From Methylicorpusculum oleiharenae (GTDB lineage: Bacteria; Pseudomonadota; Gammaproteobacteria; Methylococcales; Methylomonadaceae), in the NCBI RefSeq assembly GCF_009828925.2, contig NZ_WUTY02000001.1, forward strand, positions 3,254,492-3,318,491: DNA of 64,000 nt, read 5' to 3'. Position numbers and translations under genes: made by a program. The first letter of the stretch is position 1. Each line of letters opens with the position of its first letter. Below the pieces are notes generated by a model. That model saw only the letters and a program-made list of their open reading frames with translations, ran no database searches and was not told the origin of the DNA. This document shows, piece after piece, positions 1-64,000 of the stretch.

Positions 1-453
1 AACTTGCTCACCCAAGGCCAAGCCCAGCGAAAGGTCAGCAATCATCTCAAAATGCGCCTGTTCCAGGTGACGACCTGCGATCATGGACACCCAGCCACCT
101 TTATCATTCGGCCACGCCAGACCTTGCACCATCATACGCAAGGGTTTGCCACGGTGTTCGCGCTGAATCGAATGGGATACGAACCGGCGAGCATTAGCAA
201 CGCCCGGCAAAGCACCAACGCGGTCTTCGAGATTGGCAGGAATTCGGGAAAGTTCGGCAAAAGGACCGCGCGTGCTGCCTTGTACGACCCATAGATCGGC
301 CCCGATGCGGTCCACCAGTAAAGTTGCCTCGAAAATAAGGCCCCGATAAATTCCGCCCATGCCCATAACGATCATCAGCAACAGGCCGATACCCACTGTC
401 GTGAATGCGAAGCGGCTGAAATTATGGCGGATATCCCGCAAGGCTAAATTCAT
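1..453 (-). CDS. ABC transporter permease, FtsX/DevC-like (partial)
   Basis: Only the first 151 codons are in the window; the gene runs off the left edge. The start ATG overlaps the stop of the upstream HlyD-type gene (ATGA), so the two are translationally coupled. The protein opens MNLALRDIRHNFSRFAFTTV and continues into one hydrophobic helix (about residues 17-38), then a soluble periplasmic-type stretch with a GADLWVVQ segment. That layout is typical of MacB/DevC-type permeases that partner an adaptor and an ATPase. A DevBCA-like or MacAB-like exporter is inferred; the ATPase would lie outside the window. Confidence 0.75.
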   Translation of the reverse strand, partial: MNLALRDIRHNFSRFAFTTVGIGLLLMIVMGMGGIYRGLIFEATLLVDRIGADLWVVQGSTRGPFAELSRIPANLEDRVGALPGVANARRFVSHSIQREHRGKPLRMMVQGLAWPNDKGGWVSMIAGRHLEQAHFEMIADLSLGLALGEQV

Positions 454-1607
454 TGGACGGTGACGGCCTGGCCGTCTTCAAGTGTTTGCTTAAGCTCTAA
501 GGGTTTGACGATTTGCTCGCCAGCCGCTAAGCCACGGGTTATCGCGGTAGCCTGGAGACCCTGCAAACCCAAGTTGATGTCACGCCAGTACGCCTTACCC
601 TGGTCATTGACCATAACGCCGGGTTTACCGGCTCGCCAGAGCAGAAATTGTTGCGGGATCGTTACGGCATCAGACTGATGTCCGGTTTCAATATAGACCT
701 CGGCCCGTTGTCCAACCGCCCAGTTTACCGGCAATTGCTGGACGAGCACATCGACCTGAAACTCGCGCGTTTCCCTATCCGCTTCTCGCCCCAGTCTGGA
801 AATCTGGCCTGGATAGCTCTGATCCGGTTCCGAACGGAACACCACACGTGCCGGTTGTCCCTCGGCCAGCGCCGCTATTGCAGTTTCATCCACCCAGGTA
901 TTGATCCACATTGTCCGGGTATCAATGAGTTGCAGGATTGACGCGCCGGGAACCACGATGACACCAGGGTCAAGGTCGCGGCGCACGACCAAACCGGCAT
1001 AGGGGCTGCGCAGTTCAGTAAACGTCAGTTGTTCTTCACGCAGACGTAAAGTTTCCTTAGCCGAAAGCTCCTGGGTCCGCGCTTCGGTCACCGAGGATAA
1101 AGAGCGTTTGAGTTCGGCTTCGGCTATACCCAGTGTTTGTGTCGTTTTATCAAGATCGGACTGCGAAACGAAGTTGCGGGCGGCGAGTTCGGCATAACGT
1201 TTATACTCGACCTGGCCCAATTGCAGAACCGCCTGTGCACGGGCATTATCTGTGCGGACACGCTCAACGGTAGCTTTACTGGCAGCCAGCGCCGCTTGCG
1301 CAACAGCCACTTGCTGGTCAAGTTCGGCACTGTCCAGTCGAGCTAATAGTTGTCCTGCCGTCACCGTATCGCCTTGATCAACGAGGACTTCGACAAGTCG
1401 CTCCTGAATCCGAGAACTGATCGTCGTCTTGACCCGTGCCTCCAGCGTTCCGGTTCCCATGATTTCACTGTGCAATTCAGTCTGTGCGACGGTATGGGCG
1501 AAGACCGGAATCGGAGTGAATTTCAGCTTATATACCGCAAAGAACACCACAAATACGGATACGACTAACCAGGCAATGCGGCGTGTAATGAGGTTTTTTA
1601 TTAACAA
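450..1607 (-). CDS. HlyD-family periplasmic adaptor (membrane fusion protein)
   Basis: A 385-residue protein with one N-terminal membrane anchor (about residues 10-28) and the usual adaptor order: a lipoyl-type half motif (TISSRIQERLVEVLVDQGD, about 63-81), a long alpha-hairpin coiled coil rich in A/E/Q (about 95-195), the second lipoyl half (LRSPYAGLVVRRDLDPG) and beta-barrel domains. It would link the inner-membrane permease encoded directly downstream to an outer-membrane channel. The substrate cannot be read from the sequence. It is the first visible gene of an operon running leftwards. Confidence 0.85.
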   Translation of the reverse strand: MLIKNLITRRIAWLVVSVFVVFFAVYKLKFTPIPVFAHTVAQTELHSEIMGTGTLEARVKTTISSRIQERLVEVLVDQGDTVTAGQLLARLDSAELDQQVAVAQAALAASKATVERVRTDNARAQAVLQLGQVEYKRYAELAARNFVSQSDLDKTTQTLGIAEAELKRSLSSVTEARTQELSAKETLRLREEQLTFTELRSPYAGLVVRRDLDPGVIVVPGASILQLIDTRTMWINTWVDETAIAALAEGQPARVVFRSEPDQSYPGQISRLGREADRETREFQVDVLVQQLPVNWAVGQRAEVYIETGHQSDAVTIPQQFLLWRAGKPGVMVNDQGKAYWRDINLGLQGLQATAITRGLAAGEQIVKPLELKQTLEDGQAVTVQ

Positions 1608-1925
1608 AAAGCAGATTCCTTTTTTGTGTATTGGCGTATTCCATTGTCTGTGAGCAAACTATAACAGGATCGTCGTGCCTGAAATTCTATTTATTTGACA
1701 TCAGCCAATCACTATTGACTAAATCATTTGCTTCAATGAATGTGAAACGGTAACGTTAAGGCAGGGTGAAAGTTATTAACCTCGGGCATGACCCACATTG
1801 AAGGGTTATAACAGTATTTTACGCAATAATTTTTATCATACGGTAAAAATCAGAATCTGGAATAGAAGAAGACTCTCGCTGATTTTCAGCTCAGTATCAA
1901 CATAACTTTCGCCTTGGAGGGGCTA
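1608..1925. other. Intergenic region between divergent genes
   Basis: About 318 bp separate the divergently transcribed adaptor gene and the 1926 gene, so both promoters should lie here. The stretch is AT-rich with several TATAAT-like hexamers, but I could not assign a unique promoter. I see no RNA gene or repeat. Confidence 0.4.
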
Positions 1926-2372
1926 ATGCTGGAATTTTTGAAACCGAAGAACGTTAAAGTAGCCGTTGCAGTTGCGCAACTATTCCGTCCAGCAATTCAT
2001 GCCATAGAGAGCAGTCATGGCGGAGTTTTGCCAGCATCAGCATTACAGGACGATTATTTGATCGGTTATTTGGCAGGTGCTATAGCGGTAGCCGCAAATT
2101 TTGCAGGCATAGTAAATCCTAAGCTTAATGGGCTTACCAATCTGCATTTTTTTGATCGCTTGTTCCCGCGTCACGGCTTGAATATTTGTCGTGCACACCC
2201 GGAAAAGCTTGAAAATTCGGATGACTATTTAAAAGCTTATCAAGACGGGATAACGGATTTTAACAAGATTATTGGGGATTTAGGAGCGATGGATTTAAAA
2301 AGCATATCTGGCGATTTAGCTGATATGACCCATTTGAGAGAACATATCGAGCAAGCTTACCCTCTCGAATAG
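1926..2372 (+). CDS. Hypothetical protein, 148 aa
   Basis: The start is set by a strong ribosome binding site (TTGGAGG) 5-6 nt upstream of ATG 1926; an in-frame TTG at 1914 lies inside that site and is unlikely to be used. The protein begins MLEFLKPKNVKVAVAVAQLF and looks soluble and mostly helical, with a mildly hydrophobic stretch near residues 45-60. I recognise no domain. A terminator-like hairpin follows, so it is probably a single-gene unit. Confidence 0.6.
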   Translation: MLEFLKPKNVKVAVAVAQLFRPAIHAIESSHGGVLPASALQDDYLIGYLAGAIAVAANFAGIVNPKLNGLTNLHFFDRLFPRHGLNICRAHPEKLENSDDYLKAYQDGITDFNKIIGDLGAMDLKSISGDLADMTHLREHIEQAYPLE

Positions 2373-2407
2373 ACTTTTTTTGGAACTTGCCGACTTTAGA
2401 TGTGACT

Positions 2408-2442
2408 TGACCGATGCCAGCAGGGCTTCGGTCAGCTTTTAT
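2408..2442 (+). terminator. Probable intrinsic terminator
   Basis: TGACCGA (2408-2414) pairs with TCGGTCA (2428-2434), with an inner GCC/GGC pairing, followed by GCTTTTATAG. It lies 36 bp after the 1926 gene. Confidence 0.6.
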
Positions 2443-2488
2443 AGTTTGTTAAAGCCTTTTCCGATAATAAATTGCTCACGGCTGATGC

Positions 2489-2680
2489 TCACAAATCTTG
2501 TTTTATACCTGGCTTTAAATTAGGCCAGTGAGCGAAGGCAAAAATCCAAATCATGATAATGTTAACGACAGGGATTAACAGACACAAAACCCAGACTTGA
2601 TGGTGCCCGGCTTTAGCCAGAATTTTGGTGCCTAGCCAGAGGACAAAAAGCACCATGACGGTCAACAGAAAAAAAGCCAT
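2489..2680 (-). CDS. Small two-helix membrane protein (paralogue of its neighbour)
   Basis: A 63-residue protein with a hydrophobic helix at about 2-20 and another at about 28-50. The core AGHHQVWVLCLLIPVVNII and the later WPNLK match the neighbouring protein's AGFHPAWALLVFVPGFGLL and WPNQQ, so the two are diverged tandem paralogues. Its ATG overlaps the stop of the upstream gene (TAATG), indicating translational coupling. The function is unknown. Conserved Trp and Pro between short helices suggest a small integral membrane pair rather than a secreted peptide. Confidence 0.6.
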   Translation of the reverse strand: MAFFLLTVMVLFVLWLGTKILAKAGHHQVWVLCLLIPVVNIIMIWIFAFAHWPNLKPGIKQDL

Positions 2681-2877
2681 TATGATCCTCCTGAAGTGTC
2701 TTGCTGATTAGGCCAGGGCATCAAGCCTAACTGCAGGAAAATGAGTAGCAAGCCGAAGCCCGGTACAAATACCAGTAAGGCCCAAGCAGGATGAAACCCC
2801 GCTTTTCGGTAAATTAAACAGACAGGAATTATGATCATCAACGCGACAATGATGACGCGGCCCATTTCAGGAAACAT
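2680..2877 (-). CDS. Small two-helix membrane protein, upstream paralogue
   Basis: A 65-residue protein starting at ATG 2877 behind GTGGAGGTGGAT (GGAGG ribosome binding site); a GTG 12 nt further upstream is inside that site. It has helices at about 6-24 and 32-53 and ends in a polar tail DTSGGS. It shares the AGxHxxW...P...WPN signature with the next gene, to which it is coupled by a TAATG overlap. I cannot name the family. Confidence 0.6.
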   Translation of the reverse strand: MFPEMGRVIIVALMIIIPVCLIYRKAGFHPAWALLVFVPGFGLLLIFLQLGLMPWPNQQDTSGGS

Positions 2878-3127
2878 ATCCACCTCCACTGGTTGCTATG
2901 AGTATGACTGCCAAAACAGACGAATAGTTTGTTAAAACGATTCGAATATTTGCCAACAGTAAGTTCAGTATACAGTGTTACAGATTAAGTTTTACCTGCT
3001 TGAGAATCCAGAGATGTTGGTCATGGTTTTCCACGCATTCTTTGATTAGGTTATCTGGCTTATTTCATCAAACGCGGATTAACCATCAAGCCAACCAGAA
3101 AGACGATTAGATGTCTAACCATCTTTA

Positions 3128-3277
3128 TTAAAAAAATAGCTGCTCCAAATCATCCAGGTTGTCCATAACGTATTCCTGATCCTCTTCCAACACTAAATGT
3201 TGCCATTCAATGTGTTCAGCTAATGGCAAGTCATCCGTGCAGCCATAATCAATTTCATCGGTTTTACTATCAAACAT
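3128..3277 (-). CDS. Small acidic protein, 49 aa
   Basis: ATG 3277 is preceded by AGGAGAAGTGTC, an excellent ribosome binding site, which decides the start against longer in-frame versions. The product begins MFDSKTDEIDYGCTDDLPLA and ends DNLDDLEQLFF, with about one third Asp/Glu, one Cys and one Trp, and no membrane helix. Function unknown. A standalone acidic peptide or interaction partner is possible. Confidence 0.5.
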   Translation of the reverse strand: MFDSKTDEIDYGCTDDLPLAEHIEWQHLVLEEDQEYVMDNLDDLEQLFF

Positions 3278-3911
3278 GACACTTCTCCTGGTTGGTTTGT
3301 CAGATTGACCCCATTCTTGATGCTTTGGAGTCACCATCACTCATCAAAAGTGATATCAATCTTTATGCCAACCCAGAAAGACTCTATTAATAGACTCTTC
3401 ATCGATTTGGTCCCACCAAAACTGACAGATTTAGCAATTAAACTGTCAATTACGTCAGTAATTTGGCAGATGACGGGGTGGTCAGGCAGTGTTTGATTTG
3501 ATGAAACCGGGGCAGGTGCAGGCTTTTAGTAGAAATTAAAATGAACACACAAAAAGTCGAGCATCTTTAGTGTGCTGGTAATAAGCGTCGTTAGTTGTTG
3601 GCGCCAACAAAGCTCCAGAATCGGTAAATCCTGGCCTAGAGTTGTTGATGAGGGATTGATTATCGAAAAGTGCAGCGACTGTAAGCAAGGCGATCTGATT
3701 TCAAATGAGAAGGCTGTGCTGGATATTTTCCATAGACGCAGTTCTGCAAGCGATTTGTTTGGACGGTGTTAAATTATTTTACACTTGAGGATGGGGCGAT
3801 GCTAAAACTTTCGGGATTTTATTTGGATTTGTCTACTATGAAGTGAACATGAGCGGGTACGATTTTTTGCAAAAGTAGGCTGATTTATTTTTAAAATCAA
3901 TAGCATAAAAG
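3278..3911. other. Gene-free region left of the integrated element
   Basis: About 630 bp of AT-rich DNA with no open reading frame that has both a ribosome binding site and plausible composition. It ends at the 18-bp attachment-site repeat. I see nothing else in it. Confidence 0.4.
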
Positions 3912-3929
3912 TACTTGGCGGAGAGACAG
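3912..3929. repeat. Left attachment site (direct repeat of tRNA-Ser 3' end)
   Basis: TACTTGGCGGAGAGACAG is identical to 17326-17343. The left copy keeps only the tRNA 3' terminal part and continues into unrelated DNA (CCCGCCAAAC), as expected for the displaced attachment core. Confidence 0.85.
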
Positions 3930-4013
3930 CCCGCCAAACACAAAAACAGGTAAGTACAAGCTTGTCTATATTTAACGCAAAATCAAGAACTTATAAAAAT
4001 TGTAATGTCTCAG

Positions 4014-4138
4014 TAAGTCCAACTTAATCAACTAAAACCGCTCTAATCCATGTCAGGCAGTAGGGTTGGCAGTAGGGTTGGACTTACATAGACTAAGCCT
4101 TTTCTATACAATCGCCGTTTTAATCTTATGGGTTGGAC
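4014..4138. promoter_or_regulatory. Repeat-rich integrase upstream region (possible Int arm sites or operator)
   Basis: TAAGTCCAAC (4014-4023) is the reverse complement of GTTGGACTTA (4077-4086). GGCAGTAGGGTT occurs twice in tandem (4056-4067, 4068-4079), and GTTGGAC recurs at 4132-4138 just before the integrase ATG. Repeats of this kind beside an attachment site and integrase gene are usually recombinase arm sites or a regulator's operator; which one is inference. Confidence 0.45.
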
Positions 4139-5401
4139 ATGGCGAAGAAGATCAACAAACTTTCCGCGCGTTTAGTGGCTTCTCTCAAAGACCCCGGCCT
4201 ATACTCGGACGGACTCAACCTTTATCTTAGAGTTACAGCAGCCTTAAATAAAAACTATGTTTTTAAATATACCCGAAATGGAAAGACGCATGAAATAGGG
4301 TTGGGATCGGAAAGTAAAATTTCATTGGCCAGGGCGAGAGAAAAAGCAAAGGATTACATTGATATTCTTGACGCTGGACTGGATCCATTAACAGAAAAAC
4401 GCAAAAAGGATGAAACGGACAAACAGCAAGGCAAAATACTAACCTTCAGACAATGCGCCGAACAGTATATCGAGGCTAAAAGGTCAGGCTGGAAAAATCC
4501 AAAACATGTTCAGCAATGGGAAAACACTTTAAGCCAGTATGCTTATCCGGTTATTGGTGATACAGCTATCGCAGAAGTCAGCACAGAGTTAGTTCTACGC
4601 GTTCTATCGCCTATCTGGAACAGCAAAAACGAAACAGCAAGCCGGTTACGTGGGCGAATTGAAAACGTCTTGGATTGGGCCGCTGTGCAAGGTTTTAGGA
4701 GTCGTGAAAATCCGGCAGGCTGGAAGGGGCACTTAAGCAACTTGTTACCCGCACCAGCAAAAGTTCAAAAACCGGAGCATTTTAAGGCCGTCGACTATCG
4801 AGAGCTGCCGGACCTGATGACGGTTATTCGAAAAAATCAAAACCTATCGGCCAGGGCGTTAGAGTTTTTGATATTGACGGCATGCCGAACTAATGAGCTT
4901 ATCGGCGCAACCTGGGACGAAATAAACCTTAATGAAAAATTGTGGACGATACCCGGCGAACGCATGAAGGCAGGAAAGGAACACAGAATTCCATTATGCA
5001 ACCGGGCAGTTGAAATTCTTAAGTTTATGCGGCTGTTATCCCATGGCGATTATGTATTCGCTGGCAGATCGGCAGGCGGCAGGATGTCAACCGGCACGAT
5101 GGACACTTTCTTGCAAAGAACGCTAGGAATTGAGGCAACCGTTCACGGATTTAGGTCGTCGTTTCGCGATTGGGCATCGGAAGAAACAAGCGCAGCGCAT
5201 GAAGTGTGTGAAATGGCGCTAGCACATACCATAAAAAACAAGGCTGAATCAGCATACCGGCGCGGCGATTTACTCGACAAAAGGCGGGCGTTGATGGATG
5301 AGTGGGAATCATACCTTTATCAATACCCGCAGAAATTGCCGTACATTCTAAAAATAATTCAAATTCTTCAAAGATTGGCCATTAAAGCCGGTTATCAATA
5401 G
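4139..5401 (+). CDS. int: P4-type tyrosine recombinase / integrase
   Basis: A 420-residue site-specific recombinase expected to integrate and excise the element at the tRNA-Ser site. An N-terminal arm-binding domain (about 1-90, with the characteristic GLYSDGLNLYLRV segment) is followed by a core-binding domain (about 100-200) and the catalytic domain. The catalytic set is visible: R250 (ACRTNEL), H336-x2-R339 (HGFR), H363 (LAHT) and the presumed nucleophile Y373 (SAYRRG). ATG 4139 is preferred over an in-frame TTG at 4133 because the family begins MAKK/MA-type just before the arm domain. The length is normal for the P4 family. Confidence 0.95.
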   Translation: MAKKINKLSARLVASLKDPGLYSDGLNLYLRVTAALNKNYVFKYTRNGKTHEIGLGSESKISLARAREKAKDYIDILDAGLDPLTEKRKKDETDKQQGKILTFRQCAEQYIEAKRSGWKNPKHVQQWENTLSQYAYPVIGDTAIAEVSTELVLRVLSPIWNSKNETASRLRGRIENVLDWAAVQGFRSRENPAGWKGHLSNLLPAPAKVQKPEHFKAVDYRELPDLMTVIRKNQNLSARALEFLILTACRTNELIGATWDEINLNEKLWTIPGERMKAGKEHRIPLCNRAVEILKFMRLLSHGDYVFAGRSAGGRMSTGTMDTFLQRTLGIEATVHGFRSSFRDWASEETSAAHEVCEMALAHTIKNKAESAYRRGDLLDKRRALMDEWESYLYQYPQKLPYILKIIQILQRLAIKAGYQ

Positions 5402-5616
5402 AGCTTTTTCGCTCGAAATCTAAAGCTTAAAGTAATCAATAAGTTATCAGCTAAGGTTTTATTCTTTTTATAAGTCTTTGTTATAAAAAAGATAAATAGC
5501 CTTAAGGCTGGCTTAAATGTGCCAAAAATAAAAGGCGAAGCGCGGCCAAGCTTTCTATATAGTCTAAATCTGTTCGATTAACTCCCTTTACATTTATCAA
5601 ACGAGGAAACAAGCAG

Positions 5617-5859
5617 ATGACACCTAAAAAAGTTAAGAAAAATATCAACCTAAGACAAATGGATCCGGACTGTTTATTGCGGCTTGAACACATTGTTCCT
5701 GATGTCATACCGATAGCCAGAAGCACCTGGTACATGAAGATAGCAAACGGCAGCTTCAAAATTAAGGCCGTCTCACTGGGAGGAATGGCCAAAGCTTACC
5801 GCGTAAGGGATGTTTTGGCCTTGCTGGATGGTCTGCACGAGGTTGAGTTAAAGCCATGA
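5617..5859 (+). CDS. AlpA-family transcriptional regulator / excisionase-like
   Basis: An 80-residue protein with a MerR-like winged-helix motif: IVPDVIPIARSTWYMKIANG is the AlpA recognition signature, followed by FKIKAVSLGGMAKAYRVRDV. AlpA-type proteins control integrase expression or excision in P4-like elements. It has a GAGGAAAC ribosome binding site and lies 215 bp after the integrase gene, with its own terminator behind it, so it is probably a separate unit. Confidence 0.85.
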   Translation: MTPKKVKKNINLRQMDPDCLLRLEHIVPDVIPIARSTWYMKIANGSFKIKAVSLGGMAKAYRVRDVLALLDGLHEVELKP

Positions 5860-5876
5860 AACCAAAGTGACAGACA

Positions 5877-5920
5877 TAAAAAAACCCGGAAGCGATGAGA
5901 GCGCAAACCGGGCTTTTTAA
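5877..5920. terminator. Intrinsic terminator after the AlpA gene
   Basis: An A-run followed by CCCGG, a 20-nt loop with partial inner pairing, CCGGGC and a T-run. With A and T tracts on both sides it could act in both directions. Confidence 0.75.
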
Positions 5921-6130
5921 TACTTTCAAACTACCAGATAGGCCATTGGATAAAGGCCTATCTGAATATTAACACAATTTCACGAAAACACTAAGGAATT
6001 CAATGAAGAACTAACATTTTAAGCAAATGCCAGGCGATTAACCCGGCAAATCTTACAGCTACCACAACAACAACTCGACGGTTGAAATGGTAGCACAAAC
6101 TTATCTTTTTTGTAAAGGAATAATTTAAAA

Positions 6131-6592
6131 ATGTTACCAAATAACCGAACAACCTCAACAACAACCAGCTCAAACAAGCTTGATAATTTGCTTAACCGGC
6201 TTGAAAAAGTTAAGCAAATAAAACCCGGAAAATATAAGGCGTGCTGTCCTGCACATCAAGATAGATCGCCTTCGCTATATGTCACATACACCGACGATGG
6301 GAAAATATTAATGAAGTGCTTCGGGGGTTGCGATATTGAAAGCATTGTTTCAAGTATTGGACTCAAGCTGTGCGACCTGATGCCGGACAACCCGTTAAAC
6401 CCCTACGAAAAAAGGAAACGACCGCCAAAATTCAGCAAGTCAGAAATGTTTGACCGCGTTGTTTTCGAGGCTGTTATTTTGTCAGTTGCAGTTAGAGAAT
6501 TGTTAAAGGGGGAGACGTTGGCTGATGACGACATGGAGCGAATCTTAACCGCAGAAAGCACAATAAACGAAATTGCCAGGGAGGTTAGATAA
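6131..6592 (+). CDS. CHC2 zinc-finger protein (primase N-terminal type)
   Basis: A 153-residue protein carrying the DnaG/P4-type CHC2 zinc-binding motif: CPAH (C39, H42) and, after about 20 residues, CFGGC (C63, C67), with the usual DRSPSL and the following helix (DIESIVSSIGLKLCDL). It ends after the zinc domain, so the TOPRIM or AEP catalytic part is missing and must be supplied elsewhere. It lies directly before the DUF3987 gene (stop TAA abuts ATG), suggesting that the pair splits the functions of a fused primase-helicase. It probably initiates replication of the excised element. Confidence 0.85.
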   Translation: MLPNNRTTSTTTSSNKLDNLLNRLEKVKQIKPGKYKACCPAHQDRSPSLYVTYTDDGKILMKCFGGCDIESIVSSIGLKLCDLMPDNPLNPYEKRKRPPKFSKSEMFDRVVFEAVILSVAVRELLKGETLADDDMERILTAESTINEIAREVR

Positions 6593-8089
6593 ATGAGCAG
6601 GCTTGACAGTTTAAGAGATGAAAAACTGAATTCTCACACAGACCCGGGCGAAAGGGGCGAAAAGGGCGAAAACCTAGACGCGGCGGGGGTTGACGTGGGG
6701 CGAAAACCGGGTGAGCAGGGGCGAATGGGGGCGAAAAAAAGGCGGGAATTGGGCAAAAATGACTATTGTTCGCCCGAATATCCTGTAAATGGACTAGGAC
6801 CGCTCAAAGATTTATGTAAATCAATCAGCGAAAAAGCACAGCTTGACCCGGCTATGGTCGGACAGGCAATCATTACAGCGGCTTCACTGGTTACTCAAGG
6901 ATCCTATGAAGTTCAGACGTTATCGGGATATAAGCCCCTTTCACTTTACGGATTGACCATTGCTGAGTCTGGAGACGGAAAAAGTACAGCCGAGGGCATT
7001 GTTTTGCAAGGCGTTAGGGAGTTTGAGAAAGAAAAACATAACGGATATATGGAACGCATAGCTAATGAATCCGAGGAAAAAGGCAAAAAGAAGAACGCAC
7101 CGAGAGAAATTGAGCCTTATCTATTGGCCAGTGATTCCACTGTACAAGGTGTCATCAAAAGCTTTAAGACCGGATGGCCTTCTCAAGGTATCTTTACGGC
7201 AGAAGGTGCGACCATGTTATGTGGCTGGGGGATGTCAGGCGAGCAGCGAGCAAACAGTTCAGCGAACTTAAATAAATTGTGGGACGGTGAATCGATCGCG
7301 TTACAACGTGGCATTGAAGGCAGAACGCAGCTATATAACCGCCGGTTTTGCGCTCATTGGCTGATTCAACCGGACGTTGCACAAGAGGCGCTAAACGATT
7401 CAAATTTATCAGCTATTGGCTTATGGCCGCGTTTTTTAGTGGCATGGCCACAAGCATTAAAGCCGAGGCTATACAAATACTACGATTTTAAAAGTGACCC
7501 TGTAGTAACAAGTTTTTGGTCCGTCTGTAAAGATATATTGAGCGAGCAAGTTATTACAGGTGATGGTGAATGCGGGGAATTTTTCACACTCAAGCTAACA
7601 AGTGAAGCCAGGGCCATTTTAATAAAGACCTTTGAAAAAATGGAATTATCAAGAGATCCGTCCAACCCCCTGCACATCATAAAGCCTTTTGCCGTGAGGC
7701 TATGCGAGCAAGCGTGTCGAATTGGCGGCGTATTGGCGGCGTTCTCAGGTGAAAAAGAAATATCCGCAGAGACCATGAAAAACGCTTTACTTTTAGCGAA
7801 CTACAGTCTTGAAACGTGGCGCGGTATTTTTGGAACCCGCGAGGATATGACGCACGAACTATGGGCTAAAAATGTTTATGACTGGATGTCGAAACGGCCA
7901 GGCGGCAGAGCGAGCGAAACGGACCTTATCAAAACAGTTACGCCAAAACATTTAAGAACAGCTCACAAACGCGACACAGCTCTTTCAATATTGAGGGAAC
8001 GTGGGCTGATCGAAAAGGCGGTGGACTTTACCCCTGATGGCGTTATTAGGCTGAGTTTGAATGAATGGAAAATAGCTAATGGTCAATAA
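6593..8089 (+). CDS. DUF3987 replication ATPase
   Basis: A 498-residue protein. Residues 1-55 are low-complexity and charged (repeated GE/GEKGE). From about 65 onward it resembles DUF3987 proteins found in plasmids and satellites, with a Walker A-like SGDGKST (126-132), an ESGxGKS-type context, and a RecA-like core with FTAEGATML and WDGESIALQR segments. A C-terminal winged-helix-like part lies about 430-498. It is coupled to the zinc-finger gene. The repeat DNA encoding residues 17-60 may double as a replication origin. A helicase or primase-helicase role is inferred from context. Confidence 0.75.
   Translation: MSRLDSLRDEKLNSHTDPGERGEKGENLDAAGVDVGRKPGEQGRMGAKKRRELGKNDYCSPEYPVNGLGPLKDLCKSISEKAQLDPAMVGQAIITAASLVTQGSYEVQTLSGYKPLSLYGLTIAESGDGKSTAEGIVLQGVREFEKEKHNGYMERIANESEEKGKKKNAPREIEPYLLASDSTVQGVIKSFKTGWPSQGIFTAEGATMLCGWGMSGEQRANSSANLNKLWDGESIALQRGIEGRTQLYNRRFCAHWLIQPDVAQEALNDSNLSAIGLWPRFLVAWPQALKPRLYKYYDFKSDPVVTSFWSVCKDILSEQVITGDGECGEFFTLKLTSEARAILIKTFEKMELSRDPSNPLHIIKPFAVRLCEQACRIGGVLAAFSGEKEISAETMKNALLLANYSLETWRGIFGTREDMTHELWAKNVYDWMSKRPGGRASETDLIKTVTPKHLRTAHKRDTALSILRERGLIEKAVDFTPDGVIRLSLNEWKIANGQ
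6646..6775. repeat. GGGGCGAAA repeat cluster 1 (possible iterons)
   Basis: Six direct copies of GGGCGAA or GGGGCGAA start near 6646, 6654, 6664, 6697, 6718 and 6727, with one inverted copy (TTCGCCC) at 6769, all inside the 5' part of the DUF3987 gene. A second cluster of the same word lies after the gene. Clusters of a short word beside replication genes behave as iterons in P4 and many plasmids. The origin role is inferred. Confidence 0.55.
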
Positions 8090-8366
8090 TTTAAACGCTG
8101 ATATTTTATTAAAGGGCGAATTAAGGGGCGAAACTCGCCCTTTTTCGACTTTTTTTCGCCCCGGCTCAGACCGCGTCATTGCTGAACTTTCGCCCCTTTC
8201 GCCCCTTTCGCCCCGGCTCAATAAAAACATCAAAAACAGCGGTTTTTTTATCGATGACCGGCGATTCTGCAAAGACTGCAAAAACCTAAACAGTAGGGAC
8301 TATTGCACCAAACAAAAATTTAAACCGGTCGATGACATGCCCCGTCGATGCGTTGATTTTATTTAA
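8079..8366 (+). CDS. Small zinc-finger-like protein, 95 aa
   Basis: ATG 8079 overlaps the end of the DUF3987 gene by 11 nt. The C-terminal half has four cysteines in a compact pattern: FCKDCKNL, DYC, and RRCVDF (C-x2-C-x8-C-x17-C approximately), so a structural zinc site is likely. The N-terminal half is low-complexity (SPLSPLSPR) because the DNA underneath is the second GGGGCGAAA cluster. The start codon has no strong ribosome binding site; coupling to the upstream gene would explain expression. Similar short Cys-rich proteins follow phage replication genes; the function is unknown. Confidence 0.6.
   Translation: MVNNLNADILLKGELRGETRPFSTFFRPGSDRVIAELSPLSPLSPRLNKNIKNSGFFIDDRRFCKDCKNLNSRDYCTKQKFKPVDDMPRRCVDFI
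8114..8214. repeat. GGGGCGAAA repeat cluster 2 (possible iterons)
   Basis: Direct copies lie at 8114-8120 and 8125-8133, an inverted TTTCGCCCC at about 8154-8162, and three perfect tandem inverted 9-mers (TTTCGCCCC) at 8188-8196, 8197-8205 and 8206-8214. This is the mirror of cluster 1 across the DUF3987 gene. Confidence 0.6.
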
Positions 8367-8398
8367 TGGCACTAACAACAATTTAAAGGTGAAAGATT

Positions 8399-8662
8399 AT
8401 GAGCAGCAAATTATTAGAGGGTAGTTTTTTTCATACATTTTGTGATGATGGCCAGGTCAAATGGCAGGGCGAATTTTTAAAAGAGTTTGATGATGGCCGT
8501 TATTTAATACAGCTTTTTTCATGGATTGACGGACGCCCAACAATTCAAAAAATCATAACAGGCAAAGAAACTATTGGAATGAGTATCTACCCTACAGCGG
8601 AAAGCATGGATTTAGCCTGGGAATTGATTACAAAGTCGTTTGATGGTGGCTTATTATCATGA
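8399..8662 (+). CDS. Hypothetical protein, 87 aa
   Basis: A soluble 87-residue protein beginning MSSKLLEGSFFHTFCDDGQV with a beta-rich pattern (VKWQGEFLKEF, YLIQLFSWIDG), reminiscent of a small barrel. AGGTGAAAGATT precedes the ATG. Its stop overlaps the helicase start (ATGA), so it belongs to the replication operon. I do not recognise the family; single-strand binding or helicase loading would be a guess. Confidence 0.6.
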   Translation: MSSKLLEGSFFHTFCDDGQVKWQGEFLKEFDDGRYLIQLFSWIDGRPTIQKIITGKETIGMSIYPTAESMDLAWELITKSFDGGLLS

Positions 8663-9993
8663 AATTAACCCTATCAAACAAAATTGAAATTTCCGGCATT
8701 GACTCCGAGTTACTGGAAACCATCGAAAAGCATTGTATACACAGTAATCCAGCATACTGGGAGGCGAAGAAACAAGGGCGCTATACTGGTGACGTTGACA
8801 GATTCATAAATTTATCAGAGCGCACCGAAAACGGATTAATTGTTCCTATCGGTTTACTTGATTATCTTCGCGGCTTAGGTGGCTCAGAATTAGCCGACAA
8901 CCGGAATATGCACCCGTTATCAATACCCTTTAACGGAAAGTTACGCGACTATCAGAAACAAATTGTTATTGATGCCAGAAAGGCGAAGGCAGGCGTAATT
9001 GTCGCAGCAACCGGAGCAGGCAAAAGCATTTCAGGAATTGCATTGGCGGCCAGGCTAGGACAAAGAACGCTGATATTGGTTAAGAGCAGAGACCTTGCAA
9101 ACCAATGGAAAGAAGCAATAAAACAGTACACCGGGCTTGATGCTGGCTTGATCGGCGGAGGCAAGTGTACAGAGGGCGCAGAGTTCACGATAGGGATTGT
9201 TCAGACGTTGGTTAAGCGCGATTGTTCAGAACTTAATTATGGCTTGGTTATCGGTGACGAGATCCACAATGCACCGGCGAGCCAATTCTATAACGTAATA
9301 GGCAGCATAAACGCCCGTTACAAATTCGGATTGAGCGCAACACCACAGCGGCGAGACAGTCTTGAATTTATGATCTTCGCGGCAGTTGGGCCGATATGCG
9401 CGACCGTCAGCACGGAGCAGTTAACTAATAAGGTTTTGCCGGTAGAAGTGAAGAGTTATAGCGTTCCTTTTGATGCAAACGTCGAGAGCTGGCAGGAATT
9501 TATTAGCGAGCTGATAGACAACGATTCACGAAACGACTTTATTGTAAGGGCAGCGAAGCATTACCAGGCGGCACCAATAATCATTTTATGTAGTCAGGTC
9601 CGGCATTGTGAAATCTTAACGACCTTGACGCGTGAGGCTGGTTTAAACCCATTACTTATACATGGGCAACTACCAGCAAAAGAACGCTTAGAGCGCATGG
9701 AGCAAGCAAAAACGGCACGATTAATCATAGGGACAGCTCAATTATTAGGTGAAGGAATAGACTTACCCCAATTAGAAGTTTTGATATTCGCGGTTCCTAT
9801 GAGCGCAGTTATTGACAAGTCAGGTGACCCGGCAGCAACAAAGCTTATCCAGTCAATCGGCAGATGCAGAAGGCCGCACCCCGGAAAGATAAACGCGTTA
9901 GTGATTGATATTGTCGACAAGTGCGGTTTTGGTGTTGCGGCTTATAAAAAGCGATTACATATCTATAAAATGCAGGGCTTTAAAACTATTTGA
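8659..9993 (+). CDS. SF2 DEAD/DEAH-type helicase (UvsW/XPB-like)
   Basis: A 444-residue two-RecA-domain helicase. Visible motifs: LRDYQ (Q-like, about 95), Walker A ATGAGKS (117-123), motif Ia LVKSRDLANQW, motif II DEIH (200-203), motif III SATP (226-229), and in domain 2 LIHGQLP, GTAQLLGEGIDLPQL and motif VI QSIGRCRR (near 415). The organisation is like UvsW and XPB remodelling helicases of phages and plasmids. It overlaps the preceding gene by 4 nt and probably acts in replication or branch migration of the element. Confidence 0.9.
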   Translation: MKLTLSNKIEISGIDSELLETIEKHCIHSNPAYWEAKKQGRYTGDVDRFINLSERTENGLIVPIGLLDYLRGLGGSELADNRNMHPLSIPFNGKLRDYQKQIVIDARKAKAGVIVAATGAGKSISGIALAARLGQRTLILVKSRDLANQWKEAIKQYTGLDAGLIGGGKCTEGAEFTIGIVQTLVKRDCSELNYGLVIGDEIHNAPASQFYNVIGSINARYKFGLSATPQRRDSLEFMIFAAVGPICATVSTEQLTNKVLPVEVKSYSVPFDANVESWQEFISELIDNDSRNDFIVRAAKHYQAAPIIILCSQVRHCEILTTLTREAGLNPLLIHGQLPAKERLERMEQAKTARLIIGTAQLLGEGIDLPQLEVLIFAVPMSAVIDKSGDPAATKLIQSIGRCRRPHPGKINALVIDIVDKCGFGVAAYKKRLHIYKMQGFKTI

Positions 9994-10002
9994 GGTTTTA
10001 GA

Positions 10003-10449
10003 TTGGCCAGGCAACCCGACAAAGACTATCAGTTAAAACTTTCCATTGAAGAACTTAAACGTGTTCTGCTTCTTAAAGAAAACCAATTCTATTGGCTATG
10101 CAGCTACTCACTCATACCAGGACTAACACCCGCAGCCGGGCGAATGGTTGACGGCCGGGAGGTGATGAGGATCGGCGGCAAGTTGTACAGCACCGAGGCA
10201 TTGAAGCATTTTTATCAGTGCGGTGAGTGGCCGAGCGGATGCCGGGAGGCAGAGCCAGAACAGACACAGTCATTTTATCCGAGGTCAAAACATCGCGGGG
10301 TTTGTTGGGCCTATGGAAAATGGGTTGCAAAGGTTCGCATATCCGGAAGGATGAAGCAGCTTGGAAGCTTTACCGACGAAAACGAGGCCGCTCGAATTGT
10401 TCAGGAAACCTTAGAGCAATTAAGGCAGGGCAGTTATCAAGCTAGATAG
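10003..10449 (+). CDS. AP2-domain DNA-binding protein
   Basis: A 148-residue protein with a C-terminal AP2-like domain: SKHRGVCWAYGKWVAKVRI, then LGSFTDENEAARIVQETL. This is the GV-W...W-A-I...LG-F-T-EEAA pattern of AP2 domains, here without the HNH nuclease that usually accompanies it in phages. The N-terminal part (1-90) has a helix-turn-helix-like stretch and a short motif resembling HNH-associated regions. The start is a TTG at 10003, supported by GAGG 7 nt upstream. It follows the helicase by 9 bp. Confidence 0.7.
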   Translation: MARQPDKDYQLKLSIEELKRVLLLKENQFYWLCSYSLIPGLTPAAGRMVDGREVMRIGGKLYSTEALKHFYQCGEWPSGCREAEPEQTQSFYPRSKHRGVCWAYGKWVAKVRISGRMKQLGSFTDENEAARIVQETLEQLRQGSYQAR

Positions 10450-10711
10450 TTTCTTATGTTTTTTGTAACTGGAATTATAAGAAAGATAAAGGATGATAAG
10501 AAAATGTTTTATTTATCAATGGGTTAGAAGGGGGTAGGGCCTCTTACTTTTCAAAGACTTAACCTTTGCTGTTCACGCCCGAAAGCTTTCTCACGCGAGC
10601 CATAAATTGGACACAAAAAGCCCAACAAAAACAAGCACTTACAAAACCCTTATAAATCAGCAACTTACGCCAATTCTATTGAATATCCTTTATAAATCAA
10701 TGAGTTAGCAG

Positions 10712-11173
10712 TCACAGCGTGCAATGGTTGCGGCAAGGCTGGCGAATATGACGGCGAGTGACTTTAGAGGTAACCAGCATGTGCTTACGGCAAATTTGCC
10801 GGAAGCTAAAACATCCCAAACTCAAGCGGCAGAACTTTTGAACGTGTCGGAGCGTGCAATGGTTGCGGCAAGGCTGGCGAATATGACGGCGAGTGACTTT
10901 AGAGGTAACCAGCATGTGCTTACGGCAAATTTGCCGGAAGCTAAAACATCCCAAACTCAAGCGGCAGAACTTTTGAACGTGTCGGAGCGTGCAATGGTTG
11001 CGGCAAGGCTGGCGAATATGACGGCGAGTGACTTTAGAGGTAACCAGCATGTGCTTACGGCAAATTTGCCGGAAGCTAAAACATCCCAAACTCAAGCGGC
11101 AGAACTTTTGAATGTGTCAGAGCGGCTAATTCATTATCTTTTGGCCTGGATAATGGATAACAAGCGCAAATAG
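10712..11173 (+). pseudogene. Remnant of a ParB-like/phage regulatory gene with a 3x tandem repeat
   Basis: An open frame from ATG 10724 to 11173 encodes three copies of a 45-residue unit, MVAARLANMTASDFRGNQHV... to ...AAELLNVSERA, then LIHYLLAWIMDNKRK. The unit resembles the middle of a family of phage/plasmid regulators in which RAMVAARLANM leads to a TQAAELLNVSER helix-turn-helix. An in-frame TAG lies 15 nt upstream of ATG 10724, no ribosome binding site precedes it, and both normal ends of the family are missing. So it looks like an internally duplicated fragment rather than an intact gene. Confidence 0.6.
10724..11128 (+). repeat. Three tandem 135-bp repeats
   Basis: Copies at 10724-10858, 10859-10993 and 10994-11128. 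The first two appear identical, and the third diverges only in its last about 25 bp (GAACGTGTCGGAGCG becomes GAATGTGTCAGAGCG). The unit length is a multiple of three, so the frame stays open on the + strand through all copies. The near identity points to a recent duplication. Confidence 0.9.
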
Positions 11174-11534
11174 AATCGGGTAAGCCTGGGCGTTAGTAAC
11201 GCTACTATTAAGAAACAATTAAATCCCTAGCTTGAACTATGGCCACAATGCTATAGCCTACGAATATCAATGGCTACAGCCGGGCACGAAATATGCAATG
11301 GACGAAATGCTTGATTGTTTACTATTTAGAGTATAATAAATTAACCGTTCGAGAGAGTCAGACGGCCAAAGACCGGAGGGAGTCCGGCACCGAGTAAGGC
11401 GTTTCAGGGGGATCCTGAACCGCAGACAAGTTTCAACCCTGAGAGAGTCAGATAGAAGTTAGTCAACCCGTAACACTTACAGCGGAGTTGATCGTTCAAC
11501 CCGTTCAAATTTAACTAGCCAAAAAGGTTAAAAA
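11174..11534. promoter_or_regulatory. Structured untranslated leader before the capsid gene
   Basis: No credible gene in 361 bp. It holds a direct repeat GAGAGAGTCAGA at 11351-11362 and 11441-11452 (90 bp apart). Between them lie two hairpins: CCGGA/TCCGG with a 5-nt loop (11373-11387) and TTCAGG/CCTGAA with a 5-nt loop (11403-11419). A leader RNA, a regulator binding region or a packaging-type site are possible. I recognise no known RNA family. Confidence 0.4.
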
Positions 11535-12869
11535 ATGAACAGAATTTTAGAAAGGCACAGCAACACATTTGCATTATTTATCGCGTTATCAATTATCACG
11601 TTGGCGGTATTCGGTTTTGACGTTGACGCGGCAGTCATCAACCAACACGGCGATTTATTCGGTGCGGCTGGCTTGGCCTTCGCTGGATGCGGTAGCGTTG
11701 GCGATATTCATAAAATATCTGAAGCCGTCGACATTATCGAAAATAAGATAAACAAGTTTCATGACCAGGCTGAAAAGCAGTTGCAGGAAACCGGCAAAGT
11801 CAGCACCGAAACCAAAAACGCATTGGAAAAGTTCCAAGAAAAACAGTTAGAAATTGCAGACCGCCTGCTATACCTGGAGCAAAAAGGCGTTAGTGGCGGC
11901 GGTATGGGCGGCGACACCCCGCGCCAAAGCGGTTGGGGTTCGCAGATCGTAAAGAACCAAAACCTTAAAGAATTGTTATCCGGTTCGCGTCAAAAAATAC
12001 GCGTTGAAGTTCAGAATAACACCTTGACCGGTTCAGATACCACAGCGGCACCCATGAGAAAGCCGGGTGTTGTAGCGGGCGGTTTTGCGCCGTTAACTTT
12101 AGAATCATTGTTCCCACACTTTCCGACTACAGAAGCGGCGATTGAATTCACGCGTGAAAATGTGTTCACCAACTCAGCAGCAGAAGCGGCAGAAGGCGCA
12201 CAGAAGGCCGAGTCCGCGATAACCTGGACCTTAGTCAATCAACCGGTTAGCACAGTGGCGCACTGGCTTAAAATCAGCAAACAGTTAGCCGCTGATAATC
12301 AGTTATTGGCCGCCTATGTAAACGCGCGGTTAAGTTTTGGTGTCAATCGCAGAGTTGAGACTCAACTTGCAGCGGGTGACGGCACCGGCGCGAACATTGG
12401 CGGAATTCTGAAATCTGGGAACCATGTAGTACATGCCTATGATGATGCGACACTGGGCAGCGGCTTGAAAAAGCATAAATTGATTCGGCGCATTATTGCT
12501 GACATGAAGAGCGGCGGCTTTATGCCCTCAGCGGTTTTAATGAATCCGGCGGATTGGTTATTGTTTGACTTGGATCTATTGGACAGCGTACCGGCGACAA
12601 TCACGGCGCAAGATATTGCGGGAGGTTTTGAACCGAGAATATTCGGCGTTCCTGTCGTTGAATCAATCGGTGTTACGGCTGATAGCTTCGCTGTTATTGC
12701 GCCACAATTAGGCGTTATTCATGATCGGCAGGCGGTTGAGGTCGAGATCTCAGATTCAGACGGCGACAACTTCACCAAGAACCTGTTAACTATTCGCGCC
12801 GAAAGACGCTTAGCTTTTTGCGTTGAACAACCAGCGGCGGCGCGTGGGGGCGACTTATCACCCGTTTAG
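11535..12869 (+). CDS. HK97-type major capsid protein with N-terminal hydrophobic segment
   Basis: A 444-residue protein. Residues about 11-33 are strongly hydrophobic (TFALFIALSIITLAVFGF), unusual for a capsid protein. A helical delta-domain-like segment follows (about 58-118, SEAVDIIENKINKF onward), then a Gly-rich linker (SGGGMGGDTP) where prohead proteases normally cut. From about 170 comes the HK97 fold signature: FTRENVFTNSAAEAAEGAQK, VAHWLKISKQLAADN, YVNARLSFGVNRRVE, LAAGDGTGANIGGIL, then P-domain and A-domain strands (VLMNPADW, FGVPVVES). The start is fixed by AAGG at the right spacing, and no later in-frame ATG lies before the delta domain. No protease, portal or terminase gene is nearby. 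Confidence 0.85.
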   Translation: MNRILERHSNTFALFIALSIITLAVFGFDVDAAVINQHGDLFGAAGLAFAGCGSVGDIHKISEAVDIIENKINKFHDQAEKQLQETGKVSTETKNALEKFQEKQLEIADRLLYLEQKGVSGGGMGGDTPRQSGWGSQIVKNQNLKELLSGSRQKIRVEVQNNTLTGSDTTAAPMRKPGVVAGGFAPLTLESLFPHFPTTEAAIEFTRENVFTNSAAEAAEGAQKAESAITWTLVNQPVSTVAHWLKISKQLAADNQLLAAYVNARLSFGVNRRVETQLAAGDGTGANIGGILKSGNHVVHAYDDATLGSGLKKHKLIRRIIADMKSGGFMPSAVLMNPADWLLFDLDLLDSVPATITAQDIAGGFEPRIFGVPVVESIGVTADSFAVIAPQLGVIHDRQAVEVEISDSDGDNFTKNLLTIRAERRLAFCVEQPAAARGGDLSPV

Positions 12870-12889
12870 ATCTGGTTAATTCTCAATTT

Positions 12890-12914
12890 ATGGCCTGGAA
12901 TTTATCCGGGCCAT
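12890..12914 (+). other. Hairpin between capsid and coiled-coil genes
   Basis: ATGGCC (12890-12895) pairs with GGCCAT (12909-12914), with further GGA/TCC pairing inside. No T-run follows, so it may limit read-through or protect the mRNA rather than terminate. Confidence 0.4.
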
Positions 12915-12936
12915 TCTTGCCAAAAGGTAAAATTTT

Positions 12937-13428
12937 ATGTTCAACGTAAACGCACTACTCGAAAATTCAGACCTGGTAGACGGACTTATCAAGCAGGACC
13001 TTAGCGACAAATCAGCAAAGAAAAAAACTATCTTGGCTGATATGAAGAAACTTAAAACCGAAATGGCAGGCTTAAACCTGGGCTCGGTGCAAGTGTCACA
13101 GGAAAAGCTTAACAAGGCGCGGGTGGCCTATGAGAAGGCTCAAAGCGATTATCAGGACTTGCTGTTATCAGCGAACCAGAAACGCCGAATTTTGGAAAAG
13201 CGGTTACAAGCCAATGAATTAGAACTCAGGACGCTGGAGCCGCTCATTGTCCAAAGACTACGCAGCAAGTTAACCGAACGATTGCATCAATTAGGTTTTT
13301 TGACTCCGGAGCGTTCGCAGCGACTGCACAAGGTGACAGAAGAAATTGAAAGCTTTACCCGCGTTGATGATGCTGAGGCTATAGCCAGGCGCGTTCCTAT
13401 TTTGGAAGATAGAATCTTAGAGATTTAA
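12937..13428 (+). CDS. Coiled-coil protein after the capsid gene (candidate scaffold)
   Basis: A 163-residue, very charged, almost wholly helical protein. Residues about 25-110 give a heptad-like pattern (KKKTILADMKKLKTEMAG, KARVAYEKAQSDY, RILEKRLQANELELRTL). It has no Cys and no membrane segment. It directly follows the capsid gene and is closed by an intrinsic terminator, so capsid and coiled-coil protein appear to form a two-gene unit. A scaffold or capsid-size factor would fit that position, but this is inferred from place and shape only. Confidence 0.6.
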   Translation: MFNVNALLENSDLVDGLIKQDLSDKSAKKKTILADMKKLKTEMAGLNLGSVQVSQEKLNKARVAYEKAQSDYQDLLLSANQKRRILEKRLQANELELRTLEPLIVQRLRSKLTERLHQLGFLTPERSQRLHKVTEEIESFTRVDDAEAIARRVPILEDRILEI

Positions 13429-13443
13429 AAGTTAAGCCAGGGG

Positions 13444-13480
13444 AAAGCCGGTTATCTGCAAAGGTAGCCGGTTTTTTTTT
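13444..13480 (+). terminator. Intrinsic terminator after the capsid unit
   Basis: AAAGCCGG pairs with CCGGTTTT (one G-T wobble), with inner TATC/GGTA pairing, followed by an unbroken run of nine or more T. Confidence 0.8.
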
Positions 13481-13661
13481 GCTTATCTGCAATTCGGAAA
13501 AAAAGAAATATCCGTTATAAAACAATGACTTAGTTAATATTTTTGCTTGACTGGTAAATTATTTTTGTAAGTTGGGGTTTACAAGAATTATAAAAAGGTC
13601 TACATTTAAGGCGTTGTTAATAAAGCAACACGGGCTAGCATCTCGTTGCAAACGGCGCAAA

Positions 13662-13686
13662 AGCCGCTATATGTGGCTATTTTTTT
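13662..13686 (+). terminator. Intrinsic terminator upstream of the C4-like RNA
   Basis: AGCCGC, loop TATAT, GTGGCT, then ATTTTTTT. It would stop a short transcript begun in the 13.5 kb region, as in the premature-termination control of P4 and P1 C4/CI systems. Confidence 0.65.
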
Positions 13687-13718
13687 GCGTAAAATATTCA
13701 GCTCTTCATTTTGTCGGG

Positions 13719-13776
13719 CTGTGTGGATCACTCGAAAGGGTGGCCGGTCCGTTTGCCGGTATGCTAGTTCACACAG
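13719..13776 (+). ncRNA. C4-like antisense regulatory RNA candidate
   Basis: CTGTGTG (13719-13725) pairs with CACACAG (13770-13776) as a closing stem. Inside are a GAAA-capped hairpin (CACTC GAAA GGGTG) and a second CCGG/CCGG hairpin, giving a three-way-junction shape. The sequence style and position, upstream of an operon in a P4-like element and next to an intrinsic terminator, recall the C4/CI antisense RNAs of P1, P7 and P4. No covariance-model search was possible, so family membership is inferred. Confidence 0.5.
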
Positions 13777-13833
13777 TCCGGCGCCATACTTAGCATTGTG
13801 GCTCCGGGTTTATTTACAAACGGAGCGCATATC

Positions 13834-14967
13834 ATGAACTCAAAAACCAACCCCGCAAACAATTTCACAGCACAAGTTTACGTCGATAAAGAAGCCGCAC
13901 TATTGGCCGGACGGGACCATTTTGGAAGCGTTGACATCCAATTTAAACCTTCCGAATTATCCGAAACACACCGAAAAACTCTACTATCTGTCAATTACAA
14001 AATCACTCGCAGCGACACCGGCGCACCGATAACCGGAGCAGAAACCCTGGAAGCATTGCTTGATGCAGTCAAAGCAAATTATGACAAAAAAGCCGAAATC
14101 GAAAGCCAGGAATTAAGCGCGGCTGTTCAGTTTGTCACCAATCGCTTAAAGACGGCACCGGCAGCGGATGACTTGACTATTGACGCTGAAGGGCTAGTAA
14201 AAGTGACCAGCAAACCAGACTCACTTATCAAAATCAGTATGGGTTCAGTTACTAAAGAATATCGTCAGGCTAATTTTTATGACACTTGGGGGCCTGGAAT
14301 ATATCGGACGGACCACAGAAGAAATCAGTTACGCGAAATCATTAACGCAGATCCTGAGATTTTAAAGTTATTTGATGAGCTTGACGCTGTAGCTGATGGA
14401 ATAACCGAGCGATTAAAGGCAGCACAGGCAACCAGGGACGCTATACGGGAGGCAAACTATCAGGAGCAAGCCAAAGCACAGCTAAGCAGAACCGCACAGA
14501 TTAAACAGTTTGTTATTGATTACATGGGCGAACTTGCAATCGACCGTTATAACGATGGACTGATGCAGGAAGCCGAGATCCTGGAAGCAATGACGGCTAA
14601 AACCTTTAACGAAATCGACCAGCACTTTACCCCAGTTGACCGGGCGGCGTTCCTTGCTGAAGCGGTAGACTTTTGTTGTGACTGCGTACATGAAACGGGC
14701 TGGAGTGGGCGCATTATTGAACGCGACCTGGAGACCGTAACAGATGACCAATACAAGCGACTTCATGAGCTGAGAACGTTGACAAAGTTTTTAAGAGACT
14801 TTGAGCCAATAACAGTAAAACCGTTTTTATTGACTGGCTACCTTGACAACTTTGCAGACGATGACGACCCGGAATACCGCACAGTTGCGGCACTCGTAAC
14901 TGTCATGCGCGGGGATATTGAACTATCACGGGAGTACAGTCTAAACAGCGTTGAGGGGGCGGAATGA
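13834..14967 (+). CDS. Hypothetical satellite protein, 377 aa
   Basis: ATG 13834 has CGGAG 8 nt upstream; a GTG at 13798 is less likely. The protein starts MNSKTNPANNFTAQVYVDKE and is soluble and acidic, with a helical coiled stretch near 190-230 (LDAVADGITERLKAAQATRD) and a Cys pair FCCDC near 275. I recognise no domain. It is the first gene of a tightly packed operon that runs to 17.2 kb, each next gene overlapping by 4 nt. In P4-like elements this place holds early regulatory or anti-host genes. Confidence 0.65.
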   Translation: MNSKTNPANNFTAQVYVDKEAALLAGRDHFGSVDIQFKPSELSETHRKTLLSVNYKITRSDTGAPITGAETLEALLDAVKANYDKKAEIESQELSAAVQFVTNRLKTAPAADDLTIDAEGLVKVTSKPDSLIKISMGSVTKEYRQANFYDTWGPGIYRTDHRRNQLREIINADPEILKLFDELDAVADGITERLKAAQATRDAIREANYQEQAKAQLSRTAQIKQFVIDYMGELAIDRYNDGLMQEAEILEAMTAKTFNEIDQHFTPVDRAAFLAEAVDFCCDCVHETGWSGRIIERDLETVTDDQYKRLHELRTLTKFLRDFEPITVKPFLLTGYLDNFADDDDPEYRTVAALVTVMRGDIELSREYSLNSVEGAE

Positions 14968-15386
14968 AAAAGCCAATAACCAACCGCGTATTTATTCAAC
15001 CGCTGGCAAGTCTCACGCCAGAAGAGCAGGAATCCCAGCAAGAAAGAGCACTCGAAGCCTTTAACCAGAACCGTCTTGAGCTGGCAACCGAAAGACGGAA
15101 GGCATGCCAAAAAGGCGAACCGGCATTGCACCGACTCGTTAAGGTGGCCAGACATGACACAGGCCAAAGTCTGATTATTCGGCGGTTTTTGTTGGGGTTG
15201 TACAACGGCTATCAGCATAAATTTAGCTTAACCGAACTCAGAAATCTGGATAAACAGCTCTTTTACGATTGTTTAGCGGTTTTGATACTGGATGCCAGGG
15301 TAACGGCGCAAGAAATTCATTTATACGTTGAACAGGGTGATTATCTGTTTGCAGAATGGGCCGATTCGGTAAGGGGGCGTGTATGA
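14964..15386 (+). CDS. DUF7673-like protein
   Basis: A 140-residue protein with the pattern I associate with DUF7673: ALHRLVKVARHDTGQS, RRFLLGLYNGYQHKFSLTEL, RNLDKQLFYDCLAVLILDAR and a C-terminal EQGDYLFAEWAD. Members occur in proteobacterial integrative elements and plasmids; the biochemical role is unknown. Its ATG overlaps the upstream stop by 4 nt and its own stop overlaps the next ATG (ATGA). Confidence 0.65.
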   Translation: MKKPITNRVFIQPLASLTPEEQESQQERALEAFNQNRLELATERRKACQKGEPALHRLVKVARHDTGQSLIIRRFLLGLYNGYQHKFSLTELRNLDKQLFYDCLAVLILDARVTAQEIHLYVEQGDYLFAEWADSVRGRV

Positions 15387-15883
15387 GCATAGAATTCTTA
15401 AATGCAGCGTTTAGAGCCCCTTTAACCGGCGCAAGTAAGGCGGTATTAATTGCGCTTGCTGATAGATGCAACGATGCCGGTTATTGTTACCCAGCGTTAA
15501 AAGATATTGCTTTACGCGCTGGAGTATCGGCCAGAACAGCAACACGCGCAGTTAAAACGCTAGAGGATAGCGGCTATTTAGCAATAATTCGAGTAATGGG
15601 AGCAACGAACAAATATATTTTATTGGCCGGTAAATTGACCGAAAACTTATACACAACCTTAGACAAAAGCAATTATCCACAGATAGACACGAGTTCTAAC
15701 CCCTTAGACATGATGTCACTAGGGGCTGGACATGAGCGCGGGGAGGGGCTGGACATGGTGTCTAATAAACCATCATATAACCACCAATTAACCACCAAAG
15801 AACCATTAATTGGCAAACGGAAAAGCCAAAAAAGAACGATAGAAATTAGAAAAATGCGCGGCTTGTTGAGGTTGGCAAAATGA
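15383..15883 (+). CDS. Winged-helix (HTH_36-type) DNA-binding protein
   Basis: The start is ATG 15383, behind AAGGGGGCG and overlapping the previous stop; an upstream in-frame ATG would lengthen the overlap. Residues 1-80 are a replication-initiator-like winged helix: KAVLIALADRCNDAGYCYPA, then IALRAGVSARTATRAVKTLE and GYLAIIRV. The C-terminal 80 residues are polar and probably disordered. Such proteins in satellites act as replication initiators or repressors; the sequence does not tell which. Confidence 0.7.
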   Translation: MSIEFLNAAFRAPLTGASKAVLIALADRCNDAGYCYPALKDIALRAGVSARTATRAVKTLEDSGYLAIIRVMGATNKYILLAGKLTENLYTTLDKSNYPQIDTSSNPLDMMSLGAGHERGEGLDMVSNKPSYNHQLTTKEPLIGKRKSQKRTIEIRKMRGLLRLAK

Positions 15884-16413
15884 AAAACTTGCTTACACAA
15901 GAACGATTGAAAGAATTGCTGAGATACGACCCTGAAACCGGCATGTTTACTTGGTTGGCATCACCGGCTAATAGCGTTAAGGTTGGCGCGATTGCTGGGA
16001 GCGTTAACGGCAAAGGTTATATTCATATCAAGATAAACAGCAAGACTTACAGAGCGCACCGTTTAGCATTTTTTTATCACTTTGGCCGATGGCCTAAAAA
16101 TGATGTTGACCACATGAACGGCGTTAAAACAGACAACCGGATAGAAAACCTTAGGGATGCGAATAAATCAGAGAATCAACAGAACAGAGGTGTTCAATCA
16201 AATAATACTAGCGGCTATATGGGCGTTTCTTATGATAAGCGTAAGAAAAAATGGAAAGCAGAGATAATGATAAACAGGAAAACTAATCGCTTAGGCAGAT
16301 TCAGCACGCCAGAAGAAGCCCATGCCGCTTATCTATCCGCAAAAAAGGAACTACACACCTTTCAACCAACCCCGAGAGCAGCGCATCAAGAAGGCGGCGA
16401 GGTGCAATCATGA
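15880..16413 (+). CDS. HNH endonuclease with AP2 domain
   Basis: A 177-residue protein with the usual phage order: an N-terminal region (YDPETGMFTWL and GYIHIKINSKTYRAHRLAF), an HNH core (DVDHMNGVKTDNRIENLRDA, with the paired His and Asn residues), and a C-terminal AP2 domain (TSGYMGVSYDKRKKKWKAEI, then LGRFSTPEEAHAAYLSAK). This is the classical HNH-AP2 homing-endonuclease family, which nicks or cuts DNA and spreads between phage genomes. It overlaps its neighbours by 4 nt on both sides, so it is embedded in the operon rather than interrupting a gene. Confidence 0.9.
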   Translation: MKNLLTQERLKELLRYDPETGMFTWLASPANSVKVGAIAGSVNGKGYIHIKINSKTYRAHRLAFFYHFGRWPKNDVDHMNGVKTDNRIENLRDANKSENQQNRGVQSNNTSGYMGVSYDKRKKKWKAEIMINRKTNRLGRFSTPEEAHAAYLSAKKELHTFQPTPRAAHQEGGEVQS

Positions 16414-16562
16414 AATTATCATTAATCAAAAACGGAAAAGTCATTGCATACATACGCACCGCCGATTTAACCGGGCCTATCCTGCTTGATCTTCAAAACC
16501 GCGGTTATTTATTGGGCATTGGGCCTTTAAACTATTTTGAAGTAATGACGGCGGCAGCATGA
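16410..16562 (+). CDS. Small hypothetical protein, 50 aa
   Basis: A short gene between two ATGA overlaps: its ATG (16410) overlaps the HNH stop, and its stop (16560-16562) overlaps the next ATG (16559). The product starts MKLSLIKNGKVIAYIRTADL, ends NYFEVMTAAA and looks like a small beta-alpha domain. The perfect overlaps on both sides are the main evidence. Function unknown. Confidence 0.65.
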   Translation: MKLSLIKNGKVIAYIRTADLTGPILLDLQNRGYLLGIGPLNYFEVMTAAA

Positions 16563-16795
16563 ACAACGAGCCATTACAGACAGGATTTACCGACTACTTA
16601 GGGAGCACCTGGAGCCAAGCCAGTATCGACACTTACAACCGCTTCAATGACGAGGTAGTTAAACGTCTGCACTATTGGGACATGCCGAAAGAATCAGAAT
16701 GTTACAAGGAACTTCAATTTTACCTTGACCAAAGACATAAAACTTTTATTCAGTTATGCGAGGTGTCGAGATCCACAAATAAGGGGGCCTTATGA
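16559..16795 (+). CDS. Hypothetical protein, 78 aa
   Basis: A soluble helical protein beginning MNNEPLQTGFTDYLGSTWSQ, rich in aromatic residues (YW, YLD). It sits in the coupled operon with 4-nt overlaps at both ends. No recognised domain. Confidence 0.6.
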   Translation: MNNEPLQTGFTDYLGSTWSQASIDTYNRFNDEVVKRLHYWDMPKESECYKELQFYLDQRHKTFIQLCEVSRSTNKGAL

Positions 16796-16995
16796 GTAAC
16801 CCATTACAAAACTTGGTCTGTAATGGACCCGACGAACTTGTAAAAGCCGGTTATGAAATCTATTCACGGAATATTAACGCACAAGAACAATTCTGTATAA
16901 GCGATGGGCTAATGTATGCTGGCATTTATGGCCTTGTTACAGGCGTAATAGTGGGGCTTATGATAGCCTTGTTTTATAGGGAGTCAGGCAGCTAG
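16792..16995 (+). CDS. Small membrane protein, 67 aa
   Basis: One clear membrane helix at about residues 41-61 (MYAGIYGLVTGVIVGLMIAL), with a polar N-terminal half (MSNPLQNLVCNGPDELVKAG) and a short charged tail. GGGGG upstream acts as ribosome binding site. In a satellite operon, a one-helix protein could be a superinfection or holin-like factor, but nothing specific shows this. Confidence 0.6.
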   Translation: MSNPLQNLVCNGPDELVKAGYEIYSRNINAQEQFCISDGLMYAGIYGLVTGVIVGLMIALFYRESGS

Positions 16996-17024
16996 TTTTA
17001 ACTTTAACGATGAGGAATTAATTG

Positions 17025-17225
17025 ATGATTGACTACAAAAAGGCCAGGTGTATATCAGAACCGCGCGGAAACTTTGGACTTGGCGATTATCAACGAGGGG
17101 AAAGTTACCAATTTTATTTTGATGAAAAAAAGAGGTATTACCACATTTTCCCGGTTCAGGGCGACCAGTACGCGGAGCGAGTGCACGAAAGGCATTTTAA
17201 GCGGTTCTTCACACTGGAGGCGTAA
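17025..17225 (+). CDS. Hypothetical protein, 66 aa (last gene of the element)
   Basis: ATG 17025 is chosen because GAGGA lies 8 nt upstream; a TTG sits one codon earlier. The protein, MIDYKKARCISEPRGNFGLG onwards, is basic and rich in Tyr and Phe (YQFYFDEKKRYYHIF), probably a small beta-rich fold. It is 100 bp from the right attachment site. No family recognised. Confidence 0.55.
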   Translation: MIDYKKARCISEPRGNFGLGDYQRGESYQFYFDEKKRYYHIFPVQGDQYAERVHERHFKRFFTLEA

Positions 17226-17325
17226 ACAATAACGACTGTAACCCATGTTATCCAATGGGGTTGGAATGTGGGTTGATCCTTTCAGGTAAATCAAAAAACC
17301 TTGTAAATCAATAACTTAGAGGTGC

Positions 17326-17343
17326 TACTTGGCGGAGAGACAG
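17326..17343. repeat. Right attachment site within tRNA-Ser 3' end
   Basis: Second copy of TACTTGGCGGAGAGACAG. Fourteen of the 18 bases (17330-17343) belong to the tRNA gene, so integration leaves the tRNA intact. Confidence 0.85.
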
Positions 17344-17420
17344 AGATTCGAACTCTGGGTGGGCTATTAACCCACGACGGTTTTCAAGACCGCTGCCTTA
17401 AACCACTCAGCCATCTCTCC
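17330..17420 (-). tRNA. serT: tRNA-Ser (anticodon UGA)
   Basis: The reverse strand reads a complete class II tRNA: acceptor GGAGAGA paired with TCTCTCC, D arm, anticodon loop CTTGAAA (anticodon TGA), long variable arm (GTGGGTTAATAGCCCAC), T arm with GTTCGAATC, discriminator G and an encoded CCA end. It is the integration target of the element to its left. The gene symbol follows E. coli usage for tRNA-Ser(UGA). Confidence 0.95.
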
Positions 17421-17551
17421 ACAGGCCGCATATAATAACTGAATCGATTATTTATTCAAGCCTTTTTTGCTTTATCTTGAGTAGAATGACTTGAAATAGA
17501 ACTTTCCGGTGTTTGAAGCACTGAAATAGTGATCTGATTTGTTCTTAAAAA

Positions 17552-17575
17552 ACAGGGCGCATGACTGCGCCCTGT
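17552..17575 (-). terminator. Intrinsic terminator of the transketolase gene
   Basis: A perfect 10-bp stem, ACAGGGCGCA with TGCGCCCTGT and a 4-nt loop, followed on the minus strand by TTTTTTAAG. It lies 16 bp after the stop codon. Confidence 0.9.
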
Positions 17576-17590
17576 GAATCATTGCCTGGA

Positions 17591-19495
17591 TTAACCTTTC
17601 AGCAAGTCTTTGGCTTTAGCCATGATGCCTGCTGGGTCGATACCTTGATGCGGGAACTGTTCCCATAAACCGCCGCAGCCTTCTTTGTGCGTGGCGATGT
17701 GAGCATACTTTGGTGTATGGCCACGTTCCAGCAACCAGGAGCCGAAACGGCTACCTAAACCGGTCTTGCGGTTGAAGGCTTCTACGACCATCACCATCGG
17801 TGATTTGCCGATTTTAGCCAGCATCTCTTCATCAATCACGTTCAAAGTAGGTTTGTTGATCAGGCCGACATCGAAACCTTCCTGTTTCAGGCGTTCAACT
17901 GCATCCAGCGCGCGGTATAAAGATTCACCGAAGCTGACGATATAGCCTTGTGTGCCTTCACGAATGACTTCGTCTTTGCCGGAAACAAATTTGTAATCGC
18001 CGCCGAAAAATTCCTTGCCTTCGCTGTCCAAAATCAGTGGGACTTTGGAGCGGGTAGAGAATACGAAACGTAAACCCGGATCAAAGAAAATGGTTTCCAT
18101 ACAGGCTTTCATCTGGTTTGGATCAGCCGGGAAATACAAGTTGGTCGCATAACCATCACTTAAACCGTTGTCGGCAAACATGTTGTTTAAACCGAAATGA
18201 CACGTGTTGTCGGCCATATCATCTATGCCCGAGTGCGAGAAATGACTCAGAACATTTGAGTTATTCAGGCGCGCCATGGTGATTTCGGAAATACACATTT
18301 CCAAAAAGGCACTGAAGGTACCAAAAATGCCTTGTTTGCCAGCTTCCATACCGAAACCGGCAGCCGCAGAAAAGTTGCCGCGCTCCATGATGCCGGATGA
18401 AATAAAGATTTCAGGATAAGCGTCATGAATTTTCTTTAAGCCACATGAGCCTTCAAGGTCGCTGTCGATAACGCGGACTTTTTCAACACGTTCTGCTTCA
18501 CTCAGACGGCTCAATATAGCTACTGCGGCATCGCCGAAAACGTTACGATTGGCATCCCATTTGTCGCTGGAGCCCAGGAAGGTGTAATCCTGTTTAGGAG
18601 CCTGGATAGATTTCAAGTGATCGGCAGCTGCTTGCTGGCCGTTCGATTCCAGGTATTCAACCGCTAATTTGACCGAGATGACATCGTGGCCGTGAGTTGA
18701 ACCTTCCAAGCCTTTGATGCCTGGGCACATAGGACGGTGGTTGATAATTGCAACTGGGCCTTGAGTGTTGATCGCGGTAACGATGCGGCTATACAAGCCG
18801 TCAATATCTTCGCCGTCGCCTTCAAGTACGGTTAATCCATGGCCGGTCAATGTTTTGGCGGTACTGCAGCCACCCAGATAATGCGATGGATGACCTGCGA
18901 TCGTGACATTGTTATCGTCAATGATCAGTTTGACATTGAGTTGTTGAGCTACGGCTAAACGAGCTGCTTCAGCATCGTTACCTTCTTGTTGCGAGCCATC
19001 AGAACCCAGGCAGAATAAGGTTTTTGTCGGGTTGGCCATGGCTACGCCGTTGACATAAGGCCACATGTGACCTAAACGGCCTGAGCTGAATTTTACACCC
19101 GGAGTGAAGCCCAGTTCGGGATGGCCCGGCAGATGGGAATGCGCTTCCCGGTAACGCATCAATTGTTCGGCAGGCAAGTCGCCGTTTAAAGTTGACATCA
19201 GGTATTGTGTAGCAACACGGTGTCCGGCTTCATCGAAAAAAATCGGCACGAATTTGTCGTCGGAACCACGAAACAGCGCGTCAAGAATCATGACTTCCGG
19301 CACGGTGTCAAATGGACCGCCTGTATGTCCGCCTACACCTCTGGCCGCGCCAGTTGCGGTGAAGAATACGATGGCATCTCGGCATAATTTGATATTGGCT
19401 TTGAGTGCTGATTTTTGTTCGTCTGTGAGTTTGTTGCTGCTTGGATCAAGGGAAATGCGTTGGTACGCGCCGAGATCAATAGGAAATTTTGACAT
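17591..19495 (-). CDS. Transketolase-family enzyme (thiamine diphosphate-dependent)
   Basis: A 634-residue TPP enzyme of the transketolase superfamily, expected to move two-carbon units between sugar phosphates. The TPP/Mg motif is GSDGSQQEG (164-172) to DNN (194-196). His residues of the active site are visible in GGHTGGPF, AGHRV and HSHLPGHP. The pyrimidine domain (about 345-510, SDLEGSCG, AAAGFGMEAGKQG) and the C-terminal domain (about 520-634) are both present. It diverges from housekeeping TktA in spacing, so another ketol donor or a pyruvate-type reaction is possible. In a ribulose monophosphate methanotroph it would serve pentose rearrangement. Single-gene unit with a strong terminator. 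Confidence 0.8.
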   Translation of the reverse strand: MSKFPIDLGAYQRISLDPSSNKLTDEQKSALKANIKLCRDAIVFFTATGAARGVGGHTGGPFDTVPEVMILDALFRGSDDKFVPIFFDEAGHRVATQYLMSTLNGDLPAEQLMRYREAHSHLPGHPELGFTPGVKFSSGRLGHMWPYVNGVAMANPTKTLFCLGSDGSQQEGNDAEAARLAVAQQLNVKLIIDDNNVTIAGHPSHYLGGCSTAKTLTGHGLTVLEGDGEDIDGLYSRIVTAINTQGPVAIINHRPMCPGIKGLEGSTHGHDVISVKLAVEYLESNGQQAAADHLKSIQAPKQDYTFLGSSDKWDANRNVFGDAAVAILSRLSEAERVEKVRVIDSDLEGSCGLKKIHDAYPEIFISSGIMERGNFSAAAGFGMEAGKQGIFGTFSAFLEMCISEITMARLNNSNVLSHFSHSGIDDMADNTCHFGLNNMFADNGLSDGYATNLYFPADPNQMKACMETIFFDPGLRFVFSTRSKVPLILDSEGKEFFGGDYKFVSGKDEVIREGTQGYIVSFGESLYRALDAVERLKQEGFDVGLINKPTLNVIDEEMLAKIGKSPMVMVVEAFNRKTGLGSRFGSWLLERGHTPKYAHIATHKEGCGGLWEQFPHQGIDPAGIMAKAKDLLKG

Positions 19496-19847
19496 AGTTT
19501 ATTCTTCTTGTGGGTTGAGGTTAGAAATAGATAGCCAGGTTTAACTCAGTATTTTTATCAGCGAATGAAAATACTGAAGAAGCGAACTCATCCCGGAGAA
19601 TAATTGAATTATGCCTTGTTTACCTGAGCCAGCCGTTGTGCGAGTCATTTTCCGTCAGCGTCTGAGTATTGCCTTCAGTGCCCGGACGTCCCTTTGAAAA
19701 TGATCCTTGAAAAAAACAGACATTACACACTTGCGAGTTAAACAGTGCAAGCAATTTTCGCAACTTAATCTCTAGTTGATACAGTTGGAGCCTTTGACGA
19801 AGCGGATATGCCGGACAGGGTCATTTACTTGACTCATACATTGATCT

Positions 19848-20003
19848 GAAGTTTGCCAATAATTTCAAAAACGAACATCCATTATGCTTGGGCTGCAGGA
19901 ATTATCGATAGGGTCTGCGTAAACTGTGGCAAACCCATTTAATAAAGCACTGTTCGCCTTAGACAGAGGCGTCATCCCGGCAATCCCTGCCGGAACGACG
20001 GCA
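19848..20003. repeat. Dispersed repeat A, copy 1
   Basis: About 85% alike by eye to 28839-28997 over GAAGTTTGCCAATAATTTC..., CATTATGCTTGGGCTGCAGG, ATTATCGATAGGGTCTGCGT and ...CCCTGCCGGAACGA. It contains no coding frame. Confidence 0.8.
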
Positions 20004-20177
20004 ATTATTAATACAAAAAAAGTTCTTAAACAAGCTTGGACAACCTTATAAAAACAGGGAAACTTCAGCATTGAATTTTTTAGTTTGATTTAAGCTCTGT
20101 TTCGTACGTTGGACTTTCTTGCTGAACTAATTTTTTAGTTCCTATATTACAAATACTCGTCCGCTTTGGATGGCATC

Positions 20178-20241
20178 GTAAGAGCGGGCCATGCCCCGCG
20201 ACCAAAGGTGTTTCAATCGCGGGCTTGGCCCGCTCCTACAA
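20178..20241. repeat. REP-like palindromic repeat, copy 1
   Basis: GTAAGAGCGGGCCATGCCCC faces ATCGCGGGCTTGGCCCGCTC across a short loop. The same inverted arms occur at 60213-60273, so this is a repetitive extragenic palindrome type. Confidence 0.8.
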
Positions 20242-20526
20242 AATACGCTTAACTTAACGGTATTGATTTGTTCGCAGGAAGTGAGCACATGCCCAAAATT
20301 GTTTAAAAGATGACATACTCTGATCAGCGGGTGCTAGCAGCAAACCGATGCATTTGATTTTCCTGTAAATTGCAGTCTGCCAAATGTATTATTTCATTTA
20401 CTGCCCGACTAAAGAGCCTGTGCTGCAGGTAACGCTGCCTGTTTTGGAAAGCAAAATACCGAGGCACGGGTCCAAAATTTAAACTCCTTATGATGACTGT
20501 GCGTATTTTTAAGAGGATACCTTACT

Positions 20527-21108
20527 ATGAGCTGGAATTTCGATGAAAAAACCAATCTTGACTCATTAATTCAGAATATATATATACAAGAGATAATTTT
20601 TATCGTATTGATTGTGTTGTGTATTGTCAGCGATTTTTTGGGTGAGATTTCCGATAGGACTGTCATTCTTTACTGGTTGCTGATGGCACCAATATTTTTG
20701 TTGGGTTCGTTAATTTGCGAAAAAGCCAACCTTCACAAGACGGGTCAAACCATAGCGCATTACGTAAAATTTGAATGTCTGTTTTGGGGGAGTGCTTTCA
20801 TCTCCATTATGCTGGTATTGCTTTTATGGCATGCGGATCTGATGACCGCCAGAACAACCGGTTTAGTCATTCATATCGTTCTTGCCCATACGATGTTTTT
20901 AACGGGCATGTTACTGGGTGTTCGCTTCTATTTGCTGGGACTGTTTTTATTTTTTATAGCCGGTTTGGATGTTATTTTTGAAGCCGAAGTGGGTGACATT
21001 TTTTTATTGGCCGTTCCTGTGGTTATTGTGGGTCTTTATTATGAAAAACATTTTCTTTTCCCCAATCTAAAAAAATTGCATGAGGACATTTATAAAGATC
21101 AAAAGTAA
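20527..21108 (+). CDS. Multi-span membrane protein, 193 aa, unknown
   Basis: AAGAGGATACCTTACT precedes the ATG. Five or six hydrophobic helices (about 22-40, 48-65, 84-103, 110-132, 134-150, 155-172) carry few charged residues, with a soluble C-terminal tail ending KKLHEDIYKDQK. I recognise no transporter signature. It stands alone between long intergenic regions. Confidence 0.65.
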   Translation: MSWNFDEKTNLDSLIQNIYIQEIIFIVLIVLCIVSDFLGEISDRTVILYWLLMAPIFLLGSLICEKANLHKTGQTIAHYVKFECLFWGSAFISIMLVLLLWHADLMTARTTGLVIHIVLAHTMFLTGMLLGVRFYLLGLFLFFIAGLDVIFEAEVGDIFLLAVPVVIVGLYYEKHFLFPNLKKLHEDIYKDQK

Positions 21109-21588
21109 CCCTCTGACGAGTTCTTGGCTTAAGCATCCATTCTCGTACTTGCCAAAAAATTGGGTAAACTCTAAGCGTGATAGCCGTTCAACCGGTTATG
21201 GGCTTGATTAAGTTATTTAACTCTAAAAGTTGATAAAATGCAGGAAAAGATTCGAGAAATACAGAATTTAGTTGAAATTCTGTAATTTTGGTTTCTGTCA
21301 AAAACAGGGATGGTGTATTCTATAACCGAATCCAAAATCTACGGATTTTGTCGATTGGCGATCAATCTGATTTGTAACAATGGGTGCTTCTTGATCGTAC
21401 ACTAATCGACTGTTAGACAAAGGCTTTTTGCAATTGGGTTTGTGATAGTCTTTACCTTCGATTTCTGATGATACAAAGGCCTCTTTTTGTTTACGCGATT
21501 TTCCTGCAGTTTGTTTGCCGGTGAAAACCTGTGACACGACTTACTGTTTGATTTGATCATCTGGCAACTATTAATCATTGAAATCACC
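21109..21588. other. Gene-free region
   Basis: 480 bp with short reading frames on both strands but no ribosome binding site or family resemblance. It should contain the promoter of the 21589 transporter. I see nothing else in it. Confidence 0.4.
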
Positions 21589-23250
21589 ATGAATTGGCTC
21601 ATACACCTTTTTAGCCACGAATCTGTTTCTCACTCGTTGTTAGTGATCAGTCTGGTTGTTTCAACCGGGCTGTTATTAGGAAGATTGTCCTTGTTCAAAA
21701 TAGAACTGGGCATTGCCGGGGTGTTATTTTCCGGCCTTGCTTTCGGCCACTTTGGGATTACGTTGCCCAAAGAGGTCATGCACTTTCTGCGAGAGTTCGG
21801 ACTCATTTTATTTGTCTATGCCATTGGACTTCAGGTGGGTCCCAGTTTTGTCAGCTCGTTTTTTCGCTACGGTATCAGGTTGAACGTGATGGCCGCTTCG
21901 ATTGTGCTGCTGGGTGCTGCGATTACTGTTCTAATCAGTATTTTCGGTGATATTCCTATCCCTGTAGCGGTCGGGCTATTTTCAGGCGCAACCACCAACA
22001 CACCTTCATTGGCGGCTGCACAGGAAATTCTTGCCGGCATATCCGGAATCAATCCTGAGACTCTGAAACTACCAGGATTGGGCTATGCGGTGGCATATCC
22101 TTTTGGCATAGTTGGCATTATCCTGTCTATGCTGCTGACGCGAGCGGTTTTTAAAATTAACCTGGCCACTGAAGCTGAAGACTTCAGCCGCATACAGCAG
22201 GAAAACGCCAAAACACCGGTTTGGTGTGATTTGACGGTGGAAAATCCAAATCTGAATAACTTGACCATTGGACAAGTTCCTTTTTTTGATGCCATGGGCG
22301 TGGCTGTAACCCGTATTCTTCATAACGGTGAAGTCAATATAGCGACAAATGACACCTTATTAACGACAGGCGACGCCATTCGTTTGGTCGGCGAAAAAGA
22401 ACATTTGGATAAATTGAAAATTCTGATCGGGCCTGATTCCAGCTATAACCTGAAAGAAATTGCGACCAATCTTTTCAGCGGCCGCTTTGTCGTAACCCAC
22501 AAAGATGCTGTGGGTCAAACCGTCAGCAACTTGCGGACAATGTACGGGGTGACTATTTCCAGAATTCACCGTCCGGATGTTGAATTTACGCCTACCGGGT
22601 CGGTTCATGTTCATTACGGCGACGAGTTGAATGTAGTCGGAAGCAAGGAGAGTCTGGCGAGTCTTGAAAAAGTATTGGGTAACTCGTTGGAGGTGCTCAG
22701 TCATCCGCAGATCGTTCCTATTTTTATCGGCATTACCTTAGGCATTTTGTTAGGCAGTCTGCCCCTTTATGTGCCGGGTATTCCTTCTGCCGTTAAACTC
22801 GGCTTGGCGGGTGGTCCGTTGATCGTGGCCATTTTGCTCAGCAGGATCGGCAATTGGGGTACGATGACCTGGCATTTGCCGAAGAGTTCGAACATTATCC
22901 TCAAAGATGTGGGGATCGTTTTGTTCTTGGCCTGCGTGGGCTTGAATTCGGGTGACAAGTTTGTCAATACCCTGATCAACGGTGACGGTTTTTACTGGAT
23001 GGCTTGTGCGGTAATGATCACCATAGGGCCATTGCTGATTGTTGCGTTTGTGGCGAGGTTCTTCTACCGGGTTAATTTTCTGTCGATGTGCGGTTTGCTC
23101 GCCGGCAGTATGACTGATCCGCCGGCATTGGCTTTTGCTAACAGCTTGAATCCCTCTGCGGCAGTGTCAATTGCCTATGCAACGGTTTATCCGTTAGTGA
23201 TGATATTAAGGATTATCTCTGCGCAGATGATCATTTTGTTGTTTCTTTGA
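21589..23250 (+). CDS. AspT/YidE-YbjL family putative transporter
   Basis: A 553-residue protein (from MNWLIHLF) with the family's duplicated architecture: about five membrane helices, two RCK_C-like cytosolic domains in the middle (about 195-280 and 285-365, with AIRLVGEKEHLDKLK and DELNVVGSKESLASLE), then about five more helices. GLFSGATTNTPSLAAAQ (about 125-141) and LLAGSMTDPPALAFANSL near the C-terminus are the paired duplication motifs. AspT exchanges aspartate and alanine, but YidE/YbjL substrates are unknown, so no substrate is assigned. An upstream in-frame TTG (21553) is less likely as start. Confidence 0.85.
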   Translation: MNWLIHLFSHESVSHSLLVISLVVSTGLLLGRLSLFKIELGIAGVLFSGLAFGHFGITLPKEVMHFLREFGLILFVYAIGLQVGPSFVSSFFRYGIRLNVMAASIVLLGAAITVLISIFGDIPIPVAVGLFSGATTNTPSLAAAQEILAGISGINPETLKLPGLGYAVAYPFGIVGIILSMLLTRAVFKINLATEAEDFSRIQQENAKTPVWCDLTVENPNLNNLTIGQVPFFDAMGVAVTRILHNGEVNIATNDTLLTTGDAIRLVGEKEHLDKLKILIGPDSSYNLKEIATNLFSGRFVVTHKDAVGQTVSNLRTMYGVTISRIHRPDVEFTPTGSVHVHYGDELNVVGSKESLASLEKVLGNSLEVLSHPQIVPIFIGITLGILLGSLPLYVPGIPSAVKLGLAGGPLIVAILLSRIGNWGTMTWHLPKSSNIILKDVGIVLFLACVGLNSGDKFVNTLINGDGFYWMACAVMITIGPLLIVAFVARFFYRVNFLSMCGLLAGSMTDPPALAFANSLNPSAAVSIAYATVYPLVMILRIISAQMIILLFL

Positions 23251-23258
23251 TATTTGAG

Positions 23259-23283
23259 AGACTGCCCTCAATACGGGCAGTCT
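23259..23283. terminator. Hairpin between convergent genes
   Basis: A perfect 9-bp stem AGACTGCCC/GGGCAGTCT with a 7-nt loop between the transporter and the convergent 23287 gene. The flanking T-runs are modest, so bidirectional termination is probable rather than certain. Confidence 0.65.
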
Positions 23284-23286
23284 GCC

Positions 23287-23640
23287 TTACTTTTCCTGTT
23301 TTTTTCTGTAGTAGCAACGCATTGATAAGTAACCCATTAAAGCGCCCCAGAGGATCAGATAGCTTTCATGAATCAGCATTTCAAGTTTCAGGTTATCCAC
23401 ACTGCGAACATAGTCGGCGATATGGTCGGCAAGCAATAAAGCTACCACCAAATACAATGCGATTTTAAGTTTCAACCGGTGTTTGTAGCTTACCCAAATC
23501 CCTAAAATGATAAAGCCTGTAAAAAAGCGAATCAGGTTATGAATAAACATTTCCAGATTGATGTTTTCCAGTCTTAATGCCGAATCCATAAAATACTGGA
23601 TTATCAAGCCCAAGATAAAAACGGCTGTCAGTAGTTTCAT
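23287..23640 (-). CDS. Small four-helix membrane protein, 117 aa
   Basis: It begins MKLLTAVFILGLIIQYFMDS and has four hydrophobic segments (about 3-20, 32-50, 58-74, 92-108) joined by short loops containing DHIADYVR. No family recognised. It ends in a basic tail (YYRKKQEK), and its stop faces the shared hairpin. Confidence 0.55.
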   Translation of the reverse strand: MKLLTAVFILGLIIQYFMDSALRLENINLEMFIHNLIRFFTGFIILGIWVSYKHRLKLKIALYLVVALLLADHIADYVRSVDNLKLEMLIHESYLILWGALMGYLSMRCYYRKKQEK

Positions 23641-23712
23641 TTTGTTAATGTCCGCGTTTTGAGTTAAAACTTTTTTAATAATTTAGCGTAGGTTTTATTC
23701 CCTGTTTTCCTC

Positions 23713-23776
23713 AATCCAACAATTAATGCCCTTGCCTTGAATGTTGGGTTGGCTGTCGCCAACCGCAACCTACATG
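23713..23776. repeat. Dispersed repeat B, copy 1
   Basis: The core TGTTGGGTTGGCTGTCGCCA followed by ACCGCAACCTAC recurs at 43701-43763 with a single difference in the core. Both copies begin with a CCAACA motif, so the unit is imperfectly palindromic. Confidence 0.75.
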
Positions 23777-23842
23777 GCGCTTCACCTTTAGTTTTGTTGC
23801 TCAGCCGAATACTTACAACCATTATTAGTACTTTATTAGCAT

Positions 23843-24691
23843 TTATTCCGTTAAAACGCCGTCACATTGTTCAGGTAGAAGCAAAGGTGCCGGCGCTTTT
23901 TTTGGAACCGCCGATGGCGTTTTTGCTTCAGCAGAAAACCACCAATCCAGCGATGCATCGCAGCCGTTGCTGTTGGGCACAGGATTTTGAGTTTTGCAAT
24001 TAGGGCTGTCAGTCGGGCATTTCAAGCGGACATGAAAGTGATCGTCATGCGCCCACCAGGGCCGGATTTTTTTTAACCAGGGACGTGCTTCAGGACCCTT
24101 GTTATTACATAGCTGCCGCTTGATGGCTGCGTTGACAAAGATACGGTCAACTTCCGGCATCAGCGCCGCAGTTTCCAGGACTTGTTCTATGGCCTGTGAC
24201 CATTGAGACGGGTTAATAGTGTCCGAATGAGGCAGCAAAACAGAGGGTGCCCCCCATTTCTCGCGTTCGCCATGGCTTAATTTTCGTTTAGTTGCTTCTC
24301 TGGATAACAAAAACCAGATGTCCACATCCAGTCCGGATTGGTGGCTGCGATGTCCGCTAGGCGTGGGTCCGCCTCTAGCCTGGCCCAAATCGCCGATCAA
24401 TAGCGTTCCCCAGTCTTTGTCGACGGCGCTGCGGCCCAGTTTTTCTATGAACTGAATCAAATCGGGGTGGCCAAAATAGCGTTGACGCGATAACCGCATG
24501 ACCTGATAGCCCTCGCCATTTTCGGGTAAAGTCAAGGCTCCCCGCAAACATCCGGCGGTGTAATCGCCAATACTTTCAATGCCATTGATTATCGGGGTAG
24601 GGGAGGTGACAGTTGCCCAGCGGTTCGCAGCCAGCGAAACACAAGAGGCGCTCAATAGTGCCCCGCTTAAAAGACTTAATAACACCTTCAT
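23843..24691 (-). CDS. mepA: Penicillin-insensitive murein endopeptidase MepA
   Basis: A 282-residue periplasmic LAS metallopeptidase that cuts D-Ala-mDAP cross-links in peptidoglycan. A signal peptide is visible (about 1-21, ending CVSLAAN). The zinc motif GHRSHQSGLDVDIW (about 112-125) and the second site DDHFHVRLKCP (about 214-224) are intact. Conserved cysteines that stabilise the fold are present (CLRGAL, CPTDSPNC). The length is close to that of E. coli MepA (274). Confidence 0.92.
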   Translation of the reverse strand: MKVLLSLLSGALLSASCVSLAANRWATVTSPTPIINGIESIGDYTAGCLRGALTLPENGEGYQVMRLSRQRYFGHPDLIQFIEKLGRSAVDKDWGTLLIGDLGQARGGPTPSGHRSHQSGLDVDIWFLLSREATKRKLSHGEREKWGAPSVLLPHSDTINPSQWSQAIEQVLETAALMPEVDRIFVNAAIKRQLCNNKGPEARPWLKKIRPWWAHDDHFHVRLKCPTDSPNCKTQNPVPNSNGCDASLDWWFSAEAKTPSAVPKKAPAPLLLPEQCDGVLTE

Positions 24692-24745
24692 GATTAGTAC
24701 AAACTCCCATTCAAAATAAATGACTTAATAAAGGCTATGTTTGCG

Positions 24746-24886
24746 TTAATAGTGGGCGTCGCCCCGGCAGGGATTGCCGGGGTCCAGAAGCCATGGATGG
24801 CGCTGGACTTTCACATCCTTGTGACCTAGATTCGCTTACGCGGTCTAACGGCTCCGGCAATCCATGCCGGAATGACGGTGTTGATT
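24746..24886. repeat. Dispersed imperfect inverted repeat
   Basis: CCCCGGCAGGGATTGCCGGG near 24760 faces GGCTCCGGCAATCCATGCCG near 24865. The words CCGGCAATCC and GCCGGAA(T/C)GACGG also occur in repeat A, so it belongs to the same family of genome-wide repeats. No gene in this region. Confidence 0.6.
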
Positions 24887-25129
24887 TACTTTCAACTACT
24901 AACGCGAACATGGCCTAAAAAAGCGCGCAGGTTAATCTGCTTTTACTCGGTATTGACGGATTACAAGATAGCTTAAAATAAAAACAACGAGATCCAGATT
25001 TTTTGTATCGAAAACTGAGAAAAATAACCCGCTCAATATCTCGTTAAAGCGCGCTTATTGTCCTCTGTCTTTACGTGTGCGGCAATTCCTTTACTTGCTT
25101 TACGTTTGTAAATCCTTATAATCGGCGGC

Positions 25130-25316
25130 CTTCTTTCTGGTGCCCTTTGATTTATATCATCGGGTTAAACGGGAAGTCGGTCAGGTATTGATTGCCAAAG
25201 CCGACGCTGCCCCCGCAACGGTAGATAAGTAAAGAATCATCATCAAGCCACTGTGTCTTTTGCATGGGAAGGCGGTGATTCAGGCATACGCCACTTATAA
25301 GCCCGGAGACCGGCCC
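25130..25316 (+). promoter_or_regulatory. Cobalamin riboswitch
   Basis: The conserved blocks occur in order: TGGTGCCC, AACGGGAAGTCGGT, the B12 box GCTGCCCCCGCAACGGTA (25207-25224), AAGCCACTG, GGGAAGGCGG, ATACGCCAC and AAGCCCGGAGACCGGCC. It lies 119 bp upstream of the TonB receptor gene and should repress it when adenosylcobalamin is abundant. Confidence 0.95.
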
Positions 25317-25434
25317 GAGAGTTGATTCGAGACAGCGGCGGGCTGTTTGCGAAAAGATTCCCCTGCGTTTCTCTTTGCCTTGCCTTTTCGCTGTCATTTC
25401 CTAAGCTTCATGCGCGGGCGGCGCAGAGGATATA

Positions 25435-27279
25435 ATGCGAAAACTCATTTTTAGTTCATTAATTTTAACCGGTGCGCATCAACCGGTTCTGGCCCAAAAT
25501 ACGGAATCTGAAGATTCATACCATCTGCCTAACATGGTTGTTACTGCAACCCGTTCTGAACGGGAAAAGAAGCAGTTAGCGGCCGCCATTACCGTGTTTA
25601 CCCGCGAAGATATTGAAAAATATCAAGTCAATACCTTACCTGATTTGTTAAAACGAGTCACCGGTGTCGATGTCGTGCAGTCAGGTGGTTTAGGTAAGCC
25701 CACCAGTATCTTTATGCGCGGCACAGAATCGGACCAGGTTTTGGTCTTGATTGATGGGATTCGTTTCGGCTCGGTTACTCTTGGCACCTCTCCGTTTGAA
25801 GTGATCCCCATTGATCAGGTCGAAAGGGTTGAAATTATCAAGGGTCCACAAGCCAGTCTTTACGGCTCTGAAGCGCTAGGGGGGGTAATTCAGATTTTTA
25901 CCCGCAAAGGCGTTCAGAAACAAGAGCCCACTTTTACATTGGATGCCGGCGGTGGGTCTTATAATACAGCCAAGGTTTCCGGTACTGTCAGCGGCGAAAC
26001 TAACGGCACCTGGTATACGCTAGGGGCATCTCATATCAATACCAAGGGCTTTGATGCAAGAGAACCGACTTCAGGTTTTTTTGGCGTCAATCAGCCAGAC
26101 AATGATGGTTATTATAATACCGGTCTTAACGCCAGGCTTGGTCACCGCTTTGACAATAAGGCGGAAATTGAAGCTTTTTTCATGCGATCGGAAGGTAAAA
26201 ATCGATTTGACGGTTCTAATGAAGATCAAACCGAATTCTTTAATCATGTCGTTGGCTTGTCAGGACGGCTTTTTTTAACTGACTATTGGGAGTCTTCGCT
26301 GCGTTTGGGGCAAACCAGAGATGATAATGATAACCTGGATTTGGATGGCGACTTTTCTACCAATTTTGATTCAACGCGATGGAATGCCACCTGGTTGAAT
26401 ACGTTCAAGTTATCCGATGATCATCAGTTGATTTTGGGTTCTGATTATCGCTATGACGAAGTGGAGAGCACCACCTTGTATACTGAGCTCAGTCGGTACG
26501 ATGTGGGTGTGTTTACCGAATGGCAAGGCCGTTTTTTGGACAGTCATTTTCTGACCGCCTCGGTTCGGTTCGATGATAATGAAGCGTTTGGTGATTTTGT
26601 CAGCGGTAATATCGGCTGGCGGTTTAATTGGGATTATGGCTTAAGCGCATTTGCCAGTTTCGGTAACGCGTTTAAGGCGCCGACATTTAACGAACTTTAC
26701 TTTCCTAATTTCGGTAATTCCGGATTATCCGCCGAGGAGTCAACTTCAGTAGAAGTGGGTTTGGCCGGAGATTATGATTGGTTGCGCTGGGAATTGCGGG
26801 CTTACCATACCGATATTGACAACCTGATTGGTTTTGCCTTTAATCCCAATACCGGTAACTTCGGCGCTGAAAATACCGATAAAGCCCAGATTGACGGCAT
26901 CGAAGCCGAAATTGGAACCCAGATACTGGGAGTGAACGCACAATTGGGAATGAGCCTGCTGGACCCTCGTAATCGCTTGACCAATACGCGTTTACCCAGG
27001 CGGTCTAATAAATCCTTGTCACTTGATTTATCCAGGTCCTTTGGTGCGCTGGAAACGGGGGCAACTTTACTCGCTCAAGGCTATCGCTATGACCGGCAGG
27101 ATAATACCAATAAAGTCGGAGGCTTTGTCACCGTTGATTTGCGCAGTGCCTATCAGTTCAATAAAAACTGGAAGTTAAGCGGACAATTGAATAATTTACT
27201 GGATAAACAATATCAAACCGCCGATACTTTTAACACAGCGGATAGAAACTTTTTCTTATCAATACACTTTACGCATTAA
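25435..27279 (+). CDS. btuB: TonB-dependent vitamin B12 receptor BtuB
   Basis: A 614-residue outer-membrane receptor. A signal peptide (1-20, ending VLAQ) is followed by a TonB box-like NMVVTATRSERE, a plug domain (about 40-155; LPDLLKRVTGVDV, VLVLIDGIRFG, IDQVERVEIIKGPQASLYGS, GVIQIFTRKG) and a 22-strand barrel ending in the typical terminal aromatic motif NFFLSIHFTH. A cobalamin riboswitch lies upstream. B12 import fits the adenosylcobalamin-dependent ribonucleotide reductase encoded at 33.9-37.2 kb. Ribosome binding site AGAGGA. Confidence 0.95.
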   Translation: MRKLIFSSLILTGAHQPVLAQNTESEDSYHLPNMVVTATRSEREKKQLAAAITVFTREDIEKYQVNTLPDLLKRVTGVDVVQSGGLGKPTSIFMRGTESDQVLVLIDGIRFGSVTLGTSPFEVIPIDQVERVEIIKGPQASLYGSEALGGVIQIFTRKGVQKQEPTFTLDAGGGSYNTAKVSGTVSGETNGTWYTLGASHINTKGFDAREPTSGFFGVNQPDNDGYYNTGLNARLGHRFDNKAEIEAFFMRSEGKNRFDGSNEDQTEFFNHVVGLSGRLFLTDYWESSLRLGQTRDDNDNLDLDGDFSTNFDSTRWNATWLNTFKLSDDHQLILGSDYRYDEVESTTLYTELSRYDVGVFTEWQGRFLDSHFLTASVRFDDNEAFGDFVSGNIGWRFNWDYGLSAFASFGNAFKAPTFNELYFPNFGNSGLSAEESTSVEVGLAGDYDWLRWELRAYHTDIDNLIGFAFNPNTGNFGAENTDKAQIDGIEAEIGTQILGVNAQLGMSLLDPRNRLTNTRLPRRSNKSLSLDLSRSFGALETGATLLAQGYRYDRQDNTNKVGGFVTVDLRSAYQFNKNWKLSGQLNNLLDKQYQTADTFNTADRNFFLSIHFTH

Positions 27280-27326
27280 TAATTTGGCCAGGGACGGCTA
27301 TCACTTTCCCACTTTGGAGCTTTACT

Positions 27327-27917
27327 ATGGCAATACCCACATCATCGGCACTCAATCAGCCATTGACCAAACCCGGCCCCATAGCCTTGATTGGCTTGAT
27401 GGCAATGACCCGCATGGATCATTTCGGTTCGGCTTTTGCCTTGCCAGATGCATCCTTGGCGGTCTTTTTTCTGGCGGGCTTGTGGTTTGGTGGTCGAGGC
27501 TTGTTTTTGACTTTGTTGGTTCTGGCAGGACTTATCGATTATGTTGCGATAGCCCAGATGAATGTCAGTGATTTTTGTATTTCTCCGGCCTATGTTTTTC
27601 TGGTACCTGCTTACGGGGTACTTTGGGCAACCGGTGCTTACTTTCGCGAAAAAGAGTTGACCGGATTGACTGATCTGACTGGTTTATTCGGGCTGTTGTT
27701 TTTGGCGGTCTCACTGGCATTTTTGCTGACTAATGGCAGCTTTTATCTGTTGTCTGACAATGTCAGTAACCGCTCATGGGAGGCTTTTCTGGGGCAGTTT
27801 ACGCGTTACTATCCGCATTATCTGACCGGAACGATGGCCTATGCCGCCGCAATCGTCTTGCCGGTGATTCTGTTTAAAGGAATTATGGCGCATCGCTGGG
27901 ATTCAAAGTCGTTGTAA
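27327..27917 (+). CDS. Six-helix membrane protein co-transcribed with btuB (candidate ECF S-component)
   Basis: A 196-residue protein with about five or six membrane helices. An N-terminal amphipathic region carries RMDHFGSAFALPDASLAVFF, then FFLAGLWFGGRG, CISPAYVFLVPAYGVLWATG and a central FGLLFLAVSLAFLL. It starts 47 bp after btuB with GGAG as ribosome binding site, so it is probably under the same riboswitch. Size and helix number match S-components of energy-coupling vitamin transporters, and the position suggests B12 or precursor uptake. That role is inferred, and no EcfAT genes are in the window. Confidence 0.55.
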   Translation: MAIPTSSALNQPLTKPGPIALIGLMAMTRMDHFGSAFALPDASLAVFFLAGLWFGGRGLFLTLLVLAGLIDYVAIAQMNVSDFCISPAYVFLVPAYGVLWATGAYFREKELTGLTDLTGLFGLLFLAVSLAFLLTNGSFYLLSDNVSNRSWEAFLGQFTRYYPHYLTGTMAYAAAIVLPVILFKGIMAHRWDSKSL

Positions 27918-27990
27918 ACTTTTTGGCAGTAATGGATTAACACTGCAAGGATGCAGTAAATGCCTATTTGATTTCTGGGTAGTAGCGGAG

Positions 27991-28785
27991 CTAAAAAATC
28001 TTGTCGATCAAGGACATGATGATTTCCACGGCAATCAGCCAAATGATGATCCATTCCAGCGTTGACGAATGTAGATGTTTTTGTTCGTCAGCCAGCATTT
28101 CCAGAAGCTCATGGATGGTTTCCAGTTTTTTCGACAGCACTTCGGTTCGCTGCTTGATCTCAAGGTAATTCGCTGCCATCAAGTAAATTGATTGGTATTC
28201 CGGGTGTTCCCAAAAAAATTCTGGCGTATCCAGCAAGTCGTAATTCAGAATAATATCGCTTTTGGTCAAGAACAGCTGGCCGCGAATTTTAGCCATTGCA
28301 TTTCTGCCCAGTCTGATTTTGCCTTCCCGCGCCAACGATTCGGGTAGATGGCTGGTGGTATGGATAGTGTCAATGGCATTGCCTTCAAATGCAGCCAGTT
28401 TGATCGACTGTGCCATGGCGTGTGACAAGGCAACATAGACTTTGATATCGGCGTTTTGCAACTCGATATGATCGTGTTGAATGCGGTCTTGTTCGCAGTT
28501 GACCTCGTAGCTGAAATTATCTTCCTGAGCTTCCGCCTCCGGCTTTACCGCATAATTTAAAAGAATTCTGTGCAGCTCTCGCCGGTCATCCAGATTCACA
28601 TTCCAGTGCACTACAACGCCGTATGCAAAGACAATAGACACGCCGTTTTTATGATCGATTGCGACAGTATCTCTGAAGACCTGAGAGCGGGTGGTGTCGA
28701 GCAACTTTTCTTTTAGTTCGTTAAACACGAATGACTGCGCGAGACAAACGGTTAAACAACGCTGAATAACTTGATGTGAAGACAT
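27991..28785 (-). CDS. RMD1/DUF155-family protein
   Basis: About 264 residues from MSSHQVIQ (a longer version from 28836 is possible; neither start has a clear ribosome binding site). The DUF155 signature is present: VSIVFAYGVVVHWNV, then ALSHAMAQSIKLAAFEG, MAKIRGQLFLTKSDIILNYD and the DTPEFFWEHPEYQSIY block. A C-terminal hydrophobic helix (about 245-262, LEWIIIWLIAVEIIMSLI) anchors it in a membrane. Yeast and mitochondrial relatives (Rmd1, Rmnd1) support translation or division at the membrane; the bacterial role is unknown. Confidence 0.85.
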   Translation of the reverse strand: MSSHQVIQRCLTVCLAQSFVFNELKEKLLDTTRSQVFRDTVAIDHKNGVSIVFAYGVVVHWNVNLDDRRELHRILLNYAVKPEAEAQEDNFSYEVNCEQDRIQHDHIELQNADIKVYVALSHAMAQSIKLAAFEGNAIDTIHTTSHLPESLAREGKIRLGRNAMAKIRGQLFLTKSDIILNYDLLDTPEFFWEHPEYQSIYLMAANYLEIKQRTEVLSKKLETIHELLEMLADEQKHLHSSTLEWIIIWLIAVEIIMSLIDKIF

Positions 28786-28838
28786 TGTATTATCTACGAA
28801 TTTCAAATGTGCGAAGGATAACATACAACGACTCAATT

Positions 28839-28997
28839 GAAGTTTCCCAATAATTTCAAAAAAGAACTGCCATTATGCTTGGGCTGCAGGCATTATCGAT
28901 AGGGTCTGCGTAAACGTGTTAAACCCATCAAATAGAGCACTGTTCGCGACAGGCGTTGAAAGGATGACAGAGGCTTCATCCCTGCCGGAACGATAGC
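28839..28997. repeat. Dispersed repeat A, copy 2
   Basis: Matches 19848-20003 in the same orientation, with small insertions near GACAGGCGTTGAAAGG. It sits between divergently transcribed genes. Confidence 0.8.
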
Positions 28998-29072
28998 GTG
29001 CGGCAAAGGCAAAGTAAGCATTTTTGCCGGGCTCAGATCGACCATTTTTTACCGGGTAGAGTGATACTAACC

Positions 29073-29108
29073 GCTATTCAAGCTATTCAAGCTATTCAAG
29101 CTATTGAA
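29073..29108 (+). repeat. 9-bp microsatellite, four units
   Basis: GCTATTCAA repeated at 29073, 29082 and 29091, with a final variant GCTATTGAA at 29100, ending 18 bp before the 29127 start codon. Copy-number change could alter promoter or leader spacing. Confidence 0.85.
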
Positions 29109-29126
29109 GGATAATTATTAAGAGAA

Positions 29127-29861
29127 ATGAACACTGCATGCATACCGCCAGTTATCGAAAACGAAAGCCCTAAACCCTCTCAAGGTGCCATTGCGCTGTT
29201 TGTTAAAACACCGGGCTTGTCTCCCGTTAAAACTCGCTTGGCGGCAAGCCTTGGAACCGATGCTGCTGAAACTTTGCATTTAACTGCCGCTCAATCTGTG
29301 ACATCGGTCATAGCGGATGCCTGTCAACAGATTCCGTTACAAGGGTATTACGCAGTCGCGGAAGTCGGGGCTTTGGATCATTGGTATTGGCAAGCGCTGC
29401 CGACAGTCTGGCAGGGGGAAGGCGGCCTGGGTGAACGTATGGGGCTGATCTACGAACAGCTTTTACAACGCCATCCGTATGTGCTTTTGGTGGGCGCCGA
29501 TATTCCTCAAATGACCAGCCGTCAAGTGTGCGATTGTGCTCACTGGTTATCCGCTACTGATTTTTCTCGATTCGCTTTTGGTCCGAGTTTTGATGGTGGA
29601 TTCTGGCTCTTTGGTGGTAATCGACGGCTTTCTCAGGCACTTTGGACTCACATAAGTTACAGTCAACCCGATACAGGAGAACAATTTTTAAATGCAATTG
29701 CACCTTTTGGTGATATTTTTCAGACAGACAGCTTACAGGATGCCGATGAATTAGCTGATTTAGTCCGGGTTATGTCCGCATTGGAGGCGCTTGTTAAACC
29801 CACGCCCGAACAGCAAAAGATGACAGACTTTTTGACGCAGTTAACGTTAACAAACTGTTGA
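29127..29861 (+). CDS. TIGR04282/DUF2064-type glycosyltransferase
   Basis: A 244-residue protein with a GT-A-like nucleotide-binding core: AIALFVKTPGLSPVKTRLAA (about 22-41) is the family signature, followed by GGLGERMGLIYEQLL, the metal site VLLVGADIPQM and FGPSFDGGFWLFG. Relatives are annotated as rSAM/selenodomain-associated or arsenosugar-type transferases. No partner gene of those pathways is adjacent, so the acceptor is unknown. A repeat-rich leader precedes it. Confidence 0.8.
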   Translation: MNTACIPPVIENESPKPSQGAIALFVKTPGLSPVKTRLAASLGTDAAETLHLTAAQSVTSVIADACQQIPLQGYYAVAEVGALDHWYWQALPTVWQGEGGLGERMGLIYEQLLQRHPYVLLVGADIPQMTSRQVCDCAHWLSATDFSRFAFGPSFDGGFWLFGGNRRLSQALWTHISYSQPDTGEQFLNAIAPFGDIFQTDSLQDADELADLVRVMSALEALVKPTPEQQKMTDFLTQLTLTNC

Positions 29862-30090
29862 TTTCCCGTGTTGCCGGATTTGAAAAATTGGCAACACATG
29901 CGAATTAGATATTACAATTCTCTGTGCTATGGTTAATAGCTCTTGAACAAGTCTAATCTTGTTTAGTAATTAAGACACATGGCATTAAGACTTAACTTAT
30001 CGCAACGTTCAGAAAAAATAATAAAAAGAAAGTAAGAGGAACCTTACCTGACCGCTTCGTATCACTCTTTTGAGAGGCGCTCTGACAATA

Positions 30091-30117
30091 AAAAATCCGG
30101 CTGATCTACGGGTTTTT
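30091..30117 (+). terminator. Intrinsic terminator
   Basis: AAAAATCCG pairs with CGGGTTTTT (one T-G wobble) across a 9-nt loop. It lies between the glycosyltransferase and the ABC protein; an attenuator role for the latter is possible. Confidence 0.7.
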
Positions 30118-30193
30118 AATAGTGTGGTGTGGTTCAGCAACCCGGTTAGAAAAATGCCGGGTGAACTTAATTAACCCGATACGGAGATATCCT

Positions 30194-31885
30194 TTGCGCT
30201 ACTCAAGTAGATTTTTTGTAGAATTCATCAAACTGGCCGGGCCGTTCTGGCATTCGGAAAATAAAGCCACTATTCATAAATTGTCCCTGGGGCTAGTTTT
30301 ATTTACGGTCATGCAAATTGCTATTGCAGTATTGCTGACCGAATGGAGTGCCAATCTGTTTAATACCCTGGATCAGCGTTCCATGTCAGGTTTGACCAAG
30401 CAAATTGTGATTATCGCGCTGATACTTATTGCTAACGTGATAGTCACTTCAAATCACTTGAAAATCAAACGCCAGTTACAAATTGATTGGCGCAGCTGGC
30501 TGACTCAACGCTTGATTGGCGAGTGGATGAATAACGGCCGCCATTATCAAATCACGCACATGGAAGGCCGGCATGACAATCCGGACGGCCGCATCGCTGA
30601 AGATATCCGGATAGCCACCGAATATGCGATTGATTTAATCCATTCACTTTTTTATTGCTTGCTGCTGATAGTCAGTTTCACGCAGATACTGTGGAGACTG
30701 TCCGGACATATAACGCTTAAATTTGGCGGTCTGGAATTGTCGGTTTACGGGCATCTGGTCTGGCTGGCGATTATCTATGCCGCGTTTGCTTCAACGCTGG
30801 GCTGGGTTATCGGGCGTCCACTGACTCAAGCCACCGATGCCAGACAAACTGAAGAGGCTAATTTTCGCTTTGGCTTGGTGACAGCGCGCGAGAATTCTAT
30901 CGCCATTGCGCTTGTCAGGGGGGAAAAAACCGAACGGAACCGTTTTCTGCATTTGTTTAATGACATCTATCGTGCTTGGCAGAGACAAACCCGTGCCTGG
31001 TCCAATATTCTGATGTTCACTTCCGGCTATTCGGTCTTTTCCATGGCTTTTCCCATTCTGATATCGGCCCCGCGCTACATTGCCGGATTCATTTCATTGG
31101 GTGCTTTGGTCCAATCCGCTCAGGCTTTTCAACAAATGGCCGGTGCCTTGTCATGGCCGGTCGATAACATGGCAAAAGTGGCCGAATGGCGGGCATCGGT
31201 AGAACGGGTTTTAGGCTTGGTCGATGCGCTGGATGATCTGGAGAAAAAGAATAAAGACGAAACACAACAGCGCATAAGGCTGGTCAAATCTGAAGAATCG
31301 GTTCTTGGTTTCAATCAGGTTTGTATCGCTAAACTGAATGGAGAAATGATCATCGCCTGTATCGAAGATCAGATTAAAAAAGGCGAGCACGTCCTTATAT
31401 CGGGCAATGGCGCAACGGCCGCCAAACTTTTCAAGGCAGTAGCAGGTTTGTGGCCCTGGGGTAAAGGAACCATCTATTTGCCCGATGATGAACCCATGTA
31501 CTTTATGCCGCCAAGACCCTATTTGCCGACAGGCACGCTGCGTTCGGCAATTTGTTACCCCTATCCTGTGTCGGCTTTTAATCAGGCTGATCTTGAACAG
31601 GCGGTCGATGCCGCTGGGCTTAATGACTTACTCGAACAGCTGGATCATGTTGAGCAATGGGAGAAATCGTTGTCCCGCGAACAACAGCAGCGGTTGGGAT
31701 TGGTCCGGTTACTGCTGGTCAAGCCCAAGTGGATTTTAGTCCAGGAAGCTTTTGATTCACTGGATCCCGTAGGCGAGGCTGACATGCTGCGATTGATTAC
31801 TGAAAGGTTGCCGGACGCCGCTTTGCTGACCATTATGAACCAACCGACCGCAGATGCTTTTCATGAACGCCGTTTGACGCTTTAA
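30194..31885 (+). CDS. SbmA/YddA-type ABC protein with degenerate ATPase domain
   Basis: A 563-residue half-transporter. A TTG start at 30194 behind CGGAGATATCC gives the family N-terminus MRYSSRFFVEFIKLAGPFWH. The membrane domain (about 20-320) has six helices and the family stretch VIGRPLTQATDARQTEEANF. The nucleotide-binding domain (about 355-563) is abnormal: Walker A reads SGNGATAAKL instead of G-x4-GKS/T, the signature is SLSREQQQRL, and Walker B reads WILVQEAFDSLD, with Gln replacing the catalytic-metal Asp. Hydrolysis is therefore doubtful. It ends 15 bp before the GH5 gene, so the two may be co-transcribed. Confidence 0.8.
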   Translation: MRYSSRFFVEFIKLAGPFWHSENKATIHKLSLGLVLFTVMQIAIAVLLTEWSANLFNTLDQRSMSGLTKQIVIIALILIANVIVTSNHLKIKRQLQIDWRSWLTQRLIGEWMNNGRHYQITHMEGRHDNPDGRIAEDIRIATEYAIDLIHSLFYCLLLIVSFTQILWRLSGHITLKFGGLELSVYGHLVWLAIIYAAFASTLGWVIGRPLTQATDARQTEEANFRFGLVTARENSIAIALVRGEKTERNRFLHLFNDIYRAWQRQTRAWSNILMFTSGYSVFSMAFPILISAPRYIAGFISLGALVQSAQAFQQMAGALSWPVDNMAKVAEWRASVERVLGLVDALDDLEKKNKDETQQRIRLVKSEESVLGFNQVCIAKLNGEMIIACIEDQIKKGEHVLISGNGATAAKLFKAVAGLWPWGKGTIYLPDDEPMYFMPPRPYLPTGTLRSAICYPYPVSAFNQADLEQAVDAAGLNDLLEQLDHVEQWEKSLSREQQQRLGLVRLLLVKPKWILVQEAFDSLDPVGEADMLRLITERLPDAALLTIMNQPTADAFHERRLTL

Positions 31886-31900
31886 GCTAGAGCAGATCTG

Positions 31901-33013
31901 ATGTTTGAAAATAAACGCAGGGAAAAGGTGCGTGGCGTTAATCTGGGCGGCTGGCTGGTTTTAGAGAAATGGATGACGCCCAGCCTCTTTGAAGGCCTGG
32001 AGGCACTGGATGAAACCGCATATTGTGTTGAATTGGGCGAGCGGGCCGGACCTTTATTAAAACAGCACTGGAACAGCTTTATTACTTGGGATGATTTTGC
32101 CTGGCTGGCTAAAACCGGCATCAATGCAGTGCGAATTCCTGTCGGACATTGGATCTTCGGCCCCGACTATCCCTACCATGCTGCCTATGGGTCCTTGCGT
32201 TATCCCTTTGTTCAAGGCGGCATCGACATTCTGGACCAGGCGATGAAGTGGGCTGTAGAATGCGGTTTGCATGTTGTGCTGGATTTACATGCCGCACCGG
32301 GGTGTCAGAACGGCTTTGACAACGGCGGCATCCAGAATGTCTGCGAGTGGCATACTCAACCCGCTTTCATCGATTATTCTCTGACAGTTCTGGAACGGTT
32401 GGCGGAAAGATACGCCTCCAGTCCGGCCTTGCATGCCATTCAGACATTGAACGAGCCTCGCTGGGACATCGCCACTGATGTATTAAAGCAATACCATCTG
32501 GAAGCCTATCAGCGTATCCGGCAGCACTGCCAGCCAGAGCAGGTGGCGGTCGTAGTTCATGACGGTTTTCGTTCTTACAAGGAATACCAGGGCTTCATGA
32601 GCGAACCCGACTATCAGAATGTTGTGTTCGATATTCACCGTTATCAGTGTTTTGTTCAAGAGGATATTGATCTGGATATCTATGGTCATATCCAAAAAGC
32701 GGCTATTGACTGGAAAAACGAAGCTGACGACATTATTAACGGTTTAACGTTGCCGGTTTATGTAAGTGAATGGAGTTTGGGAATGGATAAGAACGTGTTT
32801 TCTCTATGGGCAGAGGGCTCATTTAATCATACGCTGACAGCAATCGACACTGTGCAATTGTCTATTGCCAATCGTGCTTTTGCCGCTGCCCAATTAATCA
32901 CTTTTGAAAAATATCTGGGTTGGTTTTTTTGGAGCTACAAAACCGAAACCACCCCGGAGTGGTGTTTTCGTGATTGTGTCGAGCGGGGCTGGCTTCCGGA
33001 TAAGTTCGCCTGA
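31901..33013 (+). CDS. GH5 exo-beta-1,3-glucanase-like glycoside hydrolase
   Basis: A 370-residue TIM-barrel enzyme resembling fungal-type exo-1,3-glucanases (GH5_9). RGVNLGGWLVLEKWMTPSLF opens the barrel, then INAVRIPVGHW, VVLDLHAAPGCQNG, the acid/base E185 in TLNEPRWD and the nucleophile E290 in PVYVSEWSLG; FWSYKTE follows. There is no signal peptide, so it should act in the cytoplasm, which is odd for a glucan hydrolase and suggests turnover of an internal glucan or glucoside. It lies 15 bp after the SbmA-like gene. Confidence 0.85.
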   Translation: MFENKRREKVRGVNLGGWLVLEKWMTPSLFEGLEALDETAYCVELGERAGPLLKQHWNSFITWDDFAWLAKTGINAVRIPVGHWIFGPDYPYHAAYGSLRYPFVQGGIDILDQAMKWAVECGLHVVLDLHAAPGCQNGFDNGGIQNVCEWHTQPAFIDYSLTVLERLAERYASSPALHAIQTLNEPRWDIATDVLKQYHLEAYQRIRQHCQPEQVAVVVHDGFRSYKEYQGFMSEPDYQNVVFDIHRYQCFVQEDIDLDIYGHIQKAAIDWKNEADDIINGLTLPVYVSEWSLGMDKNVFSLWAEGSFNHTLTAIDTVQLSIANRAFAAAQLITFEKYLGWFFWSYKTETTPEWCFRDCVERGWLPDKFA

Positions 33014-33036
33014 ATCCGGCAATCCTTGCAATAGCA

Positions 33037-33369
33037 TCAATCCCCGTAACCCAGGTTGCGAGTTTCTTTTAATACGCTGTTTTCAAACAGTAAAAATTGC
33101 TTTAATTTTCGTGGGCCGAAGTTGTATACCCACTCATCTATGACGACTTGTTCATAACTTTCAATTTCGAGTACACCTCGATTATGCCGTAATCGGCTTC
33201 CTTCAACGCCTAATCGGGTTTCGGCGTAATCCGGTTCCCCGCATTTTTGCAGCACATCGATTTTATGTTCGCCTATCCGAACCAGTCTTTTACCGCATCG
33301 TAAGGCAAGGGCATCATTAATGCCGATCACAAATAGAAAGAGTAATACCGGCAACGTGTAATTTTTCAT
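33037..33369 (-). CDS. DUF2845 exported protein
   Basis: A 110-residue protein with a signal peptide (about 1-22, ending NDALA) and the DUF2845 pattern: LRCGKRLVRIGEHKIDVLQK, then CGEPDYAE, a VDEWVYNFG-type motif (VIDEWVYNFGPRKL) and FLLFENSVL. The two cysteines could form a periplasmic disulphide. Function unknown. Confidence 0.8.
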   Translation of the reverse strand: MKNYTLPVLLFLFVIGINDALALRCGKRLVRIGEHKIDVLQKCGEPDYAETRLGVEGSRLRHNRGVLEIESYEQVVIDEWVYNFGPRKLKQFLLFENSVLKETRNLGYGD

Positions 33370-33871
33370 GGCAGTGGCATCGCGGGTTGTAAGAAAAAAA
33401 TTAGCCTAAAAAGACCGGTTGGAATACTTTGCAAACCACCCATGCTTCGCCTTTTGCTCAACATGAATTTTGTTCCTGCATATTTTACAAGCAGTATTTT
33501 AAACTTCGCCTGAAGAAAGAATAGATAAAATGAAATGGGCTGAATAATCCGATCCAAATTGTTTGCCTGTAAAGTGAGAAAGCCATTTTCAGCGCTCAAG
33601 TCACCCTTTGCTTCATGCAAATTTCAAATCCTTAAGCTAACTCATTGAACTATAAAAACTACCTGAAAAACCTCTGCCTGTGGGTAGAAAATTCCTGCTG
33701 ACAGCACAATATATTGTGCTAGTATATTTTCACAGCCACTACATAAGGTGTATTTACGGTTAAAGTCATTTTTTGTCTGTAACTTAATATACATCAATAT
33801 CTTAGACGGCTCCGCTCCGATTTAGTGCGAAAAAAACAGTCAATTGCTCAACCAGAAAAGGGAATCAACGA
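33370..33871. other. Upstream region of nrdJa
   Basis: About 500 bp without a gene. The left half is featureless AT-rich sequence. The right half contains the two NrdR-like boxes given separately and an untranslated leader of the reductase mRNA. Confidence 0.5.
33704..33751 (+). promoter_or_regulatory. Paired NrdR boxes upstream of nrdJa
   Basis: GCACAATATATTGTGC (33704-33719) sits inside an 18-bp perfect palindrome and matches the NrdR-box consensus acaCwAtATaTwGtgt almost completely. CCACTACATAAGGTGT (33736-33751) matches about 12 of 16 positions. The starts are 32 bp apart, three helical turns, as in known NrdR operators. NrdR should repress the reductase when dATP is high. Confidence 0.8.
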
Positions 33872-36022
33872 ATGACCGCTACACTCCATATTGTTACGCC
33901 AAACGATGACGAAATTCCGCTACAAAGTGCTTCGCTTGACATTTGGGACAGTAAGTACCGCCTCAAAACCAAAGACGGCGTAGCCATCGATACCAACATT
34001 GATGAAACCTACAAACGGGTCGCCAAAGCCCTTGCTGGAGTCGAGCAAGACAAGGCACTGCAAGAAAAAAATTACAAAGACTTTTTATGGGCGTTGCGCA
34101 AAGGCGCAATTCCAGCCGGTAGAATTGTCTCCAATGCCGGCGCGTTGGAACACAAACCCGCCACATCGACGATCAATTGTACCGTATCCGGCATCATCGA
34201 AGATTCTATGGACGATATTCTGTCCAAAGTCCACGAAGCCGGTTTGACGCTGAAGGCCGGTTGCGGCATTGGTTACGAATTTTCTACCTTGAGGCCTAAA
34301 GACGCGTATGTATCCGGTGCTGGTGCCTACACATCCGGGCCGCTGTCATTCATGGATATCTACGACAAGATGTGTTTCACCGTCTCGTCTGCCGGTGGCC
34401 GCCGTGGCGCACAAATGGCTACGTTTGATGTCGCTCATCCTGATGTCGTCGATTTCATCCGAGCCAAACGCGAAGACGGCCGCCTGCGTCAATTTAACCT
34501 GTCGCTGCTGATTACCAGTGAATTTGTAGAAGCGGTCAAAAATGATAAACCCTGGGCGTTGTCATTCCCGGTCACCCAGCGTGAAGCCAAAGTCGACAAA
34601 CTGGATCTGACTGACAGCAGCAAAATCGTTTGGCGCGATTTACCCAACAAAAAGGGTTATGTGGTCAATGACGCAGGCCTGGTGGCTTGCCGCATCAGTA
34701 AGGTCATGCCGGCCCGCCGCTTGTGGGACATCATCATGTCCTCTACCTATGATTACGCCGAACCGGGGTTTATCCTGATCGATAAAGTCAACGAAATGAA
34801 CAACAACTGGTTTTGCGAACATATTCGCGCGACCAACCCTTGCGGCGAGCAACCCTTGCCACCTTACGGCAGCTGTTTGCTGGGTTCTATCAACCTGACC
34901 CGCTTTGTAACGCAGCCGTTTGGCAAAGACGCGCAGTTCGATTGGGACGCGTACCGCAAAACCATCCGCATTTTCACGCGCATGCTGGACAACGTGGTTG
35001 AAATTAACGGTCTGCCACTGGAAAAACAACGCAAGGAAATCACCGGTAAACGCCGTCACGGCATGGGCTATCTGGGCCTGGGCTCGACCATTGCGATGCT
35101 GGGCATGAAATACGGTGAAGCGGAATCACTGGCGTTTACCGAACAAGTTACCAAGGAATTGGCGGTTGAAGGCTGGAAAGCCGGTCTGGAACTGGCCAAA
35201 GAAAAAGGTCCGGCACCGATCATGAACGAGCTGTTCACCGTCACCGGCGAAATGCTGCATAAACGTCCCGAAATGAAACAAGACGGTTATAAAGTGGGTG
35301 ATCAGATTCCCGGTAAGATCCTGCACGCCAAATACAGCCGTTACATGCAGCAACTGGCTAAAGAAGAGCCGAAGCTGGTTGCCGAACTGGCCGAAACCGG
35401 CTGCCGTTTTACGCATCACAGCTCCATTGCTCCAACCGGCACAATATCGTTATCGTTGGCCAACAATGCCAGCAACGGCATAGAACCCAGCTTTGCCCAC
35501 CATTACTCACGCAATGTGATTCGTGAAGGCAAAAAATCCAAAGAAAAAATCGACGTATTTTCGTTCGAACTGCTGGCTTACCGCCATTTGGTTAATCCTG
35601 AAGCCATGCCTTACAGCGATGATCCAGCCAGGCAACTGCCGGATTATTTTATCTGTGCCGATGAAATCACGCCCAAACAGCATGTCGATATTCAAGCGGC
35701 CGCACAAAAATGGATAGACTCATCCATTTCCAAAACCGCCAACGTGCCTACCGATTATCCGTATGAAGACTTCAAGTCTATCTACGAATACGCTTACGAC
35801 CAAGGACTGAAAGGCTGCACCACGTTCCGGTTCAATCCGGAAGTCTTCCAGGGGGTGTTGGTCAAGGAATCCGATCTGGAAAACACGACCTACCAGTTCA
35901 CGCTGGATGACGGTCACGTAGTGGAATACAAAGGCAACGAAGAAGTGGAATACGACGGCGAAATTCATACCGCCGCCAATTTGTTCGATGCGTTGAAAGA
36001 AGGTTACTACGGCAAGTTTTAG
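33872..36022 (+). CDS. nrdJa: Adenosylcobalamin-dependent (class II) ribonucleotide reductase, catalytic subunit NrdJa
   Basis: A 716-residue subunit that makes deoxyribonucleotides with a B12-derived radical. Visible: the first redox Cys in TINCTVSG, the substrate-loop block AGCGIGYEFSTLRP, SAGGRRGAQMA, the active-site N-x-C-x-E in RATNPCGEQPLPPYGSC, and SSIAPTGTISLSLANN of the phosphate-binding region. The C-terminal redox Cys tail is absent and is supplied by nrdJb, as in the split Pseudomonas type; the length fits NrdJa (about 730). GAATCAACGA precedes the ATG. Two small DUF4160/DUF2442 genes separate it from nrdJb. Confidence 0.92.
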   Translation: MTATLHIVTPNDDEIPLQSASLDIWDSKYRLKTKDGVAIDTNIDETYKRVAKALAGVEQDKALQEKNYKDFLWALRKGAIPAGRIVSNAGALEHKPATSTINCTVSGIIEDSMDDILSKVHEAGLTLKAGCGIGYEFSTLRPKDAYVSGAGAYTSGPLSFMDIYDKMCFTVSSAGGRRGAQMATFDVAHPDVVDFIRAKREDGRLRQFNLSLLITSEFVEAVKNDKPWALSFPVTQREAKVDKLDLTDSSKIVWRDLPNKKGYVVNDAGLVACRISKVMPARRLWDIIMSSTYDYAEPGFILIDKVNEMNNNWFCEHIRATNPCGEQPLPPYGSCLLGSINLTRFVTQPFGKDAQFDWDAYRKTIRIFTRMLDNVVEINGLPLEKQRKEITGKRRHGMGYLGLGSTIAMLGMKYGEAESLAFTEQVTKELAVEGWKAGLELAKEKGPAPIMNELFTVTGEMLHKRPEMKQDGYKVGDQIPGKILHAKYSRYMQQLAKEEPKLVAELAETGCRFTHHSSIAPTGTISLSLANNASNGIEPSFAHHYSRNVIREGKKSKEKIDVFSFELLAYRHLVNPEAMPYSDDPARQLPDYFICADEITPKQHVDIQAAAQKWIDSSISKTANVPTDYPYEDFKSIYEYAYDQGLKGCTTFRFNPEVFQGVLVKESDLENTTYQFTLDDGHVVEYKGNEEVEYDGEIHTAANLFDALKEGYYGKF

Positions 36023-36058
36023 GATTGTCCGACCAATCAATTCTGCCGAGGAAACATT

Positions 36059-36181
36059 ATGCCTGCCATTTCAATGAAACTGTTGCAGGCTTGGATAGAA
36101 TTGCATAGAGACGAATTAATAGCGGATTGGCAGTTGGCCGTGTCTGGTGAATTGCCTTATAAAATCGAACCGTTGAGGTAG
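36059..36181 (+). CDS. DUF4160 protein with large internal deletion, 40 aa
   Basis: ATG 36059 has GAGGAAAC upstream. The product reads MPAIS followed immediately by MKLLQAWIELHRDELIADWQ and ends PYKIEPLR. In intact DUF4160 proteins (about 85 aa) MPxIS opens the chain and the LLxWxxLHxxELxxDW helix closes it, with a PPHFHA-type core between. That core of about 45 residues is missing here, so the gene looks like an in-frame deletion product. It is followed 4 nt later by its usual partner, DUF2442. Confidence 0.65.
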   Translation: MPAISMKLLQAWIELHRDELIADWQLAVSGELPYKIEPLR

Positions 36182-36185
36182 CACT

Positions 36186-36434
36186 ATGAATCCACGCGTT
36201 AAATCCGTTCAAGCCACCGATGATTATGCGTTGGTTCTACAATTCACCGATGGAGCGCAAGGTGTTTATGACTGTAAGTCATTACTGGACTTTGGCGTGT
36301 TCAAGGAATTACGCGACAAACCCTATTTTAAACGTGCGTCGGTCGACAACGGTACGGTAGTCTGGCCTAACCAGCAGGATATTTGTCCGGATACTCTCTA
36401 TTTGGATGCCGTTAAATTGGAAAACGCATCCTAA
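36186..36434 (+). CDS. DUF2442 protein (toxin-antitoxin-like partner of DUF4160)
   Basis: An 82-residue protein with the full DUF2442 pattern: VKSVQATDDYALVLQFTDGA, GVYDCKSLLDFGVFKELRDK, PYFKRASVDNGTVVWPNQQD and ICPDTLYLDA. DUF2442/DUF4160 pairs are widespread small operons suspected to be toxin-antitoxin-like. GAGG supplies the ribosome binding site. The pair interrupts the nrdJa-nrdJb arrangement. Confidence 0.85.
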   Translation: MNPRVKSVQATDDYALVLQFTDGAQGVYDCKSLLDFGVFKELRDKPYFKRASVDNGTVVWPNQQDICPDTLYLDAVKLENAS

Positions 36435-36456
36435 GTCAGTTTGTTCAAAATTTGAG

Positions 36457-36490
36457 TGGCGCCCTATTCAGCGCCAGTACCCCCTTTTTT
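36457..36490 (+). terminator. Terminator-like hairpin before nrdJb
   Basis: TGGCGC/GCGCCA stem with an 8-nt loop, then GTACCCC and a run of T. It lies between the DUF2442 gene and nrdJb, so it could reduce read-through into nrdJb. Confidence 0.55.
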
Positions 36491-36503
36491 TAGGCCCAAG
36501 ATC

Positions 36504-37184
36504 ATGACCCTACACAAAATTTCTCAAAAAATCGTCAGTTATAAAGTGCTGACCAAAGAAAATACCGAAGCAGCCCAGCCGCAAGAACCCCAGCAATCTG
36601 TGGAAAGCATGCATGAAAATGTCGAACGCCCGGAAGTGCTGATCGGCTCCACCTACAAGATCAAAACGCCGCAGTCCGAGCATGCGCTGTACATCACCAT
36701 CAACGACATTATTCTGAACCAGCACACCGCTCACGAAGAGCGCCGCCCTTACGAGATCTTCATCAACTCCAAAAACATGGAGCATTTTCAGTGGGTACTG
36801 GCACTGACACGGGTTATCTCGGCTGTATTCCGCAAAGGCGGCGATGCGACGTTTTTGGTTGAAGAATTAAAAGCGGTGTTTGATCCCAAAGGCGGTTATT
36901 TCAAAAAAGGCGGCGTGTTCATGCCGTCCCTGGTCGCCGAGATCGGCTGTGCCATCGAAACCCACATGAAACACATCGGCATGATCAAACCGGAAATCAT
37001 GACAGACCATCAGAAACAGTTTCTAGCCGATAAACGCCGCGAATTTGAAGCCATGCACGGTGAAACGGAAGGCGAGTCTTTTCCGGAAAAAGCGGTGCTG
37101 TGCAACAAGTGCAGCACCAAAGCCATGGTGTTAATGGACGGGTGTATGACTTGTTTGAATTGTGGCGAGTCGAAGTGTGGGTGA
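36504..37184 (+). CDS. nrdJb: Ribonucleotide reductase NrdJb (TSCPD domain and redox tail)
   Basis: A 226-residue protein starting MTLHKISQKIVSYKVL. The TSCPD-type domain occupies about 60-160 (LYITINDIIL, YEIFINSKNMEHFQWVLALT, AVFDPKGGYFKKGGVFMPSL). The C-terminal 27 residues hold the Cys-rich tail (CNKC, CMTCLNCG, KCG) that re-reduces the active site of class II reductases. Length and content match NrdJb of Pseudomonas (about 229). Its 3' end occurs twice more downstream as decayed copies, and the next gene begins inside its stop region. Confidence 0.88.
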   Translation: MTLHKISQKIVSYKVLTKENTEAAQPQEPQQSVESMHENVERPEVLIGSTYKIKTPQSEHALYITINDIILNQHTAHEERRPYEIFINSKNMEHFQWVLALTRVISAVFRKGGDATFLVEELKAVFDPKGGYFKKGGVFMPSLVAEIGCAIETHMKHIGMIKPEIMTDHQKQFLADKRREFEAMHGETEGESFPEKAVLCNKCSTKAMVLMDGCMTCLNCGESKCG

Positions 37185-37791
37185 TATAGAAGACATTAAT
37201 GAAAAAAAAGAACTGGCGTTTTATGCTGCTGGAGTCTCTGCTTGGTTAAACACTTCAATGGAGCACGATAAAAGTCTTCTTACGCTGTCCGCCGGAGGGA
37301 TTGGTATATTGTTGACGTTAATAAGGACCGTTGGGATTCACTCCCCAGAGACATTGGTTTTATACGTTGGTGCTATCATTGGCTTTCTAATCTGTTTAGT
37401 GGTTGTGCTGGTTATATTTAAAAAAAATAGGACTCATATTGAGCAAGTTTTAAAGGGGCATCAAAGCAGTGACAGTAACCTAGCATTTTTGGACAATGTC
37501 GCTACTGGTTCATTTGGTATTGGAGCTCTTTTGTCGACAATCATTGGTATTTCATCAGCTATACAAACTTACACAATAGAGGTAACAAAAATGACTACAG
37601 AGAGTTCCAAACAATTTTTGACGATCGATTCGGCAAGAACTGAGAAACTAAGTGTAAACGGAATATCAAACATGGCTCCAAAGTCGCCTGTCGAAAAAAA
37701 GAGCTTTGATGGTATCAGTGCTTTAAAGCCTCAAGCAAAACCACAGGATAACCAATCTCAAAATCAAAAGCCCCCCGGTGAGGTGAAATAA
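37177..37791 (+). CDS. Membrane protein of a two-gene accessory module
   Basis: About 204 residues from GTG 37177 (a GTG at 37162 is also possible). The start overlaps the nrdJb stop, so translation may be coupled to it. After an N-terminal helix (KKELAFYAAGVSAWLNTSME) come HDKSLLTLSAGGIGILLTLI (helix 1, about 31-50), a second helix LYVGAIIGFLICLVVVLVIF (about 60-80), a charged loop and a third moderately hydrophobic stretch (GSFGIGALLSTIIGISSAI). The last 70 residues are polar and probably cytoplasmic. Codon use is more AT-rich than nrdJb. Its partner is likely the ATPase 230 bp downstream; an effector role is inferred only from that layout. Confidence 0.6.
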   Translation: MGDIEDINEKKELAFYAAGVSAWLNTSMEHDKSLLTLSAGGIGILLTLIRTVGIHSPETLVLYVGAIIGFLICLVVVLVIFKKNRTHIEQVLKGHQSSDSNLAFLDNVATGSFGIGALLSTIIGISSAIQTYTIEVTKMTTESSKQFLTIDSARTEKLSVNGISNMAPKSPVEKKSFDGISALKPQAKPQDNQSQNQKPPGEVK

Positions 37792-38023
37792 TCATCGATT
37801 AGTCGCGAAGGTTTCAAGAAAGATCGGGACTCAATCTTTGAAATCACGAAATTGCCTCATTGCAAGACTTGATCCCCTTAATAAATTCATGCAAAAGTCA
37901 GTAGATTGGCCGGATATGTAAATATACGATATGTAAGCTTAACAACGGTGACGACTTTTGCGTTGCGGCTTCACTTCCACAACAAAGCCGCGCGTGTTGG
38001 CGGCGTTAGAGAGCAGGTAATTT

Positions 38024-39328
38024 ATGATAAAGCACCAACTTGTGGACGTTTTTACACCGACATCAACTGCGAAAGTGACATTTGTAGACCGCCTAAAAGA
38101 AGATGTAAATATCCGGTTAGTACGAGCACTTGAACTGCCTGGTAACCAGGTTGTTATCTATGGTCATTCTGGTTCTGGTAAAAGCACCTTGTTAGAGAAT
38201 GTTCTCTATAGAACCTATGAAAAGCAAGTAAACACAAACTGTATGAAAGGTATGACTTTTGAAGAGGTCATACTCGACGCATTCGATCAGCTACAAGAAT
38301 TCTATGTTAGCGAGGTTACTAATGATAAGAAAACGAAAGTTGATATAAAAGCAAAAGCTGATTATCTAGCAATCCAAGCTCAAATAGGTGCAGTCTATGA
38401 AAATGTAGACGGTCAAAAACAAGTCAGAATGCTTCCCCCCCAGTTAACTCCTCAAAATCTAGGGAGGCTATTGGGTCAATCCGGCTATTGTTGGGTCTTG
38501 GAGGACTTTCATAAGATTGAGGGTGAAGAGAAAGATAAACTTGCTCAAATGATGAAGGTTTTCGTCAACCTTTCGTTGAAACACAAAGACCTAAAAATTG
38601 TTGCATTAGGGGCAGTTAATACTGCTCGGCAGGTAGTAAAGTCTGATAAAGAGATGCGCAAACGAGTATCTGAGATCCATGTAGATTTAATGGAGCCAGA
38701 AGAAATAAAAGAAATAATTAACAAAGGCTGCAAAGCTTTGAATATTAAGATAGATGACGTTTTACAAAATGACATAGTACGCCATTCAAATGGACTTGCG
38801 TCAATCTGTCACAAAATTTGCTACCTAATGTGCAGCTCAGCCTTTATAACTGAAACTTTGGATAATACTCTTGAGTTTAATATAGAAGACTTACATAAAG
38901 CCCTTTCTGAGTATGTTAAAGATGAAGAAGATACGTTGAGAAATGCTTTCGATAGTGCATTAAAAGTTGAAAAAGTAGAGCCTACTTTACGGGTCCTTGT
39001 CGCGCAGGAACCAAATGGTGCTCACATAGAAGATCTATATCAATATGCAAAAGATAACAACATTAAAGTGAGCAAGAAAAAGCTCAAAGAAGACCTTGAA
39101 AGCCTTGTAAAGGAAGAGTTTGGTGAGCTTGTTAAGCTTGAGGATAACTCTCAAAAGTATTCTTTTATTGATCCTTTTTACCGAAGTTTTGCAATGGCGT
39201 ACTTTGAAGAAAAAGATAATCGAGTAAAAAGAAATCGGCCGAATGACAAAGAACTAATTGAATTGCTCAATAAAGCAATGAGGATCGTAAAGGTGAGTTA
39301 CAGCTTTGAAGAGTTGAATATGGAATAA
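38024..39328 (+). CDS. AAA/STAND-like ATPase of a two-gene accessory module
   Basis: A 434-residue protein. Walker A is GHSGSGKS (47-54) and Walker B is YCWVLEDFHK (about 154-163) with catalytic-type Glu-Asp. KIVALGAVNTARQVV (about 188-202) is sensor 1-like, and RKRVSEIHVDLMEPEEIKEI follows as a lid-type segment. Residues about 310-400 read as a winged helix (LRVLVAQEPNGAHIEDLYQY, KKKLKEDLESLV). This is the Orc1/Cdc6-STAND style seen in many defence ATPases. Low GC and no family name point to horizontal gain. It probably senses or regulates the membrane protein upstream. Confidence 0.7.
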   Translation: MIKHQLVDVFTPTSTAKVTFVDRLKEDVNIRLVRALELPGNQVVIYGHSGSGKSTLLENVLYRTYEKQVNTNCMKGMTFEEVILDAFDQLQEFYVSEVTNDKKTKVDIKAKADYLAIQAQIGAVYENVDGQKQVRMLPPQLTPQNLGRLLGQSGYCWVLEDFHKIEGEEKDKLAQMMKVFVNLSLKHKDLKIVALGAVNTARQVVKSDKEMRKRVSEIHVDLMEPEEIKEIINKGCKALNIKIDDVLQNDIVRHSNGLASICHKICYLMCSSAFITETLDNTLEFNIEDLHKALSEYVKDEEDTLRNAFDSALKVEKVEPTLRVLVAQEPNGAHIEDLYQYAKDNNIKVSKKKLKEDLESLVKEEFGELVKLEDNSQKYSFIDPFYRSFAMAYFEEKDNRVKRNRPNDKELIELLNKAMRIVKVSYSFEELNME

Positions 39329-39534
39329 AGTCTTGCTATCACGCATTTGTGTGATTGATTCCTGACCATTCCCCTTTGGTCGCTGAACGCTACGCGATAA
39401 AGCTACGCATACATTTTCTGCTTAGTAGTTGAAAGTAAATCCGTTCTGGGGCGACAGCAACTATTAACGCGGACAAAGCCTTTTTAAGAGGGAGGTCAAC
39501 AATTAAGCTTTGGTATGTTCGGGCACTCAAATTA

Positions 39535-39718
39535 GCTCGTAGGATGGTTTCGCGATAGCAAACCGTCAACCTCAGACCTAGGGCGGATTGCCTACGGCGA
39601 ATCCACCATACCGATTTTCCGGAAAAAGCGGTGCTGTGCAACAAATGCAGCACCAAGGCCATGTTGTTATTGGATGGTTGGATGACGTGTTTGAATTGTG
39701 GGGAGTCTAAGTGTGTTT
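39535..39718 (+). pseudogene. Decayed 3' copy of nrdJb with preceding repeat (copy 2)
   Basis: 39535-39610 holds a dispersed repeat (GTAGGATGGTTTCGCGATAG...GAATCCACCATAC). From about 39612 it continues as the nrdJb 3' end, reading FPEKAVLCNKCSTKAM, then LDGWMTCLNCGESKCV and a stop, with one of the tail cysteines replaced by Trp. There is no start or upstream body. The same repeat-plus-tail combination recurs at 40421-40602. Confidence 0.8.
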
Positions 39719-39747
39719 AATAGTAAACTGCTCAATATATTTATGCG

Positions 39748-39987
39748 ATGGACGAATTAACTACAACCGATTATTTTCGTGACAACATATTGCTGAAAAG
39801 GCCTTATCTAAAACTGGAGTGGTGCCAAACCGCGTTATCTCATCCCATTCGCCGGGAAGTTCAAGATGACGGACGGATTCGGCATTGGATATTTGTGCCT
39901 TAGCTCAATAAATTCTTGCGGGTCGTCACGCTTGAAGACGGTAAAACCGTCCACAATGCTTTCCCTGATCGGAGATTTAAACTATGA
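39748..39987 (+). pseudogene. DUF4258-type toxin gene interrupted by an amber codon
   Basis: ATG 39748 opens MDELTTTDYFRDNILLKRPY, continues to HPIRREVQDDGRIRHWIFVP and meets TAG at 39901. The same frame goes on for 27 codons with LNKFLRVVTLEDGKTVHNAF and ends at TGA 39985-39987, overlapping the next ATG. Intact relatives have Glu (GAG) at the TAG position (…VPELxKFLRVV…), so a single G-to-T change disables the gene. It pairs with the DUF2283 gene that follows. Confidence 0.7.
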
Positions 39988-40199
39988 AACTAAATTACGA
40001 CCAAAAAACGGACTCTCTTTACATTCATTTAGCGGATCGGCCTTCCGTCGATTCAGACGAAGTGGCCGATGGCGTTGTTTTGGACTTTGATGAAAACGGT
40101 GCTTTGGTCGGTATCGACGTCCAGCATGCCAGTCAAAAGGCCGATATTCAGAATTTGTCATTGCTGCATTTGCCATTGAGGGAATTGGATGCCGCATGA
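39984..40199 (+). CDS. DUF2283 protein (antitoxin-like)
   Basis: A 71-residue protein with the DUF2283 pattern: MKLNYDQKTDSLYIHLADRP, then DSDEVADGVVLDFDENGALV and GIDVQHAS. DUF2283 proteins usually follow DUF4258-like toxins and act as presumed antitoxins. Its ATG overlaps the end of the interrupted toxin frame (ATGA). It is intact although its partner is broken, which fits loss of the toxin first. Confidence 0.82.
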   Translation: MKLNYDQKTDSLYIHLADRPSVDSDEVADGVVLDFDENGALVGIDVQHASQKADIQNLSLLHLPLRELDAA

Positions 40200-40240
40200 C
40201 GCTATCGTTATCGAATAGCGTGTAGATTGCGGTATTCAGA

Positions 40241-40602
40241 ATGCGCGACGGCTACTTCGAAAAAGGCGGCGTATTCATGCCGTCTCTGATCGCCGAAAAA
40301 CGCCACGAATTCGAAGCCCACCACGACGTGGCAAAGAAAGATTGGAGTCAAAAGATTTGGGTCAAGTTTTGCAATCACGCATTTGCAACCACCGGGTTCG
40401 GTCGAATTGAACCTCTGATAGCTCGTAGGATGGTTTCGCGATAGCAAACCGTCAACCTCAAAGCTAGGGTGGATTGCCTGCGGCGAATCCACCATACGGG
40501 TTTTCCGGAAAAAGCGGTACTGTGCAACAAATGCAGCACCAAGGCCATGGTGTTAATGGACGGGTGCATGACGTGTTTGAATTGTGGGGAAGTACTATAA
40601 GT
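40241..40602 (+). pseudogene. Decayed nrdJb copy with inserted repeat (copy 3)
   Basis: 40241-40320 encodes DGYFEKGGVFMPSLIAEKRH and EFEAHHDVAK, a shortened form of the nrdJb middle. It is interrupted by unrelated DNA and by the repeat GTAGGATGGTTTCGCGATAG (about 40421-40495). From 40497 the tail resumes (FPEKAVLCNKCSTKAM...CLNCGEVL). So a whole extra nrdJb once lay here and has decayed. Confidence 0.75.
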
Positions 40603-40683
40603 CTGCTCTCTTCTCTACCCATCTTGTTCTGCCCAAGAGTTGTGTTAAAATCCTCTTTGCCTGTCCAACACGAGGTAAATGTT

Positions 40684-40887
40684 GTGGAGATTCAATCTCT
40701 TACTGTTTCTGAACGTATTATTCTTGCCGAAGCCCTATGGGACAGCATTGTTGCTGAAGATTCGGAAATAGAGCTCACAGAAGTTCAGAAAGCGGAACTA
40801 GATCGGCGACTCGCATCTTTCGAAATTGATCAGCTCGTAGGATCTTCGTGGTCTAATGTTAAAGCTCGAATACTATCTAAGAAATGA
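40684..40887 (+). CDS. TIGR02574-family addiction-module antitoxin
   Basis: A 67-residue protein from GTG 40684 (GAGG 8 nt upstream): MEIQSLTVSERIILAEALWD, then SIVAEDSEIELTEVQKAELD and RRLASFEID. The pattern LSxxERLxLAExLWDSI...L..AQxxELDRRL is the hallmark of this antitoxin family. Its stop overlaps the toxin ATG by 4 nt, the usual coupled arrangement. Confidence 0.85.
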   Translation: MEIQSLTVSERIILAEALWDSIVAEDSEIELTEVQKAELDRRLASFEIDQLVGSSWSNVKARILSKK

Positions 40888-41180
40888 AATATAAACTCAC
40901 GCTTCGGAAAGAAGCAGAGTTTGATATCGAGGAGCAATTCGAATTTTTCGAAGAGAAAAGGGTAAGCCTTGGCCATGATTTTCTACTTTGCGTAGAAGAA
41001 GCCTTAGATAAACTTCAAAAGAATCCGCTCATTTACCGCAAAATTTTCAAAGAACTAAGGCGCACTTCAATAACTCGCTTTCCTCTCCGTGAATTCTATT
41101 TAGTTCAAAATAAAAATATCATTGTTACGGCTGTGCTTCATGCGAAGAAAGATCCTACGTCTTGGAGAAACCGCACATAA
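40884..41180 (+). CDS. ParE/RelE-superfamily toxin
   Basis: A 98-residue toxin: MKYKLTLRKEAEFDIEEQFE, YFEEKRxGLG-like FFEEKRVSLGHDFL, VEEALDKLQKNPLIY, RRTSITRFPLREFYLV and a terminal HAKKDPTSWRNR. The order of strands and the R-x-F-P motif fit ParE-type toxins, which poison gyrase or cut mRNA. It is intact and coupled to the antitoxin upstream, so it is probably functional. Confidence 0.88.
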   Translation: MKYKLTLRKEAEFDIEEQFEFFEEKRVSLGHDFLLCVEEALDKLQKNPLIYRKIFKELRRTSITRFPLREFYLVQNKNIIVTAVLHAKKDPTSWRNRT

Positions 41181-41201
41181 CTGCGTTTTGGGAGGTTCGA
41201 A

Positions 41202-41474
41202 ATGAGCAAGCTGGATAAAGAAGAGCAGGAAATTCTGGACATATTCGATGCTGGAGAACTCCCGAGGTCACTTGATTCCGAGGAAAGGAGGACGCGGCAT
41301 CAGCAGTATGCAGAGGCCATGTTCAAGAAAGATGCACGTATCAATATCAGGCTTTCTTCCAAGGACCTTTAGGGACTTCAGAAGAAAGCACTGGTGGAAG
41401 GCATTCCTTATCAGACACTGGTTGCCAGCATTCTCCATAAATATGTGGAAGGTCGCTTGCATGAGGTGCTTTAG
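41202..41474 (+). pseudogene. CopG/BrnA-like antitoxin gene interrupted by an amber codon
   Basis: GGAGGTTCGAA precedes ATG 41202. The frame reads MSKLDKEEQEILDIFDAGEL, then HQQYAEAMFKKDARINIRLS and SKDL, and meets TAG at 41370. It continues in frame for 33 codons (GLQKKALVEGIPYQTLVASI, LHKYVEGRL) to TAG 41472. The whole frame matches a ribbon-helix-helix antitoxin of about 90 residues, in which the interrupted position is usually Glu (RLSxxDLExxQ). No toxin gene is adjacent. It ends directly at an attC-like arm. Confidence 0.7.
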
Positions 41475-41561
41475 CTAACGCCAGCCATGCACCCCCCCTG
41501 TGCCAATATGACCTGAGACACCTACCCCTCGGAAATTAGAGTATAAAGGTAGGCCAGAATC

Positions 41562-42050
41562 ATGAGCAAATCAAAAGCAGAGACCATGGAATCACCACAA
41601 GTAACTGCGCCGGAGGTCGCGTTGGAAGACGCCCGTAGGGCGGCTGAAAACGCGACCTCCGGCGCGCGGCCCGACTCAGAGGTGGTTGCCACCGCCCAGC
41701 GCCGACAATTTACCCGCAGCGACAAGCGCCGCATCCTGGAGGCCGCTGATCGCTGTACCCAGCTGGGTGAGATTGGCGCTTTATTGCGCAAAGAAGGGAT
41801 TTACTCCTCCCATCTGTCCACTTGGCGTAGGCAGCGTGCTGCCGATGAGCGCGCCGCGTTGGCGCCGCAAAAACGTGGGCGTAAGGCCGACCCTGCGCAG
41901 GCCGAGGATCGTCGTGTGCACCAACTTACCCAGGAAAATGAGCGTCTGCGCCGCAGACTGGCTCAGGCCAATGCCATTATTGATGTCCAAAAAAAACTTT
42001 GCGTCTTGTTCGGTCTGTCGACGGACGAGACGCCGAGCGAGTCCTGCTGA
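41562..42050 (+). CDS. IS3-family transposase OrfA
   Basis: A 162-residue DNA-binding protein: a low-complexity N-terminus, then a helix-turn-helix (FTRSDKRRILEAADRCTQLG, ALLRKEGIYSSHLSTWRRQR) and a leucine-zipper-like coiled coil (VHQLTQENERLRRRLAQANA). Frame 0 contains GTC-CAA-AAA-AAA-CTT at 41985-41999; a -1 shift on this A run joins it to OrfB. Without the shift it ends 51 nt later at 42050. Confidence 0.88.
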   Translation: MSKSKAETMESPQVTAPEVALEDARRAAENATSGARPDSEVVATAQRRQFTRSDKRRILEAADRCTQLGEIGALLRKEGIYSSHLSTWRRQRAADERAALAPQKRGRKADPAQAEDRRVHQLTQENERLRRRLAQANAIIDVQKKLCVLFGLSTDETPSESC

Positions 42051-43063
42051 TGCAAGCCCTTAACCAGTTGGCCCCGGAGGTCGGCCTGGCGCCGGCTTGC
42101 GCGGCCCTGAATTTGAACCGCAGTTCGGTCTATCGCGAGGATGCCCGCCGGCGCCTCTTGGTGCCTGTGCCGGTAACGCGGGTGCCTCGTCCGTCCGCCC
42201 CGTTGGCTTTCTCGACCAGTGAGCGCCAGCAACTGCTGGCGGTGCTTAACAGTGAACGCTTTGCCGACTGCTCGCCGTATTTTGTCTATGCCACCCTGCT
42301 GGACGAGGGGCGCTACATCGGCTCGGTGCGCACCTTGTACCGCGCCCTGGAGGCGGACGGCCTGTCGGCAGAGCGCAGGCGCCAACGGCTGCACCCGGTT
42401 TACACCAAGCCGGAACTCCTGGCCACCGCGCCCAATCAAGTCTGGAGTTGGGATATCACGAAACTCAAAGGCCCGGCCAAATGGACCTGTTTCCACCTGT
42501 ATGTGATCCTGGATATTTATAGCCGCTATGTGGTCGGTTGGATGGTCGCTCCGCGGGAAACCGCCGAACTGGCCGAGCAGCTCATCGCCGAAACAGTGGC
42601 CAAGCACAACATCACGCCGCATACGCTGACGCTGCATGCCGACCGCGGTTCCAGCATGCGCAGCAAGCCGGTGGCCGCCTTGCTGGTTGATCTGGAGGTC
42701 GCCAAGACCCATAGCCGGCCTTATGTCTCAGATGACAATCCCTATTCCGAGGCCCAGTTCAAAATCCTGAAATATCGGCATGATTTCCCCGCTCGCTTCG
42801 GATGCCTTGAAGATGCCCGCAGCCATTGCCAACGCTTCTTCGCGTGGTACAACCAGTCCCATTGCCACTCGGGCATCGGTTACATGACCCCGGCCACCGT
42901 CCATTTCGACCAAGCAGCTACGGTATACCAAGCCCGTGCCAAAACCCTGGAAACGGCTTTCCACGCTAATCCTAAGCGATTCAAAGGAAAGTGCCCCTTG
43001 CCGCCCAAGTTACCCAACACCGTTTGGATCAATCCGCCTACCAACACCAAGGGAGAAACTTGA
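41999..43063 (+). CDS. IS3-family transposase OrfB (DDE integrase core)
   Basis: 354 codons from 41999, made as an OrfAB fusion by -1 frameshifting at 41989-41996 (reading continues ACT-TTG-CGT). The catalytic triad is visible: first Asp in WSWDITKLKG, second in LHADRGSSM and Glu in DDNPYSEAQFK, with the usual NQSHCHSGIGYMTP at the end of the core. It has no independent ribosome binding site. It appears complete, so the element may still be active. Confidence 0.9.
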   Translation: MRLVRSVDGRDAERVLLMQALNQLAPEVGLAPACAALNLNRSSVYREDARRRLLVPVPVTRVPRPSAPLAFSTSERQQLLAVLNSERFADCSPYFVYATLLDEGRYIGSVRTLYRALEADGLSAERRRQRLHPVYTKPELLATAPNQVWSWDITKLKGPAKWTCFHLYVILDIYSRYVVGWMVAPRETAELAEQLIAETVAKHNITPHTLTLHADRGSSMRSKPVAALLVDLEVAKTHSRPYVSDDNPYSEAQFKILKYRHDFPARFGCLEDARSHCQRFFAWYNQSHCHSGIGYMTPATVHFDQAATVYQARAKTLETAFHANPKRFKGKCPLPPKLPNTVWINPPTNTKGET

Positions 43064-43327
43064 CCCATAAATACACAACAGTTAGACACTAAATAAAACA
43101 ACTGGGTGTCTCAATGTCATTGACACATTCCGACCGGATGCCAGATTTTTCGCTTCATTACAGGTTTTGTCACCGGTGATGGCTGGCGTTAGGTTTTAAA
43201 GCAGTGATCAGTGATCAAAGATCAGACTCAAGTCTTGCCACCCATTCGCTTCGTTCTCTGGACGCTACGGGATGAAGCTGCGTAGCTCAGGTCACCTCCA
43301 CGTTTTGCATATTTGAAGGATAAGCAA

Positions 43328-43630
43328 ATGGCTTTTGTACAAGAGTCAACAGGATACGAAAAGACAATACTTTCCGATCTTCAAGGTGCATGGGTTGTCC
43401 TCAGATCCTCCGTGGTTGAGGCGGCAGGTTTTGAAGGTTGGGATCGCGCTATATTCCACATTGACGAGGCCATGAGTTGGGAGAGTGTTCGAAACTTGAA
43501 AGGGATGTCCCCGCTTCTTCTGATCATAAGAAACATTTGTGTACAAGGAAAAGCACCCGAGGAGGTTCTGGAAAACATCCAAAATGTTGACGAAGTTCTG
43601 AACGAAGTTTTTTTCGAATTCATCAATTGA
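43328..43630 (+). CDS. Hypothetical protein, 100 aa
   Basis: ATG 43328 follows GAAGGATAAGCAA, a good ribosome binding site. The protein starts MAFVQESTGYEKTILSDLQG and is helical and acidic, with hydrophobic patches (SPLLLIIRNICV) and a terminal LNEVFFEFIN. It lies alone behind the attC-like right arm, in the position of a gene-cassette product. I do not recognise the family. Confidence 0.5.
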   Translation: MAFVQESTGYEKTILSDLQGAWVVLRSSVVEAAGFEGWDRAIFHIDEAMSWESVRNLKGMSPLLLIIRNICVQGKAPEEVLENIQNVDEVLNEVFFEFIN

Positions 43631-43700
43631 GGCTTTACATCTATACAGGCTTCGCCGAACACCTCACTCAAGTTGCGTAGGTTAGTCTTCATGCTTTCGT

Positions 43701-43763
43701 AACCCAACAAAAACGCCATGGCCTTGAAATGTTGGGTTGGCTTTCGCCAACCGCAACCTACTT
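43701..43763. repeat. Dispersed repeat B, copy 2
   Basis: AACCCAACAAAAACGCCATG followed by TGTTGGGTTGGCTTTCGCCA and ACCGCAACCTAC; matches 23713-23776. Confidence 0.75.
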
Positions 43764-43779
43764 TGCCGATAATATATTT

Positions 43780-43826
43780 CTTCTCGATTGGACCTTCAGA
43801 TTCATTAAAACGCTGATCGTCAACCT
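43780..43826 (-). pseudogene. Fragment of the cydP 3' end
   Basis: CTTCTCGATTGGACCTTCAG, ATTCATTAAAA and CGCTGATCGTCAACC match the cydP 3' coding end at 63186-63245 apart from a deletion of about 16 bp. It directly follows the stop of the DUF1269 gene, whose paralogue lies near cydP at 59.4 kb. Confidence 0.6.
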
Positions 43827-44330
43827 TTAGTAAGAGGGCGGTAAAAGCGGCTCAATGCCTTCGAATTTGGCAGCAGGATGATGTTTGACAATCACTTGAC
43901 TGATTGCGTCTATGCGATCTTTTGGAATATCCACCATGACCAGCAATTGGCCCGCTTCAATAGCTTCCTCATAGTTTTTAACTTTTGAATTACCAACTTG
44001 AAGACCTGCCAGTCCGCTCATGATGGCGCCGATGGTCGCGCCATAAAATAAAATGCCTAAAAGCGGTCCTCCTGCAATTGCAAAACCGGCAAATCGCAAA
44101 CCCACCATGCCTGCCAAAACACCGGTTACACCGCCCAGTGCGGCTCCCCTTTCCAGCGCAGGGATGAAATCAGTTTTCTGAAATACTGACGCTTCGGGTA
44201 TATCTTCCAATGGTGTGTCTCGTTTTGCCAAGATGTGCAGGTAACGGTCTTCTATGCCTTCTGCACGTAACTCATCAATAATTTTATGTGTTGTGGCAAT
44301 ATCTGGGACTAAAAAATATATTCTTTTCAT
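43827..44330 (-). CDS. DUF1269-like membrane protein (paralogue 1)
   Basis: A 167-residue protein beginning MKRIYFLVPDIATTHKIIDE: an N-terminal alpha/beta segment of DUF1269 type with HILAKRDTPLEDIPEAS, then two glycine-rich hydrophobic helices (about 65-83 and 86-106, GVTGVLAGMVGLRFAGFAI, GPLLGILFYGATIGAIMSGL) and a C-terminal half with VMVDIPKDRIDAI and KHHPAAKFEGIEPLLPPSY. It is about 85% identical by eye to the protein at 59431-59934. Function unknown; such Gly-zipper proteins are often stress-related. Confidence 0.75.
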   Translation of the reverse strand: MKRIYFLVPDIATTHKIIDELRAEGIEDRYLHILAKRDTPLEDIPEASVFQKTDFIPALERGAALGGVTGVLAGMVGLRFAGFAIAGGPLLGILFYGATIGAIMSGLAGLQVGNSKVKNYEEAIEAGQLLVMVDIPKDRIDAISQVIVKHHPAAKFEGIEPLLPPSY

Positions 44331-44375
44331 AAGGTTATCCTGTTTTTATGGGGAGGGTAATGTGTCGAATCAAGT

Positions 44376-45158
44376 TCAGGATTTCATGGGTTTCTGAAAC
44401 TTTTTGACAACTGAAATCAAAAATAACAACGCACTGGCAATAATAATTAACGGTCCGGCAGGTATTGCCGTAAACGTTGAAGAAACAATGCCAAGGATGC
44501 AGGCGAGAGCGCCTGTTATAGTGCTTATAATCGAATACTGATGAAGATTTGAACTGATATTTTTGGCCGTACAAGCAGGTATAGCCAGCAGCGCTGCCGT
44601 CATTAAGCCCCCGACGATACGAACCCCCAACGCGACGGTGACAGCAATACAGATAAGGTAAAGGGTATTGTTAAATTTCAGGTTTACACCATTAATCTGG
44701 GCCAAGTCGGCTGAGATGCTGGCTAGAACCATATCGGAGTAGATCGATTTGATCCCGCCATAAAGCACTAGTGACAAGAGCACGGTAATCAACACAGACA
44801 TGGAAGAGATTTGCGAAACATTACCCAACAGAGCAATATCAAGTTCTTCTTTGGGTAGAAACAGAAAGGCCGTTGCTAAAGAAGCTGAAAATACCACTGC
44901 TGTGAGCGCTTCCAGATGTAATCCTGTTTTACGTTCCAGGTAACCTATCGTCAAAACGCCTAGAGCCAGAAATAGAGAGGCACCTAACGAAACGTCAAAA
45001 TCATAAAGCAGAGCCAGCGCGATACCTGGCAAAGCGAGATGGCCTAAAGCACCGCCCATCAAGGTCATGCGTTTGGTCAGCATTAATGATCCGAGATACC
45101 CCGAAACAGCTCCAACTGAACTGCCTAAAATAAGTGCAAGGATAATTTTGGCTGACAT
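44376..45158 (-). CDS. Metal ABC transporter permease (ZnuB/ABC-3 family)
   Basis: A 260-residue permease with seven to eight membrane helices. The ABC-3 signature is visible: LGSLMLTKRMTLMGGALGHL (about 24-43) and ALGVRIVGGLMTAALLAIPA near 175-195, characteristic of zinc and manganese importers. It begins 4 bp after the ATP-binding gene. No substrate-binding protein is adjacent, so the metal cannot be assigned; zinc or manganese is likely. Confidence 0.85.
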   Translation of the reverse strand: MSAKIILALILGSSVGAVSGYLGSLMLTKRMTLMGGALGHLALPGIALALLYDFDVSLGASLFLALGVLTIGYLERKTGLHLEALTAVVFSASLATAFLFLPKEELDIALLGNVSQISSMSVLITVLLSLVLYGGIKSIYSDMVLASISADLAQINGVNLKFNNTLYLICIAVTVALGVRIVGGLMTAALLAIPACTAKNISSNLHQYSIISTITGALACILGIVSSTFTAIPAGPLIIIASALLFLISVVKKFQKPMKS

Positions 45159-45162
45159 GTTG

Positions 45163-45861
45163 TTAACTGTGCAGATGTTTGTAAAATTTGATACCCGTTC
45201 CGTAAAGCTGTTTCAACTTTTCCGGTGTCAGCACTTCATCGGGTTTGCCCATGCAGAATTGTTGCTTGTTAAGACAAAGCACTTGTGAGGCATATTCCCA
45301 GACAATATTCAGGTCGTGGGTCACTACTAAAATCGTTAAATCATTTTTCTGCCAAAACTGGTGCAATAAACTGTAAATAGTTTCTTCGCCACCGACATCA
45401 ATGCCCGACGTCGGCTCATCCAGAATTAGCACGTCCGGATTTTCCAGTAAAGACCAGCCGATCAGCATACGTTGAAATTGTCCGGTAGAGAGTTCGCCAA
45501 ATTGACAACTTAAAACTGAGTTATCGAGACCAACATCCATCAGTATCGATTGAACAGCTTTAGTATCTTTGGTTTTAAAAGCGAAGAACTCGGCTATTGT
45601 CAGCGGCGGGAGGTTTTGCCTCTGCAAAAATTCTTGAGGGGGAAGGTAGCCGATTTTTCTCGCATTCCAGGCGATACTGCCTTGATAGGGCAACAGATTC
45701 AGTAAACCTCTGAGTAAGGTGGTTTTGCCGGCACCATTGGGGCCCAAGATAACCAGAATATCGTGCGGGGATACCGTAAAAGAAAGATTCTCGATAACGG
45801 GAAGGCCTTCATAAGCCATCTGTAAGTGGTTGACCGTCAGGATAGTATCGTGTTTTGACAT
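45163..45861 (-). CDS. Metal ABC transporter ATP-binding protein (ZnuC-like)
   Basis: A 232-residue ATPase with Walker A GPNGAGKTTLL (about 38-48), signature LSTGQFQRM (about 128-136), Walker B VLILDEPTSGID and switch His in VVTHDLNIV, all canonical. It is the first gene of a two-gene unit with the ABC-3 permease. A C-terminal YGTGIKFYKHLHS tail is compatible with zinc-type family members. Confidence 0.88.
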   Translation of the reverse strand: MSKHDTILTVNHLQMAYEGLPVIENLSFTVSPHDILVILGPNGAGKTTLLRGLLNLLPYQGSIAWNARKIGYLPPQEFLQRQNLPPLTIAEFFAFKTKDTKAVQSILMDVGLDNSVLSCQFGELSTGQFQRMLIGWSLLENPDVLILDEPTSGIDVGGEETIYSLLHQFWQKNDLTILVVTHDLNIVWEYASQVLCLNKQQFCMGKPDEVLTPEKLKQLYGTGIKFYKHLHS

Positions 45862-46133
45862 ACTCTATCTCTTGTCAAATTTCAGGGCATCAATCATGGT
45901 TCTCTAAAGAGGATAGAGACCAGCGGAATAATATAAATTGGCAGAAACTAAAAAATAGTGAATATGGACGTTAGCACGAGTATATTAATATTGTCTAATG
46001 TTAATTTAACTAGCAGGATAATTTAGGTAGCTGCTTTTGGTTTTGAATAAAGCTCCAAGGGACGAAAAAATGCGGCCGCTTATTATCCATCATAGGAAAA
46101 TTGAAACAGTCATTCGCTTAAAGAGATTTATAT

Positions 46134-47078
46134 ATGATCGTATTCGGTCCTGTGCCCTCAAGAAGGCTGGGTCGTAGTTTAGGTATCAATAACATACCGC
46201 CTAAACACTGCTCTTACTCTTGTTTGTATTGCCAGGTAGGTCCGACAAAAGCTACAGAGATAAAACCCTCTGCTTTTTATGATCCTGAAGCTATTTTTAA
46301 TGCCGTTGTGGCGCACCTGGAAAAGCTGAAGGAAAAAAATGAATCAGTGGATTATTTAACCTTCGTACCTGATGGCGAACCTCTGCTCGATGCCCGTCTG
46401 GGGGAAACTATCGCGCTTTTGCGCCGCTTGAATATCAAAATTGCCGTGATCTCCAACGGGTCGCTGATTTGTCAGGAGCCGGTTCGTGACATTTTGAAAA
46501 TGGTTGACTGGGTTTCGCTTAAGATTGATAGTGTCGATGTCGACGTTTGGCAACGCATTAATCGGCCTCATGAAAAAATGGGATTGAAACAAATAATGTC
46601 AGCAATGTTGACGTTTGCAGAAGAATATCAAGGAACCTTGGTCACCGAAACCATGCTTCTCGAAGGCATTAATACAGACGATGATTCTGTGTCTCGTCTG
46701 GCTGCATTTTTGCAAAAATTGGCACCCGATACCGTTTATTTAGCCGTACCTACACGACCTACTGCCGACTCAAGCGCGCTCGCGCCCGCCGCTGATACAA
46801 TAAATGAAGTCTACCAAACGCTAATTCAAAGTATTTCTCATGTGGAACTCTTGACCGGTTATGAAGGCACCGCATTTGCAGCGACTGGCAATTTTGCCGA
46901 GGACATACTGTCCATCACTGCCGTTCATCCTATGCGAAAAGATGCAGTTTTAATGCTGCTGGATAAATGCCATGAAGACTGGCGTATCGTGCAACAGATG
47001 CTAGAAAAAGGACAACTGCAGGAAGTTGATTATCAGGGGCATTACTTTTATCTTAACTCCAACCATCATGCCCCATGA
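46134..47078 (+). CDS. Radical SAM protein
   Basis: A 314-residue radical SAM enzyme. The [4Fe-4S] motif is CSYSCLYC (about 26-33) in the context NNIPPKHCSYSCLYCQVG. FVPDGEPLLD (about 80-89) replaces the usual GGEP, followed by IAVISNGSLI and VSLKIDSVD. The C-terminal 90 residues (from about 225) read as a winged helix (AVLMLLDKCHEDWRIVQQML) found in this subfamily. It stands ahead of the SufC/SufBD-like genes, which may provide its cluster or use its product. Substrate unknown. Confidence 0.85.
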   Translation: MIVFGPVPSRRLGRSLGINNIPPKHCSYSCLYCQVGPTKATEIKPSAFYDPEAIFNAVVAHLEKLKEKNESVDYLTFVPDGEPLLDARLGETIALLRRLNIKIAVISNGSLICQEPVRDILKMVDWVSLKIDSVDVDVWQRINRPHEKMGLKQIMSAMLTFAEEYQGTLVTETMLLEGINTDDDSVSRLAAFLQKLAPDTVYLAVPTRPTADSSALAPAADTINEVYQTLIQSISHVELLTGYEGTAFAATGNFAEDILSITAVHPMRKDAVLMLLDKCHEDWRIVQQMLEKGQLQEVDYQGHYFYLNSNHHAP

Positions 47079-47203
47079 TGTTTTCCATTCTGCTCTGTTT
47101 TTGTCGTGGTTATTGCCGGTCGTTGATATTTTAACGGCACGGTAAAAGATGAGTAATAGTGAAAAAATGACCGGAACACCCATTGATCAAGAGCGTTGAC
47201 AGT

Positions 47204-47926
47204 ATGCCTTTATTGGAGATTTGTCATGCCGGTTATGCGGCAGGCCAAAATAATATTCTTGATGATCTGAATTTTGCTATCGAAGAAGGCGAAATTCATG
47301 CTCTGATAGGAACGAACGGAACCGGCAAAAGCACGTTAGCGCGATTGATCATGGGTAGCGAAGGTTATCGCTTAGGTTCAGGCCAAATTTTTTTCGCCGG
47401 GCAGGATATCGGTGAATGGCCGCTACATAAACGCGCTCAATTGGGTATCTCAATGGTCTGGCAGGAACCGGCGCTGTTCGAAGGCATCACGGTGCGCAGT
47501 TATTTAAATTTGGGTAGCAATCAGTGCGATCTGCCCGATTGTCTGGCTCAGGTGGGCCTGGAGCCCTCTGATTATCTTGATAGACTGCTAGACAAATCGA
47601 TGAGTGGCGGCGAAAGGAAACGCATTGAGCTGGCTTCGATGCTGGCGTTGAGGGCAAGGCTCTGCATTTTGGACGAACCGGTATCAGGCATTGATCTGGT
47701 TTCAATGCAGAATATTCTGGGCGTGATCGGCAGGATTAATCAAAACGGAACATCGATTCTTTTGATCACACACCGGGAGGAAGTCGCTGCCATTGCCGAC
47801 CGGGCTTCGCTGCTTTGTGGAGGTAAAGTTATCATGACAGGCATACCGGAATACATTATCAGTCAATATAAAAAAAGACATTGTGCCATTTGTAACGGTA
47901 AGGCGTGCAGCTATGCAACGACTTGA
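47204..47926 (+). CDS. SufC-like ABC ATPase
   Basis: About 240 residues from MPLLEICHAG (an in-frame TTG at 47183 is less likely). Walker A GTNGTGKSTLA (about 36-46), a SufC-style Q-loop VWQEPALFEG, signature MSGGERKRIELASML and Walker B CILDEPVSGID are all present. An unusual C-terminal tail, HCAICNGKACSY, has three cysteines. SufC drives assembly of Fe-S clusters on a SufB/D scaffold. Only one scaffold gene follows, as in the minimal SmsCB-type systems of archaea. Confidence 0.85.
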   Translation: MPLLEICHAGYAAGQNNILDDLNFAIEEGEIHALIGTNGTGKSTLARLIMGSEGYRLGSGQIFFAGQDIGEWPLHKRAQLGISMVWQEPALFEGITVRSYLNLGSNQCDLPDCLAQVGLEPSDYLDRLLDKSMSGGERKRIELASMLALRARLCILDEPVSGIDLVSMQNILGVIGRINQNGTSILLITHREEVAAIADRASLLCGGKVIMTGIPEYIISQYKKRHCAICNGKACSYATT

Positions 47927-48848
47927 GCAATTTTTTTCGTTATTGAACATGGCCGGCATCGATAGCGCTGTTCTAAATGACCGTACTAAGGCTCATGTCG
48001 TCCTGGATGGCCAAATCTTGCTGAGTCATCAAGAGATTCCCGGTGTAACAATGACTATCGAGGATAAGCATGAGGTCCTGACTGCCGAAATAACGATTGT
48101 TCGTGATAACGCGGTTTCCAACCCGATTCATCTTTGCTTCGGTCTGCTGCAAGCTATCGGCCGGCAGCGCGTCAGCCTGCATATCTGTGTAGAGCCCTGT
48201 GCCAAAGTCCATTTTATCGCTCATGGCGTCTTTGCCAATGCAGATGACGTCAGACACGCTATGGAGAAAACCATTGAAGTGGGTGAGGGGGCAGACGTGT
48301 ATTTTACCGACAGCCACATTCACGGTATGTCTGGAAATATGAAAGTTATTTCATCGGGACAGGTAACAGTAGGAAAAAAAGCAAGATACCGTTCCGATTT
48401 TTCTTTGACAACGGGTAGGGTAGGTCGGCTTGATTTGAAAGAATCAATAGTGGCTGACGATTATGCGATTGTCGAGCTGGTTTCTCGTGTATTTGGGCAT
48501 GGCACTGACCTGATCAACATCAACGAAGCGGTCAGTCTTAATGGTCAGTTTTCCCGCAGCATCATCAAAAGCCGGGTTGCCTTGGAAGGTCAAGCCAGAG
48601 CGGATATAGTCAGTATGACCGAAGGCCGGGCTGAAGGCGCGCGCGGTCATATGGATTGTATGGAAATCATTAAAGATACGGCTGTTGGTCAATCGACGCC
48701 CATCGTTAAAGTCAGTCATCCATTAGCCAAGATAACTCACGAAGCGGCCATCGGCACCGTTGACAAAAAACAAATGGAGACGCTGATTTGTCATGGCCTA
48801 TCGCCAGAGCAGGCAACGGATATGATTGTGTTAGGTATGTTGCGATAA
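47913..48848 (+). CDS. SufB/SufD-like Fe-S scaffold protein
   Basis: ATG 47913 lies inside the end of the SufC-like gene, so translation is coupled. The 311-residue protein has the right-handed beta-helix pattern of SufBD (ITIVRDNAVSNPIHL, GEGADVYFTDSHIHG, KESIVADDYAIVELVSRVFG, EGQARADIVSMTEGRAEGA) and the C-terminal block KVSHPLAKITHEAAIGTVDK followed by QMETLICHGLSPEQATDMIV. It is shorter than SufB (about 495), lacking the long N-terminal part, close to archaeal SmsB/SufD-like proteins. Confidence 0.85.
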   Translation: MQRLEQFFSLLNMAGIDSAVLNDRTKAHVVLDGQILLSHQEIPGVTMTIEDKHEVLTAEITIVRDNAVSNPIHLCFGLLQAIGRQRVSLHICVEPCAKVHFIAHGVFANADDVRHAMEKTIEVGEGADVYFTDSHIHGMSGNMKVISSGQVTVGKKARYRSDFSLTTGRVGRLDLKESIVADDYAIVELVSRVFGHGTDLININEAVSLNGQFSRSIIKSRVALEGQARADIVSMTEGRAEGARGHMDCMEIIKDTAVGQSTPIVKVSHPLAKITHEAAIGTVDKKQMETLICHGLSPEQATDMIVLGMLR

Positions 48849-49239
48849 AATCAAGATTCATCAAGTTGCGACAGTCAATTTCATGCTAATCCTCGATCAA
48901 GCGCTCTAAAATCATATTTTTATAAACTATTGAAAAAGAGTGAATCAATAATTGGGCGGTAAAAGCGGCTCAATGCCTTCGAATTTGGCAGCAGGGTGAT
49001 GTTTGATTGCGTCTATGCGCTCTATTATTGACTTCTGGAGGTGCGGTATCGAACCGACATTGGCTGATTATGAGTTTAACGTGTTAAGCAGGTTTTTTTA
49101 GCAGGGTCAGACTTCTAAACAATTCATTGACCTCGAACCAGGGATTCCCCTGAGAAACGGCATTGCACGATTCCTGACACCCTCTATTTTGTTCTGGAAT
49201 TATGTAGGTGTAATTCAACTGGAATAAACACGAGCATAA
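48849..49239. other. Intergenic region with DUF1269 remnant
   Basis: 391 bp before the phosphoketolase gene. It contains the decayed DUF1269 fragment listed separately and presumably the phosphoketolase promoter. No other gene is seen. Confidence 0.5.
48928..49022 (-). pseudogene. Fragment of a third DUF1269 gene copy
   Basis: GGCGGTAAAAGCGGCTCAAT, GCCTTCGAATTTGGCAGCAG and GCGTCTATGCG match the 3' coding ends of both DUF1269 genes; the upstream CTATTGAAAAAGAGTGAATC matches the flank of the 59.4 kb copy. About 14 bp are deleted in the middle, so it is a dead remnant. Confidence 0.8.
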
Positions 49240-51627
49240 ATGATGAACAACAAAAATGTAACGCAGCAAGCATTGTCAAACAAACTACTTGCCAACATCG
49301 ATGCCTACTGGCGCGCAGCCAACTATCTGTCAGTCGGTCAGATTTACCTTTACGATAATCCACTGCTGAAACGGCCACTCAAGCTTTCGGATATTAAACG
49401 TATGCTGCTCGAACATTGGGGAACGACACCAGGTCAGAACTTTATTTACGTGCATTTAAACCGGATCATCAAACAATACGACCTTAATATGATTTACGTG
49501 TCCGGCCCCGGCCACGAAGGCCCGGCGCTGGTCGGCAACACTTATCTGGAAGGCACTTACAGCGAAATCTATCCCAACATCAGTCAAGACGAAGCAGGGC
49601 TGCAAAAGCTGTTCAAGCAGTTTTCGTTTCCCGGCGGCATCCCCAGCCATGTTTCTCCGGAATGTCCGGGTTCGATTCACGAAGGCGGTGAGCTGGGTTA
49701 TTCAATCAGCCATTCGTTCGGAGCCGTGTTCGATAATCCCGATCTCATTGTGGCTTGCGTGGTCGGCGATGGCGAGGCAGAGACAGGGCCCCTGGCCACA
49801 TCCTGGCATTCCAACAAGTTTCTTAATCCGCTCACCGATGGAGTGGTGCTGCCGATACTTCACCTCAACGGCTACAAGATCGCCACGCCGACTGTTTTTG
49901 CCCGCATTGAGCCAGATGAATTGGATCAGTTTCTGCGCGGTTGTGGCTGGGCACCTTACTACGTAGAAGGCGATGAGCCGTCGCTGATGCATGAAGCGAT
50001 GGTCGCCACCCTCGACACGGTGATGGAACAGATACAAACCATTCAGCACAACGCCCGCATCAATGGTGATTTGACCCGGCCGCGCTGGCCTATGATCGTG
50101 CTGAAATCGCCCAAAGGCTGGACCGGTCCTAAATGGGTGGATGGCCAGCAAATCGAAGGCAGTTTCCGCTCGCATCAGGTGCCGCTTTCTGATCCGGCCA
50201 GCCATCCTGCGCATCTCCAAATGCTGGAAGACTGGCTCAAGAGCTACCGTCCTGAAGAACTGTTTGATGAATCGGGCCGCTTACTTTCGGAGCTGGCCGA
50301 ATTGGCGCCTAAGGGCGAGCGCCGCATGGGCGCTAACCCTCATGCTAACGGCGGTCTGCTGCTGCGCGATTTGATAATGCCGGACTTTCGAAAATACGCA
50401 GTTGATGTGCCGTCACCCGGTTCCGTTAACGCCGCTGATACCCACGAACTGGGCGTTTTCTTGCGCGATGTGGTCAAGCTTAATCAGCCGCAACGCAATT
50501 TCCGTATTTTCGGCCCCGATGAAACGCTATCCAACCGATTGAACGCTGTGTTTGAAGTGACCCATCGGCAGTGGGATGCACGAACGCAGGGCAGTGATGA
50601 ATTTCTGGCTGAAGACGGACGGGTCATGGAAATGTTGGGCGAGCATCAATGCGAAGGCTGGCTGGAAGGCTATTTGCTCACCGGACGGCATGGGCTTTTC
50701 AATTGCTACGAGGCGTTCATTCACATCATTGATTCGATGTTCAACCAGCACGCCAAATGGTTAAAAATCACTGCGCAGTTGCCTTGGCGAAAGCCCATTG
50801 CTTCGCTCAACTACTTGCTGGCCTCGCACGTCTGGAACCAAATCCACAATGGCTTTACCCATCAGGATCCTGGTTTCATTGACCATGTGGTCAACAAAAA
50901 AGCGGCAATCGTGCGCGTTTATCTGCCGCCGGATGCGAATTGTCTGCTTTCCGTGTGGGATCATTGCTTACGCAGCCGTCATTACGTTAATGTCGTGATC
51001 GCCGGCAAGTACCAAGCACCGCAATGGCTGACCATGGAGGCCGCCGTTAAGCATTGCCGCGAAGGCATCGGTATCTGGCAGTGGGCCAGCAATGATCATG
51101 GTAATACGCCCGATGTGGTGATGGCCTGCTGTGGCGATGTACCCACTTTGGAGACACTGGCCGCAGTGTCTATCCTGAATGAACATCTGCCCGAATTGAA
51201 AATCCGGGTGATCAACGTCGTTGATCTGATGAAGCTGCAGCCTCAGAGCGAGCACCCGCACGGTTTGAGTGATACGAATTTCGATGCTCTTTTCACTAAG
51301 GACAAACCGGTCATTTTCGCTTTCCACGGTTATCCCTGGTTAATCCACCGGCTCACCTACCGACGCACCAATCATGAGAATATTCATGTGCGTGGCTACA
51401 AGGAAGAAGGCACGATTACCACGCCTTTCGATATGACGGTACTGAATGATCTGGATCGCTTCCATCTGGTGATGGATACCATCGACCGGCTGCCACAGAC
51501 CGGCAAAAAAGGCCTTGATCTGAAACGGCAACTTCAAGATAAACTGATTGAGCACACGCAATACATCAACCAGTACGGTGAAGACATGCCGGAGATTCTT
51601 AATTGGAAGTGGAGCAACCGCCCATGA
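49240..51627 (+). CDS. xfp: Phosphoketolase (xylulose-5-P/fructose-6-P)
   Basis: A 795-residue (or 794 from the second ATG) TPP enzyme that splits sugar phosphates to acetyl phosphate. The signatures are intact: [46 protein letters not shown], the TPP motif [19 protein letters not shown], and [14 protein letters not shown]; the C-terminal part includes [14 protein letters not shown]. Full family length. In methanotrophs it diverts ribulose monophosphate cycle sugars to C2 units. Its stop overlaps the following phosphatase gene (ATGA). Confidence 0.95.
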
Positions 51628-52316
51628 ATTCACAACAAGCCAGGGTCCAGGGAGACAACGACCTATTAAGCAGGGATGAAAATATCGCCAAGCCTTTGCA
51701 CCTTTACCTGATTCGTCATGGCGAAACCGAGTGGGCGATCTCCGGTCGCCACACCGGTAGCTCGGATATTCCATTAACCACAAATGGCGAGAATGAAGCC
51801 CGTGAACTAGGTAGGCACATCCGCGACATTGATTTTACCCAGGTGTTGTGCAGTCCGCTCATGCGAGCTCAGCGAACCTGTGAGCTGGTTGGACTGGATC
51901 AAGCGCCTGAAATCGAGCCTGATTTGGCGGAATGGGCTTTTGGTGATTTTGAAGGACTGCATTTAGCCGAGATTCAAAAAATACACCCAGGCTGGGATGT
52001 GTTGGCGGACGGTTGTCCAAACGGTGAAATGCCCGCACAAATTTTAGCGCGCACTGATCGGCTGATCGCCCGTTTGCGTAGGCTTAAAGGCAATGTTGCC
52101 TTGTTTTCACATGGCAAGTTCGGCGGCATTTTGGCGGCGCGGTGGATCGGATTACCGATCACTGAATCCAGTCATTTCCCGCTGGGAACCGCGTCAGTGA
52201 GCATGCTGGGCTACGATCATCATCACCCCGAGGTGTCAGTGATCGACTTGTGGAATGTGGTCGGACATAAATCATTGGAGACTTTAAAGTTAGCAGGTAC
52301 GACGGAGAAAGGCTAA
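51624..52316 (+). CDS. Histidine phosphatase-family protein
   Basis: A 230-residue protein from ATG 51624 overlapping the phosphoketolase stop. The phosphohistidine motif is [19 protein letters not shown] (about 27-45), with [14 protein letters not shown], the acid E in [10 protein letters not shown] and the second His in [12 protein letters not shown]. It is related to phosphoglycerate mutase-like sugar phosphatases. Coupling to xfp suggests it acts on a sugar phosphate in the same pathway, for example releasing a phosphoketolase substrate or product. Confidence 0.85.
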
Positions 52317-52483
52317 GACTCAATTATGACATGAGCGCCGATCAAACCTCACGACGCTATAAATCAAGTGATTATTTAGTGCGTTTGGGCCCTTATTGAT
52401 TGAACCGTACCAACAGGCTGTGAGACGCAACATTTTGCGTCGCTATCCATTGAAGCGACGTCCATATTTTTTGGAGAATGAAA

Positions 52484-52909
52484 ATGCAACAAACGATAAC
52501 GCAGTGCTTGACAGACGCTTTGCAAGATGAATATAAATCGCGTGCGACCTATCGAAAAGTAATTGAAAAATTCGGTCCGGTCCGTCCATTCGTCAACATT
52601 GTTGAGGCCGAGGGTCGCCACGTCGACGCCTTGATTGCATTGTTTGAGAAGTATCAAATACCGGTTCCGGAAGATCGTTGGTCTGAACGGATCACTGTTC
52701 CAGATACGTTTGAACAAGCGTGCCTGAATGCGGTCGCTGACGAAAAAGCCAATATGGCAATGTATGACCAGCTGATCGCTGCTAGTCCGGAACCGGATAT
52801 TCGCCGGGTATTGGAAAACTTGCAATCCGCTTCCCGTGACCGTCATTTGCCGGCTTTCGAACGCAACGCTTCGAAACACGGTAAAGGTGGCATGAGAAAG
52901 CACGGCTAG
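52484..52909 (+). CDS. Ferritin-like (DUF2202/rubrerythrin-type) protein
   Basis: A 141-residue four-helix protein. GGAGA sits 6 nt before ATG 52484. Metal ligands of a ferritin-like di-iron site are visible: DEYKSRATYRKV (E18 region), VNIVEAEGRHVDAL (E-x2-H), ADEKANMAMYDQL and SASRDRHLPAFERN (second E/H pair). It lies just upstream of FeoAB, consistent with iron handling or peroxide defence. Confidence 0.85.
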   Translation: MQQTITQCLTDALQDEYKSRATYRKVIEKFGPVRPFVNIVEAEGRHVDALIALFEKYQIPVPEDRWSERITVPDTFEQACLNAVADEKANMAMYDQLIAASPEPDIRRVLENLQSASRDRHLPAFERNASKHGKGGMRKHG

Positions 52910-53032
52910 GGTGTCCCGTTGAATAAATCAACTTCCTCATTCTAGCGAATGCGGGGATGACGAAACGTACAGTGCTGTTCTGACTATCTTCCGTACGGCT
53001 CAATTAAGAACGCTCTTTCAGGGAAGTTTCAA

Positions 53033-55591
53033 ATGTGTATCAATTTATGTGACATGAAGCGGGGTGATCGGGGACGCGTGGTAGGTTTCCGGAAAAACTT
53101 TTTGCCTTATCAAAAGAAACTGCTGTCTATGGGTTTAACGCCTGGCACTGAATTTGAACTGGTACGCATTGCGCCCTTAGGCGATCCGGTTGAAATCAGA
53201 GTGCGCGGCACCGATCTTAGTCTGCGGCGGGGTGAGGTGGCTGGATTGAAAATTGAGCGTCTTAAAAGCGAAGCACCCCGTTTGAAGCCAACACCGGAAC
53301 AGAAGTCGGAATATACCATCGCTGTCATCGGCAATCCCAACTGCGGTAAAACCACCCTTTTTAATGGTCTGACCGGTGCCCGTCAACATGTTGGCAATTG
53401 GGCGGGGGTTACTGTCGAACAAAAAACCGGCTTTTACCGTTACGAAAACAAAGCCATCAAAGTGGTCGATTTACCCGGCATCTATGCGCTGGACGTGAAT
53501 GAGACGGCTACTTCTCTGGATGAAAAAATCGCCAGGGATTACATCCTTTCCCAGCAGGCCGACCTGATCATAAATATCGTCGACACCTCCCATCTCGAAC
53601 ATAACCTGTACCTGACGATACAACTGCTGGAAATGGAACTGCCGATACTGGTCGTTTTGAATAACATGGACGATACCACAGGCAAAGGTATCAAAATCGA
53701 CAGCGATGAATTGGCCCGCAACCTCGATTGCCCCTTGGTTTCGTTGACCGCAACGCGGGCCGATGATATCAGAGCCCTGAAAGCGACGATTAACCAGTTA
53801 GCCGAAAATAAAACGCTGTCGACTTTCTCTATCGACTATCCGCTGGAGGTCAAAGCTGCGCTGGATAAGCTCTCGCCATTAGTTGAACAAAAATTAGCCA
53901 ACCGGTTTGGCAATTCGCGCTGGTTTGCAGGCAAACTGCTGGAGCGGGACGGTTTCGCGCTGAGTCATGCCGATGCTCTGCTGACTGAGACAGCGGAAAA
54001 ACTGCGCAATGAGATTGAAGACAAAGCCACTGAAGATGCGGATATCATAATTATTGACAGCCGCTACGGATTTATCAGCCTTCTGGTACAAAAGACACTG
54101 ACCCGGCAATCCGGGCAGGCTCGGAGTCTGTCGGATAAAATCGACAACGTGGTATTACATCGATTTTTAGCCATTCCGATCTTCCTCGGGGTGATGTATT
54201 TGATGTTCACCTTCACCATTAAACTGGGCCGGGTCTTCAAGCCGTTTTTTAACGACCTGGCTCAGGCATTTTTTGTGGACGGGTTGGGCGCATTTTTAGG
54301 ACTGATGAACAGCCCGCAATGGCTGATAACACTGATTGCCACGGGTGTTGGTAACGGCATTCGGGAGGTGGCTGCGTTTATCCCGATTCTCGGTTTTCTG
54401 TATCTGTTTATTTCAGTACTTGAAGAGTCCGGGTATATGGCCAGAGCGACTTTTGCGATGGATCGTTTCATGCGTGTATTGGGACTCCCCGGCAAAGCCT
54501 TTGTACCAATGATCCTGGGCTTTGGCTGTAACGTCCCGGCCATGCTTGCGACCCGCACGCTGGAGCGTCCGCGTGACCGGCTCTTGAGTCTGGTGTTGAA
54601 TCCATTCATGACTTGCGGCGCTCGCTTGGTGGTATTTACACTGTTTGCCGCCGCCTTTTTTCCGGATAACGGCGGGATGGTCGTGTTTGTACTTTATATG
54701 ATAGGGATTGTGGCTGCTCTGCTGACGGCGTTACTGCTGAAACACAGTTTTCTGAAAGAGGAATCCTCTCTGGTGATGATGGAAATCCCCAGCTATCACA
54801 TCCCGAAGCTGAAAAATGTATTGATTAACAGCTGGACTCGGCTCAAAGCTTTTATGGTGCGGGTCGGTAAAATCATTATTACCATGGTGGTGATCTTGAA
54901 CCTGCTCAGTTCGTTGGGAACAGACGGCTCATATCAAGCGAATAATATTGAACATTCAGTGCTCAGTGCGGCTGGGCGTGCATTGACGCCGACGCTGGCG
55001 CCACTGGGTATCAGAGAAGATAACTGGCCTGCAACCGTTGCGTTATTTACCGGCATTCTGCATAAAGCCGTCGTGATCAGCACGCTGAAAACCATCTACT
55101 CGGAAAGTCCCGCCGCTAAAGCAGCTCTTCAAGCGCAAGAATTTAATCTTTATGGTGCGGTCAAACGGGCTTTTATGACAATCCCCATGGGGCTGAAAAA
55201 AATGATCGGGATTGGTGTAACGCAACCGACTAGCCAAAATACATTTATTGCCGAATTGCATACTCATTTTGAAGGACAAGTAGGCGCTTTTGCCTATTTG
55301 CTGTTTATTTTGCTTTATTTTCCCTGTATTGCCACATTGGCGGCTGCCTATAGAGAATCCAGCCTGCGCTGGTCGGTGTTCATGGTGTTCTGGTCCACCG
55401 GTCTAGCCTATCTGACTGCAACGCTGTTTTATCAATTAGCGACCTATAGCCAGCATCCGCGAACCTCAATGGCATGGCTGACAATGATTGCGTTAATCAT
55501 AATCGCTGTGGTGCTGATATTTCGTTATTGGGGCGGACAGCATCAAGCTTCTATGTCCAACAACGCCATTAAACCTTCAACCAAGGACTAA
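53033..55591 (+). CDS. feoB: FeoA-FeoB fusion, ferrous iron transporter
   Basis: An 852-residue protein. Residues 1-80 form a FeoA SH3-like domain (VVGFRKNFLPYQKKLLSMGL, VEIRVRGTDLSLRRGEVAGL). Residues 93-260 are the FeoB G domain, with G1 GNPNCGKTTL (100-109), G2 WAGVTVE, G3 DLPG (146-149) and G4-like NNMD. The membrane part (about 370-840) has gate motifs SGYMARATFAMDR, GFGCNVPAMLATRTLERPRD and NPFMTCGARL. FeoA and FeoB are usually separate genes, so the fusion is notable. GTP-gated Fe2+ uptake across the inner membrane. The next gene starts 3 bp later. Confidence 0.93.
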   Translation: MCINLCDMKRGDRGRVVGFRKNFLPYQKKLLSMGLTPGTEFELVRIAPLGDPVEIRVRGTDLSLRRGEVAGLKIERLKSEAPRLKPTPEQKSEYTIAVIGNPNCGKTTLFNGLTGARQHVGNWAGVTVEQKTGFYRYENKAIKVVDLPGIYALDVNETATSLDEKIARDYILSQQADLIINIVDTSHLEHNLYLTIQLLEMELPILVVLNNMDDTTGKGIKIDSDELARNLDCPLVSLTATRADDIRALKATINQLAENKTLSTFSIDYPLEVKAALDKLSPLVEQKLANRFGNSRWFAGKLLERDGFALSHADALLTETAEKLRNEIEDKATEDADIIIIDSRYGFISLLVQKTLTRQSGQARSLSDKIDNVVLHRFLAIPIFLGVMYLMFTFTIKLGRVFKPFFNDLAQAFFVDGLGAFLGLMNSPQWLITLIATGVGNGIREVAAFIPILGFLYLFISVLEESGYMARATFAMDRFMRVLGLPGKAFVPMILGFGCNVPAMLATRTLERPRDRLLSLVLNPFMTCGARLVVFTLFAAAFFPDNGGMVVFVLYMIGIVAALLTALLLKHSFLKEESSLVMMEIPSYHIPKLKNVLINSWTRLKAFMVRVGKIIITMVVILNLLSSLGTDGSYQANNIEHSVLSAAGRALTPTLAPLGIREDNWPATVALFTGILHKAVVISTLKTIYSESPAAKAALQAQEFNLYGAVKRAFMTIPMGLKKMIGIGVTQPTSQNTFIAELHTHFEGQVGAFAYLLFILLYFPCIATLAAAYRESSLRWSVFMVFWSTGLAYLTATLFYQLATYSQHPRTSMAWLTMIALIIIAVVLIFRYWGGQHQASMSNNAIKPSTKD

Positions 55592-55594
55592 CGA

Positions 55595-56251
55595 ATGCCT
55601 TATAAAACTTATTTCGACAAAATTGATGCCCAACTGCTGAAAATCAGCCCTGCTCGCGACATTATGTTATTGCGCGTGATTGCCGCTGTCATTCCGGTGG
55701 TGTGTTTTGCTTTGGATGCCTTCTATGACATGCCGGTGCTTTATTGGCTGGGCATCCCTTTTTATCTGATCTGTCTGGCGCTTTATCTGGAAGCCTTGTT
55801 AAAAACCATCTTATTGATGCACAAGGTTTCAGCCGAATTGTTAATCGTCTTGGTGATGATAGTCACCCTGCTTGACGGGGAGCCGTTGAGCGGTGCGATG
55901 GTGGCTTGGTTTATCGGCTTGGGGTTGTATATCTCGTTTACGATTATTAGAAAAAACCGGGAAAAAATCGAAGCGCTTATACAGGACAGCAAGAAAACCG
56001 CACAAGTCCTGCGCGGTGATCAAATCCATGAAATTCCGCTGCTGGAGGTGCAAAAGCAGGATGTGATCATTGTCGCCAAAGGCGCCATGATCACTGTCGA
56101 CGGGCTTATCAGCGACGGTGAGTCGTCTATCGATGAAGCCTTTGTTACCGGCGAGCCGTTTCCAGTATTTAAGCAACGCGGCGATGCAGTGATTTCCGGG
56201 ACATTGAATTTGACCGCGCCGCTAAAGGTGGTCGCGGAAAAAAAACGGTAA
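55595..56251 (+). CDS. P1B-type metal ATPase, N-terminal fragment (frameshifted)
   Basis: 218 residues covering the first membrane helices (about 25-45, 49-70, 80-98, 103-120) and the actuator domain with VDGLISDGESSIDEAFVTGE and PFPVFKQRGDAVISGT. The frame ends shortly after a run of eight A (about 56238-56245). One A fewer would read VVAEKNGNDAFIAI and join the next frame directly. There is no N-terminal metal-binding domain. It starts 3 bp after feoB, so it belongs to the iron operon. Confidence 0.8.
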   Translation: MPYKTYFDKIDAQLLKISPARDIMLLRVIAAVIPVVCFALDAFYDMPVLYWLGIPFYLICLALYLEALLKTILLMHKVSAELLIVLVMIVTLLDGEPLSGAMVAWFIGLGLYISFTIIRKNREKIEALIQDSKKTAQVLRGDQIHEIPLLEVQKQDVIIVAKGAMITVDGLISDGESSIDEAFVTGEPFPVFKQRGDAVISGTLNLTAPLKVVAEKKR

Positions 56252-56270
56252 TGACGCGTTTATTGCGATT

Positions 56271-57596
56271 ATGACCCGGGAAATCGAAGCCGGTCTACAG
56301 CAAAAATCCACCTTACAGAAACGCGCCGATTTAACGGTGCAGGTGCTCATCCTCGGCGTCACAGCCTATGCCTTTTTGCTGTTGTTCATGACCGGCAGTC
56401 TGCATCTGATGGCTACGGCGCTTGCCGTGGTGTGTCCCTGTGCCTGGGCCTTGGCAACGCCCACTGCCTTTGCCGCCAATATCGGCCGCTTGGCGCGTAG
56501 CAACATTTTGGCACGCGGCGGCGAGCCGTTGGAAAATATGCAGGATATTAAAACCCTGATTTTGGACAAAACCGGCACCGTCACCAAGGCCGTGCCGGAA
56601 GTCAGCCAGGTGATTGCCCTCGCCATGCCGGAGCAGGACTTGCTGACCTTATGCGCATCGGTTGAATCCCGCTTCGACCATCCCATTGCCAACACGATCG
56701 TCGCTTATTCCAAAGGGCACGGTGTGTCGCACTTGTTAAACGTGACCCAGGTTGAAGACTTGCCGGGCCGTGGCATAAAAGCCCGAATCGGCGCAGATAC
56801 CGTATTGATCGGTAGTCAGGAAACCCTGCAGCAACTGGATATCGAACTACCGCCTTTAGATTACACCGGCCGGGCGATTTGGGTGGCTGTTAACCGCGAA
56901 GTTAAAGGTGTCATTGTTATTCGCGACATTATCCGTGCCGAAATGCAGGGTTTGGTTGCCGCTATTCATGAATGCGGCATCGAAACGGTACTGCTGGCCA
57001 CGGGTGACAATGAGGAAAGCGAAGCCAAGCGGGTGGCTGAATACATCGGTGCTGACGGTTATTTTTACAACTTCAAGCCGGATGACAAAACCGCTTTAGT
57101 CAAGAAAATGCAATTGCAAGGCAAAGTTGCCATGGTGGGTGACGGCGTCAACGATGCACCAGCCCTGGCTGCGGCCAATGTCGGCATTGCCATAGGCGGG
57201 CACAAGAATGTCAGTTTGGCGGTCATGTCTGCCGATATTGTGATTCTTGGCGACGACGCCAAGGACTTGATTACCATTCTGCGACTTAGTCGAAAAATGG
57301 GCGGCATTATCAAGCAAAATTATACCTGGGCAATGGGCTTTAATGCGATTGGGCTAACCCTGGCAACCCTCGGCGTGCTTAACCCTATCGTGGCCGCGCT
57401 ATTTCATCATCTCAGTTCGGTCTTTGTTGTGGTCAATGCCAGCCGTCTGTATTTCACCGGCATTGAAAATTCTCCGGTCGGGCCTTTGTTTCAGAAAATG
57501 GATGAAATCACCCGTCGAAAGCCTATGAGTCCGGCAGAGCCATTGGTGATCAGTTCAGAAAATGCTGCCGAAACCATTGTTGAACAACAGCCCTGA
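56271..57596 (+). CDS. P1B-type metal ATPase, C-terminal fragment (frameshifted)
   Basis: 441 residues with the CPC translocation motif (VVCPCAWALATPTAFAA), phosphorylation site LILDKTGTVTK, nucleotide-binding HP motif (ESRFDHPIAN), GDGVNDAPALAAANVGIAI and two C-terminal helices ending HHLSSVFVVVNASRLYF. The final H-x2-SS-x-V-x4-N motif resembles CtpC/CzcP-type ATPases rather than copper pumps. The reading frame is +1 relative to the upstream half. All motifs are intact, so the frame break is recent, corrected by slippage, or a sequencing error. Confidence 0.85.
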   Translation: MTREIEAGLQQKSTLQKRADLTVQVLILGVTAYAFLLLFMTGSLHLMATALAVVCPCAWALATPTAFAANIGRLARSNILARGGEPLENMQDIKTLILDKTGTVTKAVPEVSQVIALAMPEQDLLTLCASVESRFDHPIANTIVAYSKGHGVSHLLNVTQVEDLPGRGIKARIGADTVLIGSQETLQQLDIELPPLDYTGRAIWVAVNREVKGVIVIRDIIRAEMQGLVAAIHECGIETVLLATGDNEESEAKRVAEYIGADGYFYNFKPDDKTALVKKMQLQGKVAMVGDGVNDAPALAAANVGIAIGGHKNVSLAVMSADIVILGDDAKDLITILRLSRKMGGIIKQNYTWAMGFNAIGLTLATLGVLNPIVAALFHHLSSVFVVVNASRLYFTGIENSPVGPLFQKMDEITRRKPMSPAEPLVISSENAAETIVEQQP

Positions 57597-57627
57597 GCGT
57601 AAACCGTTATTCAAAAAGAGACGATAA

Positions 57628-58362
57628 ATGTTGTTATGGATCATGGGCTTTAGTGCCTTAGGCAGCGTCGGGGCTGTGGGTTGCGCAGCCTTGTTTTTGT
57701 TTTTTCCTGAAAGTATTCGCAAAGTGCTTATCCCTTGTCTGATCAGTTATGCGACCGGGACACTGCTCGGTGCCGCATTCCTGGGCATGCTTCCCAATGC
57801 ACTGCTACAAGCACCGGCAGTTTCGGTGATGGCTACGGTACTGGCCGGTATGGTGGGTTTTTTCGTTTTGGAGAAACTGGTCATTTGGCGCCACAGTCAT
57901 GATGCAGAGGGTCAAGTAGATGACCGAGCCGCATCGTTAATTCTGATTGGCGATGCCTTTCACAACTTTGTAGATGGTGTGCTGATTGCAGCCGCATTCT
58001 TGACATCTGTTCCATTGGGAATCACCACAGCATTCGCAGTGATTGCGCACGAGATACCCCAGGAGGTTGGTGATTTTGCCATTCTACTCGACAGTGGCTA
58101 CTGCCGAGGAAAGGCATTGCTGATGAATGGACTATCATCCATCGCCACCCTGCCTGGCGCACTGATCGCCTATTACTGGCTGGCCGAGACACGCGAAGCA
58201 ACGCCTTATATTCTGGCGATAGCTGCTGCCAGCTTTATCTACATCGCGACCGCAGATCTCATTCCCATGCTACACAGGCAGGCAAACGCTATTGCTTCGC
58301 TTCGTCAGCTAGTACTGTTACTGGCAGGTATTGGTAAGATTGCAGGGTTTCATTTTGGATAA
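57628..58362 (+). CDS. ZIP-family divalent metal transporter
   Basis: A 244-residue protein with eight hydrophobic helices and the two ZIP metal-site helices: GDAFHNFVDGVLIAAAF (H-N-x-x-D-G, about 110-126) and VIAHEIPQEVGDFAILL (H-E-x-P-Q-E, about 135-151). The short His-containing loop IWRHSHDAEG lies between helices 3 and 4. Adjacent to FeoB and the P1B ATPase, it probably imports iron, zinc or manganese. AAAGAGACGATAA precedes the ATG. Confidence 0.88.
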   Translation: MLLWIMGFSALGSVGAVGCAALFLFFPESIRKVLIPCLISYATGTLLGAAFLGMLPNALLQAPAVSVMATVLAGMVGFFVLEKLVIWRHSHDAEGQVDDRAASLILIGDAFHNFVDGVLIAAAFLTSVPLGITTAFAVIAHEIPQEVGDFAILLDSGYCRGKALLMNGLSSIATLPGALIAYYWLAETREATPYILAIAAASFIYIATADLIPMLHRQANAIASLRQLVLLLAGIGKIAGFHFG

Positions 58363-58512
58363 AACATGAATACTCAGGCAAAAATTGAAAGCAACCTTGG
58401 GTTCCACCCCGGTTTGGCTGTGATGAAATAAAGAATTTGACTATCTCGGCCACTCCGAACAAATCGCCAAAGCGGCCGCGGCGGCTACCCATCAGGGAAA
58501 GACCAAAACTTA

Positions 58513-58953
58513 TTATTCCTGCAGTCGATACAGATATTCTGTCAGCGCCAGAATGCGACTGCGAGCAGCTGATTCGCTATCTTGCGGAGGATAATTGTCG
58601 AAATACAATGAACTTTGGTTATTAAATGCATTCCCCCAGATCGGCATTTCTCGTGGTCCATGCGCTTTGACCTCCTGACGTCCGTCTATGATCTGAAAAA
58701 CCCGGTCAAACGGGAAAACGCCATTGTTATTCTTGGCGAGTACGGTCAGGTTGGGCACTGGTCTCGCTAACAACGATTTTAGCGGACCATCATCACCCTT
58801 GCCGGTTAAGCCATGACAAACGGCACATGCCGAATTGTATTCATTTTTTCCGACATCCACCTTTTCCGCTGCAAAGACAATATTTGATAAGCTGATCAGC
58901 AGGATTCCGATAGATGATAATGACAGAGCCCGGATTTTCTTAGAAATAATCAT
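58513..58953 (-). CDS. c-type cytochrome, exported monohaem
   Basis: A 146-residue protein from ATG 58953, chosen for TTTTGGAGGCAAC upstream. A signal peptide (about 1-29, ending NIVFAA) is followed by the haem site CAVCHG and ends with a conserved Met candidate (REMPIWG). GKGDDGPLKSLLARPVPNLT resembles cytochrome c of the SorB/CccA style. It could be a small electron carrier in the periplasm. The next gene downstream on this strand is beyond the convergent ZIP gene. Confidence 0.85.
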   Translation of the reverse strand: MIISKKIRALSLSSIGILLISLSNIVFAAEKVDVGKNEYNSACAVCHGLTGKGDDGPLKSLLARPVPNLTVLAKNNNGVFPFDRVFQIIDGRQEVKAHGPREMPIWGNAFNNQSSLYFDNYPPQDSESAARSRILALTEYLYRLQE

Positions 58954-58991
58954 GTTGCCTCCAAAAGGGGTAGTGGACAAAAGGCATGGAT

Positions 58992-59369
58992 TCAGTGATG
59001 GCTGTGTTCATGCGCATGTCCATGTTCATGTTCATGGGGTTCAAAAGGTTCGGTTTTCAGGGTGCCGTTTAAAAAATCCTTCACGGCTTTTTCGGGATCC
59101 GTTTCTTTGGTTATCAAGGCTTGAATGTTTTTCTGTTCCAAACGCCGAGCCAAGCCTGCCCCCATGCCTCCGGTAATCAGCACTTGCATGTGATCCAAAG
59201 GGGATGGCTCGAAAGGTGATGAATCATGGAACGATTGTTCTTTCGGCAACTTCAGTAATTCTTTCTCGACAATTTCATTATTCTCGATGGTATAAACCCA
59301 GAATTTTCTGCAACGGCCGGTATGACCGGTTATTTCTTTTCGGTTTTGACTGGCAACGGCAATTTTCAT
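58992..59369 (-). CDS. NifX/NifB-type dinitrogenase cofactor domain protein with His-rich tail
   Basis: A 125-residue protein of the Fe-Mo cofactor-binding fold: MKIAVASQNRKEITGHTGRC, then FWVYTIENNEIVEKELL and VLITGGMGAGLARRLEQKNI. The last 20 residues alternate His and Glu (HEHEHGHAHEHSHH), an added metal-binding tail. No nitrogenase gene is in the window; such stand-alone proteins bind Fe-S or metal clusters. The gene ends 39 bp before the cytochrome start, so the two are probably co-transcribed. Confidence 0.85.
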   Translation of the reverse strand: MKIAVASQNRKEITGHTGRCRKFWVYTIENNEIVEKELLKLPKEQSFHDSSPFEPSPLDHMQVLITGGMGAGLARRLEQKNIQALITKETDPEKAVKDFLNGTLKTEPFEPHEHEHGHAHEHSHH

Positions 59370-59430
59370 ATTAATTCTCTATTGAGTGGTTACAAATCAT
59401 CCTTTCAATAGGCTATTGAAAAAAAGCGAA

Positions 59431-59934
59431 TTAATAAGACGGCGGTAAAAGCGGTTCAATACCTTCGAATTTGGCAGCAGGATGATGCTTGACAATCACT
59501 TGACGGATTGTGTCTATGCGATCTTTTGGAATATCCACCATGATCAATACTTGGCCATTTTCAATCGCATCGGCATAATCTTTAACTCTTGAGTTACCTA
59601 CCTCAAGACCGGCCAAACCACTCATCATCGCGCCGATGGTTGCACCGTAAAACAAAACCCCAAGTACAGGGCCGCCGGCAATCGCAAATCCGGCAAAACG
59701 CAAGCCAACAAGCCCTGCCAGTAAGCCTGTGGCAGCGCCCAGAGCCGCACCTCGTTCAACTGCAGGAATAAAATCGGTTTTCTGAAATTCCGAGGCTTCA
59801 GGCATATCTTCTAAAGGCGTGTCTCGTTTTGCCAAGATATGCATATGGTGTTCCTCTAAGCCCTCTGCTCGCAAATCATCAACAATTTTATGCGTTGTCT
59901 TTATGTCTGGGGCTAAAAAATAGATTCGTCTCAC
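59431..59934 (-). CDS. DUF1269-like membrane protein (paralogue 2)
   Basis: Same length (167) and architecture as the 43827 protein: MRRIYFLAPDIKTTHKIVDD, HILAKRDTPLEDMPEASEFQ, two glycine-rich helices (AATGLLAGLVGLRFAGFAIA, LGVLFYGATIGAMMSGLAG) and the identical end KHHPAAKFEGIEPLLPPSY. The high identity indicates recent duplication or gene conversion. It lies before the cyd genes on the same strand. Confidence 0.75.
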   Translation of the reverse strand: MRRIYFLAPDIKTTHKIVDDLRAEGLEEHHMHILAKRDTPLEDMPEASEFQKTDFIPAVERGAALGAATGLLAGLVGLRFAGFAIAGGPVLGVLFYGATIGAMMSGLAGLEVGNSRVKDYADAIENGQVLIMVDIPKDRIDTIRQVIVKHHPAAKFEGIEPLLPPSY

Positions 59935-60356
59935 TGTCTTCTCGAGTTTGATTTGATATGGATAGTACCGGCAGGAAGAGGAACTCCGGTTTACTTGATT
60001 GATAAGCCAGTCTGTTATGTGAGTAATTGCTTATATTGTCCTGAAAACGCTTGCATTAAAGCAAGAATTTTGATGGTTTCTTGAGGCCGCATTCAGGAAA
60101 CAAAGTGCGTCACTGAAACTTTTGGCTGGCTTGGTAGTGGCGGCATGATCAGCCGGGGAGGGATGAGTCAATGCCGTTAACGCCATCGCACTGTATCTAT
60201 AGGTAGAATATTGGAGGAGCGGGCCATGCCCGCGATTGAACCACTTTTAATCGCGGGCATGGCCCGCTCCTACCATTAACGGAATTGAGGGCTGAATTGG
60301 TCTCTACAAGTTATTCACTACTCGGTTTTTTCTTTATGCCTGTGAAAGTGAGGATA
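59935..60356. other. Intergenic region with palindromic repeat
   Basis: 422 bp between the cydX stop and the DUF1269 start codon. It contains the GAGCGGGCC palindrome (60213-60273) and the DUF1269 promoter region. No gene is seen. Confidence 0.5.
60213..60273. repeat. REP-like palindromic repeat, copy 2
   Basis: GGAGCGGGCCATGCCCGCGA faces TCGCGGGCATGGCCCGCTCC, a 20-bp perfect inverted repeat with a short AT-rich loop. It is related to 20178-20241 and could act as a terminator or mRNA-stabilising hairpin after the cyd operon. Confidence 0.88.
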
Positions 60357-60470
60357 CTAGCGGGTATCGTGCTCATGCTCGTCATCTTCATACAATTCCA
60401 GCCACATCGCATTGATGATTGCTAACGCACAGGCCAAACTGACACCCAATATCCACGCGAAATACCACAT
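60357..60470 (-). CDS. cydX: Cytochrome bd oxidase small subunit CydX
   Basis: A 37-residue protein beginning MWYFAWILGVSLACALAIIN, the CydX hallmark, followed by AMWLELYEDDEHEHDTR. One membrane helix with a short acidic, His-containing tail. It starts 11 bp after cydB with GGAGACAATT as ribosome binding site. CydX stabilises the haem b595/d site of CydAB. Confidence 0.93.
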   Translation of the reverse strand: MWYFAWILGVSLACALAIINAMWLELYEDDEHEHDTR

Positions 60471-60480
60471 AATTGTCTCC

Positions 60481-61620
60481 TCAATACAAGCTGGTTTGAT
60501 TTTGTTGAATATGTTCAACCGTCACTTTGCCCCGCATTACCCGGTAAACCCAAATGGTGTAGCACAAGACAATCGGCATCAGTATCACGGTTGCGAAAAA
60601 CAATAATTGCAGTGTATGTTGGCTGCCGCCTGCGTCCCACACAGTAAGGCTGCTGTTGTAGTCAAGACTGGACGGCATAATGAAAGGAAACATTGAGCCT
60701 CCGGCAGTCACTATCGCCGCAATCATGACCAGACTGCTGACCAAAAAAGCCAGGCCTTCATGTTCGTCCTTGCTTAATTTGATATTGAGTGCGCAACCCA
60801 GCAGTGCCGTCACGGGGGCAATTATTAATAAAGGATAGTGTTGGTAGTTATCGAGCCAGGCACCAACGGCTTTTTCTACCGTTTTAGTCAATGGATTCAG
60901 GGCATGCGAAGTGTCCATGAGTTGCGTGATACGATATCCCTCTATACCGAAGGCGATCCAGAATCCGGCTAGCATAAAACTGAGTGCAAAAATAATCGTG
61001 CTCCAGCGAATAATCCGCTTTGACCGCTCAGCCAAATCACCTTCTGTGCGCCATTGTAAAAATACGGCACCATGCAGGCAGCATAATGCAATGGCAATGA
61101 CGGCTGTCAATAAGGCGAACGGACTAAAGAGATCCCAAAAACCTCCCGAATAGGTTGAGCGTAAATCGGCATCCAGTTGAAACGGTAATCCCACTATCAA
61201 GTTGCCAACTGTCAAACCCAAGACCAGCACAGGGACTAATCCTCCGCAAAATAAAGCCCAATCCCATGTAGATCGCCAGCGAGTATCCACCAGTTTGCTT
61301 CGGTAATCAAAGCCGACCGGGCGCAAAAACAAGCCGAATAAGAGCACCAGCAGACCTGTATAAAGTCCTGAAAATAATGTGGCATAGACTAAAGCCCAAG
61401 CCCCAAAGGTGATGCCGCCCAAAGTGACCAGCCAGGTTTGGCTTCCTTCCCACGTCGGTCCTACAGTATTGAGCATCACTCGTCGCTCGTCATCGGTTTT
61501 ACCCAGAAAAGGCAATAGCATTCCTATACCAAAATCAAATCCATCCAGAACGGCAAATCCGCACACCAGAAATACCAGAAGGCCCCACCAGATTACTTTT
61601 AAGGTTTCGTAGTCAAACAT
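60481..61620 (-). CDS. cydB: Cytochrome bd ubiquinol oxidase subunit II
   Basis: A 379-residue subunit with nine hydrophobic helices. The start MFDYETLKVIWWGLLVFLVC matches the family, and FDFGIGMLLPFLG, GPTWEGSQTWLVTLGGITFG, FRPVGFDYRSK-like LRPVGFDYRSKL and the terminal GGSMFPFIMPSS are conserved. Its ATG lies inside the end of cydA (8-bp overlap). It forms the bd-type quinol oxidase used for low-oxygen respiration. Confidence 0.95.
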   Translation of the reverse strand: MFDYETLKVIWWGLLVFLVCGFAVLDGFDFGIGMLLPFLGKTDDERRVMLNTVGPTWEGSQTWLVTLGGITFGAWALVYATLFSGLYTGLLVLLFGLFLRPVGFDYRSKLVDTRWRSTWDWALFCGGLVPVLVLGLTVGNLIVGLPFQLDADLRSTYSGGFWDLFSPFALLTAVIAIALCCLHGAVFLQWRTEGDLAERSKRIIRWSTIIFALSFMLAGFWIAFGIEGYRITQLMDTSHALNPLTKTVEKAVGAWLDNYQHYPLLIIAPVTALLGCALNIKLSKDEHEGLAFLVSSLVMIAAIVTAGGSMFPFIMPSSLDYNSSLTVWDAGGSQHTLQLLFFATVILMPIVLCYTIWVYRVMRGKVTVEHIQQNQTSLY

Positions 61621-63178
61621 GGCTAACTCCGGGTTGTTCAAAATGATAACGACCGGTATGCAAACTGCTGGGTCCTAATTTTACATACTTGACCATCAGG
61701 AATAATTCGATACACAACAGTACGGTATAAAACAAAGCAAATCCGGCCAGGCTGAGATACAGTTGATCGACACTGAGACTGGAACTGCTCAAATGAGTCG
61801 GCAAAATTCCGGCGATAGTCCAGGGCTGCCTTCCGTATTCTGCGACCACCCAGCCCAGTTCGGCGGCTATCCAGGGCAGGGGCATGCCGTAAAAGGCCAG
61901 TCGTAGTAACCAGCGCTTGCTGTGTGCAGTTCGTTTCGCATTAAAATAAAATGCGGCAACAAAGATAAAGAGCATGATGACGCCGCTAAATACCATACCC
62001 CGAAAAGCCCAGAACATGGGGGCGACTTTTGGAATGGAAGTACGTGTTGCCGCTTCGATTTGTTCTGGCGTCGCGTCGACTACATTCGGTGTATATTTTT
62101 TAAGCAATAAGCCATAGCCCAAATCATCCTGCCGGGTTGCGAACTCCGCCCTCAAAACAGGATTGGCGGCATCTTTTCTCAGCTTTTCCAAACTCTGATA
62201 AGCCAACATGCCGTTTTTGATGCGTTCGCGGTTATTATCAAGAATCTGCTTGATGCCGCCTACTTTTTCATCATAAGTCCGCGTGGCAATCAGTCCCAAT
62301 AGCCAGGGAAATTTGATAGCGTAATCAGTCGTCATCGTGTCTTCATTTGGAAAACCAATCAGCGTAAAAGAGGCGGGGGCTTCCTCAGTTTCCCATTCGG
62401 CTTCAATGGTCGCCAGTTTGGCTTTTTGTACTTCACCCACCGTGTAGCCGCTTTCATCGCCCAAGACGATAACCGATAAAATAGAAGCCAAGCCAAACCC
62501 GGCAGCGATTCGAAAAGACCGCCTGGCAAAGGCAACATCACAATTGTTCAATAAATAATAGGCACTGATACCCAATACAAACATGGATCCTGTGACATAA
62601 CCGGCGGCAACGGTATGCACAAATTTGACCTGAGCAATCGGATTGAAGAAAAGATCAGGAAAACTGGTCAATTCCATGCGCATGGTTTCGAAGTTAAATT
62701 CAGCGCCGACCGGATGTTGCATCCAGCCATTGGCAATTAAAATCCACAAAGCAGATAAACTCGTGCCTAATGCCAACAACCAGGTAATCATGAGATGTTG
62801 TAACTGGCTTAACCGGTCCCATCCGAAGAAAAACAAGCCGACAAAGGTCGATTCCAGAAAAAAGGCCATCATCCCTTCGATGGCAAGCGGCAAACCAAAT
62901 ATATCGCCAACATAATGTGAGTAGTAAGCCCAATTGGTGCCGAATTGAAATTCCATGGTAATGCCGGTTGTCACCCCCATGGCAAAATTTATGCCGAACA
63001 ACTTTCCCCAAAAGCGCGTCATATCCTTGTATATGAGTTTGTTGGTCATCACATAGACCGACTCCATAATGGCGAGCAGAAACGATAGGCCCAAGGTTAA
63101 CGGTACAAATAAAAAATGATACAAGGCTGTCAAGGCAAACTGTAGTCTCGACAATTCAACGACTTCATTGATAATCAT
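61613..63178 (-). CDS. cydA: Cytochrome bd ubiquinol oxidase subunit I
   Basis: A 521-residue subunit, close to E. coli CydA (522). Haem ligands and Q-loop landmarks are visible: LSRLQFALTALYHFLFVPLT (His19 region), GITMEFQFGTNWAYYSHYVG, GMMAFFLESTFVGLFFFGWD, PVGAEFNFETMRMEL, and GRQPWTIAGILPT near residue 445. The Q-loop (about 245-380) is of the long type. It lies first after cydP, 3 bp away. Confidence 0.95.
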   Translation of the reverse strand: MIINEVVELSRLQFALTALYHFLFVPLTLGLSFLLAIMESVYVMTNKLIYKDMTRFWGKLFGINFAMGVTTGITMEFQFGTNWAYYSHYVGDIFGLPLAIEGMMAFFLESTFVGLFFFGWDRLSQLQHLMITWLLALGTSLSALWILIANGWMQHPVGAEFNFETMRMELTSFPDLFFNPIAQVKFVHTVAAGYVTGSMFVLGISAYYLLNNCDVAFARRSFRIAAGFGLASILSVIVLGDESGYTVGEVQKAKLATIEAEWETEEAPASFTLIGFPNEDTMTTDYAIKFPWLLGLIATRTYDEKVGGIKQILDNNRERIKNGMLAYQSLEKLRKDAANPVLRAEFATRQDDLGYGLLLKKYTPNVVDATPEQIEAATRTSIPKVAPMFWAFRGMVFSGVIMLFIFVAAFYFNAKRTAHSKRWLLRLAFYGMPLPWIAAELGWVVAEYGRQPWTIAGILPTHLSSSSLSVDQLYLSLAGFALFYTVLLCIELFLMVKYVKLGPSSLHTGRYHFEQPGVSHV

Positions 63179-63181
63179 CAG

Positions 63182-63397
63182 CTACTTCCTCTCGATTGAA
63201 CCTTCAGATTCATTAAAAAATAATGTGTGTACCCGCTGATCGTCCACCGGTTGTTTATTACCGGCAAAAAACAGCCACCAGAGACCGCTCAGTAAAATAA
63301 ATTTTACAATTAAAGCCGCAAGAATTTCTTTGCTCAACGATGTGGGAGTTAACCCCGTTAAGCCAATGAAAGCGAACGGTTTAAATTTGCTTTCCAC
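63182..63397 (-). CDS. cydP: CydP-type small cytochrome oxidase subunit
   Basis: A 71-residue protein from GTG 63397, preferred because AAAGGGGAAACGCA lies just upstream; an ATG further up has no ribosome binding site. One helix is visible, SLSKEILAALIVKFILLSGLWWLFF (KEI-L-AL-x-KF-LL-x-LWWLFF pattern of CydP), then a polar tail with DDQRVH. CydP is a small accessory subunit of some bd oxidases and is usually placed beside cydAB, as here. Confidence 0.78.
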   Translation of the reverse strand: MESKFKPFAFIGLTGLTPTSLSKEILAALIVKFILLSGLWWLFFAGNKQPVDDQRVHTLFFNESEGSIERK

Positions 63398-63796
63398 TGC
63401 GTTTCCCCTTTCAATAAATAAGAAATTCTGCATTTTAAGTAAAAAGCTCAGAATACCTTTACAGGAACCCAAAAAAGGCCGGCACAACTCAATATGTTTT
63501 AATCCCTGTTTTTGTCGCCACGTTGCTTACTTAAAAGCTCTTCAAGCTTTCGAAATCCCTGCTAAACACGCCTCATGCTTTCTGGAAACCAGACGTTTTT
63601 TCGATTAGATAAGAGTATATTATTATCTTCTAATATTATAAGATCATTCAAGCTAATTTACCTTGCGTGAAACACACATAAAGACAGTTTAGAAAGATTA
63701 AACCGTTCAATCGGCCTAAAATTAGAAGTATGAGTTATCTCGCGAACTGATAGTCTTACTGTATTTGACCTAAAGTACCAAAAAGGAAACAACCGC
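63398..63796. other. Divergent promoter region of cydPABX and the DUF599 gene
   Basis: 399 bp AT-rich region that must hold both promoters. No clear FNR or ArcA box could be assigned by eye. No gene seen. Confidence 0.4.
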
Positions 63797-64000
63797 ATGT
63801 CTTACGATATCATTGCTTTTATAGTCTGTTTCCTGCTGGTATTGGCTTATTATGTCTATTTAAAACGGCGCACCCGGCTTGAACCGGAGTCAAGCCTGCA
63901 TTCGCTAAATTCCACTATCCGGGAGCAATGGGTGGAAATGGTGATGACGAGAGGCAATATGGAAATACTGGCTATTCAAACTTTGCGCAACTCTGTCATG
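63797..64000 (+). CDS. DUF599-family membrane protein (partial)
   Basis: AAAAGGAAACAACCGC precedes ATG 63797; the first 68 codons are in the window. It begins with a membrane helix (MSYDIIAFIVCFLLVLAYYV) followed by a cytosolic segment holding the DUF599 hallmark IREQWVEMVMTRGNMEILAI and QTLRNSVM. Function unknown. The gene continues beyond the window. Confidence 0.8.
   Translation, partial: MSYDIIAFIVCFLLVLAYYVYLKRRTRLEPESSLHSLNSTIREQWVEMVMTRGNMEILAIQTLRNSVM

Follow-up and report, generated by a model that had tools for sequence, protein, structure and literature searches.

What a satellite of about 13 kb may gain from a single capsid gene, when no genes for filling a head accompany it, is the question raised by a locus in Methylicorpusculum oleiharenae. 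The window analysed here is the whole stretch of 64,000 nucleotides (contig NZ_WUTY02000001.1, positions 3,254,492 to 3,318,491), of which positions 11535–12869 (plus strand) encode a major capsid protein (MCP) of the HK97 type, 444 aa in length and assigned by Pfam, PHROGs, NCBIfam and alignment to HK97 gp5. A preliminary description of the sequence had listed an integrase, AlpA, replication genes and one MCP with no packaging set, an inventory that was borne out by Pfam, PHROGs, hhalign and blastp.

The MCP gene belongs to an integrated element of 13.4 kb (13,414 bp; 3912–17343) at a tRNA-Ser gene. An 18-bp direct repeat bounds the element, with attL at 3912–3929 and attR at 17326–17343; attR coincides with the 3' end of the tRNA-Ser gene (17330–17420, minus strand). 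All genes that follow are on the plus strand. The left part encodes a tyrosine integrase (4133–5401; PF00589, PF22022, PF13356; phrog_1), an AlpA-like regulator (5617–5859), a primase zinc-ribbon protein (6131–6592; PF01807, 7.2e-06), a DUF3987 replication helicase (6593–8089; PF13148, 1.4e-58; phrog_2373), an SF2 helicase (8659–9993; Pfam/PHROGs) and an HNH/AP2-like protein (10003–10449; phrog_99, 2.6e-09). The AlpA-like ORF had no direct Pfam match and was assigned via blastp to its AlpA-like counterparts in the sister elements L095 and L097, both of which match PF05930. Downstream lies a triplicated 135-bp unit with a helix-turn-helix fragment (10711–11124; copies 97–100% identical), probably a recent amplification of a gene fragment. 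The MCP gene is followed by cc163 (12937–13428), a coiled-coil-like partner kept beside satellite MCPs, and then by o389 (13798–14967; no family assigned, common to sister elements), a DUF7673 protein (14964–15386; PF24720, 9.2e-26), a replication-initiation O-like (repO-like) protein (15356–15883; phrog_391, 4.6e-14) and an HNH/AP2 homing-type endonuclease (15880–16413; PF13392, PF00847); small ORFs are also part of the element. With its integrase, AlpA-type regulator, replication genes, att sites and size near 10–15 kb, the element shows the traits of a PICI-like satellite. Neither Sid nor Psu, of the P4 gene set, was named by Pfam or PHROGs in it.

Comparison with two congeneric genomes, both of which lack any match to the window MCP, placed the end of right-flank homology at window positions 17328 and 17316; the left flank differs in both, and the empty attB is visible on the right flank only. 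The tRNA was the sole RNA family matched by Rfam at the gathering threshold. The non-coding interval 11340–11480, upstream of the MCP gene, holds two copies of GAGAGAGTCAGA and is likewise without an Rfam match. PADLOC, run on 10 proteins, returned only general helicase, restriction-helicase and homing-endonuclease matches, and no defence genes. The same genome harbours two further elements (L095 and L096, at about 0.59 and 4.22 Mb of C1) that share the o389, DUF7673 and repO-like genes; no MCP match was found in either, and their middle genes are mostly without assignment.

Among 19 ORFs searched with Pfam and PHROGs within the element, none was recognised as a portal, large terminase, protease or tail gene. 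When 11 unassigned or small window proteins were compared by hhalign with portal, terL, U35, ClpP and S49 profiles, probabilities did not exceed 1.8, while a control comparison using three distant portals reached 99.5, and hidden packaging genes in the window were rejected on the basis of these five head and packaging profiles. This includes the interval at 13.8–17.2 kb, in which the preliminary description had allowed for such genes and where profile searches found none. The sole terminase-small-subunit match (phrog_57, 0.00024) fell on the triplicated helix-turn-helix fragment, no stretch of which passes alone, leaving no credible TerS match in the element among the PHROGs profile families. 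A tblastn search for a protease remnant with ClpP and S49 proteins gave chance matches only (best E 0.30).

The capsid gene itself is intact. Its product matches Phage_capsid (PF05065, 1.1e-26), the PHROG major head protein (2.4e-35) and NCBIfam major_cap_HK97 (6.6e-21), and aligns to nearly all of HK97 gp5, delta domain included (query 58–439 to chain 4–379, 4.9e-49). It thus resembles gp5 in its full-length alignment, its delta domain and its cross-linking residues, and is unlike gp5 in its setting, gp5 being part of a complete phage head operon. The delta (scaffold) domain comprises about residues 58–118 (11706–11888) and, at 61 residues, equals in length that of all ten close phage MCPs and both Methylomonas satellite MCPs for which it was printed. 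Residues K224, N416 and E423 of the window MCP, counted on the gp5 alignment, align with K169, N356 and E363, which we take to be the cross-linking residues of HK97; the triad is therefore complete, as it largely is among the 92 non-satellite MCPs, of which 87, 89 and 89, respectively, keep each residue.

Ahead of the delta domain, residues 1–57 (11535–11705) form a hydrophobic N-terminal extension, or leader, whose best 17-residue stretch reaches KD 2.58, compared with at most 1.48 in the remainder of the protein. The reading frame opens with ATG at 11535, preceded a few bases upstream by AAGG, and the only in-frame alternative starts before the delta domain are TTG codons at residues 23 and 47; an internal true start that would remove the leader was rejected on these grounds. 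The hydrophobic start is also conserved in relatives. The membrane-type helix of the preliminary description is thus real, but it is not specific to satellites: in a survey with mechanically called starts, 24 of 99 distinct MCPs began with a hydrophobic extension, in which an A-x-A-like motif was frequent, and seven of them were satellites. Leader-bearing MCPs thus come from phages as well as the seven satellites. In phages, signal-peptide-like leaders are scattered over the tree and occur in otherwise ordinary head operons that include terL, portal and protease (L004, L046, L120 and L123). Since ordinary phage head operons have it, the leader lends no specific support to interference at the membrane, and we regard it as belonging to ordinary head assembly in these hosts rather than as an anti-phage device. 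Among 20 leaders compared by z scores from 200 shuffles, those of the Methylomonas satellites had as their closest non-satellite counterpart the phage MCP of the metagenome-assembled genome (MAG) G258 (z 8.4–9.2; next phage 3.5–5.1), despite the body of the G258 MCP falling in another clade than the satellites. The window leader was without this likeness to G258, its best match being satellite L083 (z 6.1) and its best non-satellite match L046 (z 4.1). Possibly, the G258 contig, of 29,625 bp, is a phage that was binned along with the MAG.

We compared the gene neighbourhoods of MCP relatives. In viral contigs, 38 of 80 loci extended at least 4.2 kb upstream of the MCP gene; portal and protease were found in all 38 and terL in 31. 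Of 30 genome loci, 24 qualified, with portal and terL in 21 and protease in 22, the exceptions being L130 (the satellite of Methylomonas sp. LW13), L133 and L134 (Burkholderiales). As the reference proteins came from phages in the same set, terL was likely missed in divergent loci. In an MCP tree built by a quick method from 119 rows (99 distinct), the satellite MCPs formed one clade (SH-aLRT 100) on a long stem (0.46) within phage diversity.

Across the host's family, MCP relatives were present in 7 of 237 genomes. In six of these genomes, namely that of the host and five assigned to genus g11 (to which Methylomonas LW13 belongs, itself among them as G194 with locus L130), the MCP stands without portal or terminase, at seven loci. 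In the seventh, MAG G258, the MCP lies in a phage locus together with portal, terL and U35 protease, and cc163 is absent there. The gene cc163 follows the MCP gene in all seven satellite loci and is absent from all phage loci fetched, and a ClpP-type head protease, its family assignment tested on L101 (phrog_133, 8.4e-71), lies upstream of the MCP gene in 6/6 Methylomonas loci. The window cc163 is only 25–28% identical to its Methylomonas counterparts. We found no known relative of cc163 in family databases and none in viral contigs; a scan of 369 genomes of the class gave three weak matches beyond the own genome, in short loci without an MCP match, and the family and order scans gave one (G213) and two (G135, G159) weak matches, respectively. 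In four Methylomonas loci (L098, at 4862–6511, L099, L102 and L130) cc163 precedes a tape-measure-like gene of 549 aa (phrog_28, 6.6e-54, as tested on L098; dN/dS 0.09–0.17), in place of which G166 (L101) carries a tail assembly gene resembling lambda gpI (phrog_32). In L100 (Methylomonas sp. LW13), resolvase- and transposase-like genes, named by eye, lie between cc163 and the tape-measure-like gene (6263–9792).

The four elements with defined ends measure 13.1–13.7 kb and occupy three different tRNA sites: besides the 13,414 bp of the window element at tRNA-Ser, these are an element of 13,663 bp with its repeat beside tRNA-Leu (G087) and two at tRNA-Met, of 13,097 bp (G166) and 13,273 bp (G071). 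Their replication genes also differ, being of the DUF3987 type in the window, a primase with a large unassigned protein in G087, and a primase-polymerase (tested on the G182 copy) in the tRNA-Met group. Size and the MCP–cc163 pair are thus constant, while integration sites and replication genes vary. From this constancy across differing backbones we naturally infer, albeit from as few as four elements, that a small head sets a size limit near 13 kb. The LW13 element is larger, at 19,903 bp (19.9 kb), and an insert of about 6.2 kb separates its cc163 from the tail gene; by subtraction of this insert, it would measure about 13.7 kb. The ends of both G182 copies were searched for and not found.

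Among the Methylomonas copies, dN/dS, where computable, was 0.08–0.20 for the MCP, 0.04–0.29 for cc163 and 0.10–0.31 for ClpP, and by this measure all three are under purifying selection. Between the window and Methylomonas dS is saturated, with an MCP dN of 0.44–0.47, and the MCP cassette does not have the look of a recent relic. The cross-linking positions nevertheless set the Methylomonas satellites apart from the window: all six distinct MCPs have A or S at the K position and G at the N position, and one has V at the third (E) position. Phage-conserved columns are broken at 9 of 85 positions in the window MCP and 13–15 of 85 in the Methylomonas satellites, compared with 0–8 of 74–91 in 42 close phages; this count, repeated with each query and its near relatives left out, is inflated for the satellites by their greater overall divergence. 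Because cross-linking residues are lost and conserved columns broken, we conclude that the satellite MCPs evolve under altered constraint, with the window MCP the least altered.

We also looked for a resident helper. The portal family PF04860 and the terminase family PF03354 were found in one of the eight genomes searched (G258) and the portal family PF05136 in none, so that the six satellite genomes lack all three. A resident helper in the satellite genomes was accordingly rejected for the three portal and terminase families searched, and a helper would probably come from outside the host genomes.

Our preferred reading, to which we give about even odds, is that the satellite supplies its own head shell and borrows the packaging machine and tail from a helper. 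On infection by a helper siphophage, the element would excise and replicate using the integrase and replication genes that it encodes. The MCP, with its leader, delta scaffold and HK97 core, would then join cc163 in building a procapsid of a size to hold about 13 kb, nucleated on the helper portal. The remaining parts (portal, terminase, connectors and tail) would come from the helper. Maturation of the shell would fall, in the six Methylomonas loci, to the satellite's own ClpP-type protease, whereas the window element, lacking one, may use the helper protease or leave its shell uncleaved. Mobilisation, shell formation, capsid size, the role of cc163 and the identity of the helper are what we infer in this scheme. 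Retention of a protease without portal and terminase suggests a shell-forming role rather than a merely disturbing one. Several observations weigh against the supply of a shell: the window element is without its sisters' protease and could be a reduced form; cc163 has no known relative and shows only 25–28% identity to its Methylomonas counterparts; the constant size is drawn from four elements, the LW13 element being larger; and the Methylomonas MCPs have lost two cross-linking residues, which would also fit a minor, Ccm-like subunit. More tentatively, and with somewhat less than even confidence, these elements may constitute a "shell-only" class of satellites. An old satellite-specific cassette (an HK97 MCP and a coiled-coil size-setter, with or without ClpP) would have been maintained in differing backbones with size fixed near 13 kb; the satellite shell would close on the helper portal, combining a satellite wall with the helper's motor and tail; and the signal-like leader, alike in the Methylomonas satellites and the G258 phage MCP, would direct the two MCPs to a common site of assembly.

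The main rival to a shell of the satellite's own is a mixed shell of the kind formed with Ccm of SaPIbov5, which we regard as possible but rather unlikely. Here, the satellite MCP could not build a shell alone, and would enter helper capsomers (e.g., pentamers), shrink the helper's heads and hinder the helper. Ccm itself is reported not to suffice for making shells on its own and to be located in the pentamers (PMC8569155), and the missing protease of the window element, as in SaPIbov5, the absent K and N of the Methylomonas satellite MCPs and the excess of broken columns, lowest in the window, would all be consistent with such a subunit. It fits less well with the full-length delta domain and core of the window and Methylomonas MCPs, with the whole cross-linking triad of the window MCP, with the head protease kept in six sister loci, or with cc163, for which no counterpart is described for Ccm. 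The preliminary description had proposed either own small shells filled by helper machinery or remodelling of helper capsids, and this remains the best-supported reading; its further suggestion of interference at the membrane gained no specific support.

That the locus is a remnant, i.e., a prophage or satellite that has shed most structural genes with an MCP lingering or reused otherwise, seems improbable to us. The missing protease, the triplicated gene fragment upstream and the congeners without the element would agree with decay, but the ORFs and att sites are intact, the same MCP–cc163 pair recurs in seven loci with MCPs of one clade, dN/dS among the Methylomonas copies is well below 1, and no portal, terL or protease remnants were found. 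The decay expected of a defective prophage, with broken or relaxed structural genes and traces of lost ones, was accordingly not observed. We give slightly less credence still to pure interference, in which the MCP would be a decoy, or its leader would poison helper assembly at the membrane, with no role in transfer. The presence of the leader, and its resemblance to the G258 phage leader in the Methylomonas satellites, could be taken in this sense; however, leaders are found in ordinary phage head operons, that of the window lacks the G258 likeness, and the head protease and constant element size would be left unexplained.

A lone satellite MCP is a strategy already known, since Ccm of SaPIbov5 has been published. 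Ccm, a homologue of HK97-fold MCPs that includes a delta domain, is encoded by a satellite (related to the cos-type SaPIs) without an identified protease; its proven role is size redirection, and it shares about 24% identity with the helper CP but has the shorter delta domain of the two (PMC8569155, PMC5052747), by 44 residues as modelled (PMC5052747). The window element resembles SaPIbov5 in combining an HK97-fold MCP and its delta domain with the lack of portal and large terminase. It differs in that the delta domain is not shortened and the MCP is full length, reaches as much as 55% identity with phage MCPs and is paired with cc163, plus the ClpP protease in the sisters. Further isolated capsid genes have been described in the Gram-negative PICIs EcCICFT073, with a capsid homologue and a decoration protein, and PmCI172, with an MCP homologue (PMC6092414), as well as the Vibrio PISP TG93, with capsid E, a protease and TerS (PMC13230959). 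The statement in the preliminary description that capsid-forming satellites carry a packaging set is contradicted by the lone MCPs of SaPIbov5 (PMC8569155, PMC5052747), EcCICFT073 and PmCI172 (PMC6092414). EcCICFT073 is described as packaged in full-sized capsids despite its capsid homologue (PMC6092414), so that small heads do not follow from such a gene alone, which also counts against the supply of a small shell in the present case. The window element shares with these three the isolated capsid gene; it differs from TG93, which has a capsid of the PF03864 type and TerS, and a cc163-like partner is mentioned for none of the three in the accessible accounts. The capsid-forming PICIs (cfPICIs) are described as carrying a full set (PMC10690885, PMC11389934), comprising MCP, protease, portal, connectors, both terminase subunits and HNH endonuclease (PMC10690885). 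Like them, the window element encodes its own HK97-type shell protein; unlike in them, no portal, large terminase or head protease was found in it, the last being present in the Methylomonas sister loci. Rcm and Tai are described as other satellite strategies (PMC12409344, PMC11364771).

A literature search, with subscription journals thinly covered, found no report of these elements, of the MCP–cc163 pair or of MCP leaders. What is new here is the conserved MCP–cc163 cassette, cc163 itself, the varying backbones and an independent case in Burkholderiales. A satellite with only a shell would be a middle form between those that bend helper capsids and those with full head and packaging sets, and it makes testable the question of the fewest head parts that a parasite must own to control head size. 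In addition, cc163 is a candidate size-determining protein for HK97-type heads, and attention is drawn to phage MCPs that start with a signal-peptide-like leader.

The Burkholderiales case is a separate lone-MCP element of 8.7 kb (L134, 3515–12244; MAG contig JAUXYA010000014.1), with a 45-bp repeat whose copies lie at 3515 and 12200 (the second at tRNA-Asn), primase genes and a TerS match (phrog_83, 1.3e-7). Its MCP is of the HK97 type (phrog_10, 1.4e-41) with a short delta domain, 32 residues compared with 61 in the others, and no portal match was found among the reference proteins. With this element, the lone-MCP strategy has probably arisen more than once: here, in SaPIbov5 as published, and again in Burkholderiales. 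Closer to the host, in its own family, element L103 (G175) resembles the window element in its satellite backbone of o389, repO-like, AlpA-like and integrase genes and in its incomplete head set; unlike the window, it has an S49 protease (phrog_53, 8e-97) and a lambda decoration protein D (PF02924, 2.9e-34), and no MCP match. This element (G175:C99) has 20-bp repeats 10,710 bp apart, near tRNA-Leu, and three LWDK-type repeats in the tail of its protease.
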